Assembly (NCBI RefSeq): GCF_003971255.1
Contig: NZ_CP034660.1
Location: forward strand, 744,001 to 808,000
Origin: Colwellia sp. Arc7-635
GTDB lineage: Bacteria; Pseudomonadota; Gammaproteobacteria; Enterobacterales; Alteromonadaceae
Direction: 5' to 3'
DNA: 64,000 nt
The notes under the pieces are model-generated. The model ran no database searches. It was not told the DNA's origin and saw only the letters and a list, made by a program, of their open reading frames with translations. Numbering within the stretch: the first letter of the stretch is position 1; every line of letters starts with the position of its first letter. Both the position numbers and the translations under genes were made by a program. Shown in pieces: positions 1-64,000 of this stretch.

Positions 1-1
1 T

Positions 2-508
2 GAGGAGGCTAGAGCCTTAGTCAGCTTAATTAAAAGCGATAAAGAGCAAAAAAGAACATCTATTCGTTGCAATAAAATACTGACTGAGGCGGCTGAAGCT
101 AAAGCTAAAGAAATGTCTGAGTTTGGTTTGGTGGTACATAACCTAGGTGGAAGTCCTAACTCACGTTTACGAAATGCTCATTATGAGCTTCCAAAGTATT
201 ATGGTAGTGACTTCAATAGCAATCAAGTTGAAGCCATTGCTGGCGGGTATTCTAATGCAGAAAAAGTATGGAGTGCCTTTAAAAGATCGAAAGCGCATAA
301 AACGCATTTATTAGGGAATATTGATTTTTATAAAGAGCAAGACGAAATCGGAGTTGCTTTTATAAAGAAATGGGAGTCACCTCATGTTGAATACTGGGTA
401 GTATATTTAACTAAAGGTCACGAAAAAGACCAAGCTAATGTGGTTGATTTTATTGAAATACCTAATAAAAGTTTGTTTATACTACAGCAAGAAAAACCGA
501 AGCTATAA
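2..508 (+). CDS. CAP (SCP-like) domain protein, 5' end outside window
   Basis: The reading frame is open to the left edge of the window, so only the last 168 residues are seen. An ATG at 113 lies inside the domain and is not the real start. The fragment has the CAP-domain layout: an N-terminal helix with an Arg-Cys-Asn and alanine-rich stretch, a central VVHNLGG segment where the family has its first His, then IAGGYSNAE and KAHKTHLL, which match the usual ENIAxGY and GHRxNIL motifs, and a final beta segment with GVAFIKKW. CAP proteins are usually secreted and of varied function. The N-terminus, and with it any signal peptide, is missing. The domain call is fairly firm; no specific role can be given. 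Confidence 0.65.
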   Translation, partial: EEARALVSLIKSDKEQKRTSIRCNKILTEAAEAKAKEMSEFGLVVHNLGGSPNSRLRNAHYELPKYYGSDFNSNQVEAIAGGYSNAEKVWSAFKRSKAHKTHLLGNIDFYKEQDEIGVAFIKKWESPHVEYWVVYLTKGHEKDQANVVDFIEIPNKSLFILQQEKPKL

Positions 509-594
509 AACCTAAAAAAGCATCTTAAACGGAAAGTTATAATTGACTGATTCCGCTTCGCTACACATGAGATAGTTAAAGTAAGTCGAAGAAA

Positions 595-624
595 AATGGC
601 ATTAATATAGTTATTAATGCCATT
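595..624. terminator. Hairpin between convergent genes
   Basis: A perfect 13-bp inverted repeat (595-607 with 612-624) has a 4-nt loop. It lies between the CAP-domain gene and the convergent peptidase gene. There is no strong T-tract, so it may act as a weak terminator for either strand. Confidence 0.45.
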
Positions 625-704
625 AATTCTTAATTGACTTATAAAACATCGTGTTAAATTTACTATTCACCAAAGCAGTTTTAGCACATAGAAAAATTGG
701 CCAC

Positions 705-3023
705 TTACTTTAAATGCTGATTAAAATAATTGGTCATCATTGTTTTCAAATGCAAGGTCGTCCCTTCTCCTTCACGTATACCGTGGCTGCGATTTGGATA
801 TGACATAAAATCAAATTGACGGTTATATTTTATCAGCTCATTGATTAATCGTTCTGTGCCTTGGTAGTGTACGTTGTCGTCACCAGTACCATGAATAAGC
901 AACAACTTACCCTGCAGGTTTTTAGCATGGGTGATTGGCGAACCTTGTTCATAGCCTTCGGCGTAATCGCTAAGTAATCCAGAATAACGCTCTTGATAAA
1001 TACTATCGTATAGGCGCTGATCCGCTACGGGCGCTAACGATATGCCGACTTTGTATAATTCAGGGTAACGAAATAGCATATTCAAGGTCATTGAGCCGCC
1101 ACCTGAGTGCCCCCAAATGCCGACGCGGTCGCTATCAATATATGACCAGCGCTCTGTCATCGCTTTTAATGCGTCTGCTTGATCACGTGATGATAAAATA
1201 CCGACGGCACCGTAAATTGATTTGCGCCATGCTCTGCCTTTAGGTGCAGGTGTCCCGCGATTATCAATTGAGGCAACAATAAAGCCTTGCTCAGTTAGCA
1301 TTTGATCCCATAAGTAAGCATTACCGCGCCATTTGTCTTGTGCTGTTTGTCCGGCGGGCTCACCGTAAACATAAAATATAATGGGGTATTTTTTACTGGC
1401 ATCAAAGTCGGCAGGGCGCATGATGTAACCGTCAAGTACCACACCGTCTTGCGCTGTTACTTGAAAGAATTCATGTTCAGGTTTTGCTAGTGCAGCTAAT
1501 TGCTTATTAAGCTTTTCGTTGGTCATTAATTGATGCTTTGCCTGATGTCCGTCGACTTTAATCAATTGTTTTTGGGTTGGTTGAGCAAAGCTTGAAAATG
1601 AATGGATTGCCCATTGGCCGTCAGATGACATTTGATAGCGATTTGAACCGGTATATTCCTTCGGAGTTATGCGTTGATTTGATAACGTACCATCAAGTTT
1701 ACTGCGATATAAATAACGCTGTGCGACGTTATCAGGTGAAGCGATAAAGTATATCCAACCATTTTTTTCATCAATTGCTTGAACGTCGGTAATATCAAAA
1801 GCACCATCGGTTAAATTTACTATGTTGCTACCATCGCGTGATACTTTGTAGATATGACGCCAACCGCTGCGTTCACTCTTCCAGATAAAATCAGTGCCAT
1901 TTTCTAACCATTTAGCGTCATCATAAAAATCGAGAAAGTTTTCTTCTTGTTCGGTTAGTATCAGCTCAACATCACCGTTTTTTATCTCGGTAAGATAGAG
2001 CTTGTTGGTGTCTTGTTTACGATTAACGTGTTGAATTAATACTTGCTCAGAATTTCCAGACCAGTTCATACGCGGCACATACATTTCACGCGAATTGTTA
2101 GGTAACTTGGCCCAAGTGGTTTTAGCATTGCTGACATTAACAATACCAATTTTTGCTAAGGCGTTCTCTTCGCCCACTTTAGGGTAAGGAAACTTCGTTA
2201 ACGTTGGATAAAGTTCATCGGTGTTGTTGATCATGATGAAGTCTTTGCTGCCGCGGGTATCTAGCTGCCAGTAGGCAATGCTTTTGCCGTTAGGGCTCCA
2301 ACGAAAACCATCACGAATTGAAAACTCTTCTTCGTACACCCAATCAAATAAACCATTAATAATACCGTTGCCAGCATCCGAGGTGAGTTGCTTAATGTGA
2401 TGATTTGCTAGCGTTTCGACATAGATGTTATTGTCGGTCACGTAAGCAACTTTGCTGCCATCAGGTGAGAACTTGGCAAACATTAAGCTGCTATCTTGAA
2501 CGTCTTTACCACCTAATTGACTCAGTTGGTTGGTTTTTAAGTTTAAAATCCAATAATCACCGCGGCTGTTTGAACGCCAAACTTTCTTGCTGTTGGTATA
2601 AATGAGCAGTTGTGAGCGATCATCAGACCAAAGGTAGTTGTCGATTGATAAAGCTTGGTCTTTACCTGCTGGAATAAGTTGCTCTGCAGAAATAAGTACT
2701 TGGCGAGCTAAAGTAGTTGGATCGTAGAAAACAATATCTTTGCCAATACTTTCTGCTTTTTCAGTATCGTCGTTACTGTCTTTATCCGTTTCCTTAGTTT
2801 TTTCAGACTTTTCAATAGCAGTATAACCACTGCCATCGGCTAGCCAACGAATTTGCCCTAACCATTGTGAGCTAAATTCATCATCTTTATATATACGTTC
2901 AACGGTTAAAGGCACGTGATTTACACTTTTAGTTGTTGCTTGCTCAGAAGTGCTCTGACAAGCCATTAATGATACTGAAATGACGGTTAACGCACACCAT
3001 CGCGATAGCTTAGTTATCAACAT
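705..3023 (-). CDS. Dipeptidyl peptidase IV-family lipoprotein (S9B prolyl oligopeptidase)
   Basis: A serine exopeptidase of the DPP IV family, expected to release Xaa-Pro dipeptides from peptide N-termini in the periplasm or at the outer membrane. The 772-residue protein starts with a lipoprotein signal ending in LMAC (Cys22). Residues about 40-520 form the beta-propeller, including DWVYEEE at 227-233, the glutamate motif that binds the substrate amino terminus in this family. The C-terminal alpha/beta hydrolase domain has GHSGGGS with catalytic Ser640, HGTGDDNV with Asp715 and SHGIREG with His747. All catalytic residues are present and the length is typical. The gene stands alone, convergent with the CAP-domain gene and divergent from the ABC exporter. 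It probably serves scavenging of proline-containing peptides, as in many marine proteolytic bacteria. Confidence 0.9.
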   Translation of the reverse strand: MLITKLSRWCALTVISVSLMACQSTSEQATTKSVNHVPLTVERIYKDDEFSSQWLGQIRWLADGSGYTAIEKSEKTKETDKDSNDDTEKAESIGKDIVFYDPTTLARQVLISAEQLIPAGKDQALSIDNYLWSDDRSQLLIYTNSKKVWRSNSRGDYWILNLKTNQLSQLGGKDVQDSSLMFAKFSPDGSKVAYVTDNNIYVETLANHHIKQLTSDAGNGIINGLFDWVYEEEFSIRDGFRWSPNGKSIAYWQLDTRGSKDFIMINNTDELYPTLTKFPYPKVGEENALAKIGIVNVSNAKTTWAKLPNNSREMYVPRMNWSGNSEQVLIQHVNRKQDTNKLYLTEIKNGDVELILTEQEENFLDFYDDAKWLENGTDFIWKSERSGWRHIYKVSRDGSNIVNLTDGAFDITDVQAIDEKNGWIYFIASPDNVAQRYLYRSKLDGTLSNQRITPKEYTGSNRYQMSSDGQWAIHSFSSFAQPTQKQLIKVDGHQAKHQLMTNEKLNKQLAALAKPEHEFFQVTAQDGVVLDGYIMRPADFDASKKYPIIFYVYGEPAGQTAQDKWRGNAYLWDQMLTEQGFIVASIDNRGTPAPKGRAWRKSIYGAVGILSSRDQADALKAMTERWSYIDSDRVGIWGHSGGGSMTLNMLFRYPELYKVGISLAPVADQRLYDSIYQERYSGLLSDYAEGYEQGSPITHAKNLQGKLLLIHGTGDDNVHYQGTERLINELIKYNRQFDFMSYPNRSHGIREGEGTTLHLKTMMTNYFNQHLK

Positions 3024-3185
3024 TGTTTATCCTTAATTTTTGCCTTCACTTTAAAATGTATACAAGGGTAAGGCAAACGTATTCATCGCAACTTTTCGTT
3101 TGTTCGTCACTATTACGTGAATTACACGTTGAAAATAACTAACTTGCCCCCACGTTAAAGGCACGCAATTTTTTTGAGGTTCGCT

Positions 3186-4127
3186 ATGCTACCAGCACTA
3201 AAAATATCAGGATTAACGAAAACCTATAAAGGTGGTTTTCAAGCACTTAAAGGTATTGATCTTACTGTTAAGCAGGGCGATTTTTTTGCTTTGCTTGGTC
3301 CTAATGGTGCCGGTAAGTCGACAACCATTGGCATTATCACGTCATTAGTCAATAAAACCGCTGGCAGTATCGCTGTTTTTGGTCATGATATTGACCAAGA
3401 GCTTGAAGCCGCAAAAAGCTTTATTGGTTTAGTGCCGCAAGAATTTAACTTCAATCAATTTGAACCGTTAATGAAAATACTGGTGAATCAAGCCGGTTAT
3501 TATGGTGTTGAACGTAAGTTAGCCGTAGAACGTGCTGAAAAGTATTTAAAGCAGCTCGATTTATGGGAAAAACGTAATGACGCTGCTCGCATGCTCTCAG
3601 GCGGCATGAAGCGCCGATTGATGATTGCTCGCGCATTAATGCATGAACCTAAAATGCTTATTCTTGATGAGCCAACGGCTGGTGTCGATATCGAGTTACG
3701 TCGCTCAATGTGGGGTTTTTTACGTGAACTTAATGAGCAAGGTATTACCATTATTTTAACCACGCATTATTTAGAAGAAGCAGAAATGCTTTGTCGTAAT
3801 ATTGCCATTATTGACTCAGGTATTATTGTTGAAAATACTGATATGAAGTCATTGTTGTCTAAATTAGATGTTGAGACTTTTGTTTTTGATTTAAAACCGA
3901 ATAATATACCTAGCGCTTTAGCTGATTTTAGCTCTCGGGTTATCGATGATCATACCTTAGAGGTTGATGTTAAGAAGAGTCAAACCCTAAACGCGGTATT
4001 TACTGAGTTAAACGCGCAGGGTATTGATGTGCTGAGTATGCGAAATAAGAGTAATCGACTAGAAGAGCTATTTGTTAGTCTTGTTGGTAGTGGTCAAACG
4101 GCAGTTGATAGCGCAGTTAAGGAATAA
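3186..4127 (+). CDS. ABC-2 type exporter ATP-binding protein (YadG-like)
   Basis: ATPase subunit of a two-gene ABC-2 exporter. With the ATG at 3186 the protein has 313 residues. This start has a GAGG Shine-Dalgarno 7 nt upstream; a TTG at 3174 would overlap that site and is less likely. Walker A GPNGAGKST is at 38-46, the signature LSGG at 137-140, Walker B LILDEP at 158-163, and the switch His at 194 in TTHYLEE. The region after about residue 215 is the C-terminal extension common in YadG/CcmA-like proteins. The permease follows after 5 nt, so the two are co-transcribed. The substrate is not known for this family and cannot be read from the sequence. Confidence 0.88.
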   Translation: MLPALKISGLTKTYKGGFQALKGIDLTVKQGDFFALLGPNGAGKSTTIGIITSLVNKTAGSIAVFGHDIDQELEAAKSFIGLVPQEFNFNQFEPLMKILVNQAGYYGVERKLAVERAEKYLKQLDLWEKRNDAARMLSGGMKRRLMIARALMHEPKMLILDEPTAGVDIELRRSMWGFLRELNEQGITIILTTHYLEEAEMLCRNIAIIDSGIIVENTDMKSLLSKLDVETFVFDLKPNNIPSALADFSSRVIDDHTLEVDVKKSQTLNAVFTELNAQGIDVLSMRNKSNRLEELFVSLVGSGQTAVDSAVKE

Positions 4128-4132
4128 ATATC

Positions 4133-4906
4133 ATGGCATCATCGAGAAATCTCATTGCGCTTAAAAGTATTCTTAATAAAGAAATACAGCGTTTTATGCG
4201 CATTTGGATACAAACGCTGGTTCCGCCAGCCATTACTATTAGTTTATATTTTGTTATTTTCGGCTCGTTAATTGGCTCACGTATTGGTGAGATGGGTGGC
4301 TTTGATTATATGTCATTTATTGTCCCAGGCTTGATCATGATGAGTGTTATTACTAACTCATACTCTAACGTAGCTTCGTCTTTTTTCAGTGCTAAGTGGC
4401 AACGAAACGTTGAAGAAATGCTCGTTGCTCCAGTACCCAACTGGGTTATTGTTGCCGGTTATGTTGGTGGCGGTATGGCGCGTGGCATGTTGGTCGGTGG
4501 TATTGTTACTATTGTAGCGATGTTTTTTGTTGATATACAAATTCATAATATTTGGGTCATCATTGCTACGGTTGCATTAACCTCTGCTACCTTTTCTTTA
4601 GGTGGCTTAATTAACGCTATTTTTGCGGGTAGTTTTGACGATATTTCAATTATTCCAACCTTTATACTGACGCCATTAACCTATTTAGGCGGGGTGTTTT
4701 ATTCGATTAGTTTGTTACCTGAATTTTGGCAAGGTGTGTCGCAAATCAATCCTATTGTTTATATGGTTAATGCCTTTAGATACGGATTTTTGGGTATATC
4801 AGATGTTAGTTTAACCTTGTCGTTTGGCGTGTTAGGCGTTTTTATTGTTAGTTTATACACCATTGCTATGGTGTTAATTACTAAAGGTATTGGCTTAAGA
4901 AGCTAA
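4133..4906 (+). CDS. ABC-2 type exporter permease (YadH-like)
   Basis: Inner-membrane partner of the ATPase just upstream. It has 257 residues with an N-terminal amphipathic segment and six hydrophobic segments: about 25-45, 60-80, 105-135, 140-165, 170-190 and 225-250. The order and the TPLTYLGGVFYSISLLP segment before the last third are typical of ABC2 membrane proteins such as YadH. A hypothetical protein of this size needs a dimer plus two ATPases to make a transporter. The gene is 5 nt from its partner, with the ATG clearly placed. The transported substrate is unknown. Confidence 0.87.
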   Translation: MASSRNLIALKSILNKEIQRFMRIWIQTLVPPAITISLYFVIFGSLIGSRIGEMGGFDYMSFIVPGLIMMSVITNSYSNVASSFFSAKWQRNVEEMLVAPVPNWVIVAGYVGGGMARGMLVGGIVTIVAMFFVDIQIHNIWVIIATVALTSATFSLGGLINAIFAGSFDDISIIPTFILTPLTYLGGVFYSISLLPEFWQGVSQINPIVYMVNAFRYGFLGISDVSLTLSFGVLGVFIVSLYTIAMVLITKGIGLRS

Positions 4907-4930
4907 GTCGTTTTGTAGTGAAATTTCTAG

Positions 4931-4961
4931 GTAAATAAGTAAATAAGTAAATAGGTAAAGG
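4931..4961 (+). repeat. Short tandem repeat, 8-bp unit GTAAATAA, before the TrmB-like gene
   Basis: Units at 4931-4938, 4939-4946 and 4947-4954 (last base G) are followed by GTAAAGG, which carries the likely Shine-Dalgarno (AAAGGTA) of the gene starting at 4964. Changes in copy number would alter the leader but not the reading frame. Confidence 0.7.
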
Positions 4962-4963
4962 TA

Positions 4964-5653
4964 ATGACCGAGATAGAAATTACAGGTGACTCGAAAGCGA
5001 TTGTCACTAATCAACCGGGTATACATGAAAAATTGGTTGAGATTGTTAATAAACATGTGACGCATCCGTCGCAAAAGCCGATACAAGCGCATACTCAACA
5101 AGCTTTTGATGAGATTAATGCCATTGTGCAAGCTTTTTCAGGTGAGATTATTTTAGACTCATGTTGTGGTGTTGGCCAAAGTACTCGGTTATTAGCAAAG
5201 CAAAATCCAGCAGCGTTAGTGATAGGGGTTGATAAATCAGCCCACAGAATTAACCGTAATGTTGATGAAGTTGAGCAGGATGACGGTAAAGGTAAGGTTG
5301 AAAATTATCACTTAGTGCGCGCTGACTTAAATGATTTTTATCGTCTTGTTGTTGCTGCTAATTGGCCAGTGGCTAAGCATTATATTCTATATCCTAATCC
5401 TTGGCCAAAAGCTAAACATGTGCAACGACGCTGGCACGGTAGTGCGGTTTTTCCACAAATTATTGCCGTAGGAGAAGAAATTATTCTGCGCAGTAATTGG
5501 CTACTTTACTTAGAAGAGTTTCAGCTAGCGGCGGATGTTTTATCTTTTAAAGGCGATATTTCAACGGTAAACGTTACTCAGCCTTTAACGCCGTTTGAGG
5601 CAAAGTTTCATGCCAGTGGTCAGCAGTGCTGGCAGTTGCATATTATTAAATGA
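4964..5653 (+). CDS. TrmB-like SAM-dependent methyltransferase (tRNA m7G46 methyltransferase family)
   Basis: A class I SAM methyltransferase of 229 residues related to TrmB, which methylates G46 of tRNA at N7. Visible motifs are the glycine motif ILDSCCGVGQST near 59-70 with GVDKS following, and YPNPWPK near 145, which matches the YPDPWPK motif of TrmB. The N-terminus is shorter and the C-terminus more divergent than in standard TrmB, and the gene sits behind an ABC exporter instead of in the usual mutY neighbourhood. It may be a second, divergent copy whose substrate differs. The gap to the permease is 57 nt and holds the 8-bp repeat, so co-transcription is possible. Confidence 0.72.
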   Translation: MTEIEITGDSKAIVTNQPGIHEKLVEIVNKHVTHPSQKPIQAHTQQAFDEINAIVQAFSGEIILDSCCGVGQSTRLLAKQNPAALVIGVDKSAHRINRNVDEVEQDDGKGKVENYHLVRADLNDFYRLVVAANWPVAKHYILYPNPWPKAKHVQRRWHGSAVFPQIIAVGEEIILRSNWLLYLEEFQLAADVLSFKGDISTVNVTQPLTPFEAKFHASGQQCWQLHIIK

Positions 5654-5678
5654 AAATAAGCCATATCAAATAAAGTAC

Positions 5679-5717
5679 TATATCAGTAGATTAGCTTTCT
5701 GCTTTTCTACTGATATA
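5679..5717 (+). terminator. Hairpin downstream of the TrmB-like gene
   Basis: A perfect 12-bp inverted repeat (5679-5690 with 5706-5717) has a 15-nt loop and starts 26 nt after the stop codon. It probably ends the exporter/methyltransferase transcript; the tail is A-rich rather than a T-run. Confidence 0.4.
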
Positions 5718-5889
5718 AATAAAAACAATATATTGGTTAAATTCACAAAAAGTTAGCCAATATATACAATCTCTATTATTCTCATACCTTCGTAAAAATC
5801 TATTTTTATTTTAAATTTCAATTGTTTACATTTTTGGCTTGGAACTTGATATAGCTTAAGTATATTAACTGTGATTTAGGATGAATAAC

Positions 5890-5988
5890 ATGACTAACAA
5901 TATTAAAAAAACTGTATTTATGATGGCGTTGAGTAGCTTAGCAATTGTTGAATTAGCTTTAGTTTATGTAGCGACGTTAGTGGGTTAA
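5890..5988 (+). CDS. Possible small single-span membrane protein (32 aa)
   Basis: A short open frame runs from ATG 5890 (alternative ATG 5881) to TAA 5986-5988. AGGA at 5878-5881 is well placed for the 5890 start. The peptide has a short lysine-containing N-terminus followed by about 22 hydrophobic residues (VFMMALSSLAIVELALVYVA), as in small inner-membrane proteins. No domain is recognised. It stands alone in the 685-bp gap between the methyltransferase gene and panP. Support is only the ribosome site and the hydrophobic profile. Confidence 0.4.
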   Translation: MTNNIKKTVFMMALSSLAIVELALVYVATLVG

Positions 5989-6042
5989 ATTAGGATAAAT
6001 TTAACTGCTATAAATAATATGCATTTAAGTTCTAATCTTGAG

Positions 6043-6136
6043 CCATTAATTTTATACCGATTGAAGCTATATGCTCTGCAGTGATATTACGTATGAGCGC
6101 TGATTGATGTTTTCGGTATCGCAGTAAAATTAATGG
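6043..6136. other. Long dyad, possible structured RNA or repeat remnant
   Basis: Outer arms 6043-6054 and 6125-6136 are a perfect 12-bp inverted repeat. Inner arms 6055-6060 and 6113-6118 add 6 bp, with a 6-nt bulge on one side. The element is 94 bp and lies upstream of panP. It might be a folded leader, a small RNA or a decayed miniature element. Confidence 0.35.
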
Positions 6137-6338
6137 GACTGTAAAAATAAGGAGTAGACTCCCTTAACGGCAGGTACAAGCCAAGCTCTCGTTCGTTAAA
6201 TTAAGTTAACTTTTCGTTAAAATTTGTTATAAAGCTGAACTTTGGTGGAAATAACGAGACTTTTGACTCATTTTTTATTACAGTGCCGCACTTATATAAA
6301 TCAACTTGCTTAAGGCAAGTCGTTAATAGTGAATAAGT

Positions 6339-7967
6339 ATGACGGTGAGTAAACGCGCGGCAAAAGTTTCTGAAGAGTCTCTACATCGCATTTTTACCAT
6401 TCCTGTTGCGCCCGATTCTACATTGGGTCGAATAGAGAGTGAGATATCGCAGAATTTAGCGGGTTTCCTAGGCGCGCACATCGCGGCAACGGAACAAGCG
6501 TTAAGCGTGATTGAAAAAGATTTTTCCAATTCGCAGATCCCTGAAGAGCCTGCGTTTGTTTCTGATCACATGCACCACTTACTTGATAAGCTGGTGTCTC
6601 AGTCTGTTCATACCTCAAGTCCAAATTTTATTGGTCACATGACTTCAGCTTTACCTTATTTTATTTTGCCGTTATCAAAACTGATGGTGGGCTTAAATCA
6701 AAACTTGGTAAAAATTGAAACATCTAAAGCATTCACTCCAATGGAACGACAAGTTCTGGGTATGATGCATCGTTTAGTGTATCAAGATGACGAACCTTTT
6801 TATCAACAGTGGATGCATAGTGCCAATCACTCGTTAGGTGCGTTTTGTTCTGGCGGTACTATCGCGAACTTAACCGCACTTTGGGTTGCTCGTAACAATA
6901 TGCTTAAGCCTGATGGTGATTTTAAAGGAGTCGCACGCGAGGGCTTGTTTAAAGCGCTTAAACACTATAAATATGATGGCTTAGCTATTTTAGTCTCTGC
7001 TCGTGGTCATTATTCACTGAAAAAGTCGGCCGATGTTCTCGGTATCGGGCAAGACAGTGTTATTTCTATTCCTACAGATGAAAACAACCGAATTAATTGT
7101 GAACTGCTAGAGGCTAAGTGTCAGCAGTTAGCCGATGAAAATATTCATGTACTTAGTATTGTCGGCGTTGCAGGCACTACCGAAACTGGTAATATTGATC
7201 CGCTAGAGAAAATGGCTGCAATTGCTCAACGCTATGGCGCACATTTTCATGTTGATGCCGCTTGGGGCGGAGCAACGTTATTATCAGATAAGTACCGACC
7301 TTTACTTAAAGGTATTGAATTAGCCGACTCTGTGACTATTGATGCACATAAACAGATGTATGTACCGATGGGCGCAGGTTTGGTTGTCTTTAAAAATCCG
7401 GCCTCAGTGGCGGCAATTGAACATCATGCTGAATATATTCTACGTAAAGGCTCGAAAGATTTAGGTAGTCATACCTTAGAGGGCTCGCGCCCTGGTATGG
7501 CAATGTTAGTTTATGCTGCTTTACATGTTATTAGTCGTCCGGGCTATGAAATGCTGATTAATACCAGCATTGAAAAAGCACAGTACTTTGCTGAGTTAAT
7601 TACGCAGCATGAAGATTTTGAGCTGATCACAGCGCCTGAATTATGTTTGCTAACGTATCGCTACAATCCTGCATGTGTACAAAAATTGCTAGCGAATGCT
7701 GATAATTCACAACAAGAAACTATCAATGTTTTACTCGATAAACTGACGAAGTTTGTGCAAAAGCGTCAGCGTGAAAATGGCAAATCATTTGTTTCTCGTA
7801 CTCGTATTGAAGTGCAGAGATATCAGGGCCGTAAAACTTTGGTATTTCGTGTGGTTCTAGCGAACCCGCTGACCACAAAAACTATCTTACAAGACGTGCT
7901 AGCTGAGCAAGCTTTGCTAGCTCAAGAAAGCGAAACTTTTTTACCTAAATTATTGGCGATGACTTAA
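6339..7967 (+). CDS. panP: PLP-dependent aspartate 1-decarboxylase PanP
   Basis: A group II pyridoxal-phosphate decarboxylase that makes beta-alanine from aspartate for pantothenate synthesis. Many marine gammaproteobacteria carry this instead of the pyruvoyl enzyme PanD. The protein has 542 residues, the usual length. The PLP-binding lysine is K338 in DAHKQMYVP, preceded by HVDAAWGG with the cofactor-binding Asp306 and by CSGGTIAN near 170. The long N-terminal extension of this subfamily is present. The gene is convergent with panC and panB, which supply the other half of the pathway, supporting the aspartate assignment over glutamate or diaminobutyrate decarboxylase. No strong Shine-Dalgarno is visible before the ATG. 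Confidence 0.85.
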   Translation: MTVSKRAAKVSEESLHRIFTIPVAPDSTLGRIESEISQNLAGFLGAHIAATEQALSVIEKDFSNSQIPEEPAFVSDHMHHLLDKLVSQSVHTSSPNFIGHMTSALPYFILPLSKLMVGLNQNLVKIETSKAFTPMERQVLGMMHRLVYQDDEPFYQQWMHSANHSLGAFCSGGTIANLTALWVARNNMLKPDGDFKGVAREGLFKALKHYKYDGLAILVSARGHYSLKKSADVLGIGQDSVISIPTDENNRINCELLEAKCQQLADENIHVLSIVGVAGTTETGNIDPLEKMAAIAQRYGAHFHVDAAWGGATLLSDKYRPLLKGIELADSVTIDAHKQMYVPMGAGLVVFKNPASVAAIEHHAEYILRKGSKDLGSHTLEGSRPGMAMLVYAALHVISRPGYEMLINTSIEKAQYFAELITQHEDFELITAPELCLLTYRYNPACVQKLLANADNSQQETINVLLDKLTKFVQKRQRENGKSFVSRTRIEVQRYQGRKTLVFRVVLANPLTTKTILQDVLAEQALLAQESETFLPKLLAMT

Positions 7968-8030
7968 CCGTTTTTTTGTCAGTACTGCTTCTTAGTGTTA
8001 AGTACATTAAAATGCTTTTTAGGTAATAAA

Positions 8031-8062
8031 AAAGCGACTAACATCAGTAGTCGCTTTCGCTT
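8031..8062. terminator. Bidirectional terminator between panP and panC
   Basis: A 10-bp stem AAAGCGACTA / TAGTCGCTTT (8031-8040 with 8048-8057) has a 7-nt loop, with A-rich and T-rich flanks. It lies between two convergent genes and could serve both. Confidence 0.65.
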
Positions 8063-8137
8063 TTTATCAGGGATAGTTACGTAACTATTTACATGATCTA
8101 TTTAAATCATCTGAACCCTATCGATTAATCGCTTCAG

Positions 8138-8986
8138 TTAAGTCAATTTCACTTGTAAGTTATCAATCAATCTTGCTTTACCGCAATGCGCGGCCGCCAG
8201 AATAACTAATTCTTTATCGTCTTCGCTTGCTGGCTCTAAAGTACGTGCGTGACAAATATGAATGTAATCTGTTTTCATACCGACGCTATCAATAGCGCTC
8301 GCGGCTTTTTTGGCTAAACCTATAAAGTCATTACTATTTTGAATTTCTTTTGCTAACCATTGAATATTTTGGCTTAAAGCTGGAGCAATGGCTTTTTCTT
8401 CAGCGGTTAAATAATTATTACGTGAACTTAATGCTAAGCCGGAATTTTCTCTAACGGTTTCAACGGGTACTATTTCAATCGGCATAGACAAGTCTTCAAC
8501 CATGGTTTGAATGACTTGTACCTGTTGATAATCTTTTAAGCCAAAACAGGCAATATCAGGTTGAACTAAGTTAAATAGTTTGCAAACCACGGTAGCAACG
8601 CCACGGAAATGTCCTGGGCGGCTTTCACCGCAATAGCCATCAGATACATTGGGTACTTCAACGTAACTTTGTTTATCTAACCCTTTTGGGTAGATAAGCG
8701 CTGGCGTAGGAGTGAATAATAAGTCGCAACCAGCGTTAAGTAATTTCTCTTGATCGGCTGCCATGGTGCGCGGGTAATTATCAATGTCTTCATTAGCACC
8801 AAATTGCATTGGGTTGACAAAAATGCTGGCAACGACTTTATCGGCCACCTGAGTCGCTTTTTTGATTAAAGCGATGTGTCCTTGATGTAAGTTGCCCATT
8901 GTTGGCACAAAAGCAATTTTAAGGCCTTGCTGGCGCCAGAGATTAATCTCGCTACGTAGAGTCGAAATTGTTTCAATTGTTTGCAT
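8138..8986 (-). CDS. panC: Pantothenate synthetase
   Basis: Condenses pantoate and beta-alanine with ATP to form pantothenate, in the cytoplasm. The 282-residue protein has the nucleotidyltransferase motif [10 protein letters not shown] near 28-37, the [15 protein letters not shown] pantoate-site segment near 60-75, [11 protein letters not shown] near 150 and SSRNNYL near 188, the equivalent of the KMSKS loop. Length and motifs are standard. panB lies 95 bp upstream on the same strand and panP, the beta-alanine source, is convergent downstream, so the three pathway genes sit together. Confidence 0.95.
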
Positions 8987-9081
8987 GGTATTCTACTTTT
9001 TACTCAATGTTGAAGGCACATAACGTTGTTAAGTGATCAATGAAATATTTGTTTGATTATTTATTTAAAAACCGACTCAGG

Positions 9082-9876
9082 TTATTTAAAAATATGCTCA
9101 GGGCCAGGGAAGTTACCGTTACTGACTTCGTCGATATAAAGCTCAACCGCTTTTTTAATATCGCCCGTATCAATTAAAAAGTTACGTGAAAACTTTGGCA
9201 TATAACTGCATGAAATACCTAAGGCATCATGCATAACTAAGATTTGTCCGTCGGTATCTTTACCGGCACCAATACCTATGGTCGGAATTGATACGGCATC
9301 AGTAATGGCTTTGCCTAAACCGCTTGGAATACATTCTAGCACTAACAATTGCGCGCCTGCTGCTTCTAGGGCTTTAGCGTTTTCAATCATTTCTTGTGCT
9401 TTATCGCTGTCTCTACCTTGCACTTTAAAGCCGCCAAATACATTGACTGACTGTGGCGTTAAGCCTAAATGCGCACAAACAGGAATACCACGTTCAACAA
9501 GACCTTTGATCGTGCTTTCTAACCAGTCACCACCTTCTATTTTTACAATGCTAGCGCCTGCTTGCATCAATTTAGCCGCATTGACATAAGCTTGCTCAGT
9601 GGTGGCGTAGCTCATAAAAGGCATGTCAGCGATAATTAAGGTGTTTTCTACGCCACGTTTTACACATTGCGTATGGTAAGCCATCTCTTCAATGTTTACC
9701 GGCAAGGTGTCGTCATGGCCTTGTAAAACCATACCCAGTGAATCACCAATTAATATTGCGTGAATGCCTGCTTGATCGAATATTTTAGCAAAGCTGGCAT
9801 CATAAGCGGTAATCGTGGTAATTTTTTCACCTTGTTGTTTCATCTTTTTCAAGGTGGCTGTGGTAATTTTGGCCAT
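9082..9876 (-). CDS. panB: 3-methyl-2-oxobutanoate hydroxymethyltransferase
   Basis: Adds a hydroxymethyl group from methylene-tetrahydrofolate to 2-oxoisovalerate, the first committed step to pantoate. The 264-residue TIM-barrel protein shows [34 protein letters not shown] with the Mg-binding Asp, KIEGGDW, and the catalytic glutamate region LECIPSGLG. It is in the minus-strand run folK-panB-panC, 60 bp after folK. Linking folate (folK) and pantothenate genes is common in gammaproteobacteria. Confidence 0.95.
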
Positions 9877-9936
9877 AATATTTTCCGTTATTTTTATGAT
9901 GCAGCACTAATGCTTGCTATTTTTAGAGTTATTATT

Positions 9937-10428
9937 CTAACCTAACTTACTATGAATTTTTAGTCCATTGTTTTCAATCTGGTCTGCCAGTGCTGCAATG
10001 GTATCGCCATCAGGTAATACAAGTTCAGCTGCTATTTCAGCTAACGGCAGTAAAACAAACTCACGTAGTTTTAAACCATAATGAGGAACGGTTAAACGTT
10101 CGGTGTTAATAATTTGTTGGTCAAATAATAAAATGTCTAAATCAAGTATACGAGCACCCCAGCGATTATCTTTGCGAACACGTCCTGCGCTATTCTCAAT
10201 ATCTTGCAGTTGATCAAGCAAAGCTTCAGGGTTTAAGCTGGTTTCAATGGCGACGACCGCATTCATATAATCAGGTTGATCTTGCGGTCCCATAGGACGG
10301 CTAAAATATAGCGAAGACACCGCACTGACAACGCAGTGCTCAAGCTGCATTAACTTATTTAATGCAGAAGCGATTTGCGCTTGTGGATCAGATAAGTTGC
10401 TACCTAAGCCTACATACACTAAAGACAT
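9937..10428 (-). CDS. folK: 2-amino-4-hydroxy-6-hydroxymethyldihydropteridine diphosphokinase
   Basis: HPPK transfers pyrophosphate from ATP to the pterin in folate synthesis. The 163-residue protein has the N-terminal YVGLGSNL, FSRPMGPQDQPDYMNAV, and the signature RWGARILDLDILLFD with the two metal-binding aspartates (DLD), then VPHYGLKLREFVLLPL. Its ATG overlaps the pcnB stop codon by one base (TAATG), so translation is probably coupled. The order pcnB-folK-panB-panC is conserved in gammaproteobacteria. Confidence 0.94.
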   Translation of the reverse strand: MSLVYVGLGSNLSDPQAQIASALNKLMQLEHCVVSAVSSLYFSRPMGPQDQPDYMNAVVAIETSLNPEALLDQLQDIENSAGRVRKDNRWGARILDLDILLFDQQIINTERLTVPHYGLKLREFVLLPLAEIAAELVLPDGDTIAALADQIENNGLKIHSKLG

Positions 10429-11882
10429 TACACTTCGCTGCTCGACGTTTTTACGCGTGGCTTTCTACGTTTTCGTGTGGTGCGTCTAGGGCTACTTTTC
10501 GTTTGAACAATGCTTTTAACCATGACTTGCTGAGTGTCGGTGTTACTTTCTTGGAAGTCACCCCACCATTTAGCAAGTTCTTGCAGTTCAGAAGGTTGTT
10601 CGTTGTTGGTGTTTGACGCACTTTCAATTTCTGCACGCAATAACAAGAAGTCGTAACCCGCTCTAAACTTAGGATGCTCCAGTGCTTTAAAGGCACGTTT
10701 ACCATCTCGTCGAACGAGTTTTTCTTGTAAAATCCAAATGTCTTTCATCACCGCTTGAAAACGTTTTGGAATGGCGATGCTGCGTTGCTGCTCTGACATT
10801 ATTTCGCTTAAGGCGCCAAAAAATGCATCTTGTGGCGTTAATTGTGTTTCACTATTTAAGCGCTGTATTTGCTCTTGCATCGGATACCAAAGCATAGCGG
10901 CAAATAAAAATGCGGGAGTAACACGCTGATCATTATTAACGCGGTGATCGGTGTTTTTCATGGCCAAAAGAATAAAGTCAGCTAAATAGACTTGAGTTTT
11001 CTGGTCCAACTGTTGATCAACGGCAGGGAAGAAATACTGAAATAAGCTGTAATCGCGTAGCATGTGATAATTTTCTACGGCCTTACCAGACATAAATAAC
11101 TTCAAAAACTCTTCGAATAAGCGCGCTGGTGGAATGTTAGCCATCAAAGGAGCAAGTGATTTAATTGGCGCTTCAGTATCAGCATGAATAGTCATGTCTA
11201 ATTTTGTTGCAAAGCGAATAGCGCGTAGCATTCTAACTGGGTCTTCGCGGTAGCGTGTTTCAGGATCACCAATTAAGCGAATTTGTTTTGCGTAAACATC
11301 GGCGACGCCATTGGCAAAATCATACACTTTAAAGTCTTTTGCTGAATAGTACAGCGCGTTAATGGTGAAATCTCGACGTTCAGCATCTTCTTCAATACTG
11401 CCATAAATATTGTCGCGTAATAGCATGCCATCTTCGTTTTGCTTTGAAGTTTTCTGACAGTTCTTATCTTCGTCATTATCATGATGGCCCCTAAAAGTGG
11501 CTACTTCAATGATTTCACGGCCAAAAACAATATGTGCAAGACGGAATCGACGACCAATAAGTCGACAATTGCGGAATAAGGCTTTGATTTGCTCAGGCGT
11601 TGCGTTGGTGGCAATATCGAAATCTTTTGGCTCTAAGCCTAATAATATATCGCGCACACCACCGCCAACCAGATAAGCGTCATATCCGCCTTTATTTAAG
11701 CGATACAATACTTTCAATGCATTGTGACTGATGTGTTTTCTAGATACCGGGTGCTGATCACGAGAAAGTATAATAGGCTGTTCAAATGATGGCAGAGTAG
11801 GTTTGGTTTTTCGTGCTTTTCCTAGTACTTTTTTACACAAATTGATCACGCTTTTGATAATGGTGGACCCCAGTTTTATCAA
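10428..11882 (-). CDS. pcnB: Polynucleotide adenylyltransferase (poly(A) polymerase I)
   Basis: Adds poly(A) tails to RNA 3' ends and so promotes RNA decay. Key motifs are YLVGGGVRDILLG and the catalytic aspartates in PKDFDIATNA, followed by IGRRFRLAHI, RRDFTINAL and the RNA-binding region GDPETRYREDPVRMLRAIRFA. The C-terminal tail is basic and serine/threonine-rich, as usual. The 484-residue frame begins with TTG. A GTG at 11849 is another possible start, and neither has a convincing ribosome site. folK is fused by a one-base overlap. gluQ and dksA lie upstream on the same strand, as in many relatives. Confidence 0.9.
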   Translation of the reverse strand: MIKLGSTIIKSVINLCKKVLGKARKTKPTLPSFEQPIILSRDQHPVSRKHISHNALKVLYRLNKGGYDAYLVGGGVRDILLGLEPKDFDIATNATPEQIKALFRNCRLIGRRFRLAHIVFGREIIEVATFRGHHDNDEDKNCQKTSKQNEDGMLLRDNIYGSIEEDAERRDFTINALYYSAKDFKVYDFANGVADVYAKQIRLIGDPETRYREDPVRMLRAIRFATKLDMTIHADTEAPIKSLAPLMANIPPARLFEEFLKLFMSGKAVENYHMLRDYSLFQYFFPAVDQQLDQKTQVYLADFILLAMKNTDHRVNNDQRVTPAFLFAAMLWYPMQEQIQRLNSETQLTPQDAFFGALSEIMSEQQRSIAIPKRFQAVMKDIWILQEKLVRRDGKRAFKALEHPKFRAGYDFLLLRAEIESASNTNNEQPSELQELAKWWGDFQESNTDTQQVMVKSIVQTKSSPRRTTRKRRKPRVKTSSSEV

Positions 11883-12003
11883 TAAATTTCTCGCGCAATG
11901 ATATAACAGTGAAAGGGAAAAGAGAATGGAAACAGTGTGAAAAATCGGCGTTTAGCGTACTTATAATTGTACTTGTAGTTATTGAGTTAATAATTTGTAC
12001 AAT

Positions 12004-12908
12004 TTACAGCACAATTTCCTGTGATTTTGGCACATGAGCGATTGACCAATGTGCAATTGCCCATGTTAAAAGTTCATCAACACTGGCGACTTGTAATGCA
12101 TTTGGCGGCTGTTGACCAAGAAATACTAAGGCAGCAAATAATGAGGGTACAGGGTTGTTTTTATCAATTTCAGGTGCACTATTTTGCTTACTAAGTTTAA
12201 AGCCAGGTTGGCTAACGGCAAGCGGAAAGTGACCGAACTTAGGCGGCTTATGTTGCAGTATTTCATAAAAGCTTAACTGTCTTGCTGTTGGCTCAAGCAG
12301 GTCACAACCTCGAATAACATGCGTTATTCCTTGATAAATATCATCAACGACTACGGCTAATTGATAAGCAAATAAGCCATCTTTTCTAAACACAATGAAG
12401 TCTTCTTTGGCCAGTTCAGCGTTACAGTTGACCTGGTTTTGAATTAGATCGTGATATTGGACAATAGCGATGTTATTAATTACGCGGGTAGCACTTTCAT
12501 TTTTGGGCTTATTTAAGTGGCGACAATGACCTTGGTAAGTGCCACCAAGTGCTTTTATTTGTGCCCGTGTACAGTTGCAGTAATAGCTGAGGTTTTCTTG
12601 CGCTAAATGGTCGAGTACTGTTTGATAAGTTGTTGTTTGTTGGCTTTGATAAAGTACTTCTTCGTCCCAGTGCAAACCGTAATTTTCTAGTGTATTTAGA
12701 ATTTCGGCACTGGCACCGGCTCGTTCTCGGGGGGATCAATATCTTCAATTCTTACTAGCCATTGGCCGTTGTTATGCTTGGCGTCTAAATAACTTGCTAG
12801 CGCAGCAATAAGTGAACCGAAATGTAATAAACCGGAAGGAGAGGGAGCAAAGCGACCACGATAAATACTAGAGTTATCTGGTCGCAAAGACTTGGTAAGG
12901 CTCAACAA
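12004..12908 (-). pseudogene. gluQ: Glutamyl-Q tRNA(Asp) synthetase, interrupted by a single-base frameshift
   Basis: GluQ-RS attaches glutamate to queuosine in tRNA(Asp). The N-terminal part (12908 down to about 12730) has [18 protein letters not shown] and VRIEDIDPP. The rest continues in another frame as [38 protein letters not shown] and IVFRKDGLFAYQLAVVVDD, with conserved length and no further damage. The switch is at a run of six G on the plus strand (12729-12734). One added base there gives [10 protein letters not shown], as expected for the family. Either a recent homopolymer deletion or a sequencing error explains it. dksA is 11 nt upstream, its usual neighbour. Confidence 0.85.
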
Positions 12909-12919
12909 TGGTGCGGTGT

Positions 12920-13360
12920 TTAACCCGCTAGTTGACGTTCTTTGATTTCTTGTAATGTTTTACATTCAATACAAAGATCAGCCGTAGGGCGAGCTTCTAA
13001 ACGACGAATGCCGATTTCGATGCCACAAGAGTTACAAAAACCAAAATCATCATCTTCGATAAGTTGTAAGGTTTTTTCAATTTTCTTGATAAGTTTACGT
13101 TCACGGTCACGTGTACGTAATTCAAGACTGAACTCTTCTTCTTGAGCTGCGCGATCAACAGGATCTGGAAAGTTTGCTGCTTCGTCCTGCATGTGCGTTA
13201 CCGTACGATCAACTTCTTGGCGAAGTTGTACACGCCATGCATCTAGAATTTTCTTGAAATGTTCTAGTTGCGCGTCGTTCATGTATTCTTCGTTAGGCTT
13301 TTCAACGTAAGGGTTAACGCCTGCTAATGCTAAAATACCTAGTGTTTTCTGTGTTGGCAT
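12920..13360 (-). CDS. dksA: RNA polymerase-binding transcription factor DksA
   Basis: DksA enters the RNA polymerase secondary channel and with ppGpp adjusts rRNA, amino-acid and other promoters. The 146-residue protein has the coiled-coil helices (about 35-110), with the tip aspartate region [11 protein letters not shown], and the C-terminal zinc finger CNSCG...CIEC. The last helix, [12 protein letters not shown], is typical. It is followed 11 nt later by gluQ, the classical dksA-gluQ pair. Confidence 0.96.
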
Positions 13361-13646
13361 GTTAATTCTCCTAATGCTACTAGACCTAAATCGATGAAAT
13401 ATGAGCTACATCATGTAACTTCATCGCTTGGTTGCAAACGCCAATTTATTAGACCTGAAATATGCCACATATATTGTGGTCGTTAATCTGGAATTCAAGG
13501 CTTAATTGAAAAAAATAATGATAAAATTAAATAAAAATTTTGTTGTTTAAACTCTATCTAAGGTCACTATAAAATATGAGCAAGCTCTTTTAGCAAGTTT
13601 TTAGGCCTGGCGTCAATCATTATCGTCTTAATTTCGTTGCAGCATG

Positions 13647-14369
13647 TTAAAGTATAACCGGTACTTTATTGTGTAAAGTGACGATGAAGTTATGTTCTGA
13701 TTTTTCGAATTTTGCTTTATAAGCAATAATTTCAACACCTTGCTGGTTAGCCTCACGCAATAACTTGGCATATTCTGAGTCAATATGCTCAGCAGGTTGC
13801 ACATCATTGATACCAGAATGCAGTACGGCAAATAAAAGTACCGCTCTGTGACCTTGCGCTGCCATTGCCATAAGTTCTCGTAAATGCTTTTGCCCTCGCA
13901 ATGTTACAGCATCTGGAAAATATCCTTGTTGACCTTCTAACAGTGTAACACTTTTTACTTCAATGAAAGTTTCACGGCCATGCTGATCTAAAAGGTGAAA
14001 ATCTATTTTACTATTTTCATCACCGTATTTTACTTCTCGTCTTAGTGCGGTATGTTGAATAAACTCGCTAATGTTGCCTTGGTTTATTGCTTCTTCTGTT
14101 AGTTGATTGGCGCGAATGGTATTCACGCATATCCAATGTTGGGCTTGCGTTAATGTTAATTCCCAACTGTTAGGATATTTACGCTTTAGATTGTCAGAGG
14201 TACTAAACCAAACCGTGTCACCAGGTGTTGCACAGCCGGTCATAGCACCTGTATTTGCACAGTGCATGGTAATGTCAGTGACGGTATTATCTTCATTTTT
14301 AATGTTTACGTCGGCAAGGAAGCGCTTATAACGCTTAATGAGTGTGCTGGGGGCTAATATAAAGTCCAT
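13647..14369 (-). CDS. sfsA: SfsA family DNA/RNA nuclease-like protein
   Basis: SfsA is named for its effect on maltose use in E. coli. The fold combines an N-terminal OB-like domain with a nuclease-like C-terminal domain. The 240-residue protein shows [37 protein letters not shown], and the PD-(D/E)xK-like core [22 protein letters not shown]. Length is standard. It is transcribed toward dksA with a 286-bp gap and is divergent from pepB. The physiological role is not settled. Confidence 0.9.
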
Positions 14370-14460
14370 ATAAACAGTGATTGATAAATTAAGTGTATAG
14401 GTTAATTATTTGCCGCCATAGTGTAAACTGTTAGCTTAAATTAATTGCAAAGGCGATAAC

Positions 14461-15768
14461 ATGACAACAGCTAATTCTGCTTCAGTATCAATCACATTGA
14501 CAACAAGTAACCATGCACAAGGTTGGCAGCAAGGGAAAACTCTCCAAATTACGGCTGACAGCATTGCTATTTACTTACCGCAAGAGTCGGCTTACCGACT
14601 ACGAAAAATTCAAATGGCAGCGCGTAAGATAGAGAAGTTAGACATTGAGCATGCGTTGCTTAAAGGTAATGACTGGGATGAAGCCAGTCAGTGGGCATTT
14701 GCGCTTGGCTTTAGTTGTGTTAATAAACTTGAAGCTATCAGCTTTTGTGGCGAACCCGCTATGATAGAACGCTTGCAAAATAAGCTTGCTGTTTATGCTT
14801 GGAGCCGTGATTTAACTAACCAAACGCCTGCTGAGCTATATCCACTAAAACTGGCTCAATTAACATCTGACTATATTACTAACCTTGCTCCTGAACATGT
14901 GACTACTCGCCTTATTCAAGGTGAAGAATTACAAGAGCAACAATGGATGGGCATATACAACGTAGGTAAAGGCAGTATTAACACACCTTGTTTGCTTGAA
15001 GTTGATTTTAACCCAACTAAAGACGACAGCACACAAGTTGCTGCTTGTTTAGTCGGTAAAGGTATTACTTTCGACAGTGGCGGTTATAGTATTAAAAGTA
15101 GTGCTGGCATGTTCGACATGAAATGTGACATGGGCGGCGCTGCGGTAGTTGCGGGTGCATTAGCATTAGCGATTAAACAAGGTTTAGACCAACGTGTTAA
15201 GTTGTACTTATGTTGTGCTGAAAACATGATCAGCAATGATGCTTATAAACTTGGTGACATTATTACTTATAAAAATGGTGTTACTTGTGAAGTGGCAAAC
15301 ACTGATGCAGAAGGTCGTTTAGTGCTTGCTGATGGTTTGATGGCAGCAAGTGAAACTGGCGCGCCGATGATTATCGATGCAGCAACTTTAACCGGTGCTG
15401 CTGTAATGGCAACGGGTGGCGATTATTCTGCGTTATTTGCGTTAGACAACGAAGCCGCAGCGAAAGCTCAAGCATCAGCAACATCAACTGGTGAGGCGAT
15501 TTGGCAATTTCCATTAGAAGCTTGGCATCAAGATAAATGTCCTTCAGTATTTGCTGATACCGCAAATAGCCGAACACAAAAAGGCGGCGGAGCTGGCGGC
15601 GCAAGTAATGCTGCTGGTTTCTTGTCTCGTTTTGTTGCTAACGAAGGGGCAGGTTGGTTACATTTTGATTTAGCCGCAGCGTATAATGCTGACGATTCAA
15701 GTTTATGGGCCGCTGGCGCAACAGGTCTTGGTATTGCGACGATTGCAGACTTAATTGCCAAGCATTAA
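14461..15768 (+). CDS. pepB: Aminopeptidase B (M17 leucyl aminopeptidase family)
   Basis: A cytoplasmic two-metal aminopeptidase that degrades peptides. The 435-residue length matches PepB more closely than PepA. Metal and active-site motifs are present in order: VGKGITFDSGGYSIK near 198-212, MFDMKCDMGGAA near 217-228 and NTDAEGRLVLADGL near 280-293. A hairpin terminator follows. It is divergent from sfsA, with 91 bp between the two starts. Confidence 0.92.
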   Translation: MTTANSASVSITLTTSNHAQGWQQGKTLQITADSIAIYLPQESAYRLRKIQMAARKIEKLDIEHALLKGNDWDEASQWAFALGFSCVNKLEAISFCGEPAMIERLQNKLAVYAWSRDLTNQTPAELYPLKLAQLTSDYITNLAPEHVTTRLIQGEELQEQQWMGIYNVGKGSINTPCLLEVDFNPTKDDSTQVAACLVGKGITFDSGGYSIKSSAGMFDMKCDMGGAAVVAGALALAIKQGLDQRVKLYLCCAENMISNDAYKLGDIITYKNGVTCEVANTDAEGRLVLADGLMAASETGAPMIIDAATLTGAAVMATGGDYSALFALDNEAAAKAQASATSTGEAIWQFPLEAWHQDKCPSVFADTANSRTQKGGGAGGASNAAGFLSRFVANEGAGWLHFDLAAAYNADDSSLWAAGATGLGIATIADLIAKH

Positions 15769-15872
15769 TCGAGTACTGTTTTAGCCTTGTCGATTGTCTA
15801 GATTTTTTTCATCGTTTGGATTATGTTGCTGAGTTAATAGGCTAGTTGTTTGTAGGCCTTAAGTAAAAATAC

Positions 15873-15899
15873 AAAGCTGAGATATCTCAGCTTTTTTTA
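15873..15899 (+). terminator. Rho-independent terminator of pepB
   Basis: A perfect 22-bp palindrome AAAGCTGAGAT / ATCTCAGCTTT (15873-15894) is followed by a run of T. It is about 105 bp after the pepB stop. Confidence 0.8.
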
Positions 15900-15971
15900 T
15901 GCCTGCAATGTAGTGACATGATGATTTATCGAGATAGGTCTGCTCATTTACTTATTGGCGGTTCGGTTGTT

Positions 15972-16376
15972 TTATTTTTTTTGCTTTAAGTAATTTTCTA
16001 ACCAAGACTTAGCATTCTCAATGTCACTAAAAACATAAAATGTAATACCACAAGCTTGATAGATTCTGCGCAGTTGTAATTGTTGAATATCGGCGGTGCT
16101 GCTATTAATTAATACCGTGGCGCTGGCGATCAGGCCTTGCTCTACACGATATTTATTTACTTTTATTAATGACTCTTCAACGTCAGGTGTAAACACACTA
16201 TTACCATAAAAAGAAATTAATAAGCCCCAAGGTTGGCCAGAGAACTCTTCGCAAGCACGATACATGTCATCAATGTACTTTTCTGTCACTTCTTCAGTAA
16301 ATGGGACAAATGCCTCGACCTGTAAAATATTCGATTTCGATTCTATCGAATATCCTTCCTTTAATATGGTTTCCAT
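15972..16376 (-). CDS. Hypothetical protein, possibly STAS/SpoIIAA-like
   Basis: A 134-residue soluble protein with no signal peptide. The ATG at 16376 has GGAG 7 nt upstream; an earlier in-frame start at 16394 has no such site. The pattern of an N-terminal beta strand, alternating strands and helices (WGLLISFYGNSVFTPDVEE, ATVLINSS), and an ending of FYVFSDIENAKSWLENYL resembles SpoIIAA/STAS-like proteins, which often end with a strand and the helix that reads 'FxdxexAxxWL'. This is fold-level resemblance only. The gene stands alone between the pepB terminator and thpR. Confidence 0.55.
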   Translation of the reverse strand: METILKEGYSIESKSNILQVEAFVPFTEEVTEKYIDDMYRACEEFSGQPWGLLISFYGNSVFTPDVEESLIKVNKYRVEQGLIASATVLINSSTADIQQLQLRRIYQACGITFYVFSDIENAKSWLENYLKQKK

Positions 16377-16538
16377 TATGCAGCTCCATTTCAAAACGGA
16401 TGATAAGTCATAACAGTATTTCTTGTTTTTGCCAAGTAAGCATATTTTTTAAAATTCGCCAGCTTTAATTTCTATTATTTATTTTTCATGGTTCTTTCTT
16501 CTTGATCAAGCACCAGAGTTTATTAGCAAATATGCCAT

Positions 16539-16777
16539 GTTTTGATGGCTTCGTAGTGTACGCCGGAGGGTGTCGAGTAAGAGTGATATAAACTAAAGCT
16601 AGTGATATTTACCGTTTGAGCTATTACGTTTTTTTGTAGTGCTGCTAAGTTTACAAGTTTTGATGGCTTCGTAGTGTACGCCGGAGGGTGTCGAGTAAGA
16701 GTGATATAAACTAAAGCTAGTGATATTTACCGTTTGAGCTATTACGTTTTTTTGTAGTGCTGCTAAGTTTACAAGTT
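16539..16777. repeat. 118-bp direct tandem duplication across the thpR 3' end
   Basis: Copy 1 (16539-16656) and copy 2 (16657-16774) appear identical, with 3 further matching bases (16775-16777). The unit is not a multiple of three. Copy 2 contains the native C-terminal codons of thpR. Copy 1 carries the same codons again, followed by what was probably the original stop at about 16525. The absence of differences suggests a recent event or an assembly artefact. Confidence 0.9.
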
Positions 16778-17249
16778 CTGGTAATTTAGCTTTACGGTAA
16801 AGGCTTAGGTGCGGCTGATAAATTCTATCTTGCAAGGGAATATTACAGCGACAACATAACTGGCTAATGGTGTCATTTAAGTCGAGTAGCCAGTCAGGGC
16901 AATTTGTTGGCGTCAGGTGTAGTACTTTCGCTGTTTTGAAGTAAGCTATTTTTGATAATACTATCGGTACAGCATTTGGCGCAGTATTAGGTAAGTCGAG
17001 TAAGGCATCTTTTTGTTGCGCCAATGCTTTGAATCGCTGCTGAATAGTCGTGTGCTGTTGGTTAATAGATTGTTCGATATTGGCTTGCTGTTGTGGGTCG
17101 ATAAAGGCTAAAAAAGCTAAAGTAATATGAAAGTTTTCTGCGGCAACGGCTTTAAATTGTAGATCTAAGTGCTGTTCGCGCCATTGCGCAATATTTACTT
17201 TATCGGCGCTTGATATATCTAAGGCGATAAACATTCTTTTTTTAAGCAT
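16599..17249 (-). CDS. thpR: RNA 2',3'-cyclic phosphodiesterase (LigT/2H family) with altered C-terminus
   Basis: 2H phosphoesterase that hydrolyses 2',3'-cyclic phosphate ends of RNA and can ligate RNA in vitro. The two catalytic motifs are present: FHITLAFL and HLSLYR. The start is taken as the ATG at 17249 (MLKKRMFIALDIS), the usual beginning for the family, giving 216 residues; a start at 17288 would add a non-conserved tail. Because of the 118-bp duplication, the protein ends in an extra tail (CKLSSTTKKRNSSNGKYH) after HYEAIKT. Reading the undisturbed copy would end KTWHIC. The core is intact, so activity may survive. It is divergent from hrpB. Confidence 0.82.
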   Translation of the reverse strand: MLKKRMFIALDISSADKVNIAQWREQHLDLQFKAVAAENFHITLAFLAFIDPQQQANIEQSINQQHTTIQQRFKALAQQKDALLDLPNTAPNAVPIVLSKIAYFKTAKVLHLTPTNCPDWLLDLNDTISQLCCRCNIPLQDRIYQPHLSLYRKAKLPELVNLAALQKNVIAQTVNITSFSLYHSYSTPSGVHYEAIKTCKLSSTTKKRNSSNGKYH

Positions 17250-17376
17250 GGTTCCAGCCTTTAGCGATGAAAAATGAGCGCGTGGCATATTTTCTGAGTT
17301 TCATTGGCTTTGCTCATCATTTATATGAAGTGGTTATGATAACATTAAGCCCATAAAACTCCTTAACTTCAAACTC

Positions 17377-19968
17377 ATGTTAACTGATGCTTGTAACACT
17401 ATGACCCAGCCAACCAAAAACCTGCCCATCGAAGATATTAAAGCTGATGTTATTCTCGCACTAAAACAGCACCAAACGTTATTGTTAACCGCGCCTCCTG
17501 GGGCTGGTAAATCAACCTGCTTACCGCTTTGGTTACTGGATTTACCTTGCCTGTCAGGTCAGAAAATATATTTATTGCAGCCTCGACGTTTAGCTGCAAA
17601 AAATATTGCCAGTTATCTGTCAAAGCAATTGGGCGAACCGGTCGGTGCAACGGTTGGTTATCGATTACGTAATGAAAGTAAAGTATCAAAAAATACTCGA
17701 TTAGAAGTGATCACCGAAGGAATTTTTACGCAAATAATTCAACACGATGCTGAATTGTCTGACTGTGGTTTAGTGGTATTTGACGAGTTTCATGAACGTT
17801 CGCTTAATGCGGATTTAGCTTTTGCCTTAACACGTGATATTCAACAAGGTTTAAGAGAAGATTTAAAAATCCTTTTGATGTCGGCGACCTTAGCTACTGA
17901 GGCGATAAATCAGCAGTTACCTGACGCTATAGCACTAGAAAGTAAAGGGCGCAGTTATCCGGTCGATATTAGTTATCAAGCCGCAAGTAATAGCCACTTT
18001 TGGCGCGAACATGCGCTGTCAGTATTAAAGCCCCTCGTGAACGCTCACCAGGGCTCAATATTAGTGTTTTTACCCGGCACAGGGGATATCCGTTATTTAG
18101 CTGAGCAGTTACAACCACTTATGCCATCATGCATGGCGTTGTGTCCCTTATATGGTGAGTTATCCTTGCAACAGCAGCAGCAAGCGATTGCGCCAACACC
18201 ACAAGGGCAATATAAGTTGGTATTGGCAACCAATATTGCAGAAACCAGCTTGACGATAGAGGGCGTTGATTTAGTTATTGATTCTGGTTTAGAAAATGTC
18301 GCTATATATGATGTACAAACACTGAATAACAAACTTACTCAGCGTGGTATAGCTAAAGCATCGGCCATTCAACGTGCTGGGCGAGCAGGGCGTTTACAAG
18401 CCGGACATTGTATTCGTTTATATAGTAAAGATGATTTCGAACGCAGAAACGAGCAAAGCGGCAGTGAAATTCAACAAGCTGATTTACTGCCTATGCTGAT
18501 GGAAGTAGCAAGGTGGGGAGCAAGTGGCTGCACACAATTGCCGATGATTGAAATGCCTAATGCTAAAAGAGAAGCCTTAGCTTGGCAGGAACTAATCGAC
18601 TTAACGTTAGTTTCGCAGCAGCACCAGTTAACAGCGCAAGGCAAAATCGCTGCAGCTTTTCCTTGTCATCCTAGATTCGCTAAAATGTTGCTATCAGCAG
18701 CACAGTTTGAAGAAAGTGAACACGGTGAGCATTTGTTAACGCTGGCTTGTATTTATGCCGCATTATTAGAAGAACGCGATATTTTTGGTGCTGAACAACG
18801 CCAAGGTAACTGCGATATAACCCAGCGCGTTGCGCAGCTTTTACAGCAAGCTAAAAAGCCACAGCACCAACGAATTATTCAACAAGCTCAGCGCTTATTT
18901 CGTATGGCGACGCAGCAAGCTCAGCAGCCTAGCCATACAGAAAAACGTTTCTGTAATAATGCTGCGCAGCTGCCATTACAGTGTAGCGGCTTATTACTTC
19001 TGCTTGCTTATCCTGAACGCTTAGCCAAACAAAGAGATCATCAAGGCAACTATTTAACCGCTTATGGTAAAGGTGTTGTTATGAACGATAACGACGCTTT
19101 GGCAGACAAAGAATACATTGTGGCTGTGCAGTTTTTTCAGCGCCAGCAATCTTTAGCGATTGCCTTAGCCGCTGAAATTAGCTTATCCCAAGCACTTGCT
19201 TGGCAGGTGGTTGAACTGGCAACGAATACACATTTGTTATTTGATAATAAACAAAATCGTATACGTTCTGCTGATCAACAAGTTATCGGCTCACTGGTGA
19301 TCAGTGAAGAAAATACTACGAAGACGTTAGCACCTGAGTTATTGATATCGTGTTGGTGCCAACAAATTAGAAAGCGCGGTTTGAGCTGGCTTAAATTTGA
19401 TGAAAAAATGCAGTCTTTGTTGTTACGCTGGCGCTGGCTTAATCAAGCACAAACACATGTCGGCTTTCCTGATGTTAGCGAAGCCCATTTACTCAATAGT
19501 TTAGAACAGTGGCTTGGCCCATATTTAACTGACATAACGAGTAAAGCGCAGCTTGATAAACTCAATTTTTCAGAGTTACTACTCGCTCAATTAAGTTATC
19601 AACAACAGCAATTATTTAACCAGTTAGCCCCCAGTTACTTTACCGGACCAACTGGGCGTAAAGGTAAAATTCGCTACAGTGTTGAGCAAGCTCCGATTGT
19701 TTCTTTACCTATGCAAGAGTTATATGGGGTTAGCGTCACGCCATCAGTAGGTGATGGTCAGCACAATAAGCAAGTCGCCTTGATTATTGAACTGTTGTCG
19801 CCAGCGCAGCGACCGATTCAAATAACACAAGATTTAGTCGCTTTTTGGCAAGGCAGTTACCGTGAAGTACAAAAGGATATGAAATCAAAATATCCCAAAC
19901 ATTTCTGGCCGGATGACCCTGGAAATGCTCAAGCAACTAGAAAAACTAAGCGAAATATCACAACATAA
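17377..19968 (+). CDS. hrpB: ATP-dependent helicase HrpB
   Basis: A DEAH-box helicase of unsettled role in bacteria. The protein has up to 863 residues; the ATG at 17401 is another possible start, and neither has a clear ribosome site. Motifs: APPGAGKST near 48-56, LQPRRLAA, DEFHERS near 136-142, LLMSATLA, TNIAETSLTI, and QRAGRAGR near 330. The C-terminal HrpB region with FTGPTGRKGKIRYSVEQAP and the final SKYPKHFWPDDP are hallmarks of HrpB over HrpA. It is divergent from thpR and followed by a hairpin. Confidence 0.93.
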   Translation: MLTDACNTMTQPTKNLPIEDIKADVILALKQHQTLLLTAPPGAGKSTCLPLWLLDLPCLSGQKIYLLQPRRLAAKNIASYLSKQLGEPVGATVGYRLRNESKVSKNTRLEVITEGIFTQIIQHDAELSDCGLVVFDEFHERSLNADLAFALTRDIQQGLREDLKILLMSATLATEAINQQLPDAIALESKGRSYPVDISYQAASNSHFWREHALSVLKPLVNAHQGSILVFLPGTGDIRYLAEQLQPLMPSCMALCPLYGELSLQQQQQAIAPTPQGQYKLVLATNIAETSLTIEGVDLVIDSGLENVAIYDVQTLNNKLTQRGIAKASAIQRAGRAGRLQAGHCIRLYSKDDFERRNEQSGSEIQQADLLPMLMEVARWGASGCTQLPMIEMPNAKREALAWQELIDLTLVSQQHQLTAQGKIAAAFPCHPRFAKMLLSAAQFEESEHGEHLLTLACIYAALLEERDIFGAEQRQGNCDITQRVAQLLQQAKKPQHQRIIQQAQRLFRMATQQAQQPSHTEKRFCNNAAQLPLQCSGLLLLLAYPERLAKQRDHQGNYLTAYGKGVVMNDNDALADKEYIVAVQFFQRQQSLAIALAAEISLSQALAWQVVELATNTHLLFDNKQNRIRSADQQVIGSLVISEENTTKTLAPELLISCWCQQIRKRGLSWLKFDEKMQSLLLRWRWLNQAQTHVGFPDVSEAHLLNSLEQWLGPYLTDITSKAQLDKLNFSELLLAQLSYQQQQLFNQLAPSYFTGPTGRKGKIRYSVEQAPIVSLPMQELYGVSVTPSVGDGQHNKQVALIIELLSPAQRPIQITQDLVAFWQGSYREVQKDMKSKYPKHFWPDDPGNAQATRKTKRNITT

Positions 19969-20749
19969 GTTTGTCATTTAGCGGTTTAAGTTTAGGTACT
20001 TAAAAGTACCTAAACTAATGTTCAAAACTCTTTGAAACAGCGATGAGGATGATTCGAGTGATTTACTTCCCTTTAACTGACAAATTCCGAATTATTGTCA
20101 AGCGCTAGTGTGTCACACGTGATATCAGTTTAGCCTATCGCATGGCGTGTAAAATACAAGCGGGACTAGTGTGTGCTAATTATTATCAAATATATCCTCA
20201 TACACACAGTCTTTGGCGGCTATAAGAAGTAGCCGTTGGTTGTGAAACGTATAAAGTGGCGTTAGAACACTAACAGTAAACCAATAATTTATTGGTTTAC
20301 TGTATAAATTACACATGCAAACCTGTCTGGTTTTTCTAGTGTTCAGACTCAATTGGCCAACAAAAATGGCACGATAAAAACAACACTGGTGTCATGCTTA
20401 CTTATTTTCATTCATCTGTGAGTGGCCACAAATTTAGCTTGTTCGATAGTTAGAAGAGAGATTAAACTAATACTCGCTAATAAAAAAAGGATTTTTTTTG
20501 GGCAATAGCTAGTCAATTTTGTACTAAATAGATAACCATCATCGAACTATTAAAAATAGAGGGGGCATCGTAAATATATAGTAAATACATGACCTATCAT
20601 TGAGTTTTAGTGTCAGATACTTTTACATGCGTTCTTATATTTAAGGTTTTTATTTGTTTAAGTTTTTGTTTTTGTTTGTTTTTTGTTTCTTGGTTCGATT
20701 TGTGCATATTCTCATGAAACTAATTATTAAATTTAGCAAGGAAGTAAGT
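19969..20749. other. Intergenic region with two perfect hairpins
   Basis: No gene is seen in this 780-bp gap between hrpB and the PEP-CTERM gene. It holds an 11-bp stem with 4-nt loop at 19990-20015 (likely hrpB terminator) and a 12-bp stem at 20274-20302 (CAGTAAACCAAT and its complement, 5-nt loop). The last 100 bp are very T-rich. An in-frame upstream extension of the PEP-CTERM gene to 20654 reads as poor, phenylalanine-rich sequence and is not taken as coding. Confidence 0.5.
19990..20015 (+). terminator. Hairpin after hrpB
   Basis: A perfect 11-bp stem (19990-20000 with 20005-20015) around a TAAA loop starts 22 nt after the hrpB stop. No T-tract follows. Confidence 0.5.
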
Positions 20750-21355
20750 ATGAAAAAAATTATTTTAGGTTTATTTATGCTGTTTGGCCTAAACATTTCA
20801 GCAAATGCGGCACACATTGATCAACTAGGTATTAACATCACGTTAGTCAGTAGTGATGGCAATGGTAATTTTAGTGTTTTATATCAAGAATATTTTGGTG
20901 CTGATGGTTGGATGTGGGAACGTGACAATAGCGGGTTATGGAATAGCACTTACAGTGCATCTCTTACAGCTTCATTAGCTTCAGGTACAGGCTCACTGTC
21001 TAATCCTGGTCGTTTTACCACTTTATTTGATGGCATAACCGATTTAAATGCTATTGAAACGGCAGGTTTTGGTGTTGGACAGATAAATACTCACTTCGTT
21101 AATGATACTAGCGATGCTGCTCGTTATAGTGCTGTCTTAGATTTTAATATTGCTAATTTTGATAATTCACAATCATACTTGGTTAACGTAAGCGCTGACG
21201 ACTGTTGTTTTGTTAGTGGAAATGGTAATACATCTTTTGATGGGCAACTACAATTTGATATCACTCAAGTAGTTGATGTACCTGAGCCAACAACTTTAGG
21301 TATTATGTTATTCGCAACGTTAGGATTATTTGGACGTCGATTTATTCAAAAGTAA
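20750..21355 (+). CDS. PEP-CTERM sorting-domain exported protein
   Basis: A secreted protein of 201 residues handled by the exosortase/PEP-CTERM system. The ATG at 20750 has AAGGAAG upstream and starts a signal peptide (MKKIILGLFMLFGLNISANA, cleavage near residue 20). The middle is rich in Ser, Gly, Asn and Asp with predicted beta structure. The C-terminus has VPEPTTLG, a hydrophobic helix (IMLFATLGLF) and a basic end (GRRFIQK), the tripartite sorting signal. No exosortase or polysaccharide genes are in the window. The gene and the TPR-SOD gene are on the same strand, but a strong terminator lies between them. Confidence 0.85.
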   Translation: MKKIILGLFMLFGLNISANAAHIDQLGINITLVSSDGNGNFSVLYQEYFGADGWMWERDNSGLWNSTYSASLTASLASGTGSLSNPGRFTTLFDGITDLNAIETAGFGVGQINTHFVNDTSDAARYSAVLDFNIANFDNSQSYLVNVSADDCCFVSGNGNTSFDGQLQFDITQVVDVPEPTTLGIMLFATLGLFGRRFIQK

Positions 21356-21368
21356 ATCATAGTTAATA

Positions 21369-21400
21369 TAAAAAAGGTGGTTTAAAACCACCTTTTTTTA
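21369..21400 (+). terminator. Rho-independent terminator of the PEP-CTERM gene
   Basis: The stem AAAAAAGGTGGTTT pairs with AAACCACCTTTTTT around a short A-rich loop, ending in a T-run, 14 nt after the stop codon. Confidence 0.88.
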
Positions 21401-21434
21401 TTTGTAAATTTTATTGGTAAATAAGGAGCATTAG

Positions 21435-22844
21435 GTGAATTTTTTTAGAATATCATTCGTTATTATTATTTTTTTAAGTAACACCACTTTTGCAGATATT
21501 ATTAATGTATCACCCGAAGATATAATTAAAAATTCGAGTAATGAAACCGTTAATGAACAACAATTTTTACAAGACTTGAGTAGTAAAATTGAAGAGTTAT
21601 TAGCAAAAAAGAAAAACATTCAAGCTATTGAACTGGCAAAAACATCTGCATTACAGGCGCCTCAATCAGTAAAAACACAGTTTTTTTATGTGTCACTTTT
21701 AGTCTTTTTAGAAGAAAAACAACAGGCATTACAGCAGTTAAGTATTTTAAAGGAGCGCTTCCCCAATAACGGTAAAGCGTTTTTTATGTCTTCGGTATTG
21801 CAATGGCAAGAAGGAAAAAGTGAGCTAGCTATTGCTGATATGGTTACAGCTACAGCATTGTCACCTTCAGAATTAAAATATTGGCTAATGTTATCTCAAA
21901 TGAATCATGATGGAGAAGGACATGGGTTAAATGTGCATAAAGGCTCGTTAGAAGCACTGCTTTCTGCTGAACAATACCATGAAAATAATACCGATCTACT
22001 CTATAGAATAGCTGCAACTTACGATGAAGAGAGTAAATCACCTCAGGCTTTATCTTACTACGCAAAAGTATTAACGATAATGCCCGAGCATAATGATGCT
22101 AATATAGCCTCAGCAATTAATACTCTGAAAATGGATCCTAATGCTGATGTTTCAAGATGGCAAGAAAATACAAAATCAAACGTCTATCGTCTATATATCA
22201 AAGGGGTTAAGCTAGTTTATCAAGGTGATTTTGAGCAAGCTTTACAAACGTTGCAAAGCATACAAAGTGAGCTAACTAACAATGGTCATCTAGATTATTA
22301 CTTAGCGAAAGCAAAGCTAGAGTTACATCATAATAGCCAAGCAGTCAATTTTGCGAATTCTGCTATCAGTAAAGGTGTTTTTCCAAGTGAACAAAATGAG
22401 CTGATAAAACTCATTGCGTCATCAAAAGCCGCTTCGATTACTTTTCCTATGCATAGAATTAGCCTTCAAGGGCTAGATGAGTCTATAGGTAGTATTGATA
22501 TTATTGAATTATCAAAAGGTATTGTGATTAAGCCAACATTGTCAGGTTTAGCTTCGGGGAGTCATGGTTTTCATGTTCACCAGGAGGGCACATGTGATAA
22601 CGTTATTGTCGATGGAAAGAATGTAGCGGGAGGCATGGCTAAAGGTCATTATATGGGGCATCAACATCATGGTTCTCCAGCGGGGGATTTACCTAATATT
22701 GTCTTCGATAAACAATATGTTGCAAAAGAAGCTTTTTTTGCTCCACAATTGACTCTTGATGAAGTCAAAGGCCGTTCATTTATGATTCATGCGTTAGCCA
22801 CAAAAGATGCCAATTTGAGAATTGCTTGTGGTGTCGCTAAATAA
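21435..22844 (+). CDS. Exported TPR protein with C-terminal Cu/Zn superoxide dismutase-like domain
   Basis: A 469-residue protein starting at a GTG with AAGGAG 6 nt upstream. Residues 1-20 are a signal peptide (IIIFLSNTTFA). Residues about 40-330 are helical TPR-like repeats (paired helices with Ala/Gly at TPR positions, for example 60-75, 96-110, 185-220). Residues about 336-469 resemble SodC: GFHVH (His380, His382), GTC (Cys387), GHY (His405), a His cluster 409-412, GDLP (Asp418), FMIHAL (His452) and RIACGVAK (Cys465). The copper ligands and disulfide cysteines are in place. The zinc subloop between His405 and Asp418 is about 7 residues shorter than in E. coli SodC, and the electrostatic loop after His452 is reduced. 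It may therefore bind copper without normal zinc, or only be SOD-like. Confidence 0.78.
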   Translation: MNFFRISFVIIIFLSNTTFADIINVSPEDIIKNSSNETVNEQQFLQDLSSKIEELLAKKKNIQAIELAKTSALQAPQSVKTQFFYVSLLVFLEEKQQALQQLSILKERFPNNGKAFFMSSVLQWQEGKSELAIADMVTATALSPSELKYWLMLSQMNHDGEGHGLNVHKGSLEALLSAEQYHENNTDLLYRIAATYDEESKSPQALSYYAKVLTIMPEHNDANIASAINTLKMDPNADVSRWQENTKSNVYRLYIKGVKLVYQGDFEQALQTLQSIQSELTNNGHLDYYLAKAKLELHHNSQAVNFANSAISKGVFPSEQNELIKLIASSKAASITFPMHRISLQGLDESIGSIDIIELSKGIVIKPTLSGLASGSHGFHVHQEGTCDNVIVDGKNVAGGMAKGHYMGHQHHGSPAGDLPNIVFDKQYVAKEAFFAPQLTLDEVKGRSFMIHALATKDANLRIACGVAK

Positions 22845-23109
22845 CAGACGTAGATTGGTTGAATTAATAAGCCTTTCTACTGATATGTCGTTAAGCTTAA
22901 TAACCCGAGTTAAATACTTTAGATTGTAGCCGCACTTCACTAAATTTTTTTCAAACGATCTACTGAAGTGCTGGATTATTTATTGCTGTCTTCATGTGAT
23001 GATAGCGATAAAATTAGCGATTGCCGTTAAGTTATAACCATATAGCTAAGTCAGCGCGGTAATAGCAAGTTCGGTGAATGTTAAACAGAAAATCAATTAT
23101 AGTTGTTTG

Positions 23110-24024
23110 CTATAGTTGCTTATTATAGTTCGCCACCACTCTCATTGCTTGCGCAAGAACATCCTTATCGCCATCTAACCAATGAATTTTCGTACCATTG
23201 CGCTCTAAGCGACGTAGCCACGTGTCCTGTTTTTTAGAGAATTGATGAATTGCAGAGTTAAGTTTCTGGAAACAGTCATTTTTCGTCAACTGACCCTGTA
23301 AATGTTGTGCGATAAATCGATACTCTAGTCCGTAAAAATATAAAGTTTCCCAACTAACGCCTTGTGCGTGTAACTGTTGTACTTCTTCTATTAGGCCTTG
23401 TTCCATCCGCACTTTTAGACGTTCTGTTATGCGCTGACGAATAACTTCTCTTGGCCATTTTATGGCAAATACTAGCGGCTTCAGTGCTGGGAAGTCATTG
23501 ATTTGGTCGTGCGCGTCTTGTTCGCCTTGGGCAATTTCTATAGCACGTACTAAGCGATCACGTTCGATAAGGTCGGTGGTGTTATGCAAATTAGGTTTAA
23601 GTTGTGTTAATTTTTGCGTTAATTGTTCATGGCTCAAGGTGGCTAATGATGCGCGTAGTTCAGTATTTTCAGGTACTTCGATTAATCGATAACCTTTCAA
23701 TATTGAATCAACATAAAGCGCAGAGCCACCAGCCATAATGGCTAGCTTGTTTTGTTGGCTGATTTTTTCATAGGCGTCGATTACATGTTGCTGAAAATCA
23801 AAAATATTATATTCATAGCCAGGATCAACAATATCAATTAAGTGATGCTTGATGTCTTGATATTCATCGAGGTCTTTACCGCTGCCAATATCTAAACCAC
23901 GATAGACCTGTCGAGAATCGGCTGAGATGATTTCGCCATTGAGCATTTTGGCCAATTCCACCGCCAGTTTAGTTTTTCCTGACGCTGTTGAACCCAGTAC
24001 AACGAGCATATTAAATGCAGACAT
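23110..24024 (-). CDS. miaA: tRNA dimethylallyltransferase-type protein (MiaA family)
   Basis: Transfers the isoprenoid group of DMAPP to N6 of A37 in tRNAs reading UNN codons. The 304-residue protein has the P-loop VLGSTASGKTKLA near 10-22, EIISADSRQVYRGLDIGSGKD near 31-51, AGGSALYVDSILKG near 98-111, and the ALKPLVFAIKWPRE and GVSWETLYFYGLEYRF segments. The usual DIGTAKP is replaced by DIGSGKD, and the gene is not next to hfq. It may therefore be a second, divergent MiaA rather than the standard copy, which the window cannot show. It is divergent from mrcB. Confidence 0.82.
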   Translation of the reverse strand: MSAFNMLVVLGSTASGKTKLAVELAKMLNGEIISADSRQVYRGLDIGSGKDLDEYQDIKHHLIDIVDPGYEYNIFDFQQHVIDAYEKISQQNKLAIMAGGSALYVDSILKGYRLIEVPENTELRASLATLSHEQLTQKLTQLKPNLHNTTDLIERDRLVRAIEIAQGEQDAHDQINDFPALKPLVFAIKWPREVIRQRITERLKVRMEQGLIEEVQQLHAQGVSWETLYFYGLEYRFIAQHLQGQLTKNDCFQKLNSAIHQFSKKQDTWLRRLERNGTKIHWLDGDKDVLAQAMRVVANYNKQL

Positions 24025-24203
24025 GGTTAACCTATAGATATTGATGAAAAAATAAAGTCTGAATTATACCAAAGAGATTAATTGTATTGTACAACTTAGC
24101 GCAATTGTCGCTAACTTAGGTCAAAAATGATCATTAGTGATATAGTGTTAGCTAGATTATTATAAAGACCTGCTCGCATAACTTAGAGGCATTTTACGTA
24201 ACA

Positions 24204-26603
24204 ATGACGGCAAAAAAAACTTCTCAAACAACCGCTAAAAAAACCAATAGTGCTAAATCAAAAGCCGATAAAGCAACTAAAGCAAACAAAGCCGCGAAAG
24301 TAAATTCACCTGTGGATCATAGCCGTGACAGCAAGGTGAAAAGAATGACCCGTTGGCTGTTCTGGTTGATGGTAAAAATGACCGTTATCGTACTTTTTGT
24401 GCTGTTCGTTTATAGCATTTATCTTGATGGTAAGGTACGTGATAAGTTTGAAGGTCAACGTTGGCAGGTACCTGTACAAGTATTTGGTACTGTTGAGGAG
24501 TATGGTCTCGGTAGTAAGTTAACGATCGCTAACTTAAAACAAGGTTTAATCGCTAATCGCTACAAAAAAGTGACGAATGTGCAACGCCCCGGCGAATTCG
24601 CATTGTCAAAAAATCGCGCCATTATCTATCGTCGCGCCTTTGATTTTGGTGGTGGTATTGAGGCCGCGCAACAACTGACTATTGATATTAGTAACAATAA
24701 AGTTGCAGCGTTATACCTAAATGATCAGCGTGTTGAGCAACTGCGGTTAGAGCCATTGTTGTTGGATAGAATTTTACCCGAAAGTAAAGAAGATCGGGTC
24801 TTAGTGTCATTACAAGCCGTACCTGAAAAACTATTAGACACCTTGTTGCTAGTGGAAGATAGAGAGTTTTATTTTCATTATGGGGTTTCACCTTTGGGCA
24901 TTTTGCGAGCACTGTATCAGAACTTGCTAGCAGGGCGAACGGTGCAAGGGGGCAGTACGTTAACGCAACAGCTAGTTAAAAATATGTTTTTAACCCGTGA
25001 TAAAACCTTATGGCGAAAAGCTAATGAAGCCATCATGGCACTGATTCTGGAATATCGTTATAGCAAAGATCAATTATTAGAAGCTTATATCAATGAAGTT
25101 TACTTAGGCCAACATTATGCGAATGGCATTTATGGCTTTGGTTTAGCCGCAGAGTTTTATTTTGGTAAGTCGGTACAGTCGCTTAATTCGGAACAAATGG
25201 CGATGTTGGTTGGTCAGGTAAAAGGACCAAGTTATTACGACCCTTGGCGCTTTCCGGAGCGCACCGTTGAACGACGAGATTTAGTGCTACGTTTGATGTA
25301 TCAACAAGAAATTATTTCTCAGCGTGAGTTTGAACAAGCGTTAGAGTCACCGTTATCGATCAGAAAGAAACGTCGTTTAAGGCAACAAAAATTTCCTGCT
25401 TACCTGCAATTAGTTAAAGCTGAGTTATCACGACACTTGTCTGAATATCAGCAGCAATCTGGCGTGAGAGTATTTACCGGCTTTTCAATTAATCAACAAA
25501 TGGCACTACAGAAAAGTATTGACGAACAGCTACCGAACTTAGAAAAAAAATCAGGCTCTGATCTGCAAATAGCCATGGTGGTATCTGACTTTAAGTCGGG
25601 TGAGGTTCGTGCGTTAGTGGGCGGTAAAGAAGCAGGTTATGCTGGCTTTAACCGAGCATTGCATGCACAGCGACCTATTGGCTCTTTAATTAAACCAGCG
25701 GTTTTTCTTGGTGCCTTAGAGCGTTATCAGCGTTTTAATTTAGCGAGCTTGATTGATGATAAAGCGATTACATTGTCGAGTGAAGATGGCCAAGCATGGC
25801 GACCAAAAAATTATGATGGAAAGTATCGTGGCCAAGTGCATTTAATTGATGCTTTGGTGTCCAGTTTGAATGTGCCAACCGTAAATTTAGGCATGAAGTT
25901 AGGCTTAGATAATGTTGCTCAAGCTATTCATTTGTTAGGTTATCAAGATGATATTGTGACTCGGCCTTCAATGTTGCTGGGCTCATTAAACATGTCACCA
26001 ATGGAAATAAACCAACTTTATATTCCTCTTGCTAACCAAGGTGTGGCTGAAAAATCTCATGCGATTGAGCGTATTGTCAGCGCTCGTGGTGAAACGCTAT
26101 GGCAATTTAAAGCCTTAGAACAACAAATTATTTCAACACAAGCAGCTTACTTACTCGACTACGCTTTAAATAAAGTGACGGTGTCAGGCACGGCACGCTC
26201 ATTAACATGGCGGGTTAAAGACAAGCGTTTAGCGGGTAAAACAGGCACCACCAATGACTTAAGAGACAGTTGGTTTGTGGGTTATGACAATGATCTCTTG
26301 GTCACTACTTGGTTAGGGCGAGATGATAACAAGCCCACTAAGTTAACTGGTAGCAGCGGCGCATTAGTATTATTTGCTGACTTTATGAATAAAGTTGACG
26401 CGCAAAGTCGTCATGTAAATACCCCTGCGAGTGTCGAATTAGTGCGTTTTGATAATAAAAGTGGTCATGCGGTCGAGCAAGCCTGCGATAACTCACAGTT
26501 ATTGCCAGCGGTAACTACGGGCTTAATTTATGAAACACAATGCGAAAGAGACCCAGAGCAGTTAAAGAAAAAATCTTGGTTTGAAAAATTATTTGGTGAA
26601 TAA
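24204..26603 (+). CDS. mrcB: Penicillin-binding protein 1B (bifunctional glycosyltransferase/transpeptidase)
   Basis: A class A PBP that polymerises and cross-links peptidoglycan in the periplasm. The 799-residue protein begins with a Lys/Ala-rich cytoplasmic tail (1-45), then a membrane anchor (about 50-73). A UB2H-like domain follows, then the glycosyltransferase with catalytic Glu218 in EDREFYFHYG and GGSTLTQQLVKN. The transpeptidase has Ser494 in GSLIK, SSLNVP and KTGTTND. All catalytic motifs are present, and the length matches E. coli MrcB. Its activator in E. coli is LpoB; the LpoA gene downstream in this window serves PBP1A. Confidence 0.94.
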   Translation: MTAKKTSQTTAKKTNSAKSKADKATKANKAAKVNSPVDHSRDSKVKRMTRWLFWLMVKMTVIVLFVLFVYSIYLDGKVRDKFEGQRWQVPVQVFGTVEEYGLGSKLTIANLKQGLIANRYKKVTNVQRPGEFALSKNRAIIYRRAFDFGGGIEAAQQLTIDISNNKVAALYLNDQRVEQLRLEPLLLDRILPESKEDRVLVSLQAVPEKLLDTLLLVEDREFYFHYGVSPLGILRALYQNLLAGRTVQGGSTLTQQLVKNMFLTRDKTLWRKANEAIMALILEYRYSKDQLLEAYINEVYLGQHYANGIYGFGLAAEFYFGKSVQSLNSEQMAMLVGQVKGPSYYDPWRFPERTVERRDLVLRLMYQQEIISQREFEQALESPLSIRKKRRLRQQKFPAYLQLVKAELSRHLSEYQQQSGVRVFTGFSINQQMALQKSIDEQLPNLEKKSGSDLQIAMVVSDFKSGEVRALVGGKEAGYAGFNRALHAQRPIGSLIKPAVFLGALERYQRFNLASLIDDKAITLSSEDGQAWRPKNYDGKYRGQVHLIDALVSSLNVPTVNLGMKLGLDNVAQAIHLLGYQDDIVTRPSMLLGSLNMSPMEINQLYIPLANQGVAEKSHAIERIVSARGETLWQFKALEQQIISTQAAYLLDYALNKVTVSGTARSLTWRVKDKRLAGKTGTTNDLRDSWFVGYDNDLLVTTWLGRDDNKPTKLTGSSGALVLFADFMNKVDAQSRHVNTPASVELVRFDNKSGHAVEQACDNSQLLPAVTTGLIYETQCERDPEQLKKKSWFEKLFGE

Positions 26604-27086
26604 CATTCCTAGAATTAATGCAAGAGCTTAAGGCTGAGGCGTAAGTTATTTAGCCTAAAGCTCTGCTCCTAGATATCTGGATTCTGGATTTAAGTTTGAA
26701 ATTTTTAGTTTTAAACTGACCTTAAAGTTAAGGCCGAGCGTGAAAAAAAGTAGGCAGAAAGTTTATGACCTAACACAAGTTTGATTTTTAGCTAAAACGT
26801 TAAAAAATCTTTCTGTTAGGCCTACTAGGCCTTCACAGAACTATGCTTTTGCATGTTATCCATTCATCCATTTATTTATTCGTTCATTACAAGATGCCGT
26901 TACGCTAGATGTTGTTAAGTGATTATCGAATAACTAAGTCAATCATTGAGTGGGTTATTAAATAATTAAATAGATCGTTCAGCGGCTAAATACAGCAAAA
27001 AATTCATAAAAAAAAGCAAACCCATGGTTTGCTTTTTCATCTTTGTAATATGGTTTATATCACGAGTTTGTCAATACGTTTACGGT
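26604..27086. other. Intergenic region between mrcB and dolP
   Basis: The 483-bp gap between convergent genes shows no supported gene. Its only clear element is the terminator hairpin at 27008-27038. A loosely palindromic GTTAGGCCTACTAGGCCTTC lies near 26815-26834. Confidence 0.5.
27008..27038 (-). terminator. Terminator of the lpoA-yraN-diaA-dolP operon
   Basis: The stem AAAAAGCAAACC pairs with GGTTTGCTTTTT around CAT, with A/T runs on both sides. It lies about 50 bp after the dolP stop. Confidence 0.8.
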
Positions 27087-27659
27087 TTACTCTATGTATT
27101 CAAAAATCTTAAATACTCGGTTAACACCACTCATATTACGGGCAATATCCACGGCAATAGCGGCTTGTGCTTTACTGACTAGCCCCATTAAAAATACTTC
27201 GCCATTTTCAGTAACCACTTTAATGTTGGTTGCATCCAATTCTTCAGTACCAAATAAAGCCGTTTTAACTTTTGAGGTTAACCAAACATCGTTGGTTTTG
27301 GTGGTGAAAGACGTTGTGTTGCTGACACGAATTTGATTATGCAGCTGAGTAATACCGTGAACCAGATTAATCGCTTTTATCGCTTGGTCACGTAAGTAAC
27401 TATTCGGTGCTTGCCCAACAACTAAAACACTGCCGTTAACACTAATGACATGCAAGTTGGTGTTATCATTTAATGCCTCACTTTTAGCAAGATTAGCATG
27501 GGCGTCGAGCTCGATTTTTTGATCGTCTATTTGATTACCCAAAGAGCGATTATCGGCTGCTACACTTGCGCCGCCAACAACACCAACGACAGCGGCTGCA
27601 ACGCAGCCTTGTAATAATGCCGCAAAGGTTATTGTAACGATAATGGATTTTACTGACAT
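27087..27659 (-). CDS. dolP: BON-domain outer-membrane lipoprotein DolP (YraP)
   Basis: DolP supports outer-membrane integrity and amidase/BAM function in E. coli. The 190-residue protein starts at ATG 27659, with GAGGA just upstream inside the diaA stop region; an upstream in-frame extension would overlap diaA. The lipobox is LLQGC with Cys19. Two BON domains follow (about 65-120 and 130-185), each with the VxVxGxVxx pattern: HVISVNGSVLVVG and KVVTENGEVFLMG. It is immediately after diaA, the conserved order. Confidence 0.9.
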   Translation of the reverse strand: MSVKSIIVTITFAALLQGCVAAAVVGVVGGASVAADNRSLGNQIDDQKIELDAHANLAKSEALNDNTNLHVISVNGSVLVVGQAPNSYLRDQAIKAINLVHGITQLHNQIRVSNTTSFTTKTNDVWLTSKVKTALFGTEELDATNIKVVTENGEVFLMGLVSKAQAAIAVDIARNMSGVNRVFKIFEYIE

Positions 27660-27660
27660 G

Positions 27661-28272
<612 letters not shown>

Positions 28273-28307
28273 TTATTTCTTAAAAGGCGTTGGTTAAAAG
28301 GTACCGG

Positions 28308-28682
28308 TTAAAAGGCATTTTTAAGCCAAGTAATTTCTGGGTTATTAATATCACCTTGCATGGCGATGACATCGAATCGGCAAGGGGTATTATATTCATT
28401 TAATTGTGCTTGTTGCAGATAAAAAGCTGCACATTGTTTAATTTTTTGCTGTTTCTTCACTGAAATGGCGGCTAAAGCGCCACCAAAGTGTTTATTTTTG
28501 CGATATTTCACTTCAACAAACACCCAAGTGTCATTTTCAGTCATGATTAAATCAATTTCACCGCGGCGATTTTGAAAGTTACATGTCTGTAATACTAAAC
28601 CTTGCTGAGTTAAATAGTGGGCAGCTAGTTGCTCACTATTTTTACCCGTGGTTACTGTATTGTCTTTATTAGTCCATATCAA
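28308..28682 (-). CDS. yraN: UPF0102 family protein YraN
   Basis: A small protein with a nuclease-like fold and no firm function. Over 124 residues it shows GKNSEQLAAHYLTQQGL, CNFQNRRGEIDLIM (Glu-Ile-Asp core), WVFVEVKYRKN and AFYLQQAQLNEYNTPCRFDVIAM, the family's PD-(D/E)xK-like pattern. It overlaps the end of lpoA by 14 bp and is followed by diaA after 56 bp, as in E. coli. Confidence 0.92.
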   Translation of the reverse strand: MIWTNKDNTVTTGKNSEQLAAHYLTQQGLVLQTCNFQNRRGEIDLIMTENDTWVFVEVKYRKNKHFGGALAAISVKKQQKIKQCAAFYLQQAQLNEYNTPCRFDVIAMQGDINNPEITWLKNAF

Positions 28683-30546
28683 TTTCTTGTACCTTGCTGC
28701 GGCTGTACTTGCCCCAAATTAGGCTACGCTTCAAAATATTATCATCGCCTAATTGCAATACGCCTGTTTGACCGTAATGTCGAACATAAGTTTTATGCTG
28801 CATAGCAGATATTTTATCAACTAAGGCTAAGCTATCAAATCCCATGGCAAAAATAGTTTGTAAGCTATCACTACGATTTGGCCAAAGTTTTTTTGCTTGT
28901 GCGACTAAAACTTTATTTTGTTGCTTGCTTTTTAACTGCCAAGGCATTTCAGTAAACATTAAACCAGACAAATCACGGTTGTCACTTTTATCGGCTTTAG
29001 AGCTATGGCTACGCGAGCTTGCATAAACGGGAATAATGTCTGCAAATGGACTGATATTAACATCGATATAAGGCTTTAGAAGCTTAGTTTCTAGTGGTAA
29101 ACCAACCACGTAGATCATATCAATATCTCGACGGTTACGCAGTTCGCTTTTAATCGAGTACTTAATATGACGATTAAGATCTTTGGTTCGTTGCTGACTT
29201 AAGTCGACACCAAGGCTAGCCTTAAGCTGCTCTTGCATTTTTGCATCGCTATTAAAAAGTACAGTCTCAGGTGCTTGGCCCGTTATGTGCGCCCATTGTT
29301 GGCTAAATGTTTGCGCAATTCGGCGGCTAGCGTTGTCTTGGTGGCTCAATATTATTGGATATCGGTAATGTTGGCGACTTAATGTTGTCGCCGCTTGAAT
29401 TGCTTCGTCTTCAGGTCGCATTGATAACGCAACTTGATGAGGTAACAAGTTATTTACCGTTGGAAGATTTAGTAATAATGTTGGGATTGTTATTTCGCTT
29501 TGAGCTAAGTAGCTGGTTACATTGCTTTTTAGTAGTGGGCCTATAACATAGTCAATATTGAGTTCAGTGAGTTTTGCATGCAAGGTGGTCATATCTAACG
29601 TGGTTGAATCAATAAAGTGTAGGGTTTTACCACTGTTGATATCATAAGCGGCTAATATACCTTGCTGGGCAACTTTACCTGCGCGCTCTTGCTTGCCAGA
29701 AAGTGGAATAATGACCGCAATATTTTGATACTCATTGCTTAAGTCCGGCTGTTGTTGCTTCAAGCTTTCAACAATATATTGTGCTGGATGCGTACTAAAT
29801 TCACGCTGCCATTGCTCTAAGTAGCGTTTGAACCTGATATCGTCATCACCAAATTTATTGGCAAAGCTGAGTAATTTACTCCAGCCATTAATATTGGGAG
29901 CTGACATTTTTTGTAATTGTTGATGCTGCCACGGAGATAACTGACAAAGTTGCTGCCAAATTATTTCAATATCGCTGTCACTTGCTTGTGGATTATTAGC
30001 GAACGCTCTTAAACTTGCGTCGAGCGCGACAATTGGAAGATTTCTTTGTGTTTGCACTTGCGCGAGTGTTTGATAATAAGCAACACCGTGATTGAGCTCG
30101 GCTTGTTCTTTAATACTATTAGCATTTTCTAGTGCTTGATACGCTTTAGGTATGTCGGCTAAAGCCAAAAAGCTTTTCGCCACAACAAGTGCTAAGCGAT
30201 ATTGTTGCTTTGCTGAAGGGGCTAATACGTTAAGTTGCTTAGCTAACCATAACGCTTTGTGTGGTTTAGCTTCGACTAAATATAACTCACTCGCGTCTAA
30301 TAACGAGGTAACAGCTTCGTCATTGCCCAAGGTCGATGCTTGTGATGCTGCTTGTGCGACAAGTTGCTCTGCGCTTATATTAGTTTCAATCTCTTTAACC
30401 ACAACCGGTTTTGTTGTCGTTTTTTTTGCTGGCTTATTTTGTGTAGTTGTTGCACAACTTGTCAAAATAGCGACCGTTGCTAGTGCACATAAGCCACTTT
30501 TATGAGATGAAAACCATTTAGTGAGTGTCAAAGTTAATAAATCCAT
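28669..30546 (-). CDS. lpoA: Penicillin-binding protein activator LpoA
   Basis: An outer-membrane lipoprotein that reaches through the periplasm to stimulate PBP1A. The 625-residue protein has a signal peptide ending at the lipobox ILTSC (Cys31). An N-terminal helical TPR-like domain follows (about 55-255), then a C-terminal domain of periplasmic-binding-protein fold starting at IAVIIPLSGKQERAGKVAQQ. The ending LQLGDDNILKRSLIWGKY is typical. It starts 62 bp from the divergent rsmI, the conserved arrangement. Confidence 0.92.
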   Translation of the reverse strand: MDLLTLTLTKWFSSHKSGLCALATVAILTSCATTTQNKPAKKTTTKPVVVKEIETNISAEQLVAQAASQASTLGNDEAVTSLLDASELYLVEAKPHKALWLAKQLNVLAPSAKQQYRLALVVAKSFLALADIPKAYQALENANSIKEQAELNHGVAYYQTLAQVQTQRNLPIVALDASLRAFANNPQASDSDIEIIWQQLCQLSPWQHQQLQKMSAPNINGWSKLLSFANKFGDDDIRFKRYLEQWQREFSTHPAQYIVESLKQQQPDLSNEYQNIAVIIPLSGKQERAGKVAQQGILAAYDINSGKTLHFIDSTTLDMTTLHAKLTELNIDYVIGPLLKSNVTSYLAQSEITIPTLLLNLPTVNNLLPHQVALSMRPEDEAIQAATTLSRQHYRYPIILSHQDNASRRIAQTFSQQWAHITGQAPETVLFNSDAKMQEQLKASLGVDLSQQRTKDLNRHIKYSIKSELRNRRDIDMIYVVGLPLETKLLKPYIDVNISPFADIIPVYASSRSHSSKADKSDNRDLSGLMFTEMPWQLKSKQQNKVLVAQAKKLWPNRSDSLQTIFAMGFDSLALVDKISAMQHKTYVRHYGQTGVLQLGDDNILKRSLIWGKYSRSKVQEIDMD

Positions 30547-30608
30547 ACTTTTTAATAGTGCTTTATAATAAACTTCATCCTCTTCAGTCTCAACACAAGT
30601 ATTTTATA

Positions 30609-31460
30609 ATGTCGGATTTTCAAATTCAGCCTAGCACCTTATATATTGTTGCCACCCCGATTGGCAATCTCGGTGATCTTAGCCAGCGGGCACGAGATAT
30701 ACTCGAACAGGTCGATATTATTGCCTGTGAAGACACTCGTCATACTCAACGTTTGTTATCCGCTTATTCGATAAAAAATAAAACGATGTCGATGCATGAT
30801 CATAATGAGCGTCAACGCCAAGAACAAATTGCAACCTTGTTGAAAGAGGGCAAAAGCATCGCATTAGTGTCTGATGCTGGAACGCCTTTAATTAGTGACC
30901 CAGGCTTTCACTTAGTGCGTCATTGTCGTCAACAAGGGCTTGATGTATCGCCAATTCCCGGTGCTTGTGCCGCTATTGCCGCTCTTTCTGTCGCTGGCTT
31001 GCCAACCGACCGCTTTACTTTTGAAGGTTTTTTACCTTCAAAATCAGGGGCACGACAGTCAACATTAACGGAGCTAGCCAATGAGCCGCGTACTATGGTG
31101 TTTTATGATGCACCGCGCCGCGCTATTGATACCGTTGAAGATATTGTTAAAACCCTTGGCGGTGAACGTTATGTTGTCATGGCGCGTGAATTAACTAAAA
31201 CTTTTGAAACGATTCATTCAGACACCGCAGAAAATTTATTAACTTTTTTACAAGCTGATCCAAATCAGCTTAAAGGCGAAATGGTACTGATCATTGAAGG
31301 CAAAAAAGTTGACCCTAATGATATACCTGCGCATGTCGTAGCAACATTAAAGTTACTATTAACCGAAATGAAACCTAAAAGAGCCTGTGCAATAGCCGCG
31401 GAAATTCACGGCGTGAAGAAAAATGCACTCTATGATTATGCTCTTGCCATGAAAGCTTAG
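30609..31460 (+). CDS. rsmI: 16S rRNA (cytidine1402-2'-O)-methyltransferase
   Basis: Methylates the 2'-OH of C1402 in the ribosomal P site. The start is taken at ATG 30609 (283 residues), because the in-frame extension to 30525 would run into the lpoA start and is not conserved in character. Motifs: LYIVATPIGNLGDLSQRA, IACEDTRHTQRLL, ALVSDAGTPLISDPG, PIPGACAAIAALSVAGLPTD and FEGFLPSK. It is divergent from lpoA. Confidence 0.94.
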   Translation: MSDFQIQPSTLYIVATPIGNLGDLSQRARDILEQVDIIACEDTRHTQRLLSAYSIKNKTMSMHDHNERQRQEQIATLLKEGKSIALVSDAGTPLISDPGFHLVRHCRQQGLDVSPIPGACAAIAALSVAGLPTDRFTFEGFLPSKSGARQSTLTELANEPRTMVFYDAPRRAIDTVEDIVKTLGGERYVVMARELTKTFETIHSDTAENLLTFLQADPNQLKGEMVLIIEGKKVDPNDIPAHVVATLKLLLTEMKPKRACAIAAEIHGVKKNALYDYALAMKA

Positions 31461-31486
31461 CGCTTTTGCTACGAAAATATAGCGCG

Positions 31487-32140
31487 TTAGCCTATATCAA
31501 CCGGCTTTATTGTGTAATTGCTGATTTTTTCTCCTTCATCTTTTATCGCGATAAAGCCTGCTCTACTTTTAAGCTTTTGCAAATAAGCCCGTGTTTGCGG
31601 CTGATAATGTGGAGCAAGCCCGAGTAACTCACCTAAATAAAGTGCATAACCCACGCTAATATCAGCGATAGTAAATTTATTCGCGACTAAAAAAGCATTA
31701 TTTTCTAAATGCAGGTTTAACCGTTTTAAGCGCGCTAAATACCAAATGGCATAATCTTTAACCACCTGTGGCTGTTGACGTTCAGGCTGTTCAAATTGGC
31801 TATAACGCAAAACTAATGTTTGTGGAAAGGTCAACGTAGCATCACTGCTAAACAACCAATTAAGATAAGCGCCATATTCAGGGTGATCAACCGGTAGGCT
31901 AAAGTCCGTTTGTTGATAGCGCTCTGCAAGGTACAGCAACATCGCACTTGATTCTGTTAACGTGCTATCGCCATCTTTTAGAAAGGGCACGGTACCCAAT
32001 GGGTTAGTCTCTAAGTAGGGCTTAGCTAAAAATCGTGGCGGAAAGGGCAGTGAGTTCAGTTTATATTCAAGCTTCATTTCTTTTAAAGCCCACAATACGC
32101 GCAGAGAGCGAGTATTGTGACAGTGCCAAAGTTCGATCAT
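31487..32140 (-). CDS. Glutathione S-transferase family protein
   Basis: A cytosolic GST-fold protein of 217 residues, starting at ATG 32140 (MIELWHCHNTRSLRVLW); an earlier start is less plausible. The N-terminal thioredoxin-like domain has NPLGTVPFLKDGD and LTESSAMLLYLAERY, the cis-proline and Glu-Ser glutathione-binding motifs. The C-terminal helical domain has NAFLVANKFTIADISVGYAL, with the conserved N-capping aspartate. Ser/Asn near residues 8-11 would be the catalytic region. The substrate is unknown. It is convergent with rsmI. Confidence 0.85.
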   Translation of the reverse strand: MIELWHCHNTRSLRVLWALKEMKLEYKLNSLPFPPRFLAKPYLETNPLGTVPFLKDGDSTLTESSAMLLYLAERYQQTDFSLPVDHPEYGAYLNWLFSSDATLTFPQTLVLRYSQFEQPERQQPQVVKDYAIWYLARLKRLNLHLENNAFLVANKFTIADISVGYALYLGELLGLAPHYQPQTRAYLQKLKSRAGFIAIKDEGEKISNYTIKPVDIG

Positions 32141-32205
32141 AGATAAATCCTGATTAATTTTTTTGAAATTACTATAACAGCCAAGTTCTAGCAACGATAT
32201 TTAAT

Positions 32206-32235
32206 TTAGACCTTAGCGATAATATGGGGTAGAAT
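32206..32235 (+). promoter_or_regulatory. Probable sigma-70 promoter of rnpB
   Basis: A TAGAAT -10 box at 32230-32235 and a weak TTAGAC -35 box at 32206-32211 are 18 bp apart. Transcription would start about 7 nt further, at the expected RNase P RNA 5' end. Confidence 0.5.
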
Positions 32236-32242
32236 GCGCGCC

Positions 32243-32672
32243 GAGTTGACGAGACAATCGCTGCTTTATCGTTGTACTGCTTATTTTATAAGTAGTAGAC
32301 AGATAAGGGGGAGGAAAGTCCGGGCTCCAATGAACAGGGTGCCAGGTAACGCCTGGGGGGCGCGAGCCCACGACAAGTGCAGCAGAGAGAAGACCGCCGA
32401 TGGTTATCTTTCGAGATTTCACAGGTAAGGCTGAAAGGGTGCGGTAAGAGCGCACCGGATTGCTGGTAACAGTAATTGCAGGGTAAACTCCACCCGGAGC
32501 AAGACCAAATAGGGTTTCATGACTACGTTAACGCAAGTTTTCATAGTATAAGCGTGGTTCGCGTGGAAACCGGGTAGGTTGCTTGAGCCTTAGAGCGATT
32601 TAAGGCCTAGACGAATGATTGTCACTCTTCCTCGGAAGAGATACAAAACCCGGCTTATGCGTCATCTCACCA
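32243..32672 (+). ncRNA. rnpB: RNase P RNA, type A
   Basis: The catalytic RNA that matures tRNA 5' ends. Conserved stretches in order: GAGGAAAGTCCGGGCTCC, CAGGGTGCCAGGTAACGCC, a CAGAGAGAAGACCGCCGATG segment, the GGTAAGGCTGAAAGGGTGCG region, CTGGTAACAGT, TAAACTCCACCCGGAGCAAG, CCAAATAGG, GGGTAGGTTGCTTGAGCC and the 3' CCCGGCTTATGCG. The 5' GAGTTGACGAGACAATCGC pairs with 3' sequences as P1/P2. At about 430 nt it is longer than the E. coli RNA (377 nt). The extra length lies in extended hairpins at about 32515-32570 and 32622-32642. Confidence 0.96.
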
Positions 32673-32681
32673 ATTTTAGAT

Positions 32682-32715
32682 GCCGCTTGATTAGTTAATA
32701 ATCAAGCGGCTTTCT
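32682..32715 (+). terminator. Rho-independent terminator of rnpB
   Basis: A perfect 10-bp stem GCCGCTTGAT / ATCAAGCGGC (32682-32691 with 32701-32710) is followed by TTTCT. Confidence 0.85.
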
Positions 32716-33199
32716 AAAATCTCATCACTTCAAATCAAAACTATCTTAATAATTACAATCAAAAAGTGGTTCGCAGTTGACTATGCGACACTTATTTCTG
32801 CACTCTTCATTCATTATTTCACTCTAATTTTCACAGCAACATATATTTGGGTTTTAATTTTTTTTGATAAACTTTTTAACTCGATATCAATTTTAATCTT
32901 TAAAAATTCTAATGTTCTCGTCGATGGATAAATATATTTTTTACACAATTGGTTAATTTGAGCAAGTAAAGGCAGTGAATGGCTTTAAGTATTTATAGCT
33001 TAGGAAAGGTGCTTTCTGTGTGATGAATCGATGAAATATTTGGCGCAAGCAAGTCCATAAAGTCCAAGGTTTTATGTAATTATTACGTGAGTTTAGCTTT
33101 GCAGCCGTTTACATAGAATACCTTTATCCCTCCGCTAATTTCACATAATTTATGAGTAAGTTTAAATAATGCATTTAATTCGCAGTATCATAAAAACAT
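32716..33199. other. Intergenic region with no supported gene
   Basis: An AT-rich gap of nearly 500 bp between rnpB and the convergent carboxymuconolactone decarboxylase-like gene. No coding frame, tRNA or clear repeat was seen. Confidence 0.4.
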
Positions 33200-33223
33200 A
33201 AAAGGCAGCCTAAGCTGCCTTTT
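33200..33223 (-). terminator. Terminator of the CMD-family gene
   Basis: The stem AAAAGGCAGC pairs with GCTGCCTTTT around CTAA, 20 bp after the stop of the minus-strand gene at 33243. Confidence 0.75.
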
Positions 33224-33242
33224 ATCATTTAAAAACCCATAT

Positions 33243-33785
33243 TTACTTAATGAATTTTTTAAATGGTGCATCTACAGGAGTATCAGCAAGGTGATTAGTG
33301 TAGTTGCTCATCACTTTTTGAGATAAACCTACAATAATTTCAAGTAGTTGCTGCTTACCATAACCCGCTGCAAAAAACGTCTCAATTTGCTCATCGCTTA
33401 TAACACCGCGCTCGCGTGTCATGGCTAATGTTGTTTCGCGTAGTACTTCTAATTTAGGGTTTGCAAGTGGTGTTTTGTTTACCAGTGCATCAACAATATC
33501 TTGGGCAACGTTCATTGAAGCTGCAATTGCGCTATGTGCAGGTACACAGTAATGACAGTTATGTTCAACGTTAATTGATTGCCATACCACGGTAAGCTCT
33601 TCTGCATTAAATGATGTTTTTTGAAATAAATCATGCAGTACTTGGTAACCCTTAAGTAAGGTTGGTGCTTCAGCCATTACTGCGTGTAAGTTAGGTAACA
33701 TACCAAATGCAGCTACTGAATCAGCCATTAAAGGTTTTGCTTCTTCAGGTGCGTTTTCTGCTGTGTATAAAGTAAATTCTGTCAT
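33243..33785 (-). CDS. Carboxymuconolactone decarboxylase / AhpD-like protein
   Basis: An alpha-helical protein of 180 residues, starting at ATG 33785 with GGAA 7 nt upstream. The AhpD-type redox motif is VEHNCHYCVPAHSAIA: two Cys in CxxC plus the nearby His, which supports a peroxidase or other thiol chemistry rather than lactone decarboxylation. It is divergent from a TetR regulator gene, with two operator-like repeats between, so it is very probably under that regulator's control. Such pairs often respond to oxidative or xenobiotic signals, but the inducer cannot be read here. Confidence 0.85.
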   Translation of the reverse strand: MTEFTLYTAENAPEEAKPLMADSVAAFGMLPNLHAVMAEAPTLLKGYQVLHDLFQKTSFNAEELTVVWQSINVEHNCHYCVPAHSAIAASMNVAQDIVDALVNKTPLANPKLEVLRETTLAMTRERGVISDEQIETFFAAGYGKQQLLEIIVGLSQKVMSNYTNHLADTPVDAPFKKFIK

Positions 33786-33842
33786 GTTTAATTCCAATAA
33801 ATAATTAGGTTTAAGTAACGTCGAAACACATAGTATTTGATT

Positions 33843-33881
33843 TTGAGCGACTGTTCAAGTTAAAATTGAGCGACTGTTCAA
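33843..33881. promoter_or_regulatory. Two tandem 16-bp operator-like repeats
   Basis: Identical TTGAGCGACTGTTCAA at 33843-33858 and 33866-33881, 23 bp apart, about two helical turns. Each is an imperfect palindrome (TTGAnC....GnTCAA). They lie between the divergent tetR-type gene and the CMD-family gene, the expected place for TetR autoregulation. Confidence 0.75.
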
Positions 33882-33897
33882 TTTCATTGAGAATGAT

Positions 33898-34485
33898 ATG
33901 GCTAATAAGGTTAAATTCGAACGCGAAAATGTTATTCGTGTTGCTAGCCAATTATTTTGGCAAAAAGGTTTTCATGCAACATCAACGCGTGACTTACAAG
34001 ACGTTGTTAATATGCGTCCAGGTAGTATTTACGCTGCATTTGGCTCTAAAGAAGGGCTATACAGTGAATCATTAAAAGATTACACCGTACAAATGAAAAG
34101 CCAAATAGAGGGCTTTTTATCAAGCGCTGATACGATACTTGGAGGATTACGTGCGTTTGTAGAGAATGTGGTAATTAAAACAAAAGATTGCAGCCCCAGT
34201 GCTATTTGTATGTTGGTTAAAGCAAATAGTGAATTTGCAGAAAAGGATTCAAATTTATATGAGTTAACTGTAGATTTAGCTGCTCAATTTGAAAGCTATT
34301 TAACACAATTGTTTGACCAAGCAATCAATAACGGGGAGTTAAATAATACGCTTACAGGGCTTGAATATGCACGTTTCTTTCAGGTGCAATTCACAGGTTT
34401 ACGCGGTTACTTTAATCGCCCAAATGTAGCTCCGTTAGCTGAGCCAATGATCAATCAAATGTTTATGCTAATGAAAAACCTATAA
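33898..34485 (+). CDS. TetR/AcrR family transcriptional regulator
   Basis: A 195-residue repressor. The N-terminal helix-turn-helix (about 12-58) reads VASQLFWQKGFHATSTRDLQ and GSIYAAFGSKEGLYSESL, the typical TetR DNA-binding domain. The C-terminal helical ligand-binding domain has a Cys pair region (KDCSPSAICML) and the TetR_C-like LEYARFFQVQFTGLRG. It starts 17 nt after the second of two operator-like repeats, so it probably represses itself and the divergent CMD-family gene. Confidence 0.9.
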   Translation: MANKVKFERENVIRVASQLFWQKGFHATSTRDLQDVVNMRPGSIYAAFGSKEGLYSESLKDYTVQMKSQIEGFLSSADTILGGLRAFVENVVIKTKDCSPSAICMLVKANSEFAEKDSNLYELTVDLAAQFESYLTQLFDQAINNGELNNTLTGLEYARFFQVQFTGLRGYFNRPNVAPLAEPMINQMFMLMKNL

Positions 34486-34582
34486 ATGTATTAATAATGA
34501 TCGTATGAAATAATTTTATCATTCGATAAAATCGGCAGTTGTTGCTAGTAGTGCTTGAGCGTCATATAAAAAAGGAAAATTT

Positions 34583-34654
34583 ATGACTAAATCATTGATG
34601 CTTATTGTACTTATTATAACAAGCGTTATGTTTCTAACTGAGACGAACAGTTGA
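34583..34654 (+). CDS. Possible 23-aa hydrophobic peptide
   Basis: An ATG at 34583 with AAAGGA 8 nt upstream starts a frame of 23 codons ending TGA, reading MTKSLMLIVLIITSVMFLTE and then TNS. It could be a tiny membrane protein in the 367-bp gap after the TetR gene. Length gives little statistical support. Confidence 0.25.
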   Translation: MTKSLMLIVLIITSVMFLTETNS

Positions 34655-34852
34655 TTCACCTTATTAATATTAGATAGAATCGGTAATAGCTTTTATTGTC
34701 AGCTGAAAACCATCTTATAATTTTTAGATGTAGTAAGAATATTTTTAAGAGATTTATCATTGAGCTAAGTTACTTTTTGTTTTAAAAAATACAACACAGG
34801 AAAACGATTAGTGTATACACTGATTTAATTATTTACAGAAATACATTATTTG

Positions 34853-35554
34853 ATGAAACAACATATCCAAACCCTCAAGCATTTATTATCCACAAAGGAT
34901 GATAAAGCATTAAAACAACATTACTTAACTTCAAATGAAGCTGAAAATATTGTTCAGTTAGCTTATCTTTTTCAGCAGGGAATGAGCGAACTTTCTACTT
35001 ATGATTTTTATCAGCAGCTTGCTACTGAATTTATAGAAATCAAAAGCTTCCCTATTGCTCTGATAGCGCAAATGAAAACAAGAGAAGCCTTAAGCTTTTT
35101 TACTTTAGCATTGCAATTAAAAGATAACTTCAAATTAACAGATCACATGCAGCGTAACGCTTTGCATTATTATTTTCAGGGGAATCAGCAAGTCGCGAGT
35201 GAGGTACAATTTAATTACTTGCGCTCTATGATGCTATTTGAAAGTAATGATACATTGCGTGATGCACTGTGCCAGCGTGACCAGCACAACTTAACGCCGA
35301 TTGAAGCGTATTTGCAGTGTAATGAAAACTTCAATGACTTAGCTACGCATGAATTTAACGCATTATTAGCCTTGATCGAAATTCAAAGTAAACAACAAGC
35401 TGTTGAAACTGCTAACTATATATCGACTATTAAAGCCGTAGGTAAGTTATGTCGCGAGCAAGCATTATCTATATCAACTGACTTACAGCGACTGGTGCTA
35501 ATAGCGATATATTTTTCAAAACCGATTAAAGATGTTGTTCGTGATATGCACTAA
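34853..35554 (+). CDS. Hypothetical protein, weak ankyrin-like repeats
   Basis: Not recognised. A 233-residue soluble, helix-rich protein with no signal peptide. The ATG at 34853 follows an in-frame TTG directly; neither has a strong ribosome site. Two segments resemble ankyrin repeats: DHMQRNALHYYFQGNQ near 97-112 and LRDALCQRDQHNLTPIEAYL near 133-152, each with the 'NxLHY' or 'xTPIExYL' pattern of that fold. The rest is paired helices. It stands alone between the TetR gene and the GGDEF gene. Confidence 0.6.
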   Translation: MKQHIQTLKHLLSTKDDKALKQHYLTSNEAENIVQLAYLFQQGMSELSTYDFYQQLATEFIEIKSFPIALIAQMKTREALSFFTLALQLKDNFKLTDHMQRNALHYYFQGNQQVASEVQFNYLRSMMLFESNDTLRDALCQRDQHNLTPIEAYLQCNENFNDLATHEFNALLALIEIQSKQQAVETANYISTIKAVGKLCREQALSISTDLQRLVLIAIYFSKPIKDVVRDMH

Positions 35555-35782
35555 ATAAGGGCTAATTACTCTGATAGAAAGCCGTCATGCCTCTAATTTT
35601 TTATTGCGCAGAGTAAAGATTAATAAAGTATCGCGACCTATAAAGGCTTTGATTTTTACTTTTCTAAGAGTTATGGATAAAATCCATACAATTAAACCGC
35701 TATTTTCGGATTAAAGTAGACACGCCTTTCAATATCAATCATATTGCATTTTTTATTGTATAAATGGATTTTAGGAATAAAA

Positions 35783-37669
35783 ATGAAGTTAATAACAGGA
35801 TTATTTTTCGTTGTTATATTTTCTTTCAGCTTTAGTGCTTTTTCACAAACCACGGAAGGTAAAATTGAACAAATTCAACAGTCAAAAAGCAAACACAAAA
35901 CAGAACAACTACTCTCGCTATTTAATGATCAAAAATTAAAAGCCAAGGATCGTTTCTTAGTCTTAAATGCCTTAAGTAACTTCTACTATGAAGAAGGCGA
36001 CTTTAACACCGCACTTTCATTCTCAGAGCAGTCATTACTCGTCGCTCAAAAGCATAAACTACAGCTTGAGACTGGTAAGGCATTGAAAAATATTGGCATA
36101 ATGCATTACTCAAAGGCTGATATAGATTCTGCAATTGTTTACTACAAGCAAGCCTTAACATATTACGATGACCTTGAAACACCCGTTTTAAGAGCTAATG
36201 TACTCAACAATATTGCCTTGGCCTATATAAAAAGTAGCGAGATAATAGAAGCCCTTGAGTACTTCAAAGAAGCTGAGTTTTTATATCAAAAATATGGCAC
36301 TAGAATTGATATTCTCGATATTAAATATAATATTGCGCTGTTATATATTCGTTTGGACCATGCTAAAAATGCAATTGATATTTTAAATGAAGTCATCGAA
36401 GATAGATTAGAGATTGATGATATCAGTGGATTATTTCTCGCATATTCTGATCTGGTTGTGGCACTAAAATCAGATGAACAATTTGATGAAGCGTTAGCAC
36501 TCTCATATCGGGTGATAACATATTACAGAGCAAAAAAAGACTACTTCAACCTAAGCTCTGCACTACATAATATTTCTGATCTCTCCTTGAAAATGTCTAA
36601 ACCTTTAGAAACAAAAAAATATGCATTGGAAGGGATATCGTACGCTAAAAACTCTCAGAATAATAAAGCGGTTGTCGGGTGTTTTTATACCTTAGCTAAG
36701 GCTCAAATAGTACTTGGAGATTTAGATAGTGCGATGCAAACGATTCAAAAAAGTAATGAATTTATTAAAACACTTAATAATACAAAACTTAAGAGCTTTA
36801 ATGATGGGCTTTACTCATTACTTTTGATGGCGAAAGGCGAACCAGAGCAAGCGATCTATCTGTTCCAAAATTACCTTGTTGGCATTAAAAAAGCACATAG
36901 CGTAGCTTTTAATAATCAGTTAGCCAAATTTGAAACTAATCAATTAAAGCAGAAGCTTGCGAGCTTAGAGTATCAAGGATCATTAACTTTATTACAAAAA
37001 GAAAATGAAAGCAGATTCAAAAATATGGCTTTTATTATTAGTATTTTCGTATTTGTTATCTTGTTTTTACTTTATAAAAGACTAACGGATAAGAAAATTA
37101 AAAAGTATCTAAAACAAAAAGTTAATGAAAGAACGATTGAGCTTGAGGATGTTAATAAAAAATTGTTAGACCTTTCCTATTTTGACGGGTTAACAAAACT
37201 TAAAAACCGTCGATGTTTTGATGAGGACATAAGTTTGTTATGGGGTAACAAAGAAAATCAAAATAATGCCTTCCATATTTTAGTGGCAGATATTGACTCT
37301 TTTAAGCAATATAACGATACCTACGGACATGTCGCTGGAGATAAAGCACTCACTAAGGTCGCTGAGGTGTTAAAAAATAACATTAGAGAAAATGATGAGG
37401 TTTATAGATATGGCGGTGAAGAGTTTGCTATCATTTTTGACCATTGTGATGCAGAAACCGCAATAAATGCGTCAAAGCGCATTGTAGATAAAATTCAAGA
37501 AAGTAATATCCCTCATTCATGCAGCGAATTTGAAGTACTTACGTTAAGTGCTGGCATTTCTACTTTCAATTTATCTAGTACTTTATCGATTGAAGACTTT
37601 ATTAATCAAGCAGATAAAAAATTATATAAAGCTAAGGAAAGTGGCAAAAATCAACTCTGTTGGGCATAG
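35783..37669 (+). CDS. TPR-containing membrane diguanylate cyclase
   Basis: A GGDEF enzyme that should make cyclic di-GMP. The ATG at 35783 has AGGA upstream and begins a signal peptide (LITGLFFVVIFSFSFSAFS). The 628-residue protein has periplasmic TPR repeats (about 50-390), a transmembrane helix (MAFIISIFVFVILFLLY, about 415-432), a short coiled coil, and a GGDEF domain (about 465-628). The active site is YGGEEF and the inhibitory I-site RxxD lies five residues before it (RENDEVYRYGGEEF). No EAL domain. The signal sensed by the TPR domain is unknown. Confidence 0.9.
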   Translation: MKLITGLFFVVIFSFSFSAFSQTTEGKIEQIQQSKSKHKTEQLLSLFNDQKLKAKDRFLVLNALSNFYYEEGDFNTALSFSEQSLLVAQKHKLQLETGKALKNIGIMHYSKADIDSAIVYYKQALTYYDDLETPVLRANVLNNIALAYIKSSEIIEALEYFKEAEFLYQKYGTRIDILDIKYNIALLYIRLDHAKNAIDILNEVIEDRLEIDDISGLFLAYSDLVVALKSDEQFDEALALSYRVITYYRAKKDYFNLSSALHNISDLSLKMSKPLETKKYALEGISYAKNSQNNKAVVGCFYTLAKAQIVLGDLDSAMQTIQKSNEFIKTLNNTKLKSFNDGLYSLLLMAKGEPEQAIYLFQNYLVGIKKAHSVAFNNQLAKFETNQLKQKLASLEYQGSLTLLQKENESRFKNMAFIISIFVFVILFLLYKRLTDKKIKKYLKQKVNERTIELEDVNKKLLDLSYFDGLTKLKNRRCFDEDISLLWGNKENQNNAFHILVADIDSFKQYNDTYGHVAGDKALTKVAEVLKNNIRENDEVYRYGGEEFAIIFDHCDAETAINASKRIVDKIQESNIPHSCSEFEVLTLSAGISTFNLSSTLSIEDFINQADKKLYKAKESGKNQLCWA

Positions 37670-37699
37670 CTTTATAGATGGTTTTATAGATAGCTCTTG

Positions 37700-37964
37700 T
37701 ATACCCAAACCACTTGAAGATGCAGTTTCAGAGTTAAGCTAGGGAATCTGATCAAGGCGCAGCACGAAGACAATGGCATTCCCTTATCAAGTGCTGCAAC
37801 GCAGGGCTGGTTTTCTAGCTTAGCTCCCTTCGGGCAAGGCGAGAAAGGGTCATCTCCGGCGTTATTGATTTCGACAATGGAACAACCATTCACTTCAATC
37901 AATGCCTTGGTGCTAACCCTTTCTCGACTTGCTGAATCCTGTATTTTCAAGTGGCTTGGGTATA
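37700..37964. mobile_element. 265-bp MITE-like element with terminal inverted repeats
   Basis: The left end (37700, TATACCCAAACCACTTGAAG) and the complement of the right end (37964, TATACCCAAGCCACTTGAAA) match over about 25 bp with two or three mismatches. The inside has no gene-like frame except an 88-codon frame on the minus strand (37684-37950) that runs through the termini and is part of the element. The size, ends and lack of a transposase fit a non-autonomous element moved by a transposase elsewhere. TATAGATAG occurs at both flanks (37685 and 37961), but this may be chance. Confidence 0.7.
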
Positions 37965-38411
37965 GATAGTTTCTATAGTAAGTTCAATCAATGAGCCGAA
38001 GCTAAGTAGAATACTTAGCAATGTGCCTTGGATATTATCGCAAGGTACATCTGCTTACTTTTTATATCGTTATTTTCTCAGTCTTCACCGGATATCCGTG
38101 CTATCTGAACCAGATAGGATTAAAACTATTTTGATCCTACACCACAGCCCATTCGTACAATACCTTCATTAAATCTTTCTAAACAAACCGTAAAAATGGC
38201 GTTTTTTATTGGAAGTGCAATTTTTATAATATTGAAATAGCACAGGATTTTGGTCTACTTTCGGAATTTTTTCGTTAAGCGCTTGGATGATTTAGCAAAT
38301 AAAATATCGTCAGGTAGACGTTGTAAAATAAATATAACATTGAGAATAATTAGCTAAGATTAAACAAATTCAGATTAAAAAATTCAGGCTAAACAAATGT
38401 AGGGTAAATAA

Positions 38412-39965
38412 ATGCAGGCAAAATATCTTAGGCTCATCTTGGGCGATCAGCTAAATCCTATGCACAGTTGGTTTCAGAAAATTAACACCGATGTAGTGTA
38501 TGTTATTGCCGAACTGCATCAAGAAGCTAGCTATACCAAACACCATAGCCAGAAAATAACGGCATTTTTTGCTGCGATGAACGACTTTGCCAAGCAGCTC
38601 GAAAATATGGGGCATCGCGTTTGTTATTTAACGTTAGATGATACCGAAAAATATCAAAATCTTACGGAACTGATAAAAGCGTTAACTATTGATCATGCGA
38701 GTGAAAGCTTTACATTTCAGCGCCCCGATGAATATCGCTTACGCGTGCAGTTAAATGCTATGTCAGGGCTGTTAGATATACCGGTTTATGAAACTGACAG
38801 TGAGCATTTTTTATTGCCCTTTGATGAGCTAGCAGAGCATTTTCAAGTGGCAACGCATGTTCGCATGGAAAAATTTTATCGCTATATGCGTAAGCGTTTT
38901 GCTATTTTAATGAACGGCGAAAAACCTGTTGGTGATGCATGGAATTTTGATGCTAACAATCGACAGTCTTTTAAAAAAGACGATCTTAAATTTATTCCCA
39001 AACCTTTGATATTCGACAACCCAGCTGAAAACTACCTGCTGCGCATAAACAAGCACAAAATTAAAACCATAGGGCGTGAATCAACCAATGTTGACTATGC
39101 TATTAATCGCCAACAGTCGTTGACACTATTGCAGTTTTTTTGTCAGCATCAGTTAGCTAACTTTGGTAATTTTCAAGATGCGATGACCTTAGCATCACCT
39201 TATGCATACAGCTTATATCATTCACGTCTTAGCTTTTCATTAAATTGTAAAATGATCAGTCCTGCAGAAGTTATACAAGCAGCATTGCTTGCCTATGATG
39301 ACGGCAATGGGAAAATCAGCCTTTCACAGGTTGAAGGCTTCATCAGACAAATTTTAGGCTGGCGTGAGTATGTTAGAGGTATGTATTGGGCGAATATGCC
39401 AAATTATAGTGAGCAAAATTTTTTAGCGGCTAAGCGTGATTTACCTGACTTTTTTTGGAACGCTAAAACTCATATGCAGTGCTTAAAAAGCGCCATATCA
39501 CAGTCACTTGAACATGCCTATGCCCATCATATTCAGCGATTAATGATCACTGGTAACTTTGCTTTATTAGCTGGCATTGACCCTAAACAAGTCGACGAAT
39601 GGTATTTAGGTATCTACATTGACGCGATCGAATGGGTTGAATTGCCAAACACTCGTAGCATGGCGCTGTTCGCTGACGGAGGATGGGTTGCCACTAAACC
39701 TTATGCCGCCAGTGGTAACTACATTAATAAAATGAGCGATTATTGCAAAAGCTGTCGTTATAACGTGAAAGAAAAAGTCGGTGCTAATGCCTGCCCGTTA
39801 AATAGTTTGTATTGGAATTTCATTGACCAACATTATGATAAGTTTTCTTCGAATCACCGAATGAGCTTTCCTCTTCGTAATTGGGATAAAATGGCGCCAG
39901 CTAAAAAAATCGAAATTAAAGCACATGCAGAAATGCTTCTCAGTAAGCTGAGTTCAGGCTCATGA
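38412..39965 (+). CDS. phrB: FeS-type cryptochrome/(6-4) photolyase family protein
   Basis: A flavoprotein of the FeS-BCP branch (Agrobacterium PhrB group), which repairs (6-4) photoproducts with blue light. The 517-residue protein starts YLRLILGDQLNPMHSWFQ, the N-terminal antenna domain. The C-terminal part has the four cysteines for a 4Fe-4S cluster: Cys357 (HMQCLKS), Cys445 and Cys448 (YCKSC), and Cys461 (ANACPLN). Their spacing matches the PhrB pattern of 3 and 13 residues. FAD-site motifs near WREYVRGMYW and MITGNFALLAG are present. A DUF2805 gene follows 232 bp downstream, a frequent partner. Confidence 0.85.
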   Translation: MQAKYLRLILGDQLNPMHSWFQKINTDVVYVIAELHQEASYTKHHSQKITAFFAAMNDFAKQLENMGHRVCYLTLDDTEKYQNLTELIKALTIDHASESFTFQRPDEYRLRVQLNAMSGLLDIPVYETDSEHFLLPFDELAEHFQVATHVRMEKFYRYMRKRFAILMNGEKPVGDAWNFDANNRQSFKKDDLKFIPKPLIFDNPAENYLLRINKHKIKTIGRESTNVDYAINRQQSLTLLQFFCQHQLANFGNFQDAMTLASPYAYSLYHSRLSFSLNCKMISPAEVIQAALLAYDDGNGKISLSQVEGFIRQILGWREYVRGMYWANMPNYSEQNFLAAKRDLPDFFWNAKTHMQCLKSAISQSLEHAYAHHIQRLMITGNFALLAGIDPKQVDEWYLGIYIDAIEWVELPNTRSMALFADGGWVATKPYAASGNYINKMSDYCKSCRYNVKEKVGANACPLNSLYWNFIDQHYDKFSSNHRMSFPLRNWDKMAPAKKIEIKAHAEMLLSKLSSGS

Positions 39966-40197
39966 GCACTTGCTGTTGAAATAAAACCGACAGCCTTGAA
40001 ACTTCTTGTGTTAGCCGTTTATTGATAACGGTATATGAAAGAAATTATCGACGTTTGCGAATAAAAATATTACTAACCCCTGCCTCATTGTTACCGTGAT
40101 ATGGCCGCTTAGCATTGAAAAATTCGTGCTGAAATTGGTCTTTATTTACTGAGTGTCCGTATAGCTACTTTGTTATTTATCAATTTTAGGGCACTTT

Positions 40198-40449
40198 ATG
40201 TCAAGGTCTGTGGATGAAGAATCAAGAATCATTGAAATGGCTTGGGAAGACCGAACTCCTTTTGAAGCCATTGCGCATCAGTTTGCTATGCAAGAGCCTG
40301 ATGTTATTAAATTTATGCGTAAGCAGTTAAAAGCCAAAAGCTTCAGGTTATGGCGAGCCAGGGTAAATGGTCGGGCGACCAAACATGTAAAACTTAGAAG
40401 TGATGAGGTCAGCCGAGGTTATTGTCCAACGCAATATAAACAGCGTTAA
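40198..40449 (+). CDS. DUF2805 / TIGR03643 family protein
   Basis: An 83-residue protein with a helix-turn-helix-like first half (IIEMAWEDRTPFEAIAHQFAM) and a basic second half (RLWRARVNGRATKHVKLR). The family is small, uncharacterised and often found next to FeS-type photolyases, as here. The helix-turn-helix character and positive charge suggest nucleic-acid binding, but that is inference. Confidence 0.82.
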   Translation: MSRSVDEESRIIEMAWEDRTPFEAIAHQFAMQEPDVIKFMRKQLKAKSFRLWRARVNGRATKHVKLRSDEVSRGYCPTQYKQR

Positions 40450-40645
40450 TACTGAGCCATTATTTTGATGGTTTGTAATGATCTGCTTATTTGGTTTTTC
40501 ATTAAGACTTTGTTTTATAAGATATATTTAGGGTTTTTCTTGGCTTACTTCAAGCGATTCTTGATTTTTAATAGCACTCATTGTGTGAAAGCGACGAATA
40601 TGAAGACAAATACGAGTGTCGATCTAATATATTTCAATAAAGAAA

Positions 40646-40673
40646 AAAACGGGCATCAATAGATGCCCGTTTT
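40646..40673. terminator. Bidirectional terminator between DUF2805 gene and putA
   Basis: A perfect 12-bp stem AAAACGGGCATC / GATGCCCGTTTT (40646-40657 with 40662-40673) around AATA, with A and T runs on its flanks, lies between convergent genes. Confidence 0.88.
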
Positions 40674-40707
40674 ATTTAAGCTCAATTTTAGAGCTTAATC
40701 TTAGGTA

Positions 40708-43700
40708 TTAATCTTCTTCAACCAAAGTCATTAGTGACGTATTACCACCAGAAGCAGTAGTATCAATACTGATGGTTTTTTCAGTTAATAAACGCTGAAT
40801 TAAACTATCAAAGTATTCTGAACTGATCACAGGTAGTATTGCACCTTGGCGTTCCGCTAATTTTTCGCTGATGTAATGTTTACGATCACAATGACTGTCA
40901 ACCACCACACCCGCTAAAGCAGGATGCGATAACATCGTTGATAAATGGCGTAAACGTGCAACCTGGAAAACACCTTCATCAGCACCAGTAGAAAGAAACT
41001 TATCTCTAAAGGCAATGGCTTCATCGTAGTACAAGTCAGATACTACACTTATGACGGTATTACCTGTCGCTAATGACGTTACGATAGAAAGTACCCAGAA
41101 GTGAAAACTAACGGTGGCATCAGCAAAACAGATAATGTTGCCGCGGTTTTCTAAATACAGAATATTTGATTCGCCTGTGGGACCAGGTAAAAACGTTGGT
41201 TTTTTCAAGCGCTTTTCAATATCAATTAATTGTGAACGAGCCGACGTTAAGGTGCTATTTAAATCGTCCGCTAAATCATCAACAATACCTACATGCGCAA
41301 TTTTTGCTAGTAATTGACGAACACAAGAAATACGTGTGTTCAATTCAGTTAAGCGCCAAGCTTTTTCAGCTGCATTGGCCTTATCCATAAACAAAATTGA
41401 TTCTTTATCAGACTGGTCATCCCCGTCTAACGCTTCAACTTGAGAAGGCAGCAAGTTAAATTGTTCGGCATCTGGCGTCGCTTTTTCTATCACTAAACGC
41501 GTTAGATAGTTTGGGCCACCTGCTTTAGGTCCAGTGCCTGAAAGGCCACGACCACCAAAAGGTTGTACACCAACAATAGCGCCAATCATATTACGGTTGA
41601 TATAAACATTGCCCGCACGTGATAACTTAGCTAATTCAAAGGCACGATGTTCAATACGGGTATGAATACCCATAGTTAACCCAAAACCTGTGCCATTAAT
41701 GTTATCAATAACGCTCTCTATTTCATTACCTTTAAAACGAACAACGTGTACACAAGGACCAAATACTTCCTGTTTTAGCACACTAATATCGTTAATTTCA
41801 TAAAGTCGAGGGGCAAAGAAGAAATGTTCGTTGCCGTCTACTTCGTCAGAAATAGCACATTGATATAATAACTTGCCATGAGTTTGCATGTAGTCACTGT
41901 GGGCATTAAGCGCGTCTAGTGCTTTTTGATCAATCACAGGGCCAATGTCAGTGCTTAGCTTTGCAGGATTACCAACATGTAATTCTGCTAAGGCACCTTT
42001 AAGCATTGTGATCACGTCATCTGCTATATCTTCTTGTAAAAATAGTACACGCAATGCTGAACAACGTTGTCCTGCTGATTGAAAGCCAGAAGAAATAACA
42101 TCATCAACCACTTGCTCAGGCAAGGCACTTGAGTCAACGATCATACAGTTTTGGCCGCCAGTCTCTGCGATAAATGGTACTTGATCGCCACCTCGGTCTG
42201 CCAAAGTTTGTGAAATTATTGTGCCGGTTTGTGTTGAACCGGTAAACATCACTGTTTGCACACGCTCGTCAGGAACAATAACATTGCCCACCTCGCTACC
42301 ACGGGCAATAACTGCCTGTACTACGCCTTCAGGCAAGCCAACTGACTTCATTAAATCAATGGTGCGTAAAGCAATTAAACTGGTTTGTTCTGCAGGCTTT
42401 GCTAATACGGTATTACCAGTAGCAATAGCCGCAGCCACTTGGCCTAAAAATATCGCTAATGGGAAATTCCATGGGCTAATACAAAGTACAACACCACGCG
42501 CTTCTAAACGTTCATCGGCGGCAATATCAATCGCTCGCTCTGCGTAATAGCGACAAAAATCAACCGCTTCTCTTACTTCATCAATACCATCTTGCGTGAT
42601 TTTACCGGCTTCTTTAATACATAAAGCAATAAGCTCATCAGTATGTCGTTCTAAAATATCAGCAACGCGACATAATAATGCCGCACGTTCAGTCACTGGC
42701 GTTTTTGACCATGAGGCAAAAGTTGCTTGTGCCGTATCAATCATCGCCAGCATATCTTCTTTACTATGGTGATGATGAAAGCCGATTATTTCGCTGTGAT
42801 TTGCCGGATTTTTAACGGCAACAGCACCGTCTGGTACATCATTTTTATTTAATAAGTTATCAACAAACCAATTGTCTAATGATGTTTTTAGTGGCGTAAT
42901 AACACTGATATCAGTTAAATCTAAACCTTTAGAATTATCGCGACCAAGACCTTTTGCATCATGATATAACGCAATAGGTTTGATAATTTGATTATTGTAT
43001 TTATCTTTTAAACGCTGAGTTTTTTCAACGGGATCTTCCAGTAAAGACTCAACCGGTTGAGACTCATCAACTATCGCATTAACAAAAGACGAGTTAGCGC
43101 CGTTTTCTAATAAACGACGTACTAAATAGGCTAATAAGTCTTCGTGATGCCCAACAGGTGCATAAATACGACATTGAATACTTTCGCCCGATACGATTTG
43201 ATCATACAAAGAATCGCCCATGCCATGTAAGCATTGAAACTCAAAGCCTTCTTTATCATCACCGGCCAATTCAACAATGGTGGCTGCTGTGTAAGCGTTA
43301 TGCGTAGCAAACTGCGGGTAAATAGTATCTCTGTATTCTAATAATTTATTGGCACAAGCGTGATAAGACACATCAGTAGATGACTTACGTGTGAAAACAG
43401 GGAAGTGCTGATGACCATCTTTTTGGGCATTTTTTATTTCTGAATCCCAATAGGCACCCTTAACTAAACGCACCATCATTTTTCGGTCAACACGTACCGT
43501 TAACTCTCGTAACCAATCAACAACAAAAATAGCGCGTTTTTGGTAAGCTTGTAGCGCAATACCAAAACCATCCCAGCCACTTAATTCACTGTCACTAAAT
43601 ACGGCTTCAATGATATCAAGCGAAATATCTAAACGTTCAGACTCTTCCGCATCAACCGTAAGTCCAATGTTATAGCTTTTTGCTTGTATACAAAGCGCTT

Positions 43701-44532
43701 TAAGTTTTGGCACAATTTCGGCCATAACACGTGCTTCATGAGTAAATTCGTAACGTGGGTGAATAGCTGAAAGTTTTACTGAAATACCGGGTACTTTACG
43801 TGGATCATTTTTACCTGAGGCACGCGCAACTTTACCAATGGCTTCTATCGCCACTTGATAAGCTTTAAAATAACGGTCAGCGTCGTCCATAGTACGAGCA
43901 CCTTCACCTAGCATGTCGTATGAGTAAACATAACCTTGCTGTTCTTTGGTTGCTGCACGTTCAGTGGCGGCTTTAATGGTTTCGCCCATAACAAACTGCT
44001 TACCCATGATTTTCATGGCGTAGTTCATTGATTTTCGAATAACCGGTTCGCCTAAACGGCCGATAACTTTTTTCAATAAACCAAAGCCATCTTGTTTACG
44101 TTTGTCAGCATAATTAACCATAGTGCCGGTGATTAATAAGCCCCAAGAAGAGGCATTAACGAACAATGAGTCACTGCTACCTAAGTGACTACTCCACTGG
44201 CCTTGAGATATTTTGTCACGAATTAACGCATCTTGTGTATGTTTGTCTGGTACGCGCAATAACGCTTCAGCCAAACACATTAATACCACACCTTCTTCAC
44301 TTGAAAGTGAGTATTCTTTTAATAAAGCATCTATTGCGCCGTTGCCCGCCTGATCTTGACGAATTTGCAAAACCATTTTGCGCGCTCTTTCCCAAGCCCT
44401 ACTTCTCGCACTAACATTAACCTCAGCTAAAGGGAGAATATGATCTACCGCTATATTTTCATCAATACGATAAAATTCACGTATTCTCTGACGAATTGGG
44501 CAGTCTGTGATAAACGAACCGTTAAAAAGCAT
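40708..44532 (-). CDS. putA: Bifunctional proline dehydrogenase / delta-1-pyrroline-5-carboxylate dehydrogenase
   Basis: Oxidises proline to glutamate in two steps. The 1274-residue protein lacks the N-terminal ribbon-helix-helix DNA-binding domain of E. coli PutA. It begins directly with the PRODH arm (IRQRIREFYRIDENIAVDHI), then the FAD-binding barrel (VKLSAIHPRYEF, LTVDAEESERLDISLDI, VKGAYWDSEIK). Next come the linker and the aldehyde dehydrogenase (SPWNFPLAIFLGQ, MFTGSTQTG, catalytic Cys824 in SAGQRCSALR), and a C-terminal ALDH-like tail (about 1060-1274), as in longer PutA forms. It therefore cannot repress itself as E. coli PutA does. It is alone, with a long upstream gap. Confidence 0.94.
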   Translation of the reverse strand: MLFNGSFITDCPIRQRIREFYRIDENIAVDHILPLAEVNVSARSRAWERARKMVLQIRQDQAGNGAIDALLKEYSLSSEEGVVLMCLAEALLRVPDKHTQDALIRDKISQGQWSSHLGSSDSLFVNASSWGLLITGTMVNYADKRKQDGFGLLKKVIGRLGEPVIRKSMNYAMKIMGKQFVMGETIKAATERAATKEQQGYVYSYDMLGEGARTMDDADRYFKAYQVAIEAIGKVARASGKNDPRKVPGISVKLSAIHPRYEFTHEARVMAEIVPKLKALCIQAKSYNIGLTVDAEESERLDISLDIIEAVFSDSELSGWDGFGIALQAYQKRAIFVVDWLRELTVRVDRKMMVRLVKGAYWDSEIKNAQKDGHQHFPVFTRKSSTDVSYHACANKLLEYRDTIYPQFATHNAYTAATIVELAGDDKEGFEFQCLHGMGDSLYDQIVSGESIQCRIYAPVGHHEDLLAYLVRRLLENGANSSFVNAIVDESQPVESLLEDPVEKTQRLKDKYNNQIIKPIALYHDAKGLGRDNSKGLDLTDISVITPLKTSLDNWFVDNLLNKNDVPDGAVAVKNPANHSEIIGFHHHHSKEDMLAMIDTAQATFASWSKTPVTERAALLCRVADILERHTDELIALCIKEAGKITQDGIDEVREAVDFCRYYAERAIDIAADERLEARGVVLCISPWNFPLAIFLGQVAAAIATGNTVLAKPAEQTSLIALRTIDLMKSVGLPEGVVQAVIARGSEVGNVIVPDERVQTVMFTGSTQTGTIISQTLADRGGDQVPFIAETGGQNCMIVDSSALPEQVVDDVISSGFQSAGQRCSALRVLFLQEDIADDVITMLKGALAELHVGNPAKLSTDIGPVIDQKALDALNAHSDYMQTHGKLLYQCAISDEVDGNEHFFFAPRLYEINDISVLKQEVFGPCVHVVRFKGNEIESVIDNINGTGFGLTMGIHTRIEHRAFELAKLSRAGNVYINRNMIGAIVGVQPFGGRGLSGTGPKAGGPNYLTRLVIEKATPDAEQFNLLPSQVEALDGDDQSDKESILFMDKANAAEKAWRLTELNTRISCVRQLLAKIAHVGIVDDLADDLNSTLTSARSQLIDIEKRLKKPTFLPGPTGESNILYLENRGNIICFADATVSFHFWVLSIVTSLATGNTVISVVSDLYYDEAIAFRDKFLSTGADEGVFQVARLRHLSTMLSHPALAGVVVDSHCDRKHYISEKLAERQGAILPVISSEYFDSLIQRLLTEKTISIDTTASGGNTSLMTLVEED

Positions 44533-45361
44533 GTGCTTTCCTCAAAATGGCTAAAAAGTAGCTTGGTACTAATTAGGGATAGTTGCAATAGAATTAATTC
44601 GTGCATTCTAATGAAAACTTAACCGGATATGCTAGCTAAATTTAGCTTTTTATCCATTTAAAATTTTGCCAATGCACGATGTATCCGTAGAATATTTTTC
44701 ATATCGGATATTTAACATATATAAAGCTGAATAAAAACAAGCAGAAACATGAATGTAAAAGCCAAAACATACTCGAAATAATTTTTATTGTTAGCCATTA
44801 ATTCAGCTTATATATCGAATAATAGGTCTTATATTTTCAACGTTTAGGCATTTAAATTATTTTACTGTCTGCTCTTCAGTTTTACTCACTATTTAACGAG
44901 CTAAAAAATAGCTCAGAAGCTGTAAAATAGCACCTTTATATCACCTTATTACAGTAAAATTTTAAGCACAGAACATCCTTTGCTTTAGTTGGTTTATATC
45001 TTACTGATTTTCAATTTGAAAAATATTACCAACCATTATTTTTAGCCTCTGTTCGGAAGTGATTTTTTGTCGGTTGAGCGCTAATCCAAAAATTAATTTA
45101 ACGTCTCCCTATTTCAATAACAATGAAACTATTGCTTAAGGGAGGGCGAAACTAGTGGCTAGTTTTATTGGGTTTATTGTTGATAAAAAACAGTGAGGTG
45201 TTTTGTCATTTTGTATGTCGAGTTTATGGCTACTGTAGAAACTAAAAAAGATCGAAACAAAAATCCCATGCAAGCCTACTTATGCCGTTGAGCAAAAATG
45301 TGCTTTTGTGAATAAAGATAGAAAAAAATGTGGCAGTAAGTTTTATTAAAAAAACACCCCA
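44533..45361. other. Intergenic region upstream of putA
   Basis: No gene is supported in this AT-rich gap of over 800 bp. It should hold the putA promoter. A small dyad AAACTAG-TGG-CTAGTTT lies at about 45150-45166. The right end meets the inverted repeat at 45362. Confidence 0.4.
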
Positions 45362-45376
45362 AATAAAGTTGGAACC
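45362..45376. repeat. Left copy of a 15-bp inverted repeat
   Basis: AATAAAGTTGGAACC here is the exact reverse complement of GGTTCCAACTTTATT at 47933-47947. The two copies bracket a 2.6-kb segment with the hydrolase and AraC genes. Confidence 0.65.
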
Positions 45377-45683
45377 TGACTTCAACTGGCATAATTGAAC
45401 CTTAATAATCATTCAAAACACATTATGAAATAACTGTGTTAACGTCTTCTGCGCATAGCTGACGTTGGCTGCTGGCTATTCTTTAGGTCAACTGATAGCC
45501 ATATGCTGACATTAGGGTTTTGTGAATCCACTATTAAATCCAAGACAATTCCAACCCAAATTTATTGCTTGTTTTTTGGGGCTGGTTTAAGCTGCCGTTG
45601 ACCTTCCGGATGTAAACTTTGAGTCAAAAATGACATAATAGATATTGACATTAAATTCACTTTGTTAGGAAATGGAAGGTGTT

Positions 45684-46457
45684 TTATTTCAAAAATTGTA
45701 TTACTGCATTTAGAGTCTCAGTAGGGTTTTCTTTGTGAGGTATATGGCCGCAACCTTTAATTATTAAATTTTCGGAATCTCCGCCGACATTTGTTGAAAT
45801 ATAGCGTGGAAAAGCGATTGTTCCATATTCATCTTTATCTCCATGTATAACAAGGATTGGACACAGTACATCCCGAATACAATAACTCAAGCTCCAGTCG
45901 GAAAATTCAGAAGATAGCCAAACATCTACCCAAGCACTTAAAACCCATTTAGCTTTATCTCCATGCCATTTTTCTAAACGTTTTATTTGGTTACCTTTTG
46001 TGAAGAACTCTTTCGCTTTTTGTATGCCAGAAATAGTAACATTTTCTATAAACGCTTGAGCTGAAATTGATATAACTCTCAAACAGTCTTTATCCTTAGC
46101 AGCAATATTAATCGCCATTCCACCACCTACACTATGTCCTAACAATATATAGTTTTGGATTGATAGTTGCTTTTTAAGTGCAGGAAAAAGAACTCCAGCT
46201 TCTTCTTTTATAAAATTAACCGATGGTTGCTCAATACAACAGTCTGATTTTCCAAAACCCAACCTATCATAAGCTATGACACGTCTGGAAGTTTTTCGAG
46301 ATAACTCTAGTGGGAAGTCTTTCCATAAATCAACAGATCCTAACGAGTCATGAATTAGAATAATAGGAACAGTAGATACTAATCTTTCAGGAATCCACAT
46401 TTTGATATAAATTTTTTTATCAAAAATAGTGACTTTATCTTCTTTTATACAGCCCAT
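45684..46457 (-). CDS. Alpha/beta hydrolase
   Basis: A 257-residue serine hydrolase of unknown substrate. The fold signature is complete: oxyanion region LIHDSLGSVDLW near 34-45, nucleophile Ser109 in LLGHSVGGGM, an acid residue in HGDKDEYG near 211-218, and His in GCGHIPHKE near 236-244. There is no signal peptide. It is divergent from an AraC-type regulator gene 136 bp away, which probably controls it. Codon use is richer in ATA, AGA and AAA than in neighbouring core genes, which fits recent acquisition. Confidence 0.83.
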   Translation of the reverse strand: MGCIKEDKVTIFDKKIYIKMWIPERLVSTVPIILIHDSLGSVDLWKDFPLELSRKTSRRVIAYDRLGFGKSDCCIEQPSVNFIKEEAGVLFPALKKQLSIQNYILLGHSVGGGMAINIAAKDKDCLRVISISAQAFIENVTISGIQKAKEFFTKGNQIKRLEKWHGDKAKWVLSAWVDVWLSSEFSDWSLSYCIRDVLCPILVIHGDKDEYGTIAFPRYISTNVGGDSENLIIKGCGHIPHKENPTETLNAVIQFLK

Positions 46458-46593
46458 AACATATCCGTGTAGTAAGTGTTTATCACAGTATTTATTTTTT
46501 AATTAAGAAAGAAGTAAATAATACTTTATTGAAAATGAAAAAATACAGCCATTAAGGTAATATAACAGTCTGTTTGTGCCAATCTAGTTGACC

Positions 46594-47559
46594 ATGAAAA
46601 ACATCACAATTTTAATTTATGATTACTGTTGGGCTATGAGTGTGTTTTCAGTAACAGACTTTTTCAGAATAGTGACTATTATAGAAGCGCATATAGGTAA
46701 TGAGCAAAGTTACAATGTAACCCTAGTGAGTGAGGACGGTCATAGGATTAAATCAGCTTGTGGTGTCCCAATTACTCCACATTTAGGCATAGATGAAAAT
46801 ACCAAGCCTGATCTTGTTATTATTCCTCCTATTGAAGGAGGAAAAATTAGCATTAATAAACCTGATAATAATAAAACTAACAATTGGTTAAAAAATCAAA
46901 TTGAAAGCCAAGTGCCTATTATTTCATTTACAACTGGAGCCGACATATTAGCAGCTACAGGTCTTTTTGAAAGCAGAAGCCTATGCACTCATTGGGCATT
47001 TGTTTCTTTACTAAGCAGAAAATATCCACGAATTAATTTTTTATCACATGAATCATTTATATCAGATGGTAATACATTATCAACTGGATCACTCAATGGC
47101 ACCTTTGATACGTTATTAGCTTTCATTGCTCAGGATAAAGGTGATAGATTTTCACAAGTTTGCGCAGGTCATTTATTGGTGACTCACTCAAGTAAAATAA
47201 CACCTCTTTTATTTGATTACAGAAAACACACCGATAGTGCCATATATAAAGTTCAGGATTGGATAGAAAGTAATTTTCAAACTGAAATAAACATTGAGTT
47301 CTTAGCTCATAAATTTGGATTTAGTGAACGTAATTTAAAGCGTAGATTTGTTCTAGCTACTAAAATACCACCTAACAAATATATGCAAAAAGTTAGAATT
47401 GATAAGGCAAAAAAATTATTACTTACTACAACAATGACAATCAAGGAAATTTCATACAATGTAGGTTATGAGAATGATAGTTTCTTAAATAAAATATTTA
47501 AGAAACATACAGGGGCGACCCTATCAAAATGGAGAAAAATAACAAAGAGTTTAAAGTAA
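46594..47559 (+). CDS. GlxA-type AraC family transcriptional regulator (DJ-1/PfpI plus AraC domains)
   Basis: A 321-residue regulator with an N-terminal DJ-1/PfpI-like domain (about 1-175; ITILIYDYCWAMSVFSVTDFF, PDLVIIPPIEGG, ISFTTGADILAATGLFESR) and a C-terminal AraC helix-turn-helix (about 220-318; NIEFLAHKFGFSERNLKRRF, MTIKEISYNVGYENDSFLNK). The ATG at 46594 lies two codons after an in-frame TTG; no clear ribosome site. Usual DJ-1 catalytic chemistry is not expected in this group; the domain senses a ligand. It probably regulates the divergent hydrolase gene. The gene is AT-rich like that neighbour. Confidence 0.85.
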   Translation: MKNITILIYDYCWAMSVFSVTDFFRIVTIIEAHIGNEQSYNVTLVSEDGHRIKSACGVPITPHLGIDENTKPDLVIIPPIEGGKISINKPDNNKTNNWLKNQIESQVPIISFTTGADILAATGLFESRSLCTHWAFVSLLSRKYPRINFLSHESFISDGNTLSTGSLNGTFDTLLAFIAQDKGDRFSQVCAGHLLVTHSSKITPLLFDYRKHTDSAIYKVQDWIESNFQTEINIEFLAHKFGFSERNLKRRFVLATKIPPNKYMQKVRIDKAKKLLLTTTMTIKEISYNVGYENDSFLNKIFKKHTGATLSKWRKITKSLK

Positions 47560-47892
47560 TAAAATGATCTATCTAGATTTATGCAAGTAAATTATAGTAA
47601 CGCTACATATCTCCCTAAGACAACTAAAAATTGAACATCAATATCCGCTTTAGTGGCTTAACTCTCTGCCATGAATAAGCTAGATTAGAACACTCTAAAT
47701 AGCTTAAATATTTATTGATGCTAACGTCCGCTATCGTATCAGAGAAGACCTTTTTGATGCTGTTCAAGCGTGTTATAAAAGGTCTCGAATGTGGCAACTA
47801 CAGCCCTTAGAGTGATATTTTAGAAGTTAACTATTTCAAAGTATAATTAAATTTTTTTAAAGGTCTTTCGGTGCTCAAACGTAATAATTCCA

Positions 47893-47947
47893 GTTTCCGA
47901 TTTTATTTAACGGTTTCCATTTTTATTTAGAAGGTTCCAACTTTATT
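47893..47947. repeat. Three 20-bp tandem units ending in the right copy of the inverted repeat
   Basis: Units start at 47893, 47913 and 47933 in exact 20-bp phase: GTTTCCGATTTTATTTA, GTTTCCATTTTTATTTA and GGTTCCAACTTTATT. The last is the inverted partner of 45362-45376. Repeated units of this size near an end are typical of IS21-type transposon termini, but no transposase is present. Confidence 0.65.
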
Positions 47948-47982
47948 CAAGCTTTGCAGCTACCAAAGTAAAATTAATGCAA

Positions 47983-48801
47983 CTACTGATTAAATACTCC
48001 TTGTGCAATTAAATATTTGCGCCAGTGCTGCCAAAGCTCTTCTATTGCTGGCTTGCAGTAATCGTTTTGCTTAATTAATACTTTTTTGGTCTTTGCAATA
48101 TCTTGTTCATTCAATAAGGTTTTGATAAACAAATGTTGACCGTAATTTAAGTCTATTAGGCCTAAACGATAGTTGCGTCGAATGATTAAACCATAGCTTG
48201 TTTTGGGCTGTGCAAGCTCAGGCTGTTGTTGGGCATTAAATGCTCGGTAATATTCTAGAATAGGGTGTTTATGGCACAGAAGTTTACATACAGGAACTAA
48301 ACTTAATTGTTTGTCAGGTGTATCAAACTTTGCTTGTATTTGCTCATGGTCTAATACGCTATTGGGTATTTCTTGATCAAACAAGTGATTTAAATCAGCT
48401 TCAAAATCAGCTAGTTCAATCATAAAATCAGGCCAGTCTTCTTTTACTTCTTGTTCGGCATCGGGGCGCGTTTGCTGTAAAAATTGACTGAAATCGTCTC
48501 CAAGGTTATTCAAACTATAATGCTTTGATGGGTAGCTATGTAAATACTGCTGCACAAACAGTTGGAAAATTTCATCGCCTAAAGCAAACTTTAAGGCACT
48601 AAATTGATTAGCCATACATTGTTGTAGGCGCATGACATAGCTGCGCTGATAGATCCCCAAATGCGCTTTAGCCGACATTCTAGCTGATGAATTTATTTCT
48701 TTGTTAACAAAATCTTGTTGTTGCTCTTGTAACCTCGAGCTTAATAATATTTGCTGGATTTCCACTTGTAGCATTGATAATGAACGGTTGAATAGAACCA
48801 T
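47983..48801 (-). CDS. DUF2063 protein, MNIO partner (HvfC/BufC-like)
   Basis: A 272-residue partner protein of DUF692 enzymes, thought to bind the peptide substrate and present it to the enzyme. The N-terminal domain shows ARMSAKAHLGIYQRSYVMRL, QFSALKFALGDEIFQLFVQQYL and YSLNNLGDDFSQFL, the DUF2063 pattern. The C-terminal part (about 150-270) holds the less conserved beta-rich region. Its ATG at 48801 overlaps the DUF692 stop (TGATG), so the two are translationally coupled. It is the last gene of the operon. Confidence 0.88.
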   Translation of the reverse strand: MVLFNRSLSMLQVEIQQILLSSRLQEQQQDFVNKEINSSARMSAKAHLGIYQRSYVMRLQQCMANQFSALKFALGDEIFQLFVQQYLHSYPSKHYSLNNLGDDFSQFLQQTRPDAEQEVKEDWPDFMIELADFEADLNHLFDQEIPNSVLDHEQIQAKFDTPDKQLSLVPVCKLLCHKHPILEYYRAFNAQQQPELAQPKTSYGLIIRRNYRLGLIDLNYGQHLFIKTLLNEQDIAKTKKVLIKQNDYCKPAIEELWQHWRKYLIAQGVFNQ

Positions 48802-49829
48802 CACTTTTCTCCCTCACAAGCGTGAAAACGATTTTTCTCGTTAACGATAAAGTCTAGCGGATTAGATAACGGGTACTGTTGAGTAACAGCCTGTTGACGC
48901 GCCCACTTTTGTTGAAAAAAATCGTTGGGTAACTTGGCCATAAATTGTTTAGCTTTTAACAGTTCTTGGTGATAAACCTCAAAGGTAGGAATATTTCCGT
49001 CCCACTCTAAGCTGGTCGCGCAGCCATTGGTTAACTGCCAAGCTAAATTAAATAATTCCCATACGTCTGGGGTTACTGCACTGTCGTGGGTATCCACAAT
49101 ATGATCGCCACAGTGTTGATGCCCAGCTAAATGCATTTGCACTATGGCGTGATGCGGCAAGCCTTTGATATAGGTAATCGGGTCAAAGTCATTATTAAAT
49201 GCCGATACGTAGACATTATTGACATCTAGCAGCATACCGCAGCCAGTGTCAGCGATTAAGGCACTAAAATACTCCCATTCAGGAATGGTCGACTGGGTAA
49301 AGCTTAAGTAAGAGCTAGGGTTTTCTAGTATTAAAGGTCGCTCTAAAATGTCTTGTACTTGCTTAACGCGAGAGCTTACATGTGCCAAAGACGCTTCGGT
49401 TAATGGTAAAGGCAATAAGTCGTGAGTATTTAAGCTCATCGCACCGGTCCAGCAAAGATGATCACTGACCCATGCTGGTTTAATTTCGTCGATAAGTTGC
49501 TTAAGCTTGGCTAAATAGTCGAGATTTAGTGCATCTGTACTGCCAATAGATAAAGACACGCCGTGCATAACAATAGGATAATGCTCTGCTATTTGTCGTA
49601 AAATATGGCGTGGTCGTCCACCAGAGTCGATAAAATTTTCAGAAATAATTTCAAACCAGTCAACATCAGGTTTATTTTCTAAAATGGTATTAAAGTGTTG
49701 GCTGCGCAAACCAAGACCAAGACCAAGACCTAGGTTAGTTCCAGTTTTGGCCTTAGTCTTTATCTCTGTATCTGTCATCTGTGCTGCTGACTGCGAGCAT
49801 ATATCAATAATATTAGTCGTTTTTAACAT
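48801..49829 (-). CDS. DUF692 multinuclear non-heme iron oxidative enzyme (MNIO; HvfB/BufB-like)
   Basis: A TIM-barrel iron enzyme of the family that modifies cysteine or other residues in ribosomally made peptides (MbnB, TglH, bufferin BufB). The 342-residue protein has ligand-type motifs in order: WFEIISENF near 58-66, PIVMHGVSLSIGS near 84-96, WVSDHLCWTG near 118-127, LLPLPLTEASL near 137-147, LENPSSYLSF near 170-179, LLDVNNVYVSAFN near 199-211, HLAGH near 232-236, DTHDSAV near 244-250 and LEWDG near 272-276. The N-terminal tail has LGLGLGLGLR, coded by hexamer repeats at 49711-49734. It starts 2 nt after the Cys-rich gene, its likely substrate. Confidence 0.9.
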   Translation of the reverse strand: MLKTTNIIDICSQSAAQMTDTEIKTKAKTGTNLGLGLGLGLRSQHFNTILENKPDVDWFEIISENFIDSGGRPRHILRQIAEHYPIVMHGVSLSIGSTDALNLDYLAKLKQLIDEIKPAWVSDHLCWTGAMSLNTHDLLPLPLTEASLAHVSSRVKQVQDILERPLILENPSSYLSFTQSTIPEWEYFSALIADTGCGMLLDVNNVYVSAFNNDFDPITYIKGLPHHAIVQMHLAGHQHCGDHIVDTHDSAVTPDVWELFNLAWQLTNGCATSLEWDGNIPTFEVYHQELLKAKQFMAKLPNDFFQQKWARQQAVTQQYPLSNPLDFIVNEKNRFHACEGEK

Positions 49830-49831
49830 GG

Positions 49832-50455
49832 CTATTTCTTGCTATCACAATCACATTCTTTCAAGGTGTCTTGTAACTCCTCTCGACTGCGTTCAACTAA
49901 TGCTTGTGTGTTTTTCGCTGGGCTATTAAAGCCAAATGAGCAAGATTTATCACCTGAACTACCACACGAATCGTATTCTCCAAAGGTTTCTAACCAAGCT
50001 TGTGGAGGTCCTGCGGTAAAAGGAGCATCACCGACATTACGACGTGCTTTGTTCATGCGTTGTTCAAACAATTCTCGGGCAAGTAACCAAACACTTTTAT
50101 TTTTATTAGCGGCAAGGGTACCAAAGCGCTCGGCTTGAATCGGTGTGGCGCAGCTACCTTGCCAAGCGCAATCATTTGCTCCTGGCTTACATTGCTCTGC
50201 AGCATCGCCAAATAATCCGCAACCTCCTTGTCCTGCACAGTTATTCAATGTATGGCAAACATGCTTTTGCGTTGCACAATAACCCGTACCGGCACAATTA
50301 TTACTACCGAAACGGTCATGGCTTTTACAAGCGTTTAAGCCCATGCAGGCATGTAGCTCTAATGGTGTTTTTATATCAGTAGTGTCGCTTTTAGGAGCGT
50401 TTGCGGGTTGGCCACCACAGCCATTGCTTAAAGGTTTATCTTTTAATATCGACAT
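49832..50455 (-). CDS. Cys-rich protein with C-x5-C repeats, probable MNIO substrate
   Basis: A 207-residue protein with 15 cysteines and no signal peptide. GAGGA stands 7 nt before the ATG. Ten cysteines between 37 and 102 form a regular series in which pairs are six apart: 37-43 (CMGLNAC), 54-60 (CAGTGYC), 67-73 (CHTLNNC), 73-79 (CAGQGGC) and 96-102 (CAWQGSC). Further Cys are at 13, 89, 164, 172, 201 and 203. The CxGLNxC and CAGQGGC patterns recall Cys-rich peptides encoded beside DUF692 genes in bufferin-type metallophore operons. It is 2 nt from the DUF692 gene and 28 nt after the ferritin-like gene. A structural metal-binding protein is the alternative. Confidence 0.8.
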   Translation of the reverse strand: MSILKDKPLSNGCGGQPANAPKSDTTDIKTPLELHACMGLNACKSHDRFGSNNCAGTGYCATQKHVCHTLNNCAGQGGCGLFGDAAEQCKPGANDCAWQGSCATPIQAERFGTLAANKNKSVWLLARELFEQRMNKARRNVGDAPFTAGPPQAWLETFGEYDSCGSSGDKSCSFGFNSPAKNTQALVERSREELQDTLKECDCDSKK

Positions 50456-50483
50456 GTATCTATCCTCTAAAGGTTGACTAGGT

Positions 50484-51848
50484 TTACGCCATTAATGGGC
50501 TTTTTGATTTTTCTAAAAAGCCTTCTAGTGCAACATCGGGTAAATCTTTAATGCGCTGTTCAATATAGGCTATGCCGCTATAGCCTCCTACGGCTTGATT
50601 GAATAGCGCGATAATTTGCGATTTAGGCGTAGATGCTGCATTAAATTGATACTCTTCGTAAGTGGCTGTTGCTGCGTATTGTTTGCCGTCAGAACCGATA
50701 TAAGTAAAACCGGTCATTTCGCCACATAATGAACTCAGGATCCAAAGCATGGTTTTATGAATACCAAACATAAATATTTCAAATTGAGTATGTTCATCAG
50801 CTCGATAACAGGCTTGAGACATGATAAAAAGATAGCTGTAAACGGCATTTGTTAAGGTCGAGACCGCGGCAATGGCAACAGGGTAATCCGCTGTTTTGGC
50901 ATTATCTGCAAAGTTATAAATAAAAAATTTATCTACTGCCATGCTTTTACCAAATACGGTTTGAAATTCTTGTCTAATAGCGGCTAATTCGTCTTGTAGC
51001 TGAGCGAACTTATAATAATGCGCTAATTCATGATGCGAGGTGTCATCATCAGAGCCTTCCCCAGCGCCTTCTCCTTGCTCAACAATAATAGCCAGTGCGG
51101 CAAGAGCACTCGTTTGATCAACAACATGAATTAAACCACCTGCATCGGCTGCATTTTCATAAACGGGTTGATGGTTTTTATCGTAATAAATGGTGTCGAT
51201 ATTATTTTGTGCGTAATACCCACGATTAGGAACTAGTTGCGCGCGGTCGGGGTGGTAATGTTTTTTATCACCATAGTGTTGTTTAATACAGCGCTCTATA
51301 CTTTTGTAGAATTCCCCTATGGTTAAATAAGGAATAGCTTTAACGTTTGCTAGCACTTTATCGAAAGATTTAGGGCTTTCAATGAGTTTAAATGTTTCTA
51401 GCTGTTCGTGACTTAGCTTGGCGCGATTAATCGGAAAGGCTGGCTCATGACCCGCTAAATAAGCTGGCCACACAGTAGGAGACTTATTGACGAGATCAGG
51501 ATCGCCAAACATAGCCTGCTTCACATTGGCCGCTAACGACATATGCAACATTTCTTCAACCAGCACGCTCATTACGTTGGCGCCGGCTTTATTAGCGAAT
51601 ACCATTATCTTTGAGGAATACTTTATCGATTGAGTAAGGGCTTGTTGTTCGTTTAAGCCTTTAGCCAGAAGTATCTCTGTGAGCTTTGCTGCTATTGGTG
51701 CTTGTTTGGGGGTGCGATTAATCGAGTAGTAAGTTGATAAATAGGTGGGTAAGGTCGCAATCTCTATTTCTATGGCCTGTTGCAAGGCTTTATTCATATT
51801 TTCAGGCGTTATTTCTGTCACGCCACTTTTCAAAAAGTGAGTTTGCAT
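50484..51848 (-). CDS. VioB-type ferritin-like protein (iminophenylpyruvate dimer synthase-like domain)
   Basis: A 454-residue protein, starting at ATG 51848 with AAGGA 7 nt upstream. A longer frame to 52025 lacks a ribosome site. The N-terminal ferritin-like four-helix region has ALQQAIEIEIATLPTYLSTY near 21-40 and NVMSVLVEEMLHMSLAANV near 94-112, with the ExxH-type iron residues in EEMLH. The middle (IPYLTIGEFYKSIERCI) and C-terminal parts follow the domain layout of VioB/RebD, which couple indole-pyruvate imines. No violacein-type genes are nearby. As first gene of an operon with a DUF692 enzyme and a Cys-rich protein, it may act on the same peptide or on iron supply. Confidence 0.78.
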   Translation of the reverse strand: MQTHFLKSGVTEITPENMNKALQQAIEIEIATLPTYLSTYYSINRTPKQAPIAAKLTEILLAKGLNEQQALTQSIKYSSKIMVFANKAGANVMSVLVEEMLHMSLAANVKQAMFGDPDLVNKSPTVWPAYLAGHEPAFPINRAKLSHEQLETFKLIESPKSFDKVLANVKAIPYLTIGEFYKSIERCIKQHYGDKKHYHPDRAQLVPNRGYYAQNNIDTIYYDKNHQPVYENAADAGGLIHVVDQTSALAALAIIVEQGEGAGEGSDDDTSHHELAHYYKFAQLQDELAAIRQEFQTVFGKSMAVDKFFIYNFADNAKTADYPVAIAAVSTLTNAVYSYLFIMSQACYRADEHTQFEIFMFGIHKTMLWILSSLCGEMTGFTYIGSDGKQYAATATYEEYQFNAASTPKSQIIALFNQAVGGYSGIAYIEQRIKDLPDVALEGFLEKSKSPLMA

Positions 51849-52129
51849 TTGCGTGTCCTTGTTATAAAAAATCATGGTAAACATACGGTTATTTATTTTT
51901 ATACCGATTGTTTTTCTGCTCTCTACAATCTTTATCTCTACAATGTCTTTGGACAAGGCAACTAGATAATGTAACGGAGATAAATTAATTTTCACTGTAG
52001 GCGCACCAAAAAGAGGCCAACACAAAACAATTTTTCCTGCATAGTTTACGGTCTAAATTGTTTATTAATGTCGATTCTTATAACGCCAATTTTCCTGCCC
52101 AAACAATAGACATAAACAGCAGGTAAAAA

Positions 52130-52149
52130 TATTACGCGCTATTACACAA
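52130..52149 (-). promoter_or_regulatory. Pair of 10-bp-phased repeats facing the MNIO operon
   Basis: Plus-strand TATTACGCGC then TATTACACAA. Read toward the operon (minus), the units are TTGTGTAATA and GCGCGTAATA, matching the GTGTAATR pattern. They are about 282-302 bp before the ATG at 51848. Confidence 0.5.
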
Positions 52150-52289
52150 GGGGTAATTTGAGCTGAAATAACAGGTGACGATTAAGAAAAGCTTAATGAA
52201 AAAAGTTGAAGTATATAAAATATATTCGATTGGCTTGAGGGAGATTATCTCTACGGGTATATATATATCCGTTTTTAGCTTTTTGATAA

Positions 52290-52309
52290 GTGTAATATGG
52301 TGTAATGGT
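52290..52309 (+). promoter_or_regulatory. Pair of 10-bp-phased repeats facing the FHA gene
   Basis: GTGTAATATG followed directly by GTGTAATGGT: two direct repeats sharing GTGTAAT in exact 10-bp phase. They point toward the FHA gene, about 455 bp before its ATG. Confidence 0.55.
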
Positions 52310-52600
52310 TTCTTTTTGCATTTCTTATAGACTGATGCAGTAGAATTATAATAGTGAAGCTGAACGTTGATTTTATATTTAGACTTTTATATCTAGGTTG
52401 ATGAATGCATATATTCAGCTTGATGTTTATCTTAAGATTTACGTGATAGCCACTCAGGTAAGTTAAAATCTCACGCTTAAGGCGACATTATCGCGATTAA
52501 TTGTCGCTAGTTATTATCGCAAGTAATCGTGTCACCTTATTACTTGATAAAATAAGGCTAAGTAAGGCAAAATAAAGTGTTAGCAACAGTAAAATTTTTT

Positions 52601-52645
52601 TAGTTGATTTAGTTGATTTAGTTGATTTAGTTGATTTAGTTGAGA
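52601..52645 (+). repeat. Five tandem copies of a 9-bp unit
   Basis: TAGTTGATT is repeated at 52601, 52610, 52619, 52628 and, with its last two bases changed, 52637. The array is about 120 bp upstream of the FHA gene ATG, so copy number could change promoter spacing. Confidence 0.9.
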
Positions 52646-52764
52646 TGAATGATCACCCATAAAATTTAATTAGGGATCAGCTAATCGTTTATCTCTTATA
52701 TCAATTGGTATTATCCAGTTTTAATAACATTCGCTACTCGTGATATCAATATTAAGGAAAAATA

Positions 52765-53784
52765 ATGGCCGCTTTAATTAATAACCAAACTCAACAACAT
52801 TGCCTATTACAGTCGCATCATAGTTTTGGCCGACTTAAAAGTTCGGTTAATTCTTTTATTGCTGATGCCGTTGTTTCTAAAGTACATGCTTTTATTGAAT
52901 GGCATGGTCAGCATTGGATTCTGCGCGATGTTAGCAGCAATGGCACCTGGCTTAATGGCAATAAACTGGCTGGCGATAAAGTGGCACAACTGAATGTTGG
53001 CGATGTGATTAACTTTGCTAGCAAATCGGGTTATGCCTTTGAAGTGCACGACATAAATCCACCTTGTGATTGTTTAATTCCTGTTGAGCACGAGAGTGAG
53101 GCGATCGAGTTAGAATATTTCCATTTATTACCGAGTGAAAAGTCAAACAAAAGAGTACTAAGTTACAGTAACCGTACCTATTCGTGGTGGCAAGAGACCC
53201 TTGATGACAACTTAAGCCAGTCAAGCATGGCGGCGGAATTGAATGATCAAGAGTGTTTAGATATTGATGGCCTAACGTGGCAATTACAAATAAACCGCAC
53301 CATTGCTGATACACAATTGCTCAGACCGAGTGTTACCTCACTTGATGAATTAACTTTTTTGTTTCAAACCAGCTTAGATGAAGAAAGCACTCATGTAGTG
53401 ATGCAAAGTGGTGAAGAACATATTGATTTACTCACCCGCAGTCACCATTACCTTACCCTTTGTTTAGCGCGTCAACGGGCTAAAGATATGCAAGCAGGTT
53501 TAGATGACAGTGAGCAAGGTTGGGTCTATGCTGAGCTACTAGCGAAAGATTTAGGTTTTGATGCTAGTCACTTAAATATTCAAATTTACCGTATGCGTAA
53601 ACAATTTGTTGATGCTTTAAACAACACTTGCGAATCCAGTAATATTATTGAACGTAGCGCTGGAAAACTGCGTCTGGCGAGTAAGTTCTTTTGCATCACG
53701 AAGGGCGATAAAGTTGAGTGTGATACCCGTCAGTTTTCTCAGCAAAACCTTAGTCAGAGCGCTGAGCAATACACTAATCATTAA
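52765..53784 (+). CDS. FHA-domain protein with OmpR/PhoB-like winged-helix C-terminus
   Basis: A 339-residue soluble protein. Residues about 14-92 are an FHA phosphothreonine-binding domain (FGRLKSSVNSF, VSKVHAFIEWHG, LRDVSSNGTWLNGNKL, LNVGDVINF). Residues about 225-317 resemble the winged helix of OmpR/PhoB-type or SARP regulators: LTLCLARQRAKDMQAGL, GWVYAELLAKDLGFDASHLN, IQIYRMRKQFVDAL, and IIERSAGKLRLA, where the family has IxTvxGxGYRL. So it could bind DNA and be controlled by a phosphoprotein. AAGGA lies 7 nt before the ATG. The Ser/Thr kinase gene follows on the same strand, 282 bp later and after a terminator-like hairpin. Confidence 0.8.
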   Translation: MAALINNQTQQHCLLQSHHSFGRLKSSVNSFIADAVVSKVHAFIEWHGQHWILRDVSSNGTWLNGNKLAGDKVAQLNVGDVINFASKSGYAFEVHDINPPCDCLIPVEHESEAIELEYFHLLPSEKSNKRVLSYSNRTYSWWQETLDDNLSQSSMAAELNDQECLDIDGLTWQLQINRTIADTQLLRPSVTSLDELTFLFQTSLDEESTHVVMQSGEEHIDLLTRSHHYLTLCLARQRAKDMQAGLDDSEQGWVYAELLAKDLGFDASHLNIQIYRMRKQFVDALNNTCESSNIIERSAGKLRLASKFFCITKGDKVECDTRQFSQQNLSQSAEQYTNH

Positions 53785-53807
53785 ATAATTTGTCGGTATT
53801 TTTAGTG

Positions 53808-53839
53808 AAGCCATGCAATGAATATTGTATGGCTTTTTT
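53808..53839 (+). terminator. Terminator between the FHA and kinase genes
   Basis: AAGCCATGCAAT pairs with ATTGTATGGCTT (one G-U pair) around GAAT, followed by a run of T. It lies 24 nt after the FHA gene stop, so the kinase gene probably has its own promoter in the remaining 226 bp. Confidence 0.7.
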
Positions 53840-54065
53840 ATTATTTACTGTAGATTATCTACTTTAGTTTCAGCACTGTAATCGTGTCATAAGTTTTACT
53901 GCTCGGTCCTTATTTTCTTGTGACTGTTTTCTAGTTATTGTTTTCTAGTAATGACTACCGAGAAATAAGCGTTAATAAGTAAAAGTCGACATCTTGCTAT
54001 CATCATGTGATCATTGCTTTATAACAATAAAGCGCAGTCAAGCATTGACTTGATATGGTCAGACA

Positions 54066-56903
54066 GTGAAAAAAACAAAGCCCGTTAATCAGCCTAACCA
54101 CATAAGTAACACTAATCACAGCGATGACGTAAGTCAGAACTGTGACACTATTGCTATATCTGTAGCGGATACCTTGTGTGATCAGCCAACGTTGCTTTCT
54201 GATGATCAACAAGCAGAAAAGTTAAAACAAAGCAGCATGGCGCACTTTAAAATTATCGACATTTTAGGTAAGGGCGGCATGGGCGCAGTCTATAAAGCGA
54301 AAGATCTGGCTTTAGAGCGCTTTGTTGCCATTAAAATGCTTCGAATCAGTGATGCTAATCAACCTTTAATACTGGCTGAAGCTAAAACCATTTCTCAACT
54401 TAACCACCCTAATATTGTCACGGTTTATGATATTGCCCGTGATGGCGATGCTAATTTTATTGTTATGGAATGGGTTAATGGTCTGCCACTGGATCGTATG
54501 ATCCCCCCGCAAGGATTGGCGCTAAAGGTGGTTGTTGATTATGCTAAGCAAATGGTCGCGGCTTTAGCATGTGCCCATCAACAACACATTATTCATCGTG
54601 ATATTAAACCACAAAATATTATGGTAGATATTAATGGCCGCATTAAAATACTCGACTTTGGTATTGCTGCACTTATTGATCCCAATAAAGCTAAAATAAC
54701 GCCTTCAGCAGTGCAAGCGTCGTTTGCTGACGATAATCTTGTTGCTGAAGAAATTAAGCATCACACGCTACCAAGTCGTATTGAAGGTTCGCCACAGTAT
54801 ATGTCGCCTGAGCAAGTACTAGGACAAGCAAGTGATGCGCGCTCAGATTTATTTTCTCTCGGCATTGTTTTATATGAAATGCTAACAGGTGTTAAACCTT
54901 TTTTAGGCTTGAATTTACCGCAAATTAGACAGGCTATCAGCCTTGGCGAATATACTCCTTTAGCCGACGTTGCAGCTGAACGTAAGGCTGAAGCTAAGAC
55001 TGAGAATAAGATAGAGAGTAAGGCAGAAGGTAGTACTGAACAAAAATTAAAATTACCCGCTGAACTAATCGCTGTTGTTGACAAGTTATTACAAACAGAA
55101 CCATCAGCACGCTATCAAAATGCGACAGATTTAGCACAAGACATTGATATTATTGATCGTGTTATCAACCATAAAAAAAATTGGTGGCAACAACAACATT
55201 GGTTAATCAAAAGTTTATTAATTATTCCTGTCATCGCTACATTAGCGTGGAGTACGCGCAGCATTTTATTTCCGCCTAGCACTCAAGAGTTGATTGCTCG
55301 ACAGCTAGTTGAAGCGAAGAAAATTGCTTTTTTACCGTTCGAAAATATTAGTGGCGATCCGGTGTTACAAATATTTAGTGATGGTATTGCCACTATGCTC
55401 AGTAGTGATTTAGCCGAAGTAGGTTATCAGCAAGGTGATGGTAGTACTTGGGTATTACCCGCCAGTGAAATAAGACGCCTTGACGATCCTAGCGTCGCCG
55501 GTATTTATAATAAATATGGCGTAGATACTGTCATCACCGGCAGTATTCAACACATGGGCTCGACCCGCAGTTTGCATCTGAGTGTGGTTAATGGCAGCGA
55601 TGGCCGACAATTAAAGTCGCTGCAACTAACCCTTGATGCGGAAAATTTGTTTGCTGCGCAAAGTGAAATTCGCCAACAGGTGATCAAGTTACTCGGTTGG
55701 CAGATACCGGCAGCATTAAGCCAACAATTTGCCGCGCAACAACCGGCTTTTGATGGCGCTTATAAACATTACCTACAAGGGCAAGGCTATTTATATCGTT
55801 TTGATCATGGCGATAATATTAATAAAGCGCTGGCCTCGTTTCAGGCGGCGATTGAGCTTGACTCGAACTATGCTGATGCTTATGTGGGGTTGGCTGAGGC
55901 GCAGTTGCGTAGTTTTATTGAAATTAAAGACGTTAACTTGTTAGTGCCTATGGAAAATACGGTGGCTCAGTTAACAGAAATAGATAGCAGGCACCGCTTA
56001 CTGAGTTACTTAGAAGGTGAACTCAAACTTAACCAAGGGGATTATGACCATGCGGTTAAACTATTTAGCAAAAGCATTGATTTACAGCCCAATTTTTTAA
56101 CTGCTTACACAGGGATCTCAGATGCCTACATACAGCTTGGTGAACTGGTAAAAGCTGAACAATTTTTACTAAAAGCCAATAAGTTAATGCCTAATAATAA
56201 TTCGGTGCTAGCAAATCTGGGGGCTTTTCATTTTAATAATGGGAATTATAATCAAGCGCTTGAGTACTTTGAGCTATTATCACAGCAAGCTCCAAATAGC
56301 TATATTGCCTATCTTAACATTAGTGCTTGTTATTACCTTAATGGTGATATCAATCAAGCGATTTTAGCGGCTGAACAATCAATAAGCCTGCAACCTAATG
56401 CAGATGGTTTTGCAAATATTGGTACTGCTTATTTTTATTTAAAAAATTATGATAGATCAATTGCTGCGTTTGAGCAGATGATTGCTTTAAATGATAGCGA
56501 TTATATTAATTGGGGGAACTTGGCAGATGCCTACCGTTTTGCTAAAAATGATAAATACAAAGCGACCTTCCAAAAAGCAATCAACCTTGCTGAAGATGCG
56601 CTGACGCTTAACCCTAATAATAAGAATGCCATTGCCTCATTGGCTTATTACTATGCTAACCTTGAAGATATTGAAAAAAATAATTTTTATGCTAATAAAA
56701 TTATTGCCAGCGATACTGGTGCTGATAATTTTTTAATTGCTGCCGCTTATGCCCGTCTAAAAATGAACCAAGCGGCACTGAGTTACTTAAAATTTGCTAT
56801 TAATAATAATTACTCTATTACTGAAATTAAAAACTCACCATTGTTTAATAATTTAAAAAATGAGGATGAATTTCAGCAATTAATAGCTAAAGACTCAAAA
56901 TAG
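54066..56903 (+). CDS. Membrane-bound Ser/Thr protein kinase with TPR C-terminus
   Basis: A PknB/Hanks-type kinase of 945 residues starting at GTG 54066. The kinase domain (about 60-330) is complete: glycine loop GKGGMGAVYKAKD, Lys90 (VAIKM), IIHRDIKPQN with Asp179, DFG with Asp197, and GSPQYMSPEQ. A transmembrane helix follows (about 378-402), then a TolB-N/CadC-type domain (KIAFLPFENISGDPVLQIFSDG, YGVDTVITGSIQ). TPR repeats fill about 565-940. The extracytoplasmic TPRs probably sense the signal. It is next to an FHA protein, the usual reader of Hanks-kinase phosphothreonine. Confidence 0.92.
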   Translation: MKKTKPVNQPNHISNTNHSDDVSQNCDTIAISVADTLCDQPTLLSDDQQAEKLKQSSMAHFKIIDILGKGGMGAVYKAKDLALERFVAIKMLRISDANQPLILAEAKTISQLNHPNIVTVYDIARDGDANFIVMEWVNGLPLDRMIPPQGLALKVVVDYAKQMVAALACAHQQHIIHRDIKPQNIMVDINGRIKILDFGIAALIDPNKAKITPSAVQASFADDNLVAEEIKHHTLPSRIEGSPQYMSPEQVLGQASDARSDLFSLGIVLYEMLTGVKPFLGLNLPQIRQAISLGEYTPLADVAAERKAEAKTENKIESKAEGSTEQKLKLPAELIAVVDKLLQTEPSARYQNATDLAQDIDIIDRVINHKKNWWQQQHWLIKSLLIIPVIATLAWSTRSILFPPSTQELIARQLVEAKKIAFLPFENISGDPVLQIFSDGIATMLSSDLAEVGYQQGDGSTWVLPASEIRRLDDPSVAGIYNKYGVDTVITGSIQHMGSTRSLHLSVVNGSDGRQLKSLQLTLDAENLFAAQSEIRQQVIKLLGWQIPAALSQQFAAQQPAFDGAYKHYLQGQGYLYRFDHGDNINKALASFQAAIELDSNYADAYVGLAEAQLRSFIEIKDVNLLVPMENTVAQLTEIDSRHRLLSYLEGELKLNQGDYDHAVKLFSKSIDLQPNFLTAYTGISDAYIQLGELVKAEQFLLKANKLMPNNNSVLANLGAFHFNNGNYNQALEYFELLSQQAPNSYIAYLNISACYYLNGDINQAILAAEQSISLQPNADGFANIGTAYFYLKNYDRSIAAFEQMIALNDSDYINWGNLADAYRFAKNDKYKATFQKAINLAEDALTLNPNNKNAIASLAYYYANLEDIEKNNFYANKIIASDTGADNFLIAAAYARLKMNQAALSYLKFAINNNYSITEIKNSPLFNNLKNEDEFQQLIAKDSK

Positions 56904-56909
56904 ATTACA

Positions 56910-57395
56910 TTATTTTTTAATCTTTATTTGAGGATCCCAAGCCACTGAAAATTTGTCACCATTGAGTTTAAAGTGAATATTAATAATTACGGTATCGAGT
57001 TCAGTTACGCCTTCGCTAGCTACAGCTTCGTAAGTTATTTCTGTTTTACTTTCTTTTGAGACTTGTTGTAAATCAAAACGGCTTTGCAGAATATCTTTCC
57101 ATTTGAACTTTGCTTTGCTGTTATCAACATCACCATTGTTCCATGGTTGTAGCGAACATGTGACGGTATCGCTGTTGCTGATTTCAAACGGTGGCGTTAT
57201 TTTATTTTTTCCAGCGCTGTCTGATGAATAGTAAAAATAACTCGCTTCTTGGTTGTCTTCAAGATACGTTACTTTTCGGCCTTTACCATTAAAGCTGTGT
57301 TGCAATGTGCTGTTATTAATGTCGTTAGCAAGCTTGCTAAAATCCATATTGACATAAAAGGCGTGCTTGTTGTTGGTGGTTTGCTCAATAGTCAT
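56910..57395 (-). CDS. Hypothetical protein, beta-rich
   Basis: Not recognised. A 161-residue protein with no signal peptide; AAGGA is 8 nt before the ATG. It looks all-beta: alternating hydrophobic patterns, PPFEISNSDTVTCSLQPWN, and an ending FSVAWDPQIKIKK. The WDP ending is loosely like that of AidA/PixA inclusion-body proteins, but the rest does not clearly match. It is convergent with the kinase gene, only 6 bp apart. Two direct repeats at 57655-57696 lie upstream. Confidence 0.6.
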   Translation of the reverse strand: MTIEQTTNNKHAFYVNMDFSKLANDINNSTLQHSFNGKGRKVTYLEDNQEASYFYYSSDSAGKNKITPPFEISNSDTVTCSLQPWNNGDVDNSKAKFKWKDILQSRFDLQQVSKESKTEITYEAVASEGVTELDTVIINIHFKLNGDKFSVAWDPQIKIKK

Positions 57396-58041
57396 GCTGT
57401 TTTTCCTTTTTTCTTATTGGTATTAGGATTAATGATTAGGGGGGCTTATCTGCTCTGCGTTATTTCTCGATATCATAAAGTGGTAACTATAAATAACGAT
57501 TAACCTTAAGCGGTATTCGCTATCAGTACAGCCCGCTAATATCGACTTATAATCTGATGTTAAAATTTAGCTGTGCTGGTTAAAATATACTAAAGCAAAG
57601 CTACTTGTCGATATTTTAACTCGAATTATGGCATAAAATAAAAGATTGCTCGCGTATATAATGACATGACTCATCGAGATGATTATATAATGTCATATGA
57701 AATCTTGATTTAACTTTAACTTAAAATTCTACTATCAATGATTTTGATGAAATATTCAGGTCTCTGGCTTTCAAAAAACAGTCCATAAATAACACTATTA
57801 ATACGCTACCTTATTCGACATATTATTAATATCACACGATGGTAAAGTCTGCTTCGTGCTAATGAACGTCGAATTGAAGGCTATGAATTATACCAATCTA
57901 CATACCAAGTAAAATATTAATTACTGATTATAAGCTGGCCTAAATCGCCTATAGCAGCGTTACTTCTCACCCCGCCAATAACTCGCTATTGCTCAATCAA
58001 GCGCCTTGATCTTGAATATTTATGTTCTCTTTTAATTGTTA
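57396..58041. other. Intergenic region with short direct repeats and a possible interspersed repeat
   Basis: No gene is supported. TATATAATGACAT at 57655-57667 and TATATAATGTCAT at 57684-57696 are near-identical direct copies 29 bp apart. The stretch about 57890-58015 (with CGCCTATAGCAGCGTTA and AACTCGCTATTGCTCAA) has the look of an interspersed intergenic repeat of this group, but no second copy is in the window. Confidence 0.4.
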
Positions 58042-58410
58042 TTACTTTTGAAAAAATGCACTGATTCTTTCTTTCAGTGCTAAACCCGTCAGCATTTTTT
58101 TTGATGATTTTCTTCCTTTATTCATCAGCATGCTGTCATGATCAAATAATTCGATAGTAATAATATCTGTAATCTTTGGTGTGCTTATTTGTTCATATTT
58201 AGCTGTTTTATTAGCATATTCGCTGTTGGAAATTAAGGAAGCTGAATGATCCCTACTTTTATTATTACTAACAAAACCATATAAACTGTCATCAATTTCT
58301 ATGTCATCGAAAGTGAATCCTGCTGGTAGTTTATCTATGTTTGATGCGCCAGATTTATAGTTTTCACGCATAATTTTCATGTAATCGATAAATGACCTTG
58401 GTGCGCTCAT
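58042..58410 (-). CDS. Hypothetical protein
   Basis: Not recognised. A 122-residue soluble protein. The ATG at 58410 has GGAG 7 nt upstream; a GTG at 58422 is an alternative start. The N-terminus is SFIDYMKIMRENYKSGASNI, the middle is acidic (FTFDDIEIDDSLYGF), and the end is basic and helical (KGRKSSKKMLTGLALKERIS). A phased repeat pair like those of the FHA/MNIO locus is 185-215 bp upstream and faces this gene, which ties it to that regulon. Confidence 0.55.
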   Translation of the reverse strand: MSAPRSFIDYMKIMRENYKSGASNIDKLPAGFTFDDIEIDDSLYGFVSNNKSRDHSASLISNSEYANKTAKYEQISTPKITDIITIELFDHDSMLMNKGRKSSKKMLTGLALKERISAFFQK

Positions 58411-59239
58411 TATGCTCTCCACTTGGTATTTCCTTTGGTTAACTTGTTATTTGTTTAAGTTATAAATAAGTTATAAACAATAATTGATAACACAGCGTTA
58501 GCTGAATAATTCAGGGCTTACAAGTAGATAGCTAATCATCTTTATCCACTGTTAAGCGATACGTGTATCGTAGCTAAAAGGCAGGGGTAATGACCATTAC
58601 ACGACATTACACCTTATTACCTAGGGGATTACTTGGATAAGGAAAATATGTTTTTTACTCTTTTGTACTCAGTATATTGACTTAGGCCTCTTGGGCTTAA
58701 CATCTGTAGTTTTTGTTTATATTCGCTTTATTCCCTTCGCTATATTAATAATATGAGCTATAAATTTGTAAATTCGTGTTTGTGAAGTTCAGTTGTTATT
58801 TTTTTGCCATAAAATATAGTCGGCATAAGGTGACATGACTGTTGAATGGTGAGCAATTAATAAGGTGAGGCTGGGCCATTAGCCATGCTTGCACATTCAA
58901 CTTTATTTAAGCTGGTTACTGAAACGTTATGTTGGGGTAGTTACCATTTGAGTTAGCTATCTATTATTACCCACGCCTTAGGTTAAATACGTTGAAAATG
59001 ATGGTATAGCGGGTGTGATTATTACTTTTTATAGATGCTCTCTAAAAAGTTTTTGTTATTTGTATAGCATTCATAGCCATTGTTGAGGAGGACTGGTGTA
59101 ACGCAGGATTTTAATCGTAGCTAACTCCTTAACTAAAACCCAAATATAAAAAACCAAATATAAAGCGCTAAATATAGTCGCTCTTTTAATAGGCTAAGAT
59201 TAATGGTTTATTGTCTGTTGTTAAGATGTATTACGCGGC
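58411..59239. other. Intergenic region upstream of the 122-aa gene
   Basis: An 829-bp AT-rich gap with no supported frame. Its only clear feature is the set of phased repeats at 58595-58624. Confidence 0.4.
58595..58624 (-). promoter_or_regulatory. Three 10-bp-phased repeats facing the 122-aa gene
   Basis: CATTACACGA, CATTACACCT and the weaker TATTACCTAG follow one another in exact 10-bp phase. On the minus strand, toward the gene at 58410, the first two read GTGTAATG, as at 52290-52309. Confidence 0.55.
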
Positions 59240-60349
59240 TCAGAAAGACTGCAGATAAAATTGATTTCTCCCATTACCCTTTGCTTCGTATAAATGTTTA
59301 TCAGCTAAGTTAACTAGATTATTATTTGTTATTTTGGTACTTTCAGACTTCAGCACAGCGCCTACTGAGACTGATGTGTTGATGCTGCTGTCATGGTTCT
59401 CCACGTTTAAATCGGAAACACCAACGACAATTTCAAAACATGTTTCTTCAAGTTTTTTTCTATCAACGCCATATAAAATAAGGGCAAACTCATCGCCACC
59501 TATGCGAAAGCCTAAGTCTTCACAACGACGACATTTTGCATCAACAACGCTGGCTATTTTCTTCAACACCTCATCTCCAGCGCTATGTCCGAATGAATCA
59601 TTAATTGCTTTAAAATAATCGACATCAACAAAAATTAAGCCGAGGGTAACTTTGTCGCGAACAGCAATCGAGGTCAACCTTTCTATCTGATCTAAAAAGG
59701 CTCTTTTATTATTGAGTTTTGTTAAACCGTCTGTTATCGATTCATTATATAGTCTATTGATTAATAAATAGTTTTGGTAAAGAGTTTTTTGACCTGCTAG
59801 ATTTACCGCCAGACAAATTCCAGCAACAAAACTGAATATTATAAGCCTGAATAATAAATCTGCTAATTGGTGTTCCGCGTATAAATTTATTGTGGCATAG
59901 GCGCAGAATACAATTAAAGTGACTATGCTTGCCGGTTTAATCGGTAGCGCTAATAGTAAACAGCCAAACATAATAATCAAAACCATGCCTAACTCGGAAA
60001 ATTGAAAGCCATATAACCCTGAAATATAAGAGATTAAAATGTGATTTAACCCACTTCCTAAGTAGATTAATAACATGATCAGTACATTGGTTCTGATTGA
60101 TTTTGGAGGGGTGAGCCAATAAACGAAATTTAAATACAGTAAGGGTAATATAACTAAAAAAATTCGGGTTGTTAGCGTTATTGAATATATTTCGCTAGGA
60201 AATTTAATGACATCCATAACGGCAAAGACAATGTATAAAAGTAGCGCTACGGTTAAAGCCCAGCGCCTAATACTTAAGCATTGTTCCATTAGAAAGTGAG
60301 AAAATTTTTCTTTTTCACTAAGTTCGCTATTAGGTCTTACTGTATTCAT
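59240..60349 (-). CDS. Integral membrane diguanylate cyclase (GGDEF)
   Basis: A 369-residue protein that should make cyclic di-GMP. Residues about 30-195 form six membrane helices (WALTVALLLYIVFAVMDV, IFLVILPLLYLNFVYWL, LIMLLIYLGSGLNHILI and others), a sensor of unknown ligand. The GGDEF domain (about 205-369) has SITDGLTKLNNKRAF, FVDVDYFKAINDSFGHSAGD and RIGGDEF. The I-site RxxD (RCED) lies five residues before GGDEF, so product inhibition is expected. It stands alone. Confidence 0.92.
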   Translation of the reverse strand: MNTVRPNSELSEKEKFSHFLMEQCLSIRRWALTVALLLYIVFAVMDVIKFPSEIYSITLTTRIFLVILPLLYLNFVYWLTPPKSIRTNVLIMLLIYLGSGLNHILISYISGLYGFQFSELGMVLIIMFGCLLLALPIKPASIVTLIVFCAYATINLYAEHQLADLLFRLIIFSFVAGICLAVNLAGQKTLYQNYLLINRLYNESITDGLTKLNNKRAFLDQIERLTSIAVRDKVTLGLIFVDVDYFKAINDSFGHSAGDEVLKKIASVVDAKCRRCEDLGFRIGGDEFALILYGVDRKKLEETCFEIVVGVSDLNVENHDSSINTSVSVGAVLKSESTKITNNNLVNLADKHLYEAKGNGRNQFYLQSF

Positions 60350-60634
60350 ATAATGTGAACTTTAGTCGTTGTTATGAGATAAATAGTCACGTTGTATAGT
60401 ATTGCCTTACAAGGCTTGGTTGCGATGAATGATTGATTGAGGATTATTAATAATGCTATTTTATATTTAAGTAAGTTGATTACATTTTGTAACATTTTTA
60501 TAGTCGGCGTGCAATCAGGACATGGCTAGATAATATTAATTAATACAATAGATATTTAGCCAACATTAGATTATTTAAATGCTTCTGTCTAATGTGAGAA
60601 AATTATTAAATGAGTACTATATGTTGGAAATCCT

Positions 60635-61182
60635 ATGAGTAAAGCCAAAGTTATTACAATTAGTGGCGCCTCAGGCGCTGGAAAAACAACCGTTGTGAGC
60701 TGTTGGCTAAAAAACTTAACTGTGATTTTTTACTATTTGACGATTACACCAATCAAGATAGCTATCCTGATGACATGAAAAAATGGCTAGTCGCAGGGGC
60801 GAATGTTTCTGTTATCGAAACCCCAAACTTTGTCAGCGCTTTACAAGGACTAATCTTAAATAGCACTAATGATTATATTTTTATTGAAGAGCCATTTGGT
60901 AAAGAGCGTGCTGCTATAGCGCCATTTATTGATTATGTGGTGTTGTTGGACCAACCACTAGATTTGTGCTTAATGCGCATCATTAAAAGGCATACAGAAC
61001 ATGAACATTCAAGTTCATTAAACTCGATTAGTCGTTTCCTAGATAAATATGAAGATCACTTACGCGACAGTTATATCGCCACCGTCAATCAAGTTCGGAA
61101 CAACAGTGACTTAATTGTTAATGAAGTATTATCAGCAAAAGCGACCACTCACATGATCAGTGAATGGTTAAAAAGCCTTTGA
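60635..61182 (+). pseudogene. Uridine-kinase-like P-loop NTPase, single-base frameshift
   Basis: The ATG at 60635 begins MSKAKVITISGASGAGKTTV, a P-loop start of the uridine kinase/ATPase type. The frame then runs off, while the proper continuation is in another frame from about 60703: LAKKLNCDFLLFDDYTN, DMKKWLVAGANVS, IFIEEPFGKER and YVVLLDQPLDLCLMRIIKRH. One missing base near 60696 (for example giving VVELLAKKL) would join them into a protein of about 183 residues. No other damage is seen. The substrate is unknown; the layout resembles small nucleoside-kinase-like NTPases. Confidence 0.75.
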
Positions 61183-61300
61183 GTTAGATACTAAAATCAA
61201 ACAATATGACTAAGCGTTTGCTATTTTTTCTTTCGTGGCATATTTTAGCAAATAATTATTAGCCTATTCGCTGGGCATTGTATTTCTTAGGACACTGATT

Positions 61301-61585
61301 ATGAATTTAGATAAATCGACAAAACGTATCGCAAAGAAAGTCAAAAACGGATTTCAAGGCTATCCTCAAATCACATTAGCGTATTTTGGCGTATCAGAAG
61401 ACTGTGCTACTGAAGTGGTGGTTGGCTTTATTTTAGAAGAAGGTGCCGCTAGCCAGGAAGAAAAATTCTCTAGTGCAAGCGATGTTAGAAAAGATGAAAC
61501 GATTCAAACCACGTTAGTCAAAATTATCGAACGAGCAGAAGCTAAAACGGTGCTAGAGATTGCTGGCGTCACTTTGATTAAGTAA
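61301..61585 (+). CDS. Conserved-looking hypothetical protein (94 aa)
   Basis: Not recognised. A soluble 94-residue protein with no signal peptide, rich in Lys and Glu. N-terminal KSTKRIAKKVKNGFQGYPQI is basic, then a strand-rich core (TLAYFGVSEDCATEVVVGFI), an acidic linker and a C-terminal helix-strand (TLVKIIERAEAKTVLEIAGV). It stands between the kinase-like gene and the pseudouridine synthase gene. Confidence 0.6.
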   Translation: MNLDKSTKRIAKKVKNGFQGYPQITLAYFGVSEDCATEVVVGFILEEGAASQEEKFSSASDVRKDETIQTTLVKIIERAEAKTVLEIAGVTLIK

Positions 61586-61856
61586 TTTAAACATTAAACA
61601 TTATGCAATATGCTTAAATATTTTCACCTCAATGAGAGCTATTAAGGTCAATACTGACAGCAACTGCAATGATAAACTTCATACTTGTGCCATGACACTG
61701 ATTAGATATAGCTATTTAAACAGTGTCTTTAAGTAGCTCCGTAATCGTTATTTAAGTTATCACCGAAGACTCACTCAAGTTGTTATTTATAGAGCCATAA
61801 CGTCGAGTGTGTTATTATCCAATACTCTTATTTTGTCACTCCTTATCATTATTGCT

Positions 61857-63518
61857 ATGCCGAACCACACCAACTGTTTTACCTTATTTCCCCTGTCCGT
61901 TGAAAAAATGTCGTTACCAGAAAAGTTTACTTTTCCGTTTTATTATCAGCCTCATCCATTGGCCATTGCTGCGAGCGAAGCATTACAACAAAAACTAGCA
62001 ATGGGGTTACAGGGTGTTCAAAAGCAAGATAAGTCGGGCAAAATGTTTGGTGTATTAGTGGTACAAAATAACCAACAACAGATTGGGTATTTAGCGGCCT
62101 ACTCAGGACAGCTTGAAGAGGATACCAGCGGCATCGAATTTGTTCCCGCTGTTTCAGATATGCAATTGAATGACGGCGAATTTTTAGCTGAAAATCGTAT
62201 TATCAACAACATTAATGCTGAAATTAAACAGTTAGAACAAAGTTCTGAACTAAGTATTGCCACACAAGCAACGGATGAAGCAAACACAACTTATCAGCAA
62301 GAATTGTTAGCGCAGCAAGGTTTGATTGTCGCAGGTCGTCAGCAAAGAAAATTGCAAAGGCTTGAGGCTATTGACGTGTTAGCTGAAAATGATTTTGACC
62401 AGTTGAAAGCAAAATTAGCTGGGCAAAGTATTGAAGAGAAAAAGCAACTGCAGGCGCTGAAAAAGCATTGGCAAGACAAACTGACTTTATTGCAACAAGC
62501 TTTAGCGAAGATTACTGATGCGATAGACAAGTTAAAAAAGCAACGTAAAGCGCGCTCTAAAGACTTACAGAAAAAACTTTTTGCCCAGTATCAGTTTCTC
62601 AATGCTGATGGTGCAGCTAAAGATCTTAATGTTATTTTTGCTGAGTTACCTGAACATACTCCCCCTGCGGGTGCCGGTGATTGTGCAGCACCTAAATTAC
62701 TGCAATATGCGTATCAACAGGGTTTAACGCCATTGGCAATGGCTGAGTTTTGGTGGGGCGCGGCGCCAAAGTCTGCCATTAGGCATCATAAAAATTATTA
62801 CCCTTCTTGCTACAGTAAGTGCCAACCTATTTTGGGGCATATGCTCAAAGGTTTGAGCGTTGAAGATAATCCGCTGCTGATTAACCCTGCCGTAGGTAAA
62901 GATTTAGCCATTGTTTATCAAGACGCTGACATGCTGGTGGTTAATAAGCCGGCGGAGTTTTTGTCAGTGCCAGGTAAGAATATTGAAGATTCGGTCTATA
63001 TGCGGATAAAAACGCAGTTTCCGCAAGCTTCTGGGCCTCTTATCGTGCACCGTTTAGATATGTCGACATCAGGTTTGTTGATTATCGCGTTAAATAAAAG
63101 AGCGCATAAAGCGCTACAGAAACAGTTTATTGAACGTACTATCGAGAAGCGTTATGTTGCACTTGTGGCAGGCAATGTGGTTGCTGACAGCGGTATTATT
63201 GAGTTACCACTGATATTAGATTTTGATGATAAGCCACGACAAAAAGTGTGTTATCAGCACGGTAAGCATGCGTTAACGACTTGGCAGGTACTTGAGCGAA
63301 AAAACGATACCACACGCCTACACTTGTTCCCTAAAACTGGACGCACACACCAATTAAGAGTGCATTGTGCGCATAAATTGGGTTTAAATATGCCAATCGT
63401 TGGTGATGATCACTATGGCTTTAAGGCTGAACGCTTGCATCTTCATGCTGAGTACCTGTCGCTACATCATCCTATTAATCATCAGAAGTTAGTGTTTGAA
63501 GTTGCTGCAGATTTTTAA
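61857..63518 (+). CDS. Large RluA-family pseudouridine synthase
   Basis: Isomerises uridine to pseudouridine in rRNA or tRNA. The start is taken at ATG 61857 (553 residues), since the stretch back to 61809 is only hydrophobic. Before the catalytic domain there is an extra N-terminal region: about 20-110 with FGVLVVQNNQQQIGYLAAYSG, a long charged coiled coil (about 125-245), and APPAGAGDCAAPKLLQYAY near 265-285. The C-terminal catalytic domain has NKPAEFLSVPGK, catalytic Asp in VHRLDMSTSGL, and KTGRTHQLRVHCAHKLG. This long form, with the N-terminal module, is known in Shewanella-type bacteria. The target uridine is not known here. Confidence 0.87.
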   Translation: MPNHTNCFTLFPLSVEKMSLPEKFTFPFYYQPHPLAIAASEALQQKLAMGLQGVQKQDKSGKMFGVLVVQNNQQQIGYLAAYSGQLEEDTSGIEFVPAVSDMQLNDGEFLAENRIINNINAEIKQLEQSSELSIATQATDEANTTYQQELLAQQGLIVAGRQQRKLQRLEAIDVLAENDFDQLKAKLAGQSIEEKKQLQALKKHWQDKLTLLQQALAKITDAIDKLKKQRKARSKDLQKKLFAQYQFLNADGAAKDLNVIFAELPEHTPPAGAGDCAAPKLLQYAYQQGLTPLAMAEFWWGAAPKSAIRHHKNYYPSCYSKCQPILGHMLKGLSVEDNPLLINPAVGKDLAIVYQDADMLVVNKPAEFLSVPGKNIEDSVYMRIKTQFPQASGPLIVHRLDMSTSGLLIIALNKRAHKALQKQFIERTIEKRYVALVAGNVVADSGIIELPLILDFDDKPRQKVCYQHGKHALTTWQVLERKNDTTRLHLFPKTGRTHQLRVHCAHKLGLNMPIVGDDHYGFKAERLHLHAEYLSLHHPINHQKLVFEVAADF

Positions 63519-63737
63519 TGACTTATTTTCAAGAACTCATGAAGCTTAAGACTTATGATATTGTCGAGTTGAGAGCTAATACCTTTGAAACTTAAGCCTT
63601 TAAAACTCAAACGTTTGACATTAACGCCTATCAGCTATTACTAATTAAAAGTAACGGCTGACAGGAAAGGATAAATCATCTAAATGAAATGTTATAAAGT
63701 GATTAATCACTTACATTATAGTTTAATTATAATAACG

Positions 63738-63998
63738 CTATAATTTTCTACCAAGCCTTTTCTCTACTTGTCTCTTTTCCCAATCTGCGCCAAAAAAGCT
63801 ATAAACTTCAAAGACACTTAGTCCGTGAGAAACAACACCGATACCCCAGCCAAATGCTGCCCACCATGCCCAGTAATATCCTGGACTAATTAAAAAATTC
63901 AATAAAAATAATCCTAAAATCACTACAGAATAATTAATCAGGTGACTATAAAAGCCTTTAATATCGCGGACATGCTCGATAACACGATTTTCTTCTTC
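63738..63998 (-). CDS. 2TM-domain protein, 5' end outside window
   Basis: The frame is open to the right edge; an internal ATG at 63923 is not the real start. The visible 86 residues include IKGFYSHLINYSVVILGLF and FGWGIGVVSHGLSVF, two membrane helices, and end FFGADWEKRQVEKRLGRKL. This matches the 2TM domain, often found as a C-terminal part of LytTR-type histidine kinases or alone. Only the tail is visible, so the full protein type is open. Confidence 0.75.
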   Translation of the reverse strand, partial: EEENRVIEHVRDIKGFYSHLINYSVVILGLFLLNFLISPGYYWAWWAAFGWGIGVVSHGLSVFEVYSFFGADWEKRQVEKRLGRKL

Positions 63999-64000
63999 AC

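Follow-up and report, generated by a model that had tools for sequence, protein, structure and literature searches.

The window, a 64,000-nucleotide stretch of Colwellia sp. Arc7-635 (NZ_CP034660.1), carries at positions 47983-51848 four tightly packed minus-strand genes that encode a ferritin-like protein, a Cys-rich protein, an MNIO (DUF692) enzyme and a DUF2063-type protein (Table 1). The intergenic gaps are 28 and 2 nt, while the MNIO and DUF2063 reading frames share 1 base if the latter begins at its ATG (TGATG) and 4 if it begins at its GTG, so that the coordinates bear out the initial annotation, which had described four minus-strand genes with these two gaps and a one-base overlap. Compared with Cognaticolwellia mytili, the ferritin-like, Cys-rich and MNIO genes show dN/dS values of 0.060-0.088, which are rough at a dS of 1.4-2.0 and indicate purifying selection. 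Because the gene order recurs in the loci of relatives and three of the genes are under purifying selection, we regard the set as more than a chance arrangement.

Table 1. Genes of the cassette, with positions in the window
Feature	Position	Strand	Details
Ferritin-like protein (PF12902)	50484..51848	-	454 aa from ATG, AAGGA upstream; PF12902 130.8 bits
Cys-rich protein, candidate MNIO substrate	49832..50455	-	207 aa, 15 Cys; bufferin-like C-x5-C domain
MNIO (DUF692/MbnB_TglH_ChrH) enzyme	48801..49829	-	342 aa; PF05114 351.6 bits
DUF2063-type (PME-type 1) partner of MNIO	47983..48804	-	272-273 aa (GTG 48804 or ATG 48801); PF09836 58.6 bits

A genome scan for the Cys-rich protein fetched 71 relatives from several phyla, and these loci, together with L005, L078 and the window, make up a set of 74, or 73 distinct, as L078 is a near-copy of L036. 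Left out were L001, L002, L004 and L077 (duplicates of loci present in the set under different identifiers), L003 (a further locus, in G082, with ferritin-like, Cys-rich and MNIO genes) and L079-L081 (matches of 19-20 bits). In every one of the 74 loci (73 distinct) the ferritin-like and Cys-rich genes are direct neighbours; the MNIO gene comes next in 73 and the DUF2063 gene in 72, and where one is missing the locus is at a contig end. The initial annotation had proposed a search for such co-occurrence and had taken loss of the ferritin-like gene from the operons of relatives as counting against the proposal; the gene is missing from none of the 74. In 22 of the 74 loci (21 of 73 distinct), Thalassospira L031 among them, the ferritin-like and Cys-rich parts form one open frame with the Cys domain at the C-terminus, and the fused and separate states require at least four changes on the MNIO tree. 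Interrupted frames occur in the ferritin-like gene of L037 and L075 and the MNIO gene of L075, and the ferritin-like gene of L071 is only partial. Across 65 loci, pairwise protein distances are correlated between the four genes (r 0.585-0.819, with related hosts raising r), and for each of the six gene pairs none of 500 permutations was as high; this analysis, the count of fusion changes and the mean identities given below omit eight rows (partial genes or copies). The four genes appear to have been inherited together in bacteria that are only distantly related. The cassette is also rare and patchy, yet conserved: it was found in 5 of 196 genomes of the family, with two strong matches among the 398 genomes sampled from the phylum, and of 32 examined among the 69 MNIO places in 200 sampled Pseudomonadota genomes, only the window and L119 had a ferritin-like neighbour. 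A plasmid-borne cassette was considered and rejected, as a tblastn search with the Cys-rich protein gave no match among 72,556 plasmid records, a collection from which records near the window's genome were possibly left out.

The MNIO of the window scores 350.3 bits against the NCBIfam BufB profile (NF050167, cut-off 310), which places it in the BufB group, and the 72 cassette MNIOs all fall on one side of one tree branch, whose SH-aLRT of 75 is weak. The residue following the conserved E(W/R)D motif, the Asp of which is absent in a single cassette MNIO, is Gly in 54 of the 72. As matched here, this position is presumed to be the published MNIO selectivity site, which is Phe or Asp in the two published groups; with Gly at that site, substrate choice or even the product may differ from those of published MNIOs. 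All 66 DUF2063 partners scanned match PF09836 and are of type 1 (PME-type 1). We considered whether the P. pacifica locus L076 was the published PME-type 2 example WP_006975235 (276 aa) and did not adopt this, as its protein matches PF09836 and would have 282 or 262 aa from the starts considered. Of 12 host genomes selected among the 71, for which completeness is not given, three, including Sphingomonas echinoides and Roseivirga thermotolerans, had no MNIO found other than that of the cassette. Published MNIOs with a PME1 partner convert Cys to 5-thiooxazole, as in fontiphorin, oxazolin and gonophorin (PMC12668002), and by analogy with this chemistry Cys residues are probably modified in the cassette as well.

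The candidate substrate has no Pfam match at E<=1. Its relatives share ten Cys columns that are filled in 73 or 74 of the 74 aligned rows, and the mean identity of the aligned Cys domain (0.588) is close to that of the MNIO (0.635) and above that of the ferritin-like protein (0.425); the domain is therefore conserved at nearly the level of the enzyme, unlike a variable natural-product core. Beyond the Cys motifs, a conserved stretch (around ATPINAERFST...SVW) has the appearance of a folded domain. AlphaFold yields no structure of use for the Cys domain; its model of the window protein has a mean pLDDT of 57, too weak for a structure search. The 24 matches to solved structures (E<=10) are stretches of laccases or copper oxidases with E>=0.22, which we took as chance and not as relatives of the domain. 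NCBIfam BufA2 reaches the window protein at E 0.0016 and 18.6 bits, below its cut-off of 60, and matches 33 of 43 Cys-rich relatives at E<=0.01 (best 3.7e-6); CdeC, another Cys-rich family, matches 4 of the 43 too. Alignment of the family with six BufA2-like precursors by hhalign gave 91.6% over 33 columns. From these weak scores over short Cys-rich stretches, the domain seems to be a remote relative, in the cytosol, of the bufferin BufA2. The initial annotation had proposed a 207-residue cytoplasmic substrate with 15 Cys, and both the Cys count and the apparent location hold up: most cassette Cys-rich proteins have no visible signal peptide as judged by hydropathy, the maximum over 12 residues within the first 50 having a median of 0.92 and a maximum of 1.95 in 49 proteins, and spanning 1.70-2.43 in nine bufferin precursors. 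Three cassette proteins exceed 1.6 (L018, L021 and L022); for L021 and L022, translation more likely begins at a later Met.

The ferritin-like protein matches PF12902 above the gathering score, shows the ferritin fold and is 23% identical to CC_0557 of Caulobacter (PDB 3hl1). Among cassette members E29, E99, H102, E260, E274 and H277 are invariant, as are E98, E157 and H364, and this Glu/His set fits a putative dimetal site. The family PF12902 also includes the oxidative enzymes VioB and RebD, and only to that extent the first gene is of the VioB/RebD type, as initially described; it is not a VioB orthologue, since TIGR04492 (NCBIfam) gives 16.6 bits against a cut-off of 1250, far from the level of the VioB iminophenyl-pyruvate dimer synthase. 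In 398 sampled Pseudomonadota genomes, matches above 500 bits were confined to the window's genome and G289, both cassettes, and neither the Cys domain nor an MNIO was found in the flanks (~1.5 kb) of 11 of the 12 weak PF12902-type matches.

To survey the surroundings, 101 neighbours were scanned. They came from a mechanical pick of the nearest ORFs, 46 of 67 on the upstream side and 55 of 65 on the downstream side; most nitrobindin-like genes were scanned apart. The commonest Pfam family, Thioredoxin, has three members, and a wider conserved gene cluster was rejected, as no Pfam family occurs in more than three of the 101. A nitrobindin-like gene recurs in 10 loci by clustering and 12 by HMM, the only further family at that level. 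A defence system was likewise rejected, with no PADLOC match at E<=0.01.

Several known systems resemble the cassette in part. Bufferins of the BufA2/Buf2 type (BufABC) share the MNIO with a PME-type 1 DUF2063 partner, the precursor gene directly before the MNIO, the C-x5-C spacing and the C-x-x-(L/V/I)-N-x-C start (PMC12452194). The cassette protein differs in being longer, conserved and without a visible signal peptide, and in its pairing with, or fusion to, a ferritin-like protein of PF12902; unlike in bufferin clusters, DoxX was not found among the four window neighbours scanned. The captophorins (fontiphorin, oxazolin and gonophorin) likewise combine an MNIO-PME1 pair with a Cys-rich precursor (PMC12668002), but the candidate substrate of the cassette is a domain that is large, conserved and free of EGKCG repeats, it has a ferritin-like partner, and the presumed selectivity site of its MNIO is mostly Gly. 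The adjamnio-I proteins lack signal peptides, have 122-293 aa and 8-21 Cys, and precede an MNIO (PMC12452194, Table 2). Compared by this published description, the Cys-rich protein alone may overlap the adjamnio-I cluster, the 49 unfused proteins measured here having 155-231 aa (starts as chosen) and 11-17 Cys. The major published adjamnio-I organisation, however, has a PME-type 2 partner, unlike the uniformly PF09836-matching cassette, and the word "ferritin" is absent from the main text on it (PMC12452194). The initial annotation did not know the set from described systems, and our literature search found no paper linking MNIOs with ferritin-like proteins, but the Cys-rich protein does have weak kin in BufA2.

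We put at about even the chance that the cassette matures a cytosolic two-part metalloprotein, composed of a ferritin-like dimetal protein and an MNIO-modified bufferin-like domain, and not a secreted peptide. One part would be the helical ferritin-like protein with its dimetal site, and the other the Cys domain, which is a subunit of its own in the window and forms the C-terminus of a single chain in ~30% of relatives. The DUF2063 partner would present the substrate, and the MNIO, acting in the cytoplasm, would oxidise part of the conserved Cys set, with 5-thiooxazole (minus 4 Da per Cys) as the likeliest product. Once modified, the domain would stay with the ferritin-like protein, without export, and offer a thiol-rich site for Cu(I) or another soft metal, which could cooperate with the dimetal site in a reaction of the oxidase or metal-handling kind; such joint function we infer from fusion and linkage. 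Because the two parts are fused in 22 of the 74 loci, the ferritin-like protein is more likely a carrier or partner of the modified domain than the first enzyme of a pathway. The earlier suggestion of a new RiPP or metal-handling pathway stands in so far as there is an MNIO/DUF2063 cassette of its own kind, with a constant ferritin-like gene and a candidate substrate that is Cys-rich and cytosolic; the proposed role of the ferritin-like gene shifts. A bolder and more tentative proposal is that the MNIO is an enzyme maturase, placing Cys-derived heterocycles in a domain of a cytosolic ferritin-like oxidase as a protein-derived metal cofactor by the dimetal site.

Rather less probable is a reading in which the ferritin-like protein acts as an additional tailoring enzyme, oxidising the Cys-rich precursor before or after the MNIO and acting on its own tail where fused, to give a modified protein or a cut-out peptide. 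Borosins are enzyme-precursor fusions in which the enzyme acts on its own tail, and the fused loci would suit such action in cis; the first position of the gene in the operon, its invariant Glu/His set, its oxidative relatives and its weak VioB match point the same way. Against this, the aligned substrate domain varies little across phyla, and no protease or exporter family with at least two members was found among the 101 neighbours, though an ABC-transporter-ATPase-like cluster, identified by eye, flanks 7 loci and leaves some room for export there. The fon cluster, moreover, needs only precursor, MNIO and PME1 (PMC12668002). A cytosolic metal buffer, in which an unexported, modified bufferin-like domain would tie up copper or some other soft metal, supported by metal oxidation or storage in the ferritin-like protein, for stress protection and not catalysis, seems to us improbable. 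The weak homology of the Cys domain to BufA2 and the copper binding of bufferins (PMC12452194) and other 5-thiooxazole peptides (PMC12668002) favour it, as do two bufferin-type loci with signal-peptide precursors in the window's genome (L082 and L084), which a cytosolic version could complement; the patchiness and rarity of the cassette speak against it, and no metal-resistance or sigma-factor family with at least two members was found among the 101 neighbours. Least likely, and quite doubtful, is that the Cys domain is a disulfide- or zinc-stabilised partner of the ferritin-like protein while MNIO and DUF2063 act elsewhere. In its favour, about ten invariant Cys with conserved His and Gly would also suit plain binding of zinc or an Fe-S cluster, and the conserved stretch resembles a folded domain; against it, the domain is similar to an exported bufferin precursor, its gene lies directly before the MNIO as bufferin precursor genes do (PMC12452194), and the cassette MNIO is the only one found in some hosts.

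What the cassette offers is a set conserved across phyla in which the probable substrate is a domain in the cytosol that stands beside, or is joined to, a ferritin-like dimetal protein, and it runs counter to the published correlation of type-1 DUF2063 partners with signal-peptide precursors. Most of what is known of MNIO enzymes comes from RiPPs that are small and often exported. If the Cys residues are modified, MNIO chemistry would extend from peptides to metalloenzyme maturation, an idea that the single-chain fusions make directly testable with three genes. Should the maturase reading be true, RiPP chemistry would here finish a conserved metalloenzyme and not a peptide product.

The four minus-strand genes claimed in the initial annotation are present in the window (see the table); 28 and 2 nt separate the first three, and the last two overlap by 1 base (ATG start) or 4 (GTG start). 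The genome is a single contig of 4.74 Mb. A longer open reading frame would start the ferritin-like gene at TTG 52025, which is unlikely because the closest relative, the Cognaticolwellia mytili locus L006, has a matching Met. Cognaticolwellia mytili is the nearest named relative found, and two genes upstream of the cassette (window 52765-56903), one with an FHA domain and one for a Ser/Thr kinase-TPR protein, occupy the same place in it; the window genes on the cassette's other side have no match within the 16.6-kb L006 stretch.

Features of the cassette, its comparison loci and neighboring genes
Feature	Location	Strand	Family or remark
Ferritin-like gene	window 50484-51848	minus	PF12902
Cys-rich gene	window 49832-50455	minus	no Pfam match
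MNIO gene	window 48801-49829	minus	PF05114
DUF2063 gene	window 47983-48804	minus	PF09836
L082, Buf2-like locus	G000:C1:1496653		precursor 12-Cys-type, lipobox-like start
L084, Buf1-like locus	G000:C1:1350020
L108, divergent PF12902-Cys fusion + MNIO + DUF2063	G447:C18:315000-330000, 4138-7818
LanC-like gene	L045:4611-5972		directly upstream of cassette
EgtD-like histidine methyltransferase gene	L046:4572-5909		upstream of cassette

The cassette is rare but conserved. Of 196 genomes from the window's family, 5 encode the Cys-rich protein, and among 398 Pseudomonadota genomes it has a strong match in two, including the window's own, with three further matches of 19-20 bits. A scan of genome contigs with a five-row alignment of this protein matched 91 stretches, 71 of which encode a relative, spread over Bacteroidota, Pseudomonadota, Acidobacteriota and Myxococcota; the scan was keyed on the Cys-rich protein and is therefore silent on how often the other cassette genes occur without it. 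Together with the window, L005 and L078, these gave 74 loci (73 distinct), in which iterated profile searches found the ferritin-like gene in 74, the Cys-rich gene in 74, MNIO in 73 and DUF2063 in 72; the two loci with missing genes (L072, L067) both end at a contig end, and some cassette genes are interrupted or partial in L037, L071 and L075. The refuting condition set initially, loss of the VioB-like gene in relatives, did not come true: the gene adjoins the Cys-rich gene in all 74 loci.

A single open frame joins the ferritin-like part, which comes first, to the Cys-rich part in 22 of these loci (21 of the 73 distinct); the fusions are 674-755 aa long (19 with chosen starts), and the fused and separate states require at least four changes on the MNIO tree. 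Two partial controls surveyed these genes elsewhere. The ferritin-like profile matched in 14 of 398 Pseudomonadota genomes, exceeding 500 bits in two (the window's own and G289), both cassettes. Among the twelve weak matches, eleven of them viewed with flanks of ~1.5 kb, the Cys domain was found in genome G447 only, where a fusion (ferritin-like 71.5 bits, Cys 24.7 bits) is followed in a longer stretch by MNIO (399.2 bits) and then DUF2063 (119.2 bits). The architecture therefore extends past the close family, and this locus, L108, may represent a second branch of it. MNIO itself occurs in 58 of 200 Pseudomonadota genomes, at 69 places; among the 32 examined, chiefly those with the highest scores (the window, L082, L084 and 29 new loci), a ferritin-like gene accompanies MNIO only in the window and in L119 (G289). 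Of the remaining 28 new loci, no fewer than 20 show, by eye, a bufferin-like ORF upstream whose start resembles a signal peptide.

In a quick tree built from 103 MNIOs, a single branch sets the 72 cassette enzymes apart (SH-aLRT 75), and another, at 92, does so for these enzymes together with that of G447. The position following the conserved E(W/R)D holds Gly in 54 of these 72 enzymes, Asp in 7, Ala in 4, Ser in 4 and Asn in 3; the five EGKCG/EAKCG-type loci have Phe there and an LRR start. We infer that this column is the selectivity site reported as Phe in Lys-Cys and Asp in Cys-Lys enzymes (PMC12668002). PF09836, the PME-type 1 partner, was matched by all 66 cassette partners scanned. PMC12452194 reports that type 1 partners accompany precursors with a signal peptide and type 2 partners those without; the cassette departs from this correlation, having a type 1 partner although its Cys-rich protein begins without a hydrophobic stretch. 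In 3 of 12 cassette genomes (picked by hand from the 71, assembly completeness not stated) no MNIO other than that of the cassette was found.

Ten Cys columns, mostly spaced C-x5-C, are filled in all 74 rows or all but one, and an eleventh is nearly invariant (43-row alignment). Against NCBIfam BufA2 the window protein scores 18.6 bits (E 0.0016), where the cut-off is 60, and 33 of 43 relatives reach E<=0.01; CdeC, a Cys-rich spore protein family, is also matched by 4 of the 43, a caution that such scores can come from Cys content alone. By hhalign, the Cys domain aligns with six BufA2-like precursors at 91.6% probability over 33 columns. The window's genome also carries two ordinary-looking bufferin loci, L082 and L084, whose precursors have a hydrophobic stretch at the start, unlike the cassette protein. 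The Cys-rich gene has a dN/dS of 0.071 against C. mytili (dS 1.38, rough). Over its aligned part the Cys domain has a mean pairwise identity of 0.588; the corresponding values are 0.635 for MNIO and 0.425 for the ferritin-like protein, all three from 66 rows, and 0.432 for DUF2063, from 65 rows.

Searches outside most subscription papers, bioRxiv and supplements found no paper for MNIO with 'ferritin-like'. Among the matches listed, DUF692 with ferritin-like returned only PMC8224329, where ferritin-like stands in the reference list alone, and ferritin-like with DUF2063 returned PMC7907618 (H. influenzae RpoE2); MNIO, ferritin-like and VioB sought in pairs matched solely one violacein review. 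No word beginning 'ferritin' occurs in the main text of PMC12452194 or PMC12668002. The unfused Cys-rich proteins may already have been noticed as adjamnio-I, since they fall within its length and Cys range, although its partner type (PMC12452194) is not that of the cassette.

Protein distance matrices of the four genes correlate over 65 loci (r 0.585-0.819; 0 of 500 permutations as high for each pair), a correlation that host kinship inflates. The MNIO tree puts the Chitinibacteraceae, which are Betaproteobacteria, among Bacteroidota (a set of 10 rows, 98), and it groups L005, from the window's family, with fused loci of Alphaproteobacteria, a long way from the window. These placements and the patchy distribution suggest that the whole cassette was horizontally transferred.

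Several neighbors recur in relatives. A nitrobindin/THAP4-like beta-barrel gene is found in 12 loci, directly upstream of the ferritin-like gene on the same strand in L026, L031, L050, L059, L060, L061, L069 and L070, directly upstream by the chosen start in L042, and also in L011, L047 and L057; PF08768 was matched by 5 of 8 proteins scanned, each below the gathering score. Within ~8 kb of the cassette, L019, L045, L051, L052 and L074 have genes of one related cluster, which the Pfam match of the only member scanned (L052) marks as Dyp-type-peroxidase-like. Where L045 has its LanC-like gene, L051 carries a gene of almost equal size.

Published MNIO-PME1 pairs turn Cys into 5-thiooxazole, with a mass loss of about 4 Da for each Cys, and the resulting peptides bind copper (PMC12668002). 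In rival explanations, the ferritin-like protein could have a tailoring role, or the Cys domain could be a cytosolic metal buffer; a further alternative leaves this domain unmodified, as a zinc or disulfide domain. In the mechanism we propose, by analogy with the MNIO-PME1 chemistry, MNIO and DUF2063 would act in the cytosol to modify a subset of the conserved Cys, and the modified domain would stay with the ferritin-like protein, either within its chain or by binding to it.
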